From positions 1 through 27,517 of the IMG/VR virus record IMGVR_UViG_3300042507_002050: a stretch of DNA of 27,517 nt; one strand, given 5' to 3'. The notes below the pieces were generated by a model. It saw nothing but the letters and a program-made list of their open reading frames with translations. It searched no databases and was not told the origin of the DNA. Numbering within the stretch: the first letter of the stretch is position 1; each line of letters starts with the position of its first letter. This stretch comes from a virus. Both the position numbers and the translations under genes were made by a program. Shown one piece after another: positions 1 to 27,517 of the stretch.

Positions 1-185
1 TCCACCTGCAGGTTGGCCGCCTTGCGCTGCAGCTCAATGATCAGGTGCTGCTGCTGGTACCAGGCCTGGATCAGCTCATCGCAGCGCTCCGCCAGCTGGT
101 CCCGGCTCATGTGTGCAGCGGCGCGGCGGTCGCGCTCCATCTCGAAACAGCTCGACAGGCTGAGGGTGAGATTCAGGCCCAGCAT
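1..185 (-). CDS. Partial small helical protein, possibly NblA-like, cut by left edge
   Basis: The frame opens at ATG 185-183 and runs off the window after 61 codons. Third positions are strongly G/C, as in neighbouring real genes. The peptide begins MLGLNLTLSLSSCFEMERD and continues with a second helix-like part starting MSRDQLAERCDELIQAWYQ. The pattern of a short L-S-L..F segment, a charged stretch, then MS-x-x-QL...L...WY resembles the NblA family (about 60 aa helical hairpins that trigger phycobilisome degradation; some cyanophages carry nblA). That is a similarity seen by eye, not a proven hit. Internal Met codons at 140 and 110 are alternative starts. The ATG overlaps the plus-strand gene's ATG by two bases. 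The true C-terminus is not visible. Confidence 0.55.
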   Translation of the reverse strand, partial: MLGLNLTLSLSSCFEMERDRRAAAHMSRDQLAERCDELIQAWYQQQHLIIELQRKAANLQV

Positions 186-375
186 GTCCGCGCAGCAGTT
201 GGCTCAGTCTGAGCAGTGCGACCCCCCGCCCTACATCACCGTGGAGCGTGACGCCCGTGGCGGCGCCTGCTGGGTGGTGGTTGGCCTGGGCACTGAGGTC
301 CGCTGCTACTGCGGCCAGCGAGCGGTGGCGCTGCTGGAGATGATGTGCGCCTCTAAGGGGATCCCGACGCCTTAG
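184..375 (+). CDS. Small Cys-containing protein, unknown function (63 aa)
   Basis: This is the only plus-strand frame that looks coding. Its third codon positions are mostly G/C, and its sequence is balanced and protein-like (a segment beginning YITVERDARGG, then a CYC at residues 41-43). The opposite-strand frame across the same bases is Arg/Ser/Pro-rich and looks like a shadow. I place the start at ATG 184 because the open frame further upstream (to 13) overlaps the minus-strand gene and has shadow-like composition. The stop at 373-375 lies four bases before the stop of the phosphoesterase on the other strand, so the two genes converge with no room for a terminator. I do not recognise the family. 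Confidence 0.55.
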   Translation: MSAQQLAQSEQCDPPPYITVERDARGGACWVVVGLGTEVRCYCGQRAVALLEMMCASKGIPTP

Positions 376-379
376 GCGG

Positions 380-1531
380 TCACTCGGTGAAGATCGGGAA
401 CGACCCGGCAAATCCCTTGTGGCTGTGCAAAAATCGCATCCCCTGCTGAGGCCGCTCGATCCGGTAGCCGCTTTGCAGGCCGTATGGCGCACACCCCGGC
501 AGGCTGCCGTTGCTGGTGGCCCTGGACCCGAATCCCAGCGTGTGGAAGTGGCCGTGGAAAGTGTGATCGGCCGGCACCGACTGGTCCAGGTTCTTGGCGT
601 GTTTGTCCACGTTCCACAATGGCCCCGCCGCGCCGCCGTTGTATCTCACCGAATCGCCATGGAAGAATCGCAACCGCTTGCCGTACACATCCAGGTAGAG
701 GCAGTCAGCGTCGGCGATGAACCACTCCAGCCGCGACTCATCCCGGTAGTGCCGGCGCATTGAGCAGTACGCCAGATGTTCGTAGCTGTTCTCGGTGGCG
801 TTGGACTGCTGCTTCTTGGTGTTCCGCCCGTGGTTGCCCACGTTGCAGGGGATCAGGATCCTTTCCAGGTCGGAATGCTGCAGCAGGTAGTCCAGCCCCC
901 GCACGATCGCCCGTTCACACCTGACGATCTGCTGCGTGGTGGTGAGCGTCTGATTCTGCACCGCATCACCGTGTAGCTCCCCTTCAATCAGATCACCACC
1001 CAACCACACCACCGCCTCGCGCACCACTGCTGTGCTCCGTTGTCCGTTGATCACCTTCAGCGCATTGCGGAACACGGCATCTAGCCGGTCGTCGAAAATC
1101 TCTGGGTTGAACTCGTTGAGCCCGTTGACGGATGACGGTTTGACGATCTGCCCGCAGTGCAGATCAGACAGCAGCAGGATCGGCACCGCCTCATCTTTCC
1201 GCGGATCCTCTGGCGGGGTGATGACGCCCTGATCGAAAATGTCCTTGATCTCAAGCGCCACCGTCAGCGCATCCTGCACCGCCTCTAGCTTGGCCAGGGC
1301 CCTTTCTGCGCTGGCCTTAGCATCCCGTGTCTCTGCCCGCAGCCGGCGCGCCTCCAGCTGTAGTGCCAGCACATCATCAGCTGTATCGCTGCGCTTGCCG
1401 TTGGGGCAGCACCCCGGCTTGCATAAAGGCCGCCGCTGGCCCGACTGTTCAACCCATTCAACAGACGATTCAGGAATCCAAGCCCTGCAAACTTTCGACC
1501 GGCGACACTGATACGGGCGTTCGGTCGTCAT
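380..1531 (-). CDS. Calcineurin-like metallophosphoesterase with N-terminal Cys cluster
   Basis: This 383-aa protein carries the two-metal phosphoesterase motifs in order: SDLH (D123, H125), GGD (D180), GNH (N233, H234), a lone His in FHGD (H291) and GHFH (H328, H330). The family hydrolyses phosphomono- or diesters, including nucleic acid in some phage members; the substrate here is unknown. Ahead of the catalytic domain lie a Cys-rich segment (C9, C15, C37, C41, C42), possibly zinc-binding, and an Ala/Arg/Glu-rich stretch at about 50-95 likely to form a coiled coil. It is the last gene of the long minus-strand operon, 15 bases after the HNH gene. Start at ATG 1531 has no evident Shine-Dalgarno. 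The metal ligands I expect are all present. Confidence 0.9.
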   Translation of the reverse strand: MTTERPYQCRRSKVCRAWIPESSVEWVEQSGQRRPLCKPGCCPNGKRSDTADDVLALQLEARRLRAETRDAKASAERALAKLEAVQDALTVALEIKDIFDQGVITPPEDPRKDEAVPILLLSDLHCGQIVKPSSVNGLNEFNPEIFDDRLDAVFRNALKVINGQRSTAVVREAVVWLGGDLIEGELHGDAVQNQTLTTTQQIVRCERAIVRGLDYLLQHSDLERILIPCNVGNHGRNTKKQQSNATENSYEHLAYCSMRRHYRDESRLEWFIADADCLYLDVYGKRLRFFHGDSVRYNGGAAGPLWNVDKHAKNLDQSVPADHTFHGHFHTLGFGSRATSNGSLPGCAPYGLQSGYRIERPQQGMRFLHSHKGFAGSFPIFTE

Positions 1532-1546
1532 CGCTTTAGGGGGTGA

Positions 1547-1891
1547 TCACGACGGGGACACTTGAGGCTTACCCTCAGTGTGCGGACTACTACCAATCCA
1601 CCCATCAATTCGCGCTGCACGATGTACGCAGTGCCAGGCCTGGGCCTCAAACCACTCTCGCCAGTCCGTCGAGGATTTCGCCCCGTTGCAGCGGCGGCAT
1701 GCCGGCACCAGGTTTTCGGCCACCGTCAGCCCGCCCCGGGAGCGCGGCAGCACGTGGTCGAGGGTGTCCGCCTGCTCAGAGCAGTAGGCACAGCTGCTGG
1801 CCCAGGAGTCGAAGATCCTGCGGCGGAATCGGGCCTTGGTGGCTTTCTTGGGCTGGAGCTCGGTCTGATCGATCAGGTGATCGAAGGGCAT
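1547..1891 (-). CDS. HNH endonuclease (Cys4 type)
   Basis: This is a 114-aa protein with a compact beta-beta-alpha-metal nuclease core. It has C34-x2-C37, then DH at 45-46 in a DTLDHVLPRSRGG context, N60 and C65-x2-C68 followed by NGAK. The four Cys bind a structural zinc; the DH and Asn provide the metal-dependent active site. A basic N-terminal stretch (about 15-26) may contact DNA. Its ATG overlaps the endolysin stop (TGATG), so it belongs to the same transcript. HNH proteins next to terminase genes help packaging in many phages; here the neighbours are lysis genes and a phosphoesterase, so its role could be packaging, DNA degradation or homing. The C-terminal 25 residues are not conserved-looking. 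Confidence 0.9.
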   Translation of the reverse strand: MPFDHLIDQTELQPKKATKARFRRRIFDSWASSCAYCSEQADTLDHVLPRSRGGLTVAENLVPACRRCNGAKSSTDWREWFEAQAWHCVHRAARIDGWIGSSPHTEGKPQVSPS

Positions 1892-3171
1892 CAGCGCTCA
1901 GCGATGACTGCCCATCCCGTGTTCGCGCCTTCCACCTGCCACCGTGGGCCGAAGTTTCGCCGGCTGTACCTGGCGAACCGGGCCACGCCTCCCAGGGTGG
2001 CGCCGCTCACCAGATCGGCCTCACCGAACGGGTCGTGCACGACCAGGTGATCCTTCGTGTAGCCCACCACGATCAGCCAGTGGCCGCCGCCGGAGGGTGC
2101 CGACACCGGGCCGCGGTGCAGGAACCCGACCGGCACGGGCACGCCGCGGTTGATCTGCTGCTCCAGGTCGGCGAACCCGGCCACCTTGGTGAACTTCGCC
2201 CGGATCCCGAAGCTCGACAGCGCCCGAATCTGCGCGGTCGGGTCGGTGGTGTCGCCGTACTGCTGGACCCGTTTCAGATACTGATCGTCGCCGTTCGGGC
2301 CGGCGAGGGTCCCAGGCTTGAGGTACTGCAGCAGCATGGCGCAGCTGGAGCTGAAACACATCCGAGCCGCCTGGTCCCGGTCGGCGCTGTCCATCTGCGC
2401 GTACCAGGGCACCTGCAGCGGGTTGCCGTAGCCGGTGGACTGCTGCAGGTGCACCGCCGGCCGCCCAGCCAGCGAGATCGCCGCCACTGCTCGAGCGAAG
2501 TACGCCTCCCGATCCGCCAGGCCGTTGGCGGGGTCGCGGCCGTTGACCTTCGCCGAAACCTGCCGGCAGCTGGCGCCCTGATCCACGAACGCATTGATCG
2601 CGTTCAGGTGCCACCAGAACCCGGCGGAGGTGAACGGATACCGGATCGACACGTAGGACGCCCCGTCCATCACGTCTGGATCTTTGATGTAGTCGGCGAA
2701 GCGCTGGTAGTTGTAGCGGCCCGTGAGCTGGATCGCCCCGGCGCCCTTGAACCGGCGACCGTCACCGGTGCGGGTGTTCCCCAGGTCCTGCCGGCCTTCG
2801 TAGGCGTCGCCGCTGGCGAGCTCCAGCATCCACCGCAGGCCGCCGGATTCGTGGCCGACCTGGGCCAGGAAGTGCCGGATCCTCGCCGGGGTGTTGAACG
2901 CGAATCTCCGCAGGCAGGAGTTGAGATCCGCCAGCTGGCTGGCGCTGGGCGATCTGGTGAACACCGCCGTGGCCTGGGCCATTGTCACCAGCTCGGCGGG
3001 CGGCGCCGGCGCTGCAGGGCTGCCCTGTGCCCGCCAGAGGTCGGTGAACTCCTGGCGCTGCTCAGTGGTGGCCCGCTCCCACGCGGCCTCCCACGCGGCC
3101 AGCTGGTGGGGGGTCATTGCGCCGGCACGGGCGACGTGCTCAGCAGCGGCGCGGAAGGTGGCGAAGGTCAT
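1891..3171 (-). CDS. Endolysin: GH19 chitinase/lysozyme domain plus C39-like cysteine peptidase
   Basis: This 426-aa, probably two-enzyme lysin has a helical N-terminal part (1-60) of unknown role. Residues about 75-235 form a glycoside hydrolase family 19 domain: HESGG with the likely acid E108, YEGR with E125, and QLTGRYNY at 148-155. This domain would cut peptidoglycan glycan strands. Residues about 250-425 look like a papain-like C39_2 peptidase: a VPWYAQ segment (Q259), candidate nucleophile C272 in MCFSSSCAML, GGHW with H364, and HDPFG with D380. That half would cut peptide cross-links. No signal peptide is seen, so a holin should release it, and small membrane genes sit directly upstream. 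The ATG overlaps the preceding stop as ATGA. Confidence 0.9.
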   Translation of the reverse strand: MTFATFRAAAEHVARAGAMTPHQLAAWEAAWERATTEQRQEFTDLWRAQGSPAAPAPPAELVTMAQATAVFTRSPSASQLADLNSCLRRFAFNTPARIRHFLAQVGHESGGLRWMLELASGDAYEGRQDLGNTRTGDGRRFKGAGAIQLTGRYNYQRFADYIKDPDVMDGASYVSIRYPFTSAGFWWHLNAINAFVDQGASCRQVSAKVNGRDPANGLADREAYFARAVAAISLAGRPAVHLQQSTGYGNPLQVPWYAQMDSADRDQAARMCFSSSCAMLLQYLKPGTLAGPNGDDQYLKRVQQYGDTTDPTAQIRALSSFGIRAKFTKVAGFADLEQQINRGVPVPVGFLHRGPVSAPSGGGHWLIVVGYTKDHLVVHDPFGEADLVSGATLGGVARFARYSRRNFGPRWQVEGANTGWAVIAER

Positions 3172-3326
3172 TTCAGATTCAGATCGGGCAGGCGGTCGCC
3201 AGTGGCGTGATCAGCGCGGCGGTAGAGCCGGCGCCAGGCGGGCTTGACGACCAGCTCTGCAAAGCCGGTGGTGAGGGTCCACACCGCCAGCCCCAGCAGC
3301 AGGTCAGCGTTCGGGTGCAGCGTCAT
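3168..3326 (-). CDS. Small membrane protein in lysis cassette (52 aa)
   Basis: This frame is short but coupled on both sides by four-base ATGA overlaps, to the 88-aa gene upstream and the endolysin downstream. The protein starts MTLHPNADLLLGLAVW, giving one hydrophobic segment at about 7-27. A basic stretch follows (K28 to H40: KPAWRRLYRRADH), then a polar tail. One membrane span with an Arg-rich flank fits a small lysis accessory such as an antiholin or holin-like peptide, but no family motif is recognised. Function is inferred from topology and position only. Confidence 0.65.
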   Translation of the reverse strand: MTLHPNADLLLGLAVWTLTTGFAELVVKPAWRRLYRRADHATGDRLPDLNLK

Positions 3327-3589
3327 GCGTCGGGGTCGGTGGGTCGGCTGGATTCGCGGCGGTGGAGGGCCGGGTTCTTGGTCCAGTACCCCACGACTCC
3401 GCCCGCAGCCGCGCCCAGGGCCAGGTCAGAGGCGCGGGTGATCATGCTGTGGCCGGTCATCCAGCAGCTGTCCAGATCCTTGCCAGCCACGCGGCAATCG
3501 ATGATGTAGCCGACGCCGCCGACGATCGCCAGGCCGGCTGTCACAGCCCCCAGCCACGCGGGTGCCTGGCGGGTCATGTCGGGTTTCAT
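3323..3589 (-). CDS. Putative holin, two membrane spans (88 aa)
   Basis: It has two hydrophobic segments, at about 12-32 (AWLGAVTAGLAIVGG) and 53-70 (SDLALGAAAGGVVGYW). A loop containing Cys lies between them, and a charged C-terminus with two Arg and a Glu follows. Two spans, small size and a charged tail fit class II-like holins, which let the endolysin cross the inner membrane. The start is ATG 3589, overlapping the previous stop as ATGA. It sits two genes before the endolysin, the usual neighbourhood. No specific holin family is recognised, so either the 63-aa or the 52-aa neighbour could instead be the pore former. Confidence 0.65.
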   Translation of the reverse strand: MKPDMTRQAPAWLGAVTAGLAIVGGVGYIIDCRVAGKDLDSCWMTGHSMITRASDLALGAAAGGVVGYWTKNPALHRRESSRPTDPDA

Positions 3590-3777
3590 TTTCCCGCCTC
3601 CGACCGTCGCTCTACGTCCCTGAGCCGTTCCTCGTGGTCTCTGAGCATCTCCTGAATCCCGCCCAGGATGGTGGTGGTGCGGGCCTCAAATCTGCCCAGC
3701 CCATTGGCGATCTTCCAGAGGGCTGTGACTCCTGCGCCACAGAGGCCGAGGGCGGCAACAACGAACTCGGGTCCCAC
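3586..3777 (-). CDS. Small membrane-anchored coiled-coil protein (63 aa, GTG start)
   Basis: The N-terminus has one hydrophobic span (about 4-23, FVVAALGLCGAGVTALW). After it comes a charged segment rich in Arg and Glu (about 30-60) with heptad-like spacing, likely a coiled coil. This layout resembles inner-membrane spanin subunits or XhlA-like lysis helpers, though no lipoprotein partner is seen. The usable start in the open frame is GTG at 3777. In-frame upstream codons run back to a CTG at 3804, where CTGA would overlap the previous stop in the way most junctions here use ATGA. A longer N-terminus (xTTDTAAAP...) is therefore possible but would need a rare CTG start. Confidence 0.6.
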   Translation of the reverse strand: MGPEFVVAALGLCGAGVTALWKIANGLGRFEARTTTILGGIQEMLRDHEERLRDVERRSEAGK

Positions 3778-3800
3778 TGGTGCAGCGGCTGTATCTGTGG

Positions 3801-3950
3801 TCAGTCTGCGGAGGCCCGCTCAACCGCCGCCACCTGCACCGCCTCTAGGAACCCCTGCAGCCGCTCAGCGGCCATGCTGAGCAGCAACGCATCACCGCTG
3901 GCTCTGGCAGCCGCGTAGGCGTTGATCAGCCTGATCAGGTCGTCCTTCAT
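3801..3950 (-). CDS. Small helical protein, unknown function (49 aa)
   Basis: The frame begins MKDDLIRLINAYAAARASG and is Ala/Leu/Arg-rich, predicted to be almost wholly helical, with no membrane span. Its ATG overlaps the stop of the fibre-companion gene as ATGA, and G/C-rich third positions support coding. It lies between the second fibre module and the lysis genes. No homologue is recognised; it might be a fibre or lysis accessory. Confidence 0.6.
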   Translation of the reverse strand: MKDDLIRLINAYAAARASGDALLLSMAAERLQGFLEAVQVAAVERASAD

Positions 3951-4219
3951 TCCCACGGCAGCCCCGCAGCGGTGGGTGATGGTGTCAGCTGCTCAGCGAG
4001 CTTCTGATCAATGCGCAGCAGCTCGGCCTCGCCCAGCGCATCCTCCAGCCACAGCAAGACGGTTTCGGCGTCCAGCTCTTCGTAGGGGATCATCTCCTGG
4101 TGATCAGCCGGGGGCAGTTCCACACTGCCGTAGACCCTGGCGCTGCCGGCGGTGCGCTCCCAGTGGATGGCCTGGACCATGCCGGTGTCGGCTTGGCGAT
4201 CGAGTTGGAGGATGTTCAT
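3947..4219 (-). CDS. Fibre-associated small protein (90 aa)
   Basis: This acidic 90-aa protein follows the 586-aa fibre with a TAATG overlap. It starts MNILQLDRQADTGMVQAIHW. Its first half looks like a small beta sheet (alternating hydrophobics, VYGSVELPP) and its second half is helical and Glu-rich (YEELDAETVLLWLEDALG). Similar small proteins often follow tail-fibre genes in phages and are thought to help fibre folding or attachment; that role is inferred here from position. No catalytic motif is visible. Confidence 0.75.
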   Translation of the reverse strand: MNILQLDRQADTGMVQAIHWERTAGSARVYGSVELPPADHQEMIPYEELDAETVLLWLEDALGEAELLRIDQKLAEQLTPSPTAAGLPWE

Positions 4220-5979
4220 TAGGTGATGGTGACGGTATCAAGGAACCAGAGGCCGGGTGTGAGTATTTCAACCGAGTATTGCGTGCCGAACAGCGTTACG
4301 GCGGTTGGGTTGGTGAGTGTTACGGTGCATTCACCGCTGCCCAGGTCGGCAAAGGCGAAGTGAGTTGCTCTTACATATTGATATTCCATAATCGTGGTTG
4401 CGCCGGCAATGGCGCAAACGCCAGCATCAGTGTTAAAGATCCTGAAAGCATACTCAGCTGCTGGAAAACTGGTGGCAGCGTTAGAAGCGGCAAAGTGGGT
4501 AATGCTGAGCTTGATTAACGCTGCTCGTTGGACTGATGAAGCAGCCGACTTAAACCTAAAGACGATCGTGCCCGTCGTGGCGGTGATGCTTGTAGTCAGC
4601 CATGCCACATATTTTTGAGAAATGCCATGATTGCCGGCCCCAATGATGAGTTTGTTGTTGGCGACTACCGTGCCGGAGATCTGTCCGATCGGCTCGGCAG
4701 TAGCCCCCACCAGCAGCGCCCCGCCTGGCGAGATCCGCGCCCGCTCCAGCGTGTTCGTCGCCCACCCAATCACATTGGTCGCCGGCCTGAACAGGCCAGC
4801 AGCAGGCACCGTCGTGCCGGTTGGGTTGAGGCTGGCGCCAGTGATTGTGCCGGTTGTCAGCACGTTTTGAGCGCCGAAATCCGGGGCGATCTTGCTGCCG
4901 GCGATAGCAGCTGAAGCGCTCACGTCCGCATTCACGATCACGCCGGAGCCGATCGCCGTCACGCCTGAGCTGTTGATCGTCACATCGCCCGTGATTTCAG
5001 TGGCGGCCACCAAATTGCTAGAGTTCCCCAGCAGCACCCGGCCAGCCGTTGCGCCGCTGCCCACTGCATCGGTGATGCCGTAGCCCGCCAGGGTGGTGGG
5101 TAGACCCGTGAGGCTGTTGTAGCTGGGCGTGATCGTCACAGGCGACCCAGTGCCAGTGATGCGGCCTTTGGCGTCGATCGTGAGGGGTGTGACGCTGGTG
5201 GCCGCGTTGTTCACCGTGGCGGCACTCACCCCGGAGTTTGACAGGGTGAGCACACCGGTGCTGGCTAGGGTCGCGTCACCCGTGATTTCTGTGACCGTGG
5301 CCACGTTGGAGGCGTTGCCCATCACCACCCGTCCGGCGGTGACGGCTGCCAGCTTGGTCAGGGCGATGGCAGCAGAGGCATTGATGTCCGCGTTGACGAT
5401 CGTGCCGTCCACCAGATTGGCGCTGGCCACGGTGATCGCGGTCGGCAGGGCTCCGGTTGCGAGCTTGGAGAGCGCAATGGCCGCATTGCTGGCCACACTG
5501 GCGTTCACAACGCTGTCGGCGGTTGGCGCAGCGGTGATCGTGATGTTGTTGGTTCCGTCGAACGAAACCCCGTTGATCGTTCGGGCCGTGGCCAGTTTGG
5601 TGGCGGTGGCTGCATTGCCGTCCAGGTCGGCATCGATGAGATTGGCGGCGAAGTTGCCTGACGCATCACGCCGCACCAGGGAGCTGACGACGGCGGCAGC
5701 AGTGGCCCCGTCCAGCAGGCTGAACTGTGCAGCGGACATGAAACCCGCCCCGCTGCCGCTGGCCAGGGCGTGCAGGCTGGTGCCGGTCTGATTGCCGTGC
5801 GCGTGGACGTGATTGCCCCTAGCGGCGCTGCTGGAGTCGCCTGCAGCGCCCGTCAGCCCTACCGCCTGAGGCGTGGCGGTGCTCAGCGTCGGGCCGATCG
5901 CCACCTGTGCGCCGGGGGCGTCCAGAACAGTGACTTCAACACCGGACTGCTCGATTACGGTCAGTTCAACCTGAGCCAT
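4219..5979 (-). CDS. Tail fibre protein with internal repeats (586 aa)
   Basis: It is Ala/Thr/Gly/Ser-rich and almost free of Cys. A short beta-rich N-terminus (1-30) probably attaches to the tail tip. A His cluster NHVHAHG at 56-62 resembles the HxH metal-binding motifs of trimeric fibres. The shaft holds repeated units, for example TAGRVVMGNASN...TEITGD and TAGRVLLGNSSN...TEITGD, and NASVASNAAIALSKLA, NADINASAAIALTKLA and NADVSASAAIAGSKIA. The last 140 residues (from about 4640 down) are encoded by visibly more A/T-rich DNA and should form the receptor-binding tip. The start overlaps the previous stop as TAATG. It presumably recognises the cell surface, together with the 1551-aa spike. Confidence 0.85.
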   Translation of the reverse strand: MAQVELTVIEQSGVEVTVLDAPGAQVAIGPTLSTATPQAVGLTGAAGDSSSAARGNHVHAHGNQTGTSLHALASGSGAGFMSAAQFSLLDGATAAAVVSSLVRRDASGNFAANLIDADLDGNAATATKLATARTINGVSFDGTNNITITAAPTADSVVNASVASNAAIALSKLATGALPTAITVASANLVDGTIVNADINASAAIALTKLAAVTAGRVVMGNASNVATVTEITGDATLASTGVLTLSNSGVSAATVNNAATSVTPLTIDAKGRITGTGSPVTITPSYNSLTGLPTTLAGYGITDAVGSGATAGRVLLGNSSNLVAATEITGDVTINSSGVTAIGSGVIVNADVSASAAIAGSKIAPDFGAQNVLTTGTITGASLNPTGTTVPAAGLFRPATNVIGWATNTLERARISPGGALLVGATAEPIGQISGTVVANNKLIIGAGNHGISQKYVAWLTTSITATTGTIVFRFKSAASSVQRAALIKLSITHFAASNAATSFPAAEYAFRIFNTDAGVCAIAGATTIMEYQYVRATHFAFADLGSGECTVTLTNPTAVTLFGTQYSVEILTPGLWFLDTVTIT

Positions 5980-6359
5980 TAGCTGTTCCTCGAAACGGTT
6001 TCGCGGACCTCGACAGGGGCCTTCGCGTAGTAGAACCGATCGGTGTCAGGCGTGGTGATCGATAGATCCATCTGGTAAGTGGTGCCGACCGGTAGGGCCA
6101 GCGCATTAGCAGGGGTCAGCTCCAGATCCAGCATCCCAGGGATTGGTGTGCCGGATGCCTCCGGCAGCTCCACATTAAAGGTGCCGATTTGCGTGCCGGC
6201 AGCGTTCTTGATGTCGGCATCAATCACCGTGCCGTTGGCGGTCAGGTCCAGCTCAGTGCCATCGATTTTCACGATGAACCGCTTGCGAAATGTGGAGTTG
6301 CGCAGGATCACCAGCGGTTCCAGCTCGGCTGGGTAGATCGTTAGCTGTGGCAGCGTCAT
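5979..6359 (-). CDS. Ig-like baseplate or fibre adaptor (126 aa)
   Basis: The sequence is mostly alternating polar and hydrophobic residues typical of a beta sandwich: a segment RNSTFRKRFIVKIDGTELDL, then DADIKNAAGTQIGTF, then GMLDLELTPANALALPVGT. This order (open with a drive term, 'dltg..v.a.ir', then a Pro-Gly turn) resembles N-terminal domains of baseplate upper proteins (BppU_N-like). It sits directly before the 586-aa fibre and after the giant spike, so it may hold the fibre on the tail. The ATG overlaps the 52-aa ORF stop as ATGA. Family assignment is inference. Confidence 0.65.
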   Translation of the reverse strand: MTLPQLTIYPAELEPLVILRNSTFRKRFIVKIDGTELDLTANGTVIDADIKNAAGTQIGTFNVELPEASGTPIPGMLDLELTPANALALPVGTTYQMDLSITTPDTDRFYYAKAPVEVRETVSRNS

Positions 6360-6514
6360 GGCAACGATTCCTCGATGTTCTGGATCATCGCCTCATCACG
6401 CGAATGTGCCGCGTAGGGGTCTGTGTTCATGCTAAGCAGCCACTGATACAACGAGTTCGCCAGCACCCGCTCATCAGTGGCGGCGGGGATGTAGCCAGGG
6501 TCAGAGGGAAGCAT
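6356..6514 (-). CDS. Small acidic protein between spike and adaptor (52 aa)
   Basis: The frame starts MLPSDPGYIPAATDERVLAN at ATG 6514, two bases after the spike stop (TGATCATG). It ends in a four-base ATGA overlap with the adaptor gene. It is short, polar and probably helical in its second half (YQWLLSMNTDP, then a Glu-rich end), with no membrane span. Coding is supported by the tight coupling at both ends and by reasonable amino-acid composition. Function is unknown. Confidence 0.65.
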   Translation of the reverse strand: MLPSDPGYIPAATDERVLANSLYQWLLSMNTDPYAAHSRDEAMIQNIEESLP

Positions 6515-6516
6515 GA

Positions 6517-9500
6517 TCAGAGCACGACGTTGGGGGTGATGTTGAAGCCATGTTCGGGGCTGATCCCCCGCACGTAGGACCTCAGCGCCATGTTCAGGAA
6601 GAACGTGCCATCTGCCTGATTCAGGGCGGCGGCGGTGATCACGGGGTTGTATTCCTTGCCGGTGCCGCCGACCGGGTTTGGTGCGCCGAAGGTGGCAGAG
6701 CCAGGGACGTACTTAGGCAGGATCTGCGTAGTCTGATTGATTGCCAGTCCTGCCACCTTGAAGATACTCAATGCGGTGTTGTCAGGAGTTCCGCTGCCCA
6801 ACCTGGACTCAGCGGCAAGAAACACTGTTGCGCCGCGCTCCTGATCTAGCAGGCCCTCATTGCCCAGCAGCACGCCACGGGCCTTGACGGTGTTGTAGCC
6901 GTTGGAGCCGAACCGACCGACAAAGCCCTGCGAGACAGCGCCAGTGGACGATCCAGCCTGGCCTGTAAGGAACGACTCGCGAACGGTCAGGCTCCGCTTT
7001 GCATGGATGAACTGATCCAGGAATGGGCCGCTGTCATTGTCGGCAGGCTCGGCGCCTGCACTGGTGAGCAGGTGAATGTGGTTCGCCAGGTAGCGGGTAT
7101 CAGTTGAGTTCCGATACCAGCTGCGATCACCAGCGGCTGAGCCTTGGTTGTAGCTAATCTTGCCGCCCATCTGGTCAATCACCACAGGCTCGCTGGTGAT
7201 CGATGAAAGGAACGTGTGATGGAACTGTCGCCAGGTCCAAGGGGTGGCCACTGACGCTGATCCGTAGTGGGCGCTGCTCGAATCGGGCACGGCATTTGTT
7301 ACCCCCATGCCGGCGCTGGTGATGGCCGCATTCCCGCGCAGGTAGATGTTGCTCCACCGCAGCTGCACAAGGCCGTTGGTGGCGATGTACGGCGCACGGT
7401 TGCCGCCCAGTGATTCTTTGCGCGACGGCAGCGCCGGGCCGAACACAATGCCGCGCAGGTCCGCCACGTCCGTGCTGTTGCCCTCCAGCTGCAGCACCGG
7501 GGTGGTGGTCCAGCTGTCATAGGCCGGGTTGCGGCCATTGCTGATCCGCAGCTGGTTCAGGAATGTGTCAACGTTCGTAGTGGTGTTGGTGGTGAATGCA
7601 CCACTGGGGAGCGCGACGCTGCCGGAGATGAGTTGCCCCTGAGTGATCGCCCCATCCGCCACCAGCTTGATCAGCTCGGGCACCCCTAGGCAATGGAAAC
7701 CCCCGCGAAAATCCACGCCACGCAGGCAGCGCATCTGCCGGCCGATAGTGTTTACGTGCAGTTGATTGCCAGCGCTTGCGTTGTCGCGCAACTGCAGCAC
7801 AAACGCCCGGAAATTCACTCGGGTGGTCAGGTTGCCGTAACCCGAACCATCAAAATAGGTTTCAGCCGTGGCAGCGTCGCCGGTCTCAGTGAAGATCAAC
7901 GGCCAGCCGGCCTGGGTCGGGTCGCTGGCCCTGAACACCACGCTGCACTGCCAGATTGAGGCGGGGTCATACAGCCCCGGCGCAATCCTGATCTCTGCGG
8001 TCTGGTTGCCGCTGCCAATCACAGCATTGGCGTACTCTGCCGCCCGCGCCAGGGTCGGGATCGCCGCTGCCGGTGTGGTCGGCGGGGTGTCGAACATCGA
8101 GTCCAGATTTCGATCCGCTGCCGTGCTCTGCACGTAGATCGTCACCGTGCCGGTGGCAGCACTGATCAGCCGCTGGGCTTGCCGCCAGCGGTTTAGGCCG
8201 CCGATCGTCACCACATCCGGAGCGCCCTCCAGCGCTGCATCAGAACTGGCGACCGTGCCAGGCAGTTCGGTCAGTTGGGCGATGCTGGCCAGCTCCACGG
8301 CGCCAGCCCTGGTGGTCTTCGCCTGTGACTGGCTGCCGAACTCGGCGGTGCCGCCGATGGTCACGTCCTGCAGGCTGGCCGTGCCGCCGACCTGGATACC
8401 GTTCGGGAAGTCCGTCCGCTGCGCCTCATCCAGCGTCTGGCCGCCGAGTGATTCAGGGCTGATGGTGGCGCCCGTGGCGATGTCTTCGAGGCCCTTGGGC
8501 GTCACCTCGAAGCCGTCTTCGTTGCTGCCCTTGGGCACCACCCGGCCGCCAGCTGCGGAGGTGAAGTAATAGGTGAACTTGTTGAACTCCGAGAGATCGC
8601 CCTGCACCGCGGGCATGGCCTTCGAGTAGTTCCCGAAGCCGGCCCACTCCCACTGGTGGTTGTAGAGCCTGATCGTCGAAGGCCGCCGGAACTCCACCGC
8701 CCAGTTCCCCAGTCCGGTGGCAGCACCACCAGATGGAGCCGTGGGGAAGTCCGTTGCGCTGCTCGGGTCACGGTCACGGCTGCCGGCAGCCCGCGGCACC
8801 AGAGCGGCATGGGCGGCGGCATCAGTGAATCCCAGCGCCCGCAGCAGGGCATAGGCGCCCAGGTAGTCCGTGGCGGTGCGGTACTGATCCCGCACAGGGC
8901 CCGCCGAGGTCCAGATCGTTGTCCAGTTGATGCCCAGCGTGGTGGAGTCGTCCGTGTCGCTGGTGTCGGTGTCCAGCACCAGGATGGGCGCCTCCTGGCT
9001 GATCGCATCCTCAGGGTTGAACTCCGAGGGCATGTGCACGAACGTCTCGCCCCACAGCGCCGGGTCTGGCGATGCACCAGAGCTGACGAACGTCCCCTTG
9101 GCCTGCCAGTGCTTGCCGGCGTGCTTCACCACCGTTCCCTGGCGGTAGAACGTCGCGGTGGCATAGGTCTTCGACGGAGCGCCGCGGCGGATGGTCACCT
9201 CGCTGGTGCGGGTGACTCCAGAGCCAGGCAGGGGGCCCGTGCCGGCGGCGGTCACCATCAGTACCTCTTCCCCGCCAGCGGCCAGCACCCGGCCGATCGC
9301 GCCGTTGCTGCGGTTCGGGTCGGTCTGCAGCACGGCATCACGCTGCGGCAGCCTGGCGCTGGCAGTGTTGTTCAGGATCAGGCTGGACCTCCGCTCGGCC
9401 ACGGTGCGGGTGTCCACCACTCGGCGGATGTAGACCCGGCGACCGATCACGGCGTCCCCTGCCGCCTCGTTGGTTCCAGCCTGCAGCGGGGCGGCGGTGA

Positions 9501-11172
9501 TGCCGATCGAGGCCGGCGCAGAGCTGCTCCAGGCGCTGCTGCTCAGCGTGGCCCGCCAGTCAGCGCCGGCAGGGTTGTCGATCCAGATCCGGGTGCCTGA
9601 GGCGAACGAATAGCCCAGGGACTGCAGCAGTGCCGGGTTGGTGGCGCTGCTCGGGTCGATCGCCAGGCCGTTGGTCAGGGTGATGGCTGAGCCGCTCACA
9701 GCGGCCACCACGCCCAGCTCAATGCGGCGGATGTTGGAGGTTTTCTCGCTGAGGTTCAGCGGCACTCGCACCCGGCCGACCGCCCAGTTTTTGTCCTTGT
9801 TGAACGCAAAGCCTTTGTAACCCTTGGCGAGGGCAGAGCATCCGCCGAACGTGGAATTGCCGCCGTTGTCGGTGATCTCCCCGCCGGAGTCCACCATCGT
9901 CACCTCAGACTGGCCAATCCCGAAGATCGAAACCTTCTGGATGTAGGCGTTGTTGATTGCCGAGATGTGCCGGGTTTGGCGTGCAGGATTGCGCCGCACA
10001 TTGTCGGGCGCTGCGTTGATGTACTTCTGGTAGTCCTGTGGGGTGTTGGTCAGGCTTACCCAGTTGCCGCCTTCGTAGACCTGCCAGCAGCGCATATCCT
10101 TCTGCTGGTTGGTGCTAGTGAAGTTGGCGCAGACCATTGACTTCAGGCCGCTGATCTTGGCGCCGTCCCAGAACGCGCCGCCCATGCCGTAGTCGGAGCG
10201 CACCGATACGTTGAAGATGTACGGTGAGGCGCCTCTGGTGGTATCCCACGCGCTGGAGGGTGCCTGGGTCTGATCAATCGGGCCTACGATCTCGTGCTCA
10301 CTGGGCCGGGCCGTCAGCAGGGCGCTCGCCAGGTCGGCGCCAGTGCCAACGGCAGATTGGATTTTGGCGTAGAACGTGTCGAGCTCGGCCTTGCTGGCAG
10401 GGTGGAACACGTCCAGCAGGTGGACAGATTCGGCATGGCCGATCTTGTCCATTGCGGTGTAGTCGAAGAAGAATCCCGTGCCCGAGACCTTTAGGATGCT
10501 GCGGCGGTTGCTGTAGTCCGCGGCCTCATCCTCGACCTGCGTGACCCAGCTCGGGCGAATAGTGGTCTTGCGCAGATCCTGCCCGCGCATTGAGCATCCA
10601 CGGGGCAGCAGCACGCCGCCGGTGGAGGGGTTGAACGCGATCAGCTCGGCCGGGGTCGGGTCTTTCGCCGTGCCCCAGCTCGCCAGGCTGGTGGTGCCGC
10701 TGCCGGGGTCGTTCAGGGCGATGTGGACGCCACCGCTCAGCACGATGGTCACGCAGTCCACGTGAGCGCGTGGGTCTGAATAGGAGTACCAGTTCTTGCT
10801 GGTGATGATCGCCGCCTCGATCGCGGCGCGGTTGATGGTCTTGAAGGGCCGCGCTGAGGTGTATCCACATTCCAGGCGCTGCAGCTCGATTCGCCTCAGC
10901 TTCTGCTGGATGATCTCCGCGTCGGTCGCGCCGGCTTCGTGGCTGTTGTAGCTGCCACCAACAAACCGGTCAGAGCCGATGTACGGATCAACGTAGAGGG
11001 TGAACGGTGCATTCAGGGGGTCAGCAACCGCAAGCGCACCCGCCACGACTCGGGCATTGCCGCCCAGCTGCCGGAGCATGTCGATCAGGACGGCAACCTG
11101 ATCATTCGCCTCCGCCTGGCTGGCAGCCACGTCGAGGGCGCCGCTTTGCCCTGCCCGCTGCAGCTGGCTCAT
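6517..11172 (-). CDS. Giant tail spike/fibre with beta-helix modules (1551 aa)
   Basis: At residues about 57-130 it has the entry of a right-handed beta-helix: TLYVDPYIGSDRFVGGSY, then RRIELQRLECGYTSARPFKTINRA, then VDCVTIVLSGGVH. I associate this opening with large structural proteins of cyanophages. A second similar entry lies at about 1005-1075 (TIYVQSTAADRNLDS...IRIAPGLYDP). Between them, near 669-709, YRQGTVVKHAGKHWQAKG...PDPALW resembles a CBM5/12-type carbohydrate-binding module. These features suggest a trimeric spike binding, and perhaps cutting, surface polysaccharide; no catalytic pair was identified. It is far longer than typical siphovirus fibres. It follows the tail-tip genes after a 32-base gap that contains a CCATAGCCTGA repeat. 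Confidence 0.85.
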   Translation of the reverse strand: MSQLQRAGQSGALDVAASQAEANDQVAVLIDMLRQLGGNARVVAGALAVADPLNAPFTLYVDPYIGSDRFVGGSYNSHEAGATDAEIIQQKLRRIELQRLECGYTSARPFKTINRAAIEAAIITSKNWYSYSDPRAHVDCVTIVLSGGVHIALNDPGSGTTSLASWGTAKDPTPAELIAFNPSTGGVLLPRGCSMRGQDLRKTTIRPSWVTQVEDEAADYSNRRSILKVSGTGFFFDYTAMDKIGHAESVHLLDVFHPASKAELDTFYAKIQSAVGTGADLASALLTARPSEHEIVGPIDQTQAPSSAWDTTRGASPYIFNVSVRSDYGMGGAFWDGAKISGLKSMVCANFTSTNQQKDMRCWQVYEGGNWVSLTNTPQDYQKYINAAPDNVRRNPARQTRHISAINNAYIQKVSIFGIGQSEVTMVDSGGEITDNGGNSTFGGCSALAKGYKGFAFNKDKNWAVGRVRVPLNLSEKTSNIRRIELGVVAAVSGSAITLTNGLAIDPSSATNPALLQSLGYSFASGTRIWIDNPAGADWRATLSSSAWSSSAPASIGITAAPLQAGTNEAAGDAVIGRRVYIRRVVDTRTVAERRSSLILNNTASARLPQRDAVLQTDPNRSNGAIGRVLAAGGEEVLMVTAAGTGPLPGSGVTRTSEVTIRRGAPSKTYATATFYRQGTVVKHAGKHWQAKGTFVSSGASPDPALWGETFVHMPSEFNPEDAISQEAPILVLDTDTSDTDDSTTLGINWTTIWTSAGPVRDQYRTATDYLGAYALLRALGFTDAAAHAALVPRAAGSRDRDPSSATDFPTAPSGGAATGLGNWAVEFRRPSTIRLYNHQWEWAGFGNYSKAMPAVQGDLSEFNKFTYYFTSAAGGRVVPKGSNEDGFEVTPKGLEDIATGATISPESLGGQTLDEAQRTDFPNGIQVGGTASLQDVTIGGTAEFGSQSQAKTTRAGAVELASIAQLTELPGTVASSDAALEGAPDVVTIGGLNRWRQAQRLISAATGTVTIYVQSTAADRNLDSMFDTPPTTPAAAIPTLARAAEYANAVIGSGNQTAEIRIAPGLYDPASIWQCSVVFRASDPTQAGWPLIFTETGDAATAETYFDGSGYGNLTTRVNFRAFVLQLRDNASAGNQLHVNTIGRQMRCLRGVDFRGGFHCLGVPELIKLVADGAITQGQLISGSVALPSGAFTTNTTTNVDTFLNQLRISNGRNPAYDSWTTTPVLQLEGNSTDVADLRGIVFGPALPSRKESLGGNRAPYIATNGLVQLRWSNIYLRGNAAITSAGMGVTNAVPDSSSAHYGSASVATPWTWRQFHHTFLSSITSEPVVIDQMGGKISYNQGSAAGDRSWYRNSTDTRYLANHIHLLTSAGAEPADNDSGPFLDQFIHAKRSLTVRESFLTGQAGSSTGAVSQGFVGRFGSNGYNTVKARGVLLGNEGLLDQERGATVFLAAESRLGSGTPDNTALSIFKVAGLAINQTTQILPKYVPGSATFGAPNPVGGTGKEYNPVITAAALNQADGTFFLNMALRSYVRGISPEHGFNITPNVVL

Positions 11173-11196
11173 CTGGTTACGCCGGCTCGATTCCTG

Positions 11197-11210
11197 CCCT
11201 CAGGCTATGG
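11197..11210 (-). repeat. Junction repeat copy 1 (CCATAGCCTGAGGG)
   Basis: On the coding strand the element reads CCATAGCCTGAGGG and includes the TAG stop of the 347-aa gene. It lies 24 bases before the ATG of the giant spike. The identity with copy 3 extends to 17 bases (GCTCCATAGCCTGAGGG). The 11-base core occurs three times in the window, each time across a stop codon at a non-overlapping gene junction. Confidence 0.7.
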
Positions 11211-12248
11211 AGCTTGCCTCGCCAGCCTGATCTGGCCGGTGGCCACGAACTGCGCTGAGATCAGGATCACGTCGGTCGCCGAGGTGTTCACGCTGCTGGA
11301 GCCAAGCAGGATGTCGGTCTCGTAGAAGATCCGTTCCTTGACGTGCTCCGCCACGTTGCTGTTGCGCTGGTCCACCAGCTGGAACCGGGCGCGGGCCTTG
11401 CTGCCCTGCTGCGTGAGCATCATCAACCGGAGCAGGCCCAGCCCGCTCTGCTCGCCCGTCACGCGGCTGTGGTCCATCTCCCCGTTGAAGGATCCGGCAC
11501 CCTTGGCCACGCCCTTGGCGTAGTCGCCGAACGACTGGCCGATCGCCTCCAGGTCCAGCGTGGTGGCATTCATGTCGAACACCCACCCGGTCAGGTCGCA
11601 CTGCATCAGCCAGCCGCGCCCTTCCGCGTCCGCTGCCGTGTCGGCCAGCACCTGCGGCACCGCTGCGAGGTTCTGGGCCGGTTGCTCGCCATCGGCGATC
11701 TCCGCGTCGCCGATCGCCTGCAGCAGGGCCAGCGCTGCGGCCTCGTATCCGGCGCGGCTGGAGGCCGGCATGATCAGCATCGGTCCTGGCGAGACATTCC
11801 GCAGCGGGATCAGGCCTTGGGCGCCGCCGTTGATCGCGTCCAGTTCGGTGCTGTAGAACCGCACATCGTCCATCTCATCGCGGTGGATGTAGGCCGTCGC
11901 GGTCTGCTGAAACCCGACCGTCTGCGCCGACTCCCAGAACCGCGCCGATGGGTTGGCACTCCAGAACCCGCCACCCGCCGTCCGTGCTGCCAGGGCGGGC
12001 CCCACGGCGGTCTCCCCACCAGTCCAGAACGCATGGCCATCGGGGCAGGGCGCCGCGCCGTTGATGCCGATCCCGAGCGGCACGCCGCGCAGGCTCACCA
12101 GCAGCACCTCATCGCCCGACTGGAACGCCAGATCGGTCAGGTCCAGCGATGGTGATGTGCCGCGCTGCAGCCGCTGATCGGCTAGCGCCGTGGGAGCGGG
12201 CCACTCGCGGCTGAGCTGAACAATTCCCTTGCGGCCTTCGACAGCCAT
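11205..12248 (-). CDS. Tail protein with tail-tube-like C-terminal domain (347 aa)
   Basis: The N-terminal two thirds are beta-rich and unrecognised (segments SGDEVLLVSLRGVPLGIG and DEMDDVRFYSTELDAING). The last 120 residues, from FDMNATTLDLEAIGQSFG through ALLR-type helices to TDVILISAQFVATGQIRL, have the order of a tail-tube fold: a starting strand, a loop, GSFNGEMD, a helix, and paired closing strands. It follows directly on the 131-aa tube-like protein with a TGATG overlap, and the giant spike comes after it. It may build a ring near the tail tip that anchors the spike. That function is inference. Confidence 0.7.
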   Translation of the reverse strand: MAVEGRKGIVQLSREWPAPTALADQRLQRGTSPSLDLTDLAFQSGDEVLLVSLRGVPLGIGINGAAPCPDGHAFWTGGETAVGPALAARTAGGGFWSANPSARFWESAQTVGFQQTATAYIHRDEMDDVRFYSTELDAINGGAQGLIPLRNVSPGPMLIMPASSRAGYEAAALALLQAIGDAEIADGEQPAQNLAAVPQVLADTAADAEGRGWLMQCDLTGWVFDMNATTLDLEAIGQSFGDYAKGVAKGAGSFNGEMDHSRVTGEQSGLGLLRLMMLTQQGSKARARFQLVDQRNSNVAEHVKERIFYETDILLGSSSVNTSATDVILISAQFVATGQIRLARQAP

Positions 12249-12643
12249 CAGAGAGCACGGCTGGGCTTGCCGCTGATCACGAACGAGATGCTCACCTGGG
12301 TGTTGTCGCCCACGCTGGTGGCGATGCCTTGCGAATTGATCAGCACCGGGCCAGAGATGGACTTGCTGCCGCCCTTGTAGATCGTCATTACCAGATCATC
12401 AGGCGTCTCGCCATCATCGAAGATCCGATTCATCAGGTTCACCGTGGCCTGATCGTCGGTTTTGTAGAGCAGCGTGGCCGATCCGCTGGTGGTGCGCTTG
12501 CCGTAGCTGAAGGTGTCGTCTAGTTCGCCGACGCCGGTCGTCTCCAGCGTCTGCCGCTGGGTTTCCATGCTGATGCTGCGGATCTTGGCCACCTTCTGGC
12601 CCTGGAACCGCACCTCTCCGTGCGTTGCGTTGGCGACAGTCAT
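12248..12643 (-). CDS. Tail-tube-like protein (131 aa)
   Basis: I start it at ATG 12643 (MTVANATHGEVRFQG), 19 bases after the previous stop. An earlier in-frame ATG at 12724 would overlap the upstream gene by about 60 bases and encode a Gly/Arg/Pro-rich leader. The sequence RSISMETQRQTLETTGVGE, followed by GKRTTSGSATLLYKTDD, then NLMNRIFDDGE and closing strands, fits the small beta-sandwich of phage tail-tube and tube-terminator proteins. The real major tail tube candidate is at 22412-23605, so this may be a second tube-like ring protein near the tail tip. Confidence 0.75.
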   Translation of the reverse strand: MTVANATHGEVRFQGQKVAKIRSISMETQRQTLETTGVGELDDTFSYGKRTTSGSATLLYKTDDQATVNLMNRIFDDGETPDDLVMTIYKGGSKSISGPVLINSQGIATSVGDNTQVSISFVISGKPSRAL

Positions 12644-12662
12644 TGGGCGGCCTCGACCTTTC

Positions 12663-13049
12663 TCAGAGTCTAAGCTCGGCTCTGAATGTGCACCGGCAGG
12701 TGATCCGCCGGCCGCCCTGCACACGGCTGCCCTCAGGGGGGCTGGCCCAGTACCACTTCAGGCCAGGGCCAGGGTTGAACAGGTCCGCATCGGTGAGACT
12801 CTTGCCAACGATCGCAGGGAACGTCACGTCGAACACCTTGCCCCGTGCTGCCGTGTGCGCCGCTTTGATCAGCGCATAGGCCGCCTGGGTGATGTTGGCG
12901 AACTCCAGGGTCATCGGCGCATCACTGGCGCGGCTGCCCCACTGGCGCACCGACCGCACGCCGGACTGTGAGCGCATCTCCGTTACGGGGAAGTCCGGCT
13001 CGCCGAACTCATGGCCGGTGGGCTGGATCTCGGGGAATTGGACGGTCAT
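12663..13049 (-). CDS. Minor tail protein (128 aa)
   Basis: It begins MTVQFPEIQPTGHEFGEPDF with TRSQSGVR-like spacing after it, a short aromatic/Pro-rich opening common in small tail-tip proteins. A segment APMTLEFANITQAAYALIKA suggests a strand then a helix, and the end (RRITCRCTFRAELRL) is a closing strand. It overlaps the stop of the tip protein as ATGA. I do not know a named domain for it. Position after J and composition suggest a structural component of the tail tip. Confidence 0.75.
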   Translation of the reverse strand: MTVQFPEIQPTGHEFGEPDFPVTEMRSQSGVRSVRQWGSRASDAPMTLEFANITQAAYALIKAAHTAARGKVFDVTFPAIVGKSLTDADLFNPGPGLKWYWASPPEGSRVQGGRRITCRCTFRAELRL

Positions 13050-16000
13050 TGGATCACCCAGGCGCCTGCTGTATCCCAGTCTGCGGCCACCAGCAGGACG
13101 CCCGCATTGTTGATCGGCATGTGCACCGCTTCGATCTCATAGACGCCATCCTCAGTCGGGGTGATCCGGCTGATCTGATAGGTGCGCACCTGCGTGCTGG
13201 CCTGCTTGACGGTGAACATGATCCCGGCTGGCGATCCCTGCCCGTTGGTGACCGTCAGGGTGCCGGCGTCATTTACTGCCCCGCTGCCGCCCCAGCTCAC
13301 CACGTCGTAGGTCCCGTTGGCCAGGGGCTGGGTGCTCACCACCGTGCCATTGCCCAGCACGATGCCGTTGTTGAACTGGTCGTAGACCGTCGCATCCATC
13401 GCCACCCGGATCAGATCGCCAGGGCCCACGCCGGTGGTGATGCCCTCCATTCCGTCGTAGGTGGTTGTGAATCTGATCGTGTGGTCCCTGAACCTCCGCA
13501 TCCTCAGGGCAAACTTCGCCACGTCGATGGCGTGGTTGCGGTTGGTGCAGAAATCCGACAGGTTGATCGACTCCATCGGCAGGGTGTCGCTGCCGTGGGG
13601 CGCCGCCTCGCGTACCAGCACCTCGCGTTCCTCGGGGAACAGGCCGGGGTTGGTTGGGTTGGTGGAGCTGCGTTCCTGGCGCCACTTCACGCTGATCCGC
13701 GCCGGCTGGCGGTCATCAGGCGCGATGGACTCAAACTGGAAGCTGCCCTCAGCGATGTTGCCGGCGGTGAACAGGGCCTTGTGGGTGACTGCGCCGAAGG
13801 AGATGAACGGCACCAGGTCGTAGCGCCCGCCCACCTCGCGGAAGTCCAGCAACATGGCGCCGGCCGTGTCGGCGATCCACTGCCGCGGCGACTCCTGATC
13901 GATGATCACGCCACCGTCGAAGAAGTACCGCCGATCGCGGCACCACTGCGCTGCCGCTTGGAAGTTCACCAGGTTGATCAGGTCGTCTGGGATGGGCCTG
14001 GGCCCGTACTTCCCGTTGGTCAGCCGGTCCAGCGCCAGGTCTGGCAGCAGGTGCGAGGGGCCGGTGGTGAGGCTGTTGAGCAGCCGCCGCACCTCGGTGC
14101 CGCCGGTGACGTACCCGCTCAGCTGGCTGAATTGCCGCCACTCGAACGCCGAACGGGCATTCACGCCCAGCAGGCTGATGCCGGTGTACTGGGGCGCGGT
14201 CTCGTTCTCGCGGATTTCGTTGATGTAGACGATCTCATGCTCTGGCCCGTTGGCCGCCGTGGTCTGGGCCTCTTCGTAGACGAAGGCCTCGGCGAGCTTC
14301 CCCCAGGCGTCGAGGTAGTTGTTGTCATCCGGCCGCGGGATCCCGATCGACGGATCTCGTCGGGTGGTGGTGATGGTGAACTGTGGCCGGGTGCGGCTCA
14401 CCGCCTCCCCGCTGCTCCGCCAGGTGACGCCGCCACTGGTGCCGCTGACTGCGCCGGAGAGCTTGGCGTCGAGGATCACTAGGTCGCCGGTGGCCGTGCC
14501 GCTGCGGATCTCCCAGCCGGTCAGGGGCTCGAACCGCAGCTCCCACCGCTTGAGCGATGGCATCTCCAGCCGCAGGTAGTTGAAGGTCGGCTGATCGCTG
14601 CCGGAGCGGATCCCGAAGCACGGCGCCAGCTGGGTAAACGCACCATCGCCGAACTCGCGGAACGACACCCGGAAGAACGAATAGCGCTCCTCTGAAGTGC
14701 TGATCACACCGCTCTGGTACTGGTCAACGTTGACTCGTTGGCCGCGCTTGATCTTGTCGTTCTCGCGGTACAGGCACGCCCTGCCGTCAATCTCGGCCAG
14801 CGTCAGCGAGTCGCGGAAGTTGCACAGCCCGCCGATGCGGATCCCGAGCGTGCTACGAATCCCAGCCTCAATGATCCGGCACTCGTTGGTGGTGCTCACG
14901 TGGCCCAGCGCACACCGCAGCAGGTGGGGCGCCGTGGTGGCCGTCTGTCGGGTCGTGCTGGTGGTCCCAGCTGCCGTGATCGTGCCGGTGCTTACCGTGG
15001 CCGCAGTGCCGGCCCGCACCACGCTGAAGGAGGCATTGATCGTCTGCCCGGTGCCGCCCGCGCCGTCCTCAGAATCGCTGACGAAGATCCGATCGCTGGG
15101 GCTGCGGCCGGAGCAGATCGCCAGGGCTGAGCCGACCTTGTAGAGATCGCCTACCACGATCGCGTCGTCCCAGGCCTTTTGCCGGCCGGCGACGGTGCTG
15201 GCCACGTCGGCAGCGGTTTCCTGTGCTGCGTCAAGACCCTCGATCGGGAACACGATCAACGCCTGCAGCCGCCGCGGGCTGGTCAGGGCGTTGACCGGGC
15301 CGGAGTCTTCATCTACGTCGCCTTCAAAGGTGTACTGATCGGTGCCTTTTTTCTGGACCGTGATCGTAACGTTGAACTTGGATTGGATCGTCTGGCGGCT
15401 CTGTCCTGTCAGGCCGTTGTCCACCTCGATCAGGTACTCCACCAGGTACTGGCCAGCGGCGGCATCCTCGTTGATCAGCAAAGTCCGCACTGAGTCCACG
15501 TCGAAGGTGGCCGTCACCTCTACCTGATCAGTGCCGAGTGTCACGCTGCTCACCGTCATGCGAGCCGCGAAATCAAACCCGGTGATCCGATCCTCGGTGT
15601 CCTCCTCGTAGATTTTCGGGGCTGACTGCAGCACCACCGCAGAGGTCCAGGTGGCGCCACCCTGCGCGCTCTGGAACGTTGTCTCGTAATCGCTGCTGCG
15701 GTCGAGCCGATAGGTGAACGAGTCGCCCAGGCCAAACGACCCAGAGATCACGCCGGAGCGGGTTGAGTAGAACGCTGATTCCTTCGCCCGCTGCACCACC
15801 ACGGACTGATCAATGTCGCAGGCGACGATCGCGTTACCGCTGCTGCCGATGGGCCGCAGCCGGGCGGTGAACTGCGGCCGGAGTTGCGGATTGAGCTTGA
15901 ATCCCAGGTTGTTGCCGATCAGGCCGTAAACACCAAACGTGGTGCTGGTGGACGGTTTGCTGGTGGCGCTGAAGACCGCCTGATAGGTGTTGCCCAGCCC

Positions 16001-16714
16001 TCGGGCCATGAACACATCGGCGCCGCCGTCGTTTTCTGCGTTGCCGATGTCGTTCGCAGCAGTGCGGCCGGCGATGCGATCAGCCGAGCGGATCCGGCCG
16101 CCGTCCGGGCGATGGTAAATCGTGATGCGGGCGCTGCTGCTGTTGGCGCCGCTGCTGCCTAGGTCATAAGTGTTGATCGTTGAATCGCCGATCGCAAACC
16201 CGTTGGGGTCGATCCCGGCCAGTCGGCCCTCGCCAACCATGAAAACGGCACGCACCATCTGACTGCCGCCCAGGCTCCAAATCTGCGACCACAGCAGGGT
16301 GGCGTTTACCCTGACGCCGCCATAGGTCACGCCGCCGATGGTCTCCCGGTTCGCGTAGACCACGGGGATAGGCTCGCCGATCGCGGCCACGTCCTGGACC
16401 GCATCGAACCCGCCACGGGGCGCTAGGGATTCAATGCTCGTCTGGTTGCGCCCCTGCACCTGCCGCTGCCCTAGCTCCGCCGTGCGCCGGTTACGGGGGG
16501 CGTTGGGGGCCAGCAGGACGCTGATCAGCTGCGCGCCGATGCTGATTGCAGTGGTCACCAAGACCACGATCTGCGCTGCGGTGAACTCGATGCCAGCCGT
16601 TACCGCAGGCTTGGGCGCCTCTGCTGCACGCTTGCGGACCTCATCGCGCCAGATCTCGTACTGCTCATCGCTCAGGCCCAGCAGCTCAGCCAGATAGCGA
16701 TCAGATGGCAGCAT
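13046..16714 (-). CDS. Central tail tip protein, lambda J-like (1222 aa)
   Basis: I start it at ATG 16714 (MLPSDRYLAELLG); the longer frame from 16783 adds a Gly/Arg/Ser leader inside the upstream gene. Residues 45-69 form one hydrophobic segment (TAAQIVVLVTTAISIGAQL), a feature of lambda gpI that is here joined to the J-like body. The segment VQDVAAIGEPIPVVYANRE and the mid-region around DAWGKLAEAFVYEE and EIVYINEIRENETAP are typical of tip-attachment J proteins, the hub closing the tail tube and holding host-recognition parts. It sits after the minor tail and NlpC-like genes in lambda order (L, K, I/J). The C-terminus lacks an obvious fibre domain, so binding is probably left to the separate spike and fibres. 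Confidence 0.9.
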   Translation of the reverse strand: MLPSDRYLAELLGLSDEQYEIWRDEVRKRAAEAPKPAVTAGIEFTAAQIVVLVTTAISIGAQLISVLLAPNAPRNRRTAELGQRQVQGRNQTSIESLAPRGGFDAVQDVAAIGEPIPVVYANRETIGGVTYGGVRVNATLLWSQIWSLGGSQMVRAVFMVGEGRLAGIDPNGFAIGDSTINTYDLGSSGANSSSARITIYHRPDGGRIRSADRIAGRTAANDIGNAENDGGADVFMARGLGNTYQAVFSATSKPSTSTTFGVYGLIGNNLGFKLNPQLRPQFTARLRPIGSSGNAIVACDIDQSVVVQRAKESAFYSTRSGVISGSFGLGDSFTYRLDRSSDYETTFQSAQGGATWTSAVVLQSAPKIYEEDTEDRITGFDFAARMTVSSVTLGTDQVEVTATFDVDSVRTLLINEDAAAGQYLVEYLIEVDNGLTGQSRQTIQSKFNVTITVQKKGTDQYTFEGDVDEDSGPVNALTSPRRLQALIVFPIEGLDAAQETAADVASTVAGRQKAWDDAIVVGDLYKVGSALAICSGRSPSDRIFVSDSEDGAGGTGQTINASFSVVRAGTAATVSTGTITAAGTTSTTRQTATTAPHLLRCALGHVSTTNECRIIEAGIRSTLGIRIGGLCNFRDSLTLAEIDGRACLYRENDKIKRGQRVNVDQYQSGVISTSEERYSFFRVSFREFGDGAFTQLAPCFGIRSGSDQPTFNYLRLEMPSLKRWELRFEPLTGWEIRSGTATGDLVILDAKLSGAVSGTSGGVTWRSSGEAVSRTRPQFTITTTRRDPSIGIPRPDDNNYLDAWGKLAEAFVYEEAQTTAANGPEHEIVYINEIRENETAPQYTGISLLGVNARSAFEWRQFSQLSGYVTGGTEVRRLLNSLTTGPSHLLPDLALDRLTNGKYGPRPIPDDLINLVNFQAAAQWCRDRRYFFDGGVIIDQESPRQWIADTAGAMLLDFREVGGRYDLVPFISFGAVTHKALFTAGNIAEGSFQFESIAPDDRQPARISVKWRQERSSTNPTNPGLFPEEREVLVREAAPHGSDTLPMESINLSDFCTNRNHAIDVAKFALRMRRFRDHTIRFTTTYDGMEGITTGVGPGDLIRVAMDATVYDQFNNGIVLGNGTVVSTQPLANGTYDVVSWGGSGAVNDAGTLTVTNGQGSPAGIMFTVKQASTQVRTYQISRITPTEDGVYEIEAVHMPINNAGVLLVAADWDTAGAWVIQ

Positions 16715-17102
16715 CGCGGGGCCTCCAGTATTCGAGGGGCATGAGCTGGCCGGCGACCTCCAGCGGCAGCCACTGCGCCCCACGGCGATGATGCACGATC
16801 AGCAGGCCGTCATCCACCACCACGCCAACGCCGAGACCCAGGGGCTGGCGGTGGAGCGCCAGCGCGTACTGCTCCAGTCTGTGGGGGACCATCAGGCGCC
16901 TCCATTCCCGCTGCAGCTGATCCCATTGCCCGGCGGCGGCCATGGCGAACCACTGCGGATCCAGATCGGGCATGGCTAGGCCAGCGGATCGGCGGACCTT
17001 GGCGGCCATCACCAGGCAGCAGATGCCCTCGCCGTCGTCCGGGTCGGCGCCGATCACATGCGGCAGGCGGGCGCTTACCCAGGCGGGCCAGTCTGCGGTC
17101 AT
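16701..17102 (-). CDS. Tail assembly protein, degenerate NlpC/P60-like (133 aa)
   Basis: This gene occupies the place of lambda K (NlpC/P60 tail-assembly peptidase) between a minor tail gene and J. The opening WPAWVSARLPHVIG and GEGICCLVMAAKVRR match the 'W....G.P......DC.gLV..v' start of such proteins, with Cys 28-29 near the expected nucleophile. In the later part, GLGVGVVVDDGLLIVHHRRG resembles the 'HVGVVV..g.vlH' strand pair, but the expected catalytic His before the Val-Gly-Val run is Gly here. The ending PLEYWRP also fits. It may be a structural relic of the peptidase rather than an active enzyme. The ATG overlaps the previous stop as ATGA. Confidence 0.65.
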   Translation of the reverse strand: MTADWPAWVSARLPHVIGADPDDGEGICCLVMAAKVRRSAGLAMPDLDPQWFAMAAAGQWDQLQREWRRLMVPHRLEQYALALHRQPLGLGVGVVVDDGLLIVHHRRGAQWLPLEVAGQLMPLEYWRPRDAAI

Positions 17103-17566
17103 TGCAGCGTCAGATTCCCGCTGGTAGGCAGCGCACCCACCAGCACCTGGCTCAGCACTCTGCCGCCGGGCGCCTTGACGGCATCGAGCGGGCTGGCCAG
17201 CTGGAGCTTGGCGATCGGCTCGCTGGTGTCGCTCTGCAGCTGCTGCGCCGCCCAGTATTCCGTGGTGAGCAAGACGCCGAGGCTCTGGTCAGCCCGGTTG
17301 ACCTTGACGGATCGCACCTCCAGCAACCACTCCTGCTGGCTGGCCTCGGCAAACACGTTCAGCGTCAGAGCTGAGGTCGCCGCAGCGATCACCGCCTCGG
17401 ATCGATCACCGCCCCGGGTGCTGGAGTTGGTGGCCACCGCCACCGGCAGGTGGGGGTAATTCTGGCCGTTGTGCGCGATGGTCTGGCCGATGAAGTAGTT
17501 CTGGGCCAGCCAGGTGGTATAGGTGCCATCCCGGCGCTTGAACCGCAGGAAGTTGCAGAGCTCCAT
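17099..17566 (-). CDS. Minor tail protein (155 aa)
   Basis: It starts MELCNFLRFKRRDGTYTTWL directly after the tape measure stop (TGATG overlap) and stops inside the ATGA of the NlpC-like gene. Beta-rich segments (VKVNRADQSLGVLLTTEYW, then APGGRVLSQVLVGA) fit the small tail-tip proteins (lambda M/L neighbourhood or DUF1833-like) that sit between tape measure and tip. No enzymatic motif is visible. Role as a baseplate or tip-forming ring is inferred mainly from gene order. Confidence 0.75.
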   Translation of the reverse strand: MELCNFLRFKRRDGTYTTWLAQNYFIGQTIAHNGQNYPHLPVAVATNSSTRGGDRSEAVIAAATSALTLNVFAEASQQEWLLEVRSVKVNRADQSLGVLLTTEYWAAQQLQSDTSEPIAKLQLASPLDAVKAPGGRVLSQVLVGALPTSGNLTLQ

Positions 17567-20500
17567 CAGCTCAGTCCTGCCTGCCGCCTGGCGGTGGGGT
17601 TGTTGGTGATGCGTTTCTGGGCCAGTGCGGCGCCTTGCTTGGCAGACTCGCGGCCGATCCGTTGCGCCTCATCCTTGGTGACGAAATCAAGCTCGCCAAT
17701 CTGCACAGTCTCGAATCGGATAAGGCCATTGCCGCCGGCCGCACCACCACCAGCCGCTGCGGATCCATCCATGCCACCCCGCTGGAATGGCACGCTCAGG
17801 CCCTCCATGCCGCGCTGGAACGGCACGCTTAGGCCGCTGCTGGAGCTGGAGCCGCCGCCCTGCTGGGAGGTCTTGGCAGCGGTGGCAGCGGTGGCCTGGA
17901 ACGGCACCGACAGGCCCCGCAGGCTGGCGTTGTTGATCGCCTCCAGCGCTTCGGTGGCCTCAGCCGGGATGATGCTGCCGGCCTGATAGGGCACGAACAG
18001 CTCGGGGCCGTTTTCGCCGACTGGATAGGGGCGACCGGCTGAGACGCCGCCGCCGAGAGCGCGGCCGAAGAACGGGATGCCGGTGTCGCCGGCTGCGAAT
18101 CCGCCTGGGTCAAAGCCGAGTGCAGGGCTGATGCCGCCCTGCCCACCCGCGGCAAACGTCGAACCACCACCAGCCACCGCACCCAGCGCCTTCAGGATGG
18201 TCTGCAGCGCGATCATGGCCATCTGCTTGGCGATGATCTCTGCGGCCATCTGCGCGAAGCCCTGGGCCACGTCCTCGAAGAATCCGGCCAGCACCTGCCG
18301 GGCGCTTGCTGCGCCGCTGATCAGGTCGCGGAACGCATTGCCGAACGCCCCGCCGATCGTCTCGGCAGACTTGCCCGCCAGGGTGGCGATGCTGGTCATT
18401 TCGGCTAGGTCGTCTTTCAGGGTGGCGATCTGGGCCTCGATCGCCATGCCCTGGGTCTGGAAGGCGGCTGGCTCGGCGGCCTGTCTGGTCAGCTGCTGCA
18501 TCATGCGCACCCGTTCGGCCATCAGGTCGTTGATGTCCTGTTCGGCCTTGACCTGGGCGTTCTTTAGGGCGTGCTGTTTTTCCGATTCGATCCGCGCCAG
18601 CTGTTGCTCAGCGTTGTAATCGATGCCCAGCTCGACCAGCTGTTTCTCCAGCTCCTGAAACTCTCTCTTGGCCTGAATCGCCCTGTCATTGATCTCCAGC
18701 TGCTCGAAGGCGTACTCCAGCCGGCGGCGATCAAGATCAGTTGTTGCGCCCAGTAGCTCGCTTTCCTGGTTGAGCTTGACGACAGCCTGGGTCCTGGCCT
18801 CGATGAACTTTTCGAGCTCGGCGGTGGTGGCTTGTTGGCGTTCGCGGAGTTGCTCGGCGGCTTGCTGCGCCTCTTCGTAACCCGCAGTCGTGGCCTGTGC
18901 TTGTTCGACTGCCCCAAATCCGACGTTCTCCATCGATCCGCCGAAGAACGTGCTCAACGCCTTTTGGCGATGGGGGCCCATGTTGTTGACCCCGCTCACC
19001 GCGCTGGTGCCGAATGAGTCGCGGGCGTTGCGGTTGGCCTTCGGGTTGCCCGCCAGCACCGTGGTGTAGAGGTCCAGCAGACTGGCGCCCTGAGTGCTCA
19101 TGCCGACGCCCTTGAACCGGTCCTGGAAGTACCGGACGACGGGCCCCATCACTTGCTCCTCAAACGACTGGTTTGGGCTGGCCCCGTACTTCTGCCGTTC
19201 TGGAGCACCGAACTGGATCAGCCCCATGTAGTTGTTGCCAGTGCCGCCACGAATGGACGGGCTGAAGGTGCCAGCCGTCTCAAAGCTGATGATCGTCGCC
19301 AGGTCGAGCGGGCTGACGCCGAGCTTCTGAGCTGCGGCGACCAGCGCTCTGCCGCGGCTGGACAGCTCGAACTTTGGAGCGGATCCCGCCGAGCCACCAC
19401 CACCAGCCGCGCCCCCACCCCCACCACCCCCACCAGGCAGCGCAGGCGCCGGGGGGGCGCCGGGGAGGGTGCCGGGGATTGGGGCAGTGGCGGGGAGTGC
19501 CGCGGCCTGGGGCGCTGCGCTGGGGCGGAAGTTCAGCGCCTGCTCCATGGCGCCGGCCATGTCCACGCCCAGCAGCTTGAGGATGCCTTGCATGGGGTTG
19601 AGCTGGCCCAGCATCTGAGAGATCAGCCGGCCCCAGTTGATCCCGATCGACTCGAACACTCCGCCGAAGATGGACTGAATGTTGATTCCCAGCTGCCTGA
19701 AGGCCGCGTCCACCGGGTTGAGCGTGTTCAGTAGGTTCTGCATTGCCTGCCGACCGACCGACTCCACGGCTCGGAATGCGTTCACCGCGAAGTTGCGGAC
19801 GCTGGCGATGACCGCCTGGGCCCTGGCCGCCGCCGCCTGAACGTCTCGCTGCAGCGCCTGGAAAAACACCCCAAACCGGGCCGGGATCGTATTCACGAAC
19901 TCCCGGAACGGCTCGTTAAACTTGTAGGCCGCCGCCGTGGCCGCCGCAATGCCCGCCGCTGCCAATGCCCAGGGCCCCAGCACCGCCAGGTTCAGAGCAA
20001 CGGCAGCATTCCTTGCAACGGTCGCCGCTGCGCTGAAATTGGTCAGCCCCGCAATCGCCGCCTTCGCCCCGCTCACGCCGCCCACCAGCGCCAGCGCGCC
20101 AGACACAGCATTCACCGCCACCACCAGCCCCAAGGTGCTGATCCCTGCGGCAGCAGCGGCAGCGCCGATATTCCTGATCGGATCAGGCAGTTTCATTGCC
20201 GCGCTGATCGCCAGGTTGAACGTGTCAATCAACGGCTTCATTGCCGCGCCGATCATCCCGCCGATCTGATTGGCCAGGTATTCGACGTTGCCACCGGCCA
20301 CCACGATGGAGTAGTTGAAACCCTGCATCTTTTTCTGGGTTTCTTCGGCTACCCCGCCAGCGTTACGGACGAACCCGAACATCTCCTGAATCTTGGATTC
20401 AGTGAAGTTCATCGTTGCGAGGAACTTGCTGGCGGCCTCTGTGCCAAACAGCGCCTTTGCCAAGATCGCCTGATCGCTGATGCTCAGCTTTGCAAAGCTA

Positions 20501-21564
20501 TCTTTGAGCGCCAGGATCACCTGATCCATTGGCTTGAGCTTGCCTTGGGTGTCTAGGATCTGGGCGCCCAGTACATCCATCGCCTTGCCCAGCAGCGCGT
20601 TGCCTCTGGTCAGGCTCTGGATTTCCTCATCGGCGCCGCCGGCTGCGGTCTGCAATCTGAACAGGCCCATCCTCAGGCCGGTGCCAGCGTCGCTGCCGCG
20701 GATGCCTGCGTTGGCCATCAGGCCCAAGGTGGCGGCCAGATCCTCAATGGAGACACCCAGTGTCTTGGCAACCGGCGCGCTGTATTTCATCGCCTCGCCT
20801 ACATCGAGCACTCCCTGGTTGGACTTGTTCGCCGCCTGCGTGAGGATGTCAACGACTCGATTGACCTGGCTGGTCTCCAGGCCGAACGCCCGCATGTTGT
20901 CGGCAGCGATGCTGCCCATCTCCTCGAACGACACCGCCGTGGCCTCAGCGCCGCGCACGATGCCCGCCAGGGACTGTGTGGTCTCCTGTGCGCTGAATCC
21001 CGCCCGGCTCAGTGACGTGGCCAGCGCTGCCACTTCTGTGGGCGTGCCAGCCGCCACAGCGGCGACCTTCTCAATCTCCTTCTGCAGCACGCTGAACGAT
21101 CCAGCGCCGCCTTCAATGGCCGCCGCCTTGCGCACCTCAGCGTCGAACTTGCCGGCCTGCATCGTGATCTGCTGCAGCCCGCGGCCGATCCCTGCCGCTG
21201 CCAGGCCTGTGGCGAGCTTCTTGCCCAGCGAATCACCGGCAGCGGTGGCCGTGGTGTCGAGGCCCCGCAGCTTCCCTTCGAGCTTCTGGATCTCGGCGCC
21301 GTACCGCTGAAACTCCCGGCTGCCGATCTTGGCCTGCTCCTGCAGCCCACGGAATGCGCCGATGCTGCTGCGGATCCCGGCGATCGTGCTGTCATTGGCG
21401 CGGGCGAACTGGAACGTCGCTGCACGCAGCGTGCTCATTTCGCGGGCCGTGGTCTGGCTGCCCTTTGCCAGATCCTGCAGCGACCGCTGCACCTTCGTGA
21501 TATTCGCCCCGCCCTTCACTTCGGCTGACAGCCGGATGGCGGTATCCAGGCTCATCCGGGCCAT
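17566..21564 (-). CDS. Tape measure protein with lysozyme-like domain (1332 aa)
   Basis: Residues about 130-420 look like the TP901-type tape measure core: SLSRAGFSAQETTQSLAG, then SIEDLAATLGLMANAGIRGS, then GTGLRMGLFRL. Hydrophobic stretches lie near 470-545. At about 733-880 a domain begins KFELSSRGRALVAAAQKLG and contains SFETAGTFSP with GNNYMGLIQFG, the pattern of a lytic transglycosylase/lysozyme-like fold with E as the likely catalytic acid; it may help the tip pass the cell wall. Coiled-coil regions rich in Gln/Glu/Arg follow to about 1050. The C-terminus carries three GLSVPFQ peptides (about 1217, 1244, 1255) and Gly-rich linkers. The length sets the tail length in this family. The 26-base gap upstream holds a CCATAGCCTGA repeat. 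Confidence 0.92.
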   Translation of the reverse strand: MARMSLDTAIRLSAEVKGGANITKVQRSLQDLAKGSQTTAREMSTLRAATFQFARANDSTIAGIRSSIGAFRGLQEQAKIGSREFQRYGAEIQKLEGKLRGLDTTATAAGDSLGKKLATGLAAAGIGRGLQQITMQAGKFDAEVRKAAAIEGGAGSFSVLQKEIEKVAAVAAGTPTEVAALATSLSRAGFSAQETTQSLAGIVRGAEATAVSFEEMGSIAADNMRAFGLETSQVNRVVDILTQAANKSNQGVLDVGEAMKYSAPVAKTLGVSIEDLAATLGLMANAGIRGSDAGTGLRMGLFRLQTAAGGADEEIQSLTRGNALLGKAMDVLGAQILDTQGKLKPMDQVILALKDSFAKLSISDQAILAKALFGTEAASKFLATMNFTESKIQEMFGFVRNAGGVAEETQKKMQGFNYSIVVAGGNVEYLANQIGGMIGAAMKPLIDTFNLAISAAMKLPDPIRNIGAAAAAAGISTLGLVVAVNAVSGALALVGGVSGAKAAIAGLTNFSAAATVARNAAVALNLAVLGPWALAAAGIAAATAAAYKFNEPFREFVNTIPARFGVFFQALQRDVQAAAARAQAVIASVRNFAVNAFRAVESVGRQAMQNLLNTLNPVDAAFRQLGINIQSIFGGVFESIGINWGRLISQMLGQLNPMQGILKLLGVDMAGAMEQALNFRPSAAPQAAALPATAPIPGTLPGAPPAPALPGGGGGGGGAAGGGGSAGSAPKFELSSRGRALVAAAQKLGVSPLDLATIISFETAGTFSPSIRGGTGNNYMGLIQFGAPERQKYGASPNQSFEEQVMGPVVRYFQDRFKGVGMSTQGASLLDLYTTVLAGNPKANRNARDSFGTSAVSGVNNMGPHRQKALSTFFGGSMENVGFGAVEQAQATTAGYEEAQQAAEQLRERQQATTAELEKFIEARTQAVVKLNQESELLGATTDLDRRRLEYAFEQLEINDRAIQAKREFQELEKQLVELGIDYNAEQQLARIESEKQHALKNAQVKAEQDINDLMAERVRMMQQLTRQAAEPAAFQTQGMAIEAQIATLKDDLAEMTSIATLAGKSAETIGGAFGNAFRDLISGAASARQVLAGFFEDVAQGFAQMAAEIIAKQMAMIALQTILKALGAVAGGGSTFAAGGQGGISPALGFDPGGFAAGDTGIPFFGRALGGGVSAGRPYPVGENGPELFVPYQAGSIIPAEATEALEAINNASLRGLSVPFQATAATAAKTSQQGGGSSSSSGLSVPFQRGMEGLSVPFQRGGMDGSAAAGGGAAGGNGLIRFETVQIGELDFVTKDEAQRIGRESAKQGAALAQKRITNNPTARRQAGLS

Positions 21565-21590
21565 GTGTTATCCGATCGCCAGTCCTAGGG

Positions 21591-21601
21591 TCAGGCTATG
21601 G
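21591..21601 (-). repeat. Junction repeat copy 2 (CCATAGCCTGA)
   Basis: The coding-strand 11-mer CCATAGCCTGA contains the TGA stop of the G-T frame at its end, in a different frame from copies 1 and 3, so shared protein sequence cannot explain it. It continues CCCTAGGA and lies 26 bases before the tape measure ATG. Confidence 0.65.
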
Positions 21602-21854
21602 ATCGCGCCGCCCCCAGATACTCCCGCTCGATCAACCGCAGATCCTCCAGCAACCACACCCTGTCCCGGCGCTTCACGCCCTCATCCTTGGCGCATTGGA
21701 TGAACACCCCGTAGTCCAATCCCACAGGGCCATTCATCCCCACCCGCCACTGGGTCTGCAGCTTCAGGAACCACGCCAGCGCTTCGCAGTTTTCCGGCAG
21801 GATCCCGAACGTCTTGGGCCGCTGCTCTGCCTCGGGCACCGCCAGGCCGAACAT
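21591..21854 (-). CDS. Tail assembly chaperone, second frame (GT-like; reached by -1 frameshift)
   Basis: The frame holds QTQWRVGMNGPVGLDYGV, a hallmark of the phage DUF1799 (GT-like) tail-assembly family, and ends SIA. An ATG at 21854 is available. Upstream of it the same frame stays open to 21935 and encodes 27 more protein-like residues (LIDAALFLAGAAKGEADD...), so the product is most likely a fusion with the 157-aa G-like chaperone. The fused length would be 271 aa. In lambda the G and GT proteins bind the tape measure before tube polymerisation, GT being made by a -1 slip. Order here (G, GT, tape measure) is the same. Confidence 0.88.
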   Translation of the reverse strand: MFGLAVPEAEQRPKTFGILPENCEALAWFLKLQTQWRVGMNGPVGLDYGVFIQCAKDEGVKRRDRVWLLEDLRLIEREYLGAARSIA

Positions 21855-21899
21855 GGCCGCAGCGTCAACCGCGTCCTTGCCGTCGTCAGCCTCGCCTTT

Positions 21900-21956
21900 C
21901 GCGGCGCCAGCGAGGAACAGCGCCGCGTCGATCAGTTTTTTGCGCGGAAGCCTCCT
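21900..21956 (-). promoter_or_regulatory. Programmed -1 ribosomal frameshift site
   Basis: On the coding strand an internal Shine-Dalgarno AGGAGG (21956-21951) is followed nine bases later by the heptamer A AAA AAC (21941-21935). The zero-frame TGA (21934-21932) follows directly. A spacer of seven bases, which includes that stop, leads to an 8-bp perfect stem CGCGGCGC/GCGCCGCG with a 12-base loop (21927-21900). Slippage by -1 leads into the GT frame without a stop. All stimulators known for bacterial -1 frameshifting (upstream SD, slippery heptamer, downstream hairpin) are present, so confidence is high even without measurement. Confidence 0.88.
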
Positions 21957-22405
21957 TGCTTGGCGGCGGACTTGGCGGGCTCGCCGGCGGCGCTGGGCTT
22001 GCCGATACTGGCGACCCAGGCATTGAAGATCGCCGACGCAGCGCCCTGCATCCGCAGCATCTTGGCCTTGGCAGCATCGGTGAACTCGACAGGCTCGCCA
22101 GCCTCGTCCACCACCTCTTCACCCCAGCCGCAGAGCACCTCGGCGGCCAGATCCTCATAGGTGCACGGCAGCGGCTCAGTGAGCACCTCCAGGTCATTGC
22201 TGCCCCGGTAGCTCTGCAGCGCCTCGTAGCGCTTGATGGTGGCCACGATCAGCGCATTGTGCTGCTCGTTGAGATCGTCGCAATCCTCCTGGTCCAGCAC
22301 CCGGAAATGGGCGGTGAAGGTGTAGGCCTTCTTTAGGCCCGCCTTCACCGGCAGATCAACCGATACCGGCCACTCGATGTAGTCCGGCTCGTACAGATGG
22401 AACAT
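21932..22405 (-). CDS. Tail assembly chaperone, zero frame (lambda G-like, 157 aa)
   Basis: It starts MFHLYEPDYIEWPVSVDLPV and has a beta-rich first half (KKAYTFTAHFRVLDQEDCDD), then a helical, acidic second half (a segment beginning EVVDEAGEPVEF) and a Lys-rich end. Size, place between the tail tube and the tape measure, and the frameshift site at its 3' end identify it as the G-type chaperone that binds the tape measure. Its last codons contain the slippery heptamer, and its stop is TGA at 21934. The ATG lies six bases after the tail tube stop. Confidence 0.88.
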   Translation of the reverse strand: MFHLYEPDYIEWPVSVDLPVKAGLKKAYTFTAHFRVLDQEDCDDLNEQHNALIVATIKRYEALQSYRGSNDLEVLTEPLPCTYEDLAAEVLCGWGEEVVDEAGEPVEFTDAAKAKMLRMQGAASAIFNAWVASIGKPSAAGEPAKSAAKQGGFRAKN

Positions 22406-22411
22406 GGCGAA

Positions 22412-23605
22412 TCAGAAGAAAACAAGGCGGGTTTCGTCGTTGCCGGCTGCGGACTTGGGCAGCGCGGTAAATGGGATCTGCAGCATGCTGACCCCGTCAG
22501 AATCAGGGAACGAGAGGTCGCCGCTGATCGCTGCCTTGGGGCAGAAGAAAATGGAGCTTTCGTTGGCCGTCGTGCCCTGCTGCACAACGAACGGGCCATC
22601 GCTGGCGCCGCTGTTGTCAGCCGCAGCGGTGAAGAAGTTCTTCGTCGCCACAGGCGGGTTTTCGATCGTGATCGTCCCGTTTGGATTGGGGCGGTCGGTG
22701 ATGCGGGCGTGAGGTTCGCAGCCGATCAGCGAGCGGAACACGGCCGACAGGCCCCAGTCGAAGGTGAAGCCTTCGGAGCAGGGATTGAAGCCCTGGAACC
22801 GCAACGCCTTGGTGTGGGTCGGGGTGACGGGCACCGGCTCGGCCTGGTTGCTGTAGATGAATCCTTCAGCGCTCTTTGCGGTGGGGGTGGTGTAGCGGCC
22901 GACGCCGGTGATGGTGAAGGTGCCGTAACCGTTCAGCGTGCTGTTGAGGGCCGGACTGCCGCGGAATCCATCAATTCGGTGAACGTTGACGCCATCCTTG
23001 ACCGCCACGATGGTGCAGCTGCTGCCGTTGCCGAACGTGCTGATCGGCTGCAGCAGGGACAGCGCGGGGATCTTGTAGCCCACTGCGCCGCCGGTGAACG
23101 ATGCGGTGGAAGGAGCCACCGTCACCTGCCTGGTGGCCCCGTCGTGCGCCACGATCACGCCTTTGTGGCCCGTGTTGGCGCCGCTGGTGATTTCGATTGG
23201 CAGGCCCAGGTAAGCGTCGCTTGCGGGGTTGCTGCCGCCCAGGTCCGCCAGGGTGAGGGTGTTGGCGCCGCCTGCGGTGGCCGTACCGGTCAGTTCGGCG
23301 AATGCCGAGACGTTCATACCGGCTGCCTGCAGCAGTGGCGTGAACCGGGGGGCGGTGGCTGCAACGCCAGAGCCGCCCCACTCGAATGTCACCGTGACGG
23401 CGACGTGCTCATTGGTCAGCGGCTGGCGGTCGGCGCCGAGGAACCCCTTGATTAGGGCCCGCTCCACGCGAGTACCGGTGATCGGGTTGATCTCCAGCGA
23501 CACGATCTTCACCGCGTCGGTGTTGGCGATCGAGCTGGCCAGGGTGCCGTAGCTGGTCTCGGCCTTCACCAGCGCGAAGCTGTTGCGAATCAGGAGAGCT
23601 GTCAT
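22412..23605 (-). CDS. Major tail tube protein (397 aa)
   Basis: This 397-aa protein has the features of the large phage tail-tube family 2: an N-terminal SFALVKAETSYGTLA, then NPITGTRVERALIKGFLGA, then AVTVTFEWGGSG and APRFTPLLQAAG, with closing strands near the end. Such proteins polymerise into the tube around the tape measure. The insert at about 105-180 (TGTATAGGANTLTLADLG to GAVGYKIPA) looks like an extra Ig-like or barrel domain exposed on the outside. It follows the 46-aa protein with a TAATG overlap and precedes the chaperones, the usual siphovirus order. Confidence 0.88.
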   Translation of the reverse strand: MTALLIRNSFALVKAETSYGTLASSIANTDAVKIVSLEINPITGTRVERALIKGFLGADRQPLTNEHVAVTVTFEWGGSGVAATAPRFTPLLQAAGMNVSAFAELTGTATAGGANTLTLADLGGSNPASDAYLGLPIEITSGANTGHKGVIVAHDGATRQVTVAPSTASFTGGAVGYKIPALSLLQPISTFGNGSSCTIVAVKDGVNVHRIDGFRGSPALNSTLNGYGTFTITGVGRYTTPTAKSAEGFIYSNQAEPVPVTPTHTKALRFQGFNPCSEGFTFDWGLSAVFRSLIGCEPHARITDRPNPNGTITIENPPVATKNFFTAAADNSGASDGPFVVQQGTTANESSIFFCPKAAISGDLSFPDSDGVSMLQIPFTALPKSAAGNDETRLVFF

Positions 23606-23745
23606 TAGTCCTTGGCCTTCGGCGCGGGTTGGGGCTTGGCGGGCTCAGGCTTGGGCGCCTCAGCAGCGGGCACCATCTGGCCACTGGGGAGCATCACGAA
23701 CTCCCCGGACAGGCCGTGGTGCTCATAGTGTTGGTCGGCCGCCAT
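23605..23745 (-). CDS. Small Pro/Lys-rich protein (46 aa)
   Basis: The frame opens at ATG 23745 (MAADQHYEHHGLSGEFVM), has a short ordered start and ends in a repeated Pro/Ala/Lys tail (PKPEPAKPQPAPKAK). The stop TAA overlaps the tail tube ATG as TAATG, and third positions are G/C-rich. Small proteins with such a tail often stand between terminator and tube genes in related phages; the role is unknown. The 29-base gap before it carries a CCATAGCCTGAGGG repeat. Confidence 0.75.
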   Translation of the reverse strand: MAADQHYEHHGLSGEFVMLPSGQMVPAAEAPKPEPAKPQPAPKAKD

Positions 23746-23766
23746 GGTTGGGGGTGAGCTTCCGTA

Positions 23767-23780
23767 CCCTCAGGCTATGG
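23767..23780 (-). repeat. Junction repeat copy 3 (CCATAGCCTGAGGG)
   Basis: The 14-base element is identical to copy 1, with the match extending to 17 bases (GCTCCATAGCCTGAGGG). It contains the TAG stop of the tail-terminator gene and lies 21 bases before the ATG of the 46-aa gene. Confidence 0.7.
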
Positions 23781-24230
23781 AGCCGCGTTGATTGCGTCGT
23801 CGCGGGTGCGATAGCGGATCAGGAAACGGTGCTGCATCCAGCCAGCAGTGGCGTCGGCCTGCTCATATTCCGGCCGCCAGCCATCGGGCTGCACGTCCTG
23901 AGCCAGGCCGCCAAGGGTGCGATCGCTCATCATGCGGGCGTGCACGTCTACGCCGATCGGGTCTGCCAGCTGGTCGGGCACGTCGCCGCGCACGTAGATT
24001 TCGATCATCACCGGCAGCGCCTGATCCAGCCGTCCCAGGCTGGCGCCCGTGGTGCGCGGGGCGTTCACCGGGTTGTCCTCGCCGGGGCTGACGATCAGCG
24101 CCGGGGCCTCCGACCTAGAGAGCGCCTGCACCCGGCTGCGGTAGATCCTGATGCCGACCTGCACCGTGCCGGGCAGGGTGACGGTGTGGATGTGGTTCAG
24201 GATCCTTTCACGAACGCTGGGGGTGGTCAT
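23775..24230 (-). CDS. Tail terminator / minor tail protein U-like (151 aa)
   Basis: It begins MTTPSVRERILNHIHTVTLP and contains GIRIYRSRVQALSRSEAPAL, followed by a beta strand (PALIVSPGE), LPVMIEIYVRGDVPDQL, and a closing strand near MQHRFLIRY. Small alpha/beta proteins with 'RE.IL..I...L......V.RSR..al.r.e.PAl.v.pg' cap the tail tube end and join it to the head. The position right before the small protein and tail tube genes agrees. Its ATG overlaps the stop of the 34-aa fragment as ATGA. The first 31 residues resemble that fragment. Confidence 0.82.
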   Translation of the reverse strand: MTTPSVRERILNHIHTVTLPGTVQVGIRIYRSRVQALSRSEAPALIVSPGEDNPVNAPRTTGASLGRLDQALPVMIEIYVRGDVPDQLADPIGVDVHARMMSDRTLGGLAQDVQPDGWRPEYEQADATAGWMQHRFLIRYRTRDDAINAAP

Positions 24231-24331
24231 GGGTCAGTCCGGCTCCGATACACCCGCCCGCTCACGCCGCTGGTGGCCGCCAGGGTGGTGTCGATGTGGG
24301 CGAGGATTTGTTCGCGTTTGGTGGTGGTCAT
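24227..24331 (-). pseudogene. 34-aa remnant of a second tail-terminator gene
   Basis: The short frame MTTTKREQILAHIDTTLAAT then SGVSGRVYRSRTDP stops in an ATGA overlap with the intact tail terminator. It matches that gene's own start in order and spacing: MTT..RE.IL.HI.T.L......V..R.YRSR, after which the homology ends. A full-length family member would have about 110 more residues. I read it as the 5' end of a paralogue or former terminator gene truncated by recombination. It could still be translated, coupling ribosomes to the intact gene. ATG 24331 lies 34 bases after the stop of the 133-aa gene. Confidence 0.65.
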
Positions 24332-24365
24332 GGGTGGGGCGTTGTAGCCGGGGGCGCTACGGGGG

Positions 24366-24767
24366 CTATTCTGTACTTGGCTCTGGGCGGTTGTAAGCCA
24401 ACAGCACAGGAATCCGCTCAGCAGCGATCAGCCCAGCGGCGGCCAGTGCCTGTAGGCCGGACTCCAGCCGGGGATCGTCAAGAGCCACCGTGGGAGTGCT
24501 CGTGAGCTCATCCACCCGGGCAGCCACCTCTGGGGACTGCTCGGCAGCGGCGAGGATCGTCACGTATTCAGCGGCAGTCAATCGGTGGATGAATGCAGAG
24601 CTGGTGATCAACCCAATGCGGCCCAGGTCGGCATAGATGCGGCCTTGGTGTTTCAGGAACTCCAGCGCAAGCTGCTCGGGCGTCGTGCCGTTGTGGTTGG
24701 CGGCTTCAACCCAGCCATCAATCAGGCGGGAATCGGAAAGGGTGATGGTTAGGATAGAGAGTGTCAT
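24366..24767 (-). CDS. Fibre-associated protein, unknown (133 aa)
   Basis: It follows the 652-aa fibre with an ATGA overlap. It starts with a beta strand ([16 protein letters not shown]) and continues helical, ending with VALDDPRLESGLQALAAAGL and ERIPVLLAYN. The pattern 'V.LDDPR...GL.aL...GL....R...LL' appears to me in small genes that follow fibre genes in other phages, where a fibre-folding or attachment job is suspected. No catalytic residues are visible. It forms a two-gene cassette with the fibre, placed between the head-tail connector and terminator genes. Confidence 0.7.
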   Translation of the reverse strand: MTLSILTITLSDSRLIDGWVEAANHNGTTPEQLALEFLKHQGRIYADLGRIGLITSSAFIHRLTAAEYVTILAAAEQSPEVAARVDELTSTPTVALDDPRLESGLQALAAAGLIAAERIPVLLAYNRPEPSTE

Positions 24768-26725
24768 CAGGATAACCGGTAGGTGGCATAGGTGTTGGCC
24801 GCCGTGCGCCGCGTGGCAAAGCGACCGGCTGTGCCAGCGGCCACTGCATCAGCCCCCACAATCGTGTGATCTGTGTTGGCGAGGATTGTTGCCGCATTGC
24901 TGCCGGTGTTGATCACGCTCCACTCAAATGTGAGATTGTCGGCGTTGGCTGCAAACCCGCCCTCCACGTTGGCACCAGTGGGCAGCGTCATGGCCACTGG
25001 TGCAGCCGTTGTGGTTGTGATGATGCCGTCTTGGATGTTGGCGATCGTCAGCGTTGCCGTGGCGTTGACTGCGGCAGGGGCAGGTTGCGAATAGCGGTAG
25101 TAGCCGTCGCGGCTGATCTGAACGCGGGTGATGCCGTCCGTCTGCCACTCCAGTGCGCGGGCGGTGCCGCCTGCCGAGCCTTTCTCGGTGCCGACGCGGA
25201 ATGTAGGAGTGCCACCTGTGAGCGTGGTGGAGAGTACCGTTTGCGATTCACTGACGACGTAAGTGCCAGTCCCGCCAGTGCCTGTACCCAGCGCCGTGAT
25301 GCGGGTGCCTGGGGCAACGTTAACGCCGGTGATAATCTGCCCGACAGTTAAGGCGCCGCTGGTGACGGCGGTAACCGTCAGCACATTGGTGACGGAGATA
25401 GAACCGGTGAATACAGCATCAGATGTGCTGCGCTCCCAAGAGGCCTTACCTAGCTCAAAGTTGGTGGTGCTAGCAAAGGCGCCATAGATACGGAAGGTTT
25501 GGGCACTATTAGCGCGACGTTGAGCGAGGATATTATTTGCATCACGAATTATAGTTGCGCCCAATAAGTCCAAGCCTCCAGCTGCGTGTACGATGAGAGC
25601 TTGAGCCCCAAACGCAGCGCCATAAAATTGAAGAATTGTGCTACCAGCGCATCTTAATGTTCCTTGCGCGGTGGAGCCTTGTATGTCGAGATCTCCAGCG
25701 GATCCCGAGGAAAACCTAAGACGCGTAACTCCATTGACTTGCAAATCCAGCAGGTTCCCGGTAAACCCGTTTGGCGCATTAACGCCAAACCCCGTGCCAG
25801 CAGTGCTCCAGCTTGTTGACGTGGTGCCAGTTGGTTCAATCAGTAACGCTGGCCTGGTGGTTGTGCTGGTGCCGCCCGTGAACCACGTCCCAGTCAGTGC
25901 CATCGGCGGCGTGTTAGCCGCACCATTCGCCACCAGGATCAGCCTCGCCAGCGTCACGGCGCCCGTGGCGCCATCCACGCTGCTGTTGGGGATCGCGCCC
26001 AGCGCGTTGCTGTTGCGGTACTGAATCTCGGTGCCGCTGCCTGCAGGGGTCGCACCAGCCTCAACCGTGGCCCAGGTGCCGTCGTCCTTAAGGTACTTCC
26101 CGCTTGGGGTGCCTGTTGCCGGCGCCAAACCCGCCGTAGTCGTGGAGACCACTCCGGGCAATCCCGACAGGTTGCTGTAAGCGATCTGCGCCCCATCGCC
26201 GCCGTTGTGGTCGTGGCTGTTGCCGTTGGTCACACCCTGCGCGGCAGGTGCGAAGTCGCCGGTGTTGGCTGCTGCTGCGGTGCCCAGGCCCAGCAGCGTG
26301 CGCTGTGCGGCCGCGTCGAGGGCCTCCACCATGGCGCGGCCTGCCGCGGTGCTTGCGCCGGTCCACCAGGCAACAATCGCCTGCCGCACCCGTTGCGCCG
26401 TGAACGCCCGCCGGGTGGCTGCCGTGCCGGTTTCTGTCTCCGCTTGGCTGATCGTGCTGGCGATCCACTCTCGGGCGTCGGCCAGGCGGGCATCGCTCGC
26501 TCCCACGTAAGCCGCATCGCCCTCGGCGGCAGTCAGGTAGCCAGGATGCGGGTCTGCAGCTGCTACGTGGGCAGCCACAGCACTGCTGATCGCGCCAGCC
26601 GCCAGATTCGCAATATCTTGGGTGGTGGCGTCCTTCGTCGCCCCAGCCTGATCCATCGGTACCCGCTCGGTTCCATCAAGCGGGGTCGTGGCGTTTGGCA
26701 GGCCTGTGATCGTGGTTTCAGCCAT
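24767..26725 (-). CDS. Tail fibre protein (652 aa), placed upstream of tail terminator
   Basis: It opens [20 protein letters not shown], a start shared by many phage fibre/collar proteins, then [19 protein letters not shown] and a helix. At about 170 the motif [10 protein letters not shown] gives HxH-type metal ligands. After a Gly/Thr/Ala-rich shaft, residues about 311-431 are encoded by more A/T-rich DNA, including a segment [18 protein letters not shown] nearby. The C-terminus ([17 protein letters not shown] onward) is a beta-rich cap. It should be a trimeric receptor-binding or decoration fibre. Fibres normally follow the tip genes, so its place between head-tail joining and terminator genes is unusual. 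It begins two bases after the previous stop. Confidence 0.82.
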
Positions 26726-26727
26726 GC

Positions 26728-27087
26728 CTACAGAATGCGGAGTTGCTTGTTATTCAGAGTCGTGATCCGCAGGCCGCTCAGCGTCACCAGGTAGGTGGCG
26801 ACCTCTTGAATCTGCTCCAGCACCATCACGCAGAACCGGCCATCAGCCAGCTTCAGCGGTTCGTGCTGCAGCTTGTACGTCAATCCCTCGTGCTGCACCT
26901 GGTCGCCATACTGCAGGGCGCCGAACTGATCGGTCCTGGCGGTGATCGCATAATCCACCGTCACCACCTGATCATTCATGATGATCTGGCTGGCGCGGTC
27001 CATGATGCCCAAACCAACAACGGCCCCAGCAGTGACGCTGGAGCCGAAGTCAGCCAGCAGGAAATCATCGGGGATTTCCTGGATCAT
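26728..27087 (-). CDS. Head-tail joining-like protein (119 aa)
   Basis: The sequence [21 protein letters not shown] followed by strands with [36 protein letters not shown] and RFCVMVLEQ resembles small beta-barrel head-tail connectors (lambda FII-like: 'L.DfG..V...G......d......G.......L.......l..GD.v...G..Y.V........G...l.LE'). It would sit at the interface between portal/head completion proteins and the tail terminator ring. It starts two bases after the upstream stop. The sequence continues beyond the usual end with [15 protein letters not shown], which I cannot place. Confidence 0.6.
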
Positions 27088-27089
27088 GG

Positions 27090-27476
27090 TCAGACCGCGT
27101 AACGGGCGCCGCCGACTGCTACGCAGGTGACAGTGGCGGAGTAGCTGCCGGTTTCATCGGTGAAGGCCAGCCGCACGAACTTGCCCACCTGGTCGCGGGG
27201 GATCGACAGCTTCTGCAGGGCGGCAGTGCTGCCCAGGTCGGTGAATGCACCACCCGGCACATCCGTAGCATCGCTGCCGTCAGAGGCATTGCCGGATTGC
27301 ACCTTCACCTTGATCGCGGTGCTGGATGCACTGGCGGCGGCATACAGCAGCAGCAGCAGATCACCATCCACAGCGCTCACGTCTACCGCGGTGGTGTTGC
27401 CCGCGGCGTCGCGGGTGGCAGGAGCCAGGATGGTGAATGCCTGGAGTTGCTCCAGGGCTCTGAGTTCAATGGCCAT
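27090..27476 (-). CDS. Small phage structural protein (128 aa)
   Basis: It begins MAIELRALEQLQAFTILAPA and is rich in Ala, Asp, Gly and Ser, with strands AVDGDLLLLLYAA, TAIKVKVQSG and GKFVRLAFTDETGSYSATV. This looks like a single beta sandwich, of the type that decorates capsids or completes heads. A good Shine-Dalgarno GGAGG (27489-27485) lies eight bases before the ATG, unlike most genes here, which rely on overlaps. The next gene is the head-tail joining-like protein. No precise family is recognised. Confidence 0.7.
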   Translation of the reverse strand: MAIELRALEQLQAFTILAPATRDAAGNTTAVDVSAVDGDLLLLLYAAASASSTAIKVKVQSGNASDGSDATDVPGGAFTDLGSTAALQKLSIPRDQVGKFVRLAFTDETGSYSATVTCVAVGGARYAV

Positions 27477-27479
27477 TGA

Positions 27480-27517
27480 TCAATCCTCCGGGGTGGGGTC
27501 AGGGGTGGAAGTCTTTG
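27480..27517 (-). CDS. C-terminal end of an upstream gene (partial)
   Basis: From the right edge one frame encodes KTSTPDPTPED and stops with TGA three bases before the next ATG (TGATCAATG). The spacing and the Pro/Thr/Asp tail resemble the end of a structural protein, but eleven residues are too few to name it. The Shine-Dalgarno of the following gene lies within this tail. Confidence 0.35.
   Translation of the reverse strand, partial: KTSTPDPTPED

Follow-up and report, generated by a model that had tools for sequence, protein, structure and literature searches.

A torn tail-terminator start as the probable scar of a fibre-slot exchange between cyanosiphovirus lineages

A 34-codon reading frame in front of the tail terminator gene of a cyanosiphovirus is, to judge from its sequence, no new gene but the torn start of a tail gene that belongs to another cyanophage lineage. 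It is very probably a recombination scar, left by an exchange of fibre-slot contents from a type-B donor into a type-A cyanosiphovirus. The two types are terminator lineages, about 41–45% identical to each other, that are found among the freshwater cyanosiphovirus relatives of the DNA analysed here. This DNA, a 27,517-base IMG/VR virus record, is called the window, and coordinates given without a record refer to the whole of it.

The tail genes of the window are all encoded on the minus strand, where a head-tail attachment-like gene is followed in turn by fibre, fibre companion, 34-aa frame, tail terminator, 46-aa frame, tail protein and tape measure (17566–21564). The head-tail attachment-like gene (26728–27087, 119 aa) forms the left border of the fibre slot. 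Its match to Pfam PF05354 (E = 2.8e-4) lies just below the Pfam cutoff, and its variant is that of type A, with 92–96% identity in many type-A relatives and mostly 31–57% in type-B phages. On the right, the slot is followed by an intact terminator of type A (23775–24230, 151 aa) and by a probable tube protein (22412–23605, 397 aa; phrog_290, E = 1.1e-9), a type-A right flank that is 93–98% identical in the nearest type-A relatives. The small frame of 46–47 aa in the gap between these two genes (23745–23605) overlaps the tail protein start with its end and is conserved in L155, L156, L159 and L167. Elsewhere in the window, a 426-aa protein (3171–1891) carries a C39-like peptidase domain in its C-terminal half; the N-terminal half, which we take to resemble a GH19-type lysozyme, has no Pfam match.

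The remnant and its breakpoint

The 34-aa frame opens with an ATG at 24331 and runs on the minus strand to 24227, its TGA falling inside the ATGA with which the terminator begins (24230–24227), as the initial annotation had described. Its match to the PHROG profile phrog_4204 (tail terminator) covers columns 2–33 of 147 (E = 1.1e-4) and not the full length; lacking the remaining three quarters of the protein, the frame cannot be a terminator. The full gene downstream covers columns 2–143 of the same profile (E = 4.8e-31). The frame had been said to repeat the first 31 residues of this neighbour: a resemblance does exist (53% over about 31 residues), and "repeat" is too strong a word for it.

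The DNA of the frame corresponds to the start of intact type-B terminators, at 94 of 95 bases in L183 and 92 of 95 in L187. Such a resemblance is, on the bases compared, far beyond chance, and it shows that a lineage which could plausibly be the donor holds the gene intact. In the tree of terminator 5' parts that had been proposed as a check, built from 96 5' ends, the scar alleles, four in all, group within type B (fork 100/99) and the frame of the window pairs with B_L182 (95/93); the alignment is short and many forks of the tree are unresolved, but its starred branches force at least two changes of the scar label. A diverged tandem duplication of the 5' end of the neighbouring gene, to which the protein similarity of 53% could point, is refuted as the source of the frame by the 99% DNA identity to a gene of the other lineage and by the position within that lineage in the tree, and we give it practically no credence. 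The neighbour itself is 95–97% identical in the relatives L003–L021, which, with the exception of L006, are free of the scar and have no 34-aa frame. Outside the scar lineage, the frame was not seen as a conserved independent gene.

The change from one parent to the other can be placed to the base. Read towards the terminator, the window tracks L187 base by base through TATCGGAGCCG, whose last base is 24240, and then continues with GACTGACCC-ATG. The type-A equivalents at this point are GACTGAGCC-ATG in L139 and ACTGACCC-ATG in L068, and in comparison with these GACTGACCC (24231–24239) is recipient-side sequence 5' of the type-A terminator. Codons 1–30 and two bases of codon 31 therefore come from type B (24240–24331, compared base by base with L187 and L183), and the last codons and the stop come from the sequence that precedes the type-A terminator. 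The breakpoint is thus sharp, with recipient sequence beyond it, and the parents overlap there by at most one base. At the level of the sequence, both the type-B origin of the first 92 bases and the exact breakpoint are established.

The same junction, CGGAGCCGGACTGANNCATGACC, occurs in seven IMG/VR records besides the window. The companion gene is the same in six of these seven; L254 has a different one, which overlaps the 34-aa frame by ATGA, so that the scar and the cassette of the window are not strictly linked. The frame is open in each of the four scar alleles, one of which has a 3-base deletion. The alleles of the window and L036 differ from each other at five positions and from their nearest intact type-B alleles at only two and three, which suggests a later homologous exchange inside the remnant.

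A metagenome assembly chimera of two phage populations would also bring together parts of two lineages. The scar sequences all come from metagenome contigs, and L254 continues oddly after the scar, but an identical junction in eight records, most from different samples and with different flanking alleles, makes an assembly artefact very improbable. In L254 itself (578–803), the type-A terminator past the scar breaks off after about 62 bases and gives way to a different tail module, as a nested scar or a chimeric contig. A second scar with a different breakpoint lies in L048 (5059–5300) and L064 (895–1150), where about 51 nt of a type-B terminator start run on in frame into a hydrophobic frame of 48 aa (MPYLIRF..), which is found again before many terminators.

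The fibre slot and its contents

The cassette of the window consists of a fibre gene (26725–24767, 652 aa; PHROG 21413, E = 1e-17, and 38233, tail fiber, E = 1.6e-14) and a companion gene (24767–24366, 133 aa) whose start overlaps the fibre stop in TGATG, both in agreement with the initial annotation. A ColabFold model of the companion is all-helical and, with a mean pLDDT of 61.5, too weak for a fold search. Between the companion and the scar, a spacer (24332–24365) forms the right end of the slot; it ends in GTAGCGCCCCCGGCTACAACGCCCCACCC and has relatives upstream of both type-A and type-B terminators.

The claim that fibres are not normally found in this place does not hold for this phage group, in which the slot is the usual fibre location. 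The fibre of S-LBS1 is flanked by head genes on one side and the terminator on the other; S-CBS1 and S-CBS3 each have an annotated tail fibre gene directly 5' of theirs. In the type-A contigs that include both borders, the head-tail gene and the terminator are 2.3–5.9 kb apart and enclose very different fibres. Versions lacking the cassette, a comparison that had been called for, exist in many type-B contigs, in which the gap is zero and the head-tail gene overlaps or touches the terminator; none was seen in type-A phages. Versions with other cassettes exist as well, and no relative was seen that has the 34-aa frame without slot genes.

Slot contents are shared across the two lineages. The 5' end of the fibre is conserved between lineages, the first 44–150 residues being 90–100% identical in some A- and B-type phages, and its distal part is variable. 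Slot DNA common to A and B phages reaches 95.8% identity over 1202 bp between L065 and L182, and 90.9% over 596 bp between L003 and L200, where it ends at the terminator start codon. The sharing extends to T4-like cyanomyoviruses: the distal fibre and companion of the window (25872–24348, minus strand) are 95% identical in DNA to the contig L158 (1–1520), whose record carries a T4-like capsid gene Gp23 and a prohead protease beside the shared block. Homologues of the companion were found in the six other scar records, in L045, L047 and L162, in T4-like cyanomyovirus contigs, among them the 138.8-kb record behind L164 (Gp23, and the companion at 82%), and in S-CBWM1 (139 kb, at 50%).

Two vehicles for the movement of the cassette were considered and rejected. 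As a recombinase attachment site, the spacer sequence GTAGTGTCCCC fails, because this 15-mer has some 100 matches in viral contigs, by our estimate roughly the number given by chance, and the slot occurrences recognised among them are those already known. Integrase-driven movement fails as well: recombinase genes adjoin the fibre in S-LBS1 and L158 and not in the window, and no recombinase frame lies within the cassette (26725–24332). The frame next to the fibre region of the T4-like contig L158 (1575–2453) is of a composite kind. Its first half is HNH-like and matches annotated HNH endonucleases, and its second half is a tyrosine recombinase, 58% identical to the "integrase" of S-LBS1 (L152, 4585–5439), which also follows a fibre.

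Origin and possible roles of the scar

By identity to the two lineages, both flanks of the slot are assigned to type A. The left flank is 93–96% identical to type-A contigs from 27517, the end of the window; in the type-B contigs compared, similarity begins only at about 26987 and extends inward from there. With both flanks of type A, the best reading is that the cassette arrived together with the 5' end of the terminator of a type-B donor. The full gene would be the resident one, being 95–97% identical in the scar-free relatives and lying between type-A flanks. The simplest history is a transfer of slot DNA from a type-B to a type-A phage, with a small shift of register at the right-hand join. 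The linkage of head and tail types is imperfect, some type-A phages having head-tail genes at 40–65% identity, and the direction of transfer is therefore likely, not proven, the opposite history being unlikely.

We infer the following order of events. A type-A cyanosiphovirus would swap the fibre and companion that make up the variable content of its slot. The incoming DNA would end 31 codons into a type-B terminator gene, and this end would be joined to sequence immediately before the resident type-A terminator, the two sharing no more than one base of homology. The remnant and nine bases of the recipient would then make up a frame of 34 codons, whose stop overlaps the resident start codon in ATGA. 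Remnant and cassette probably arrived together in one exchange, and type-B phages may later have replaced the left part of the remnant in further homologous exchanges. The pieces of a donor occur separately in L158, L207 and L183, and no single contig was found that holds the companion, the spacer and an intact type-B terminator. This counts against the reading, although a donor that is merely unsampled would not exclude a scar.

The initial annotation had told the story differently, with a fibre that entered an older resident terminator and left its 5' end behind while an imported or duplicated full copy took over. Its core, a terminator 5' remnant made by recombination at the fibre cassette, is upheld by the type-B match, the breakpoint and the tree, and the remnant does sit between the fibre cassette and the full gene. 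Moreover, replacement of the tail module of a type-B resident by one of type A would give a similar picture around the junction. However, both slot flanks are type A, relatives free of the scar carry an almost identical full gene, and, the slot being an old and shared fibre site, no fibre needs to have entered an intact terminator. The roles of the two pieces are most likely reversed, the remnant being a type-B 5' end that came with the cassette and the type-A full gene being resident. Of a duplicated or imported full copy there is no sign, each of the scar records searched, L159 and L006, holding a single full terminator. We consider the older-resident history unlikely.

Two uses of the remnant would be compatible with its origin as a scar. 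As a coupling leader, a role that we regard as doubtful, its translation would bring ribosomes, by way of the ATGA overlap, to the start of the terminator. Its stop does overlap the downstream start, the frame is open in all the scar alleles even with the deletion, and in 49 of 82 distinct contexts the terminator start is overlapped by a preceding frame, so that coupling to one or another upstream frame is common at this gene; here the overlap happens to come from the remnant. Against such a role, 16 of 35 type-A contexts are "far", with no near upstream frame, and include many relatives with the same terminator; an overlapping frame is therefore not required. Nor is the short frame conserved apart from the recombination event, being seen in the scar lineage only, and the scar alleles are too young and few to show selection: the window, L036 and L254 differ from the nearest type-B allele at two, three and two positions, too few for a selection test. 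As a homology arm, a use that we put forward tentatively, the 92-base type-B remnant might allow cassettes ending in a type-B terminator to enter type-A phages repeatedly by homologous recombination. This would fit the frames of the window and L036, each nearer to an intact type-B allele than to the other, and the L254 scar behind a different companion gene. The 34-aa frame itself probably has no function of its own.

Relation to known systems

Fibre exchange and mosaicism are already established in phages, and the scar is a new, well-documented example of phage mosaicism; no description of it was found in the literature searched. It gives base-resolution evidence of how host-recognition fibres pass between cyanophage lineages that differ in their tails, together with evidence for the sharing of fibre cassettes with T4-like cyanomyoviruses. 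Scars of this kind mark single exchange events and hence provide a means to count and order exchanges in metagenomes.

Among the phrog_4204 tail terminators (minor tail protein U-like; A15 of S-LBS1, gp11 of S-CBS1 and gp10 of S-CBS3), the resident gene is a full member, whereas the 34-aa frame matches the first 32 columns. The scan of a genome collection added one distant relative only, in Nitrosospira; this terminator, in a genome contig of Nitrosospira sp. Nsp11 (L259, 6001–6399), is 44% identical and probably belongs to a prophage.

The isolated cyanosiphoviruses S-LBS1, S-CBS1 and S-CBS3 (PMC6157547) share with the window the order of head genes, fibre region, terminator, tail protein and tape measure. 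Their terminators belong to the type-B lineage, at 48–57% to a type-B query, whereas the full gene of the window is type A. Their slots also differ in content, that of S-LBS1 including an integrase and those of S-CBS1 and S-CBS3 a short fibre. S-CBS1 and S-CBS3 also have Mtd-like proteins, annotated as Mtd, directly before the head-tail gene (L153, 3518–4579, and L154, 3410–4570), and the second Mtd domain, PF21916, was found in the one of S-CBS1.

For phage mosaicism, De Paepe et al. (2014, PMC3945230) report that exchanges of small gene fragments outnumber those of complete modules. The case described here is alike in the swap of a cassette between related phages and in the partial gene fragment at its boundary. 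It is unlike in a breakpoint with almost no homology, and in the readable frame that was left in the downstream ATGA overlap.
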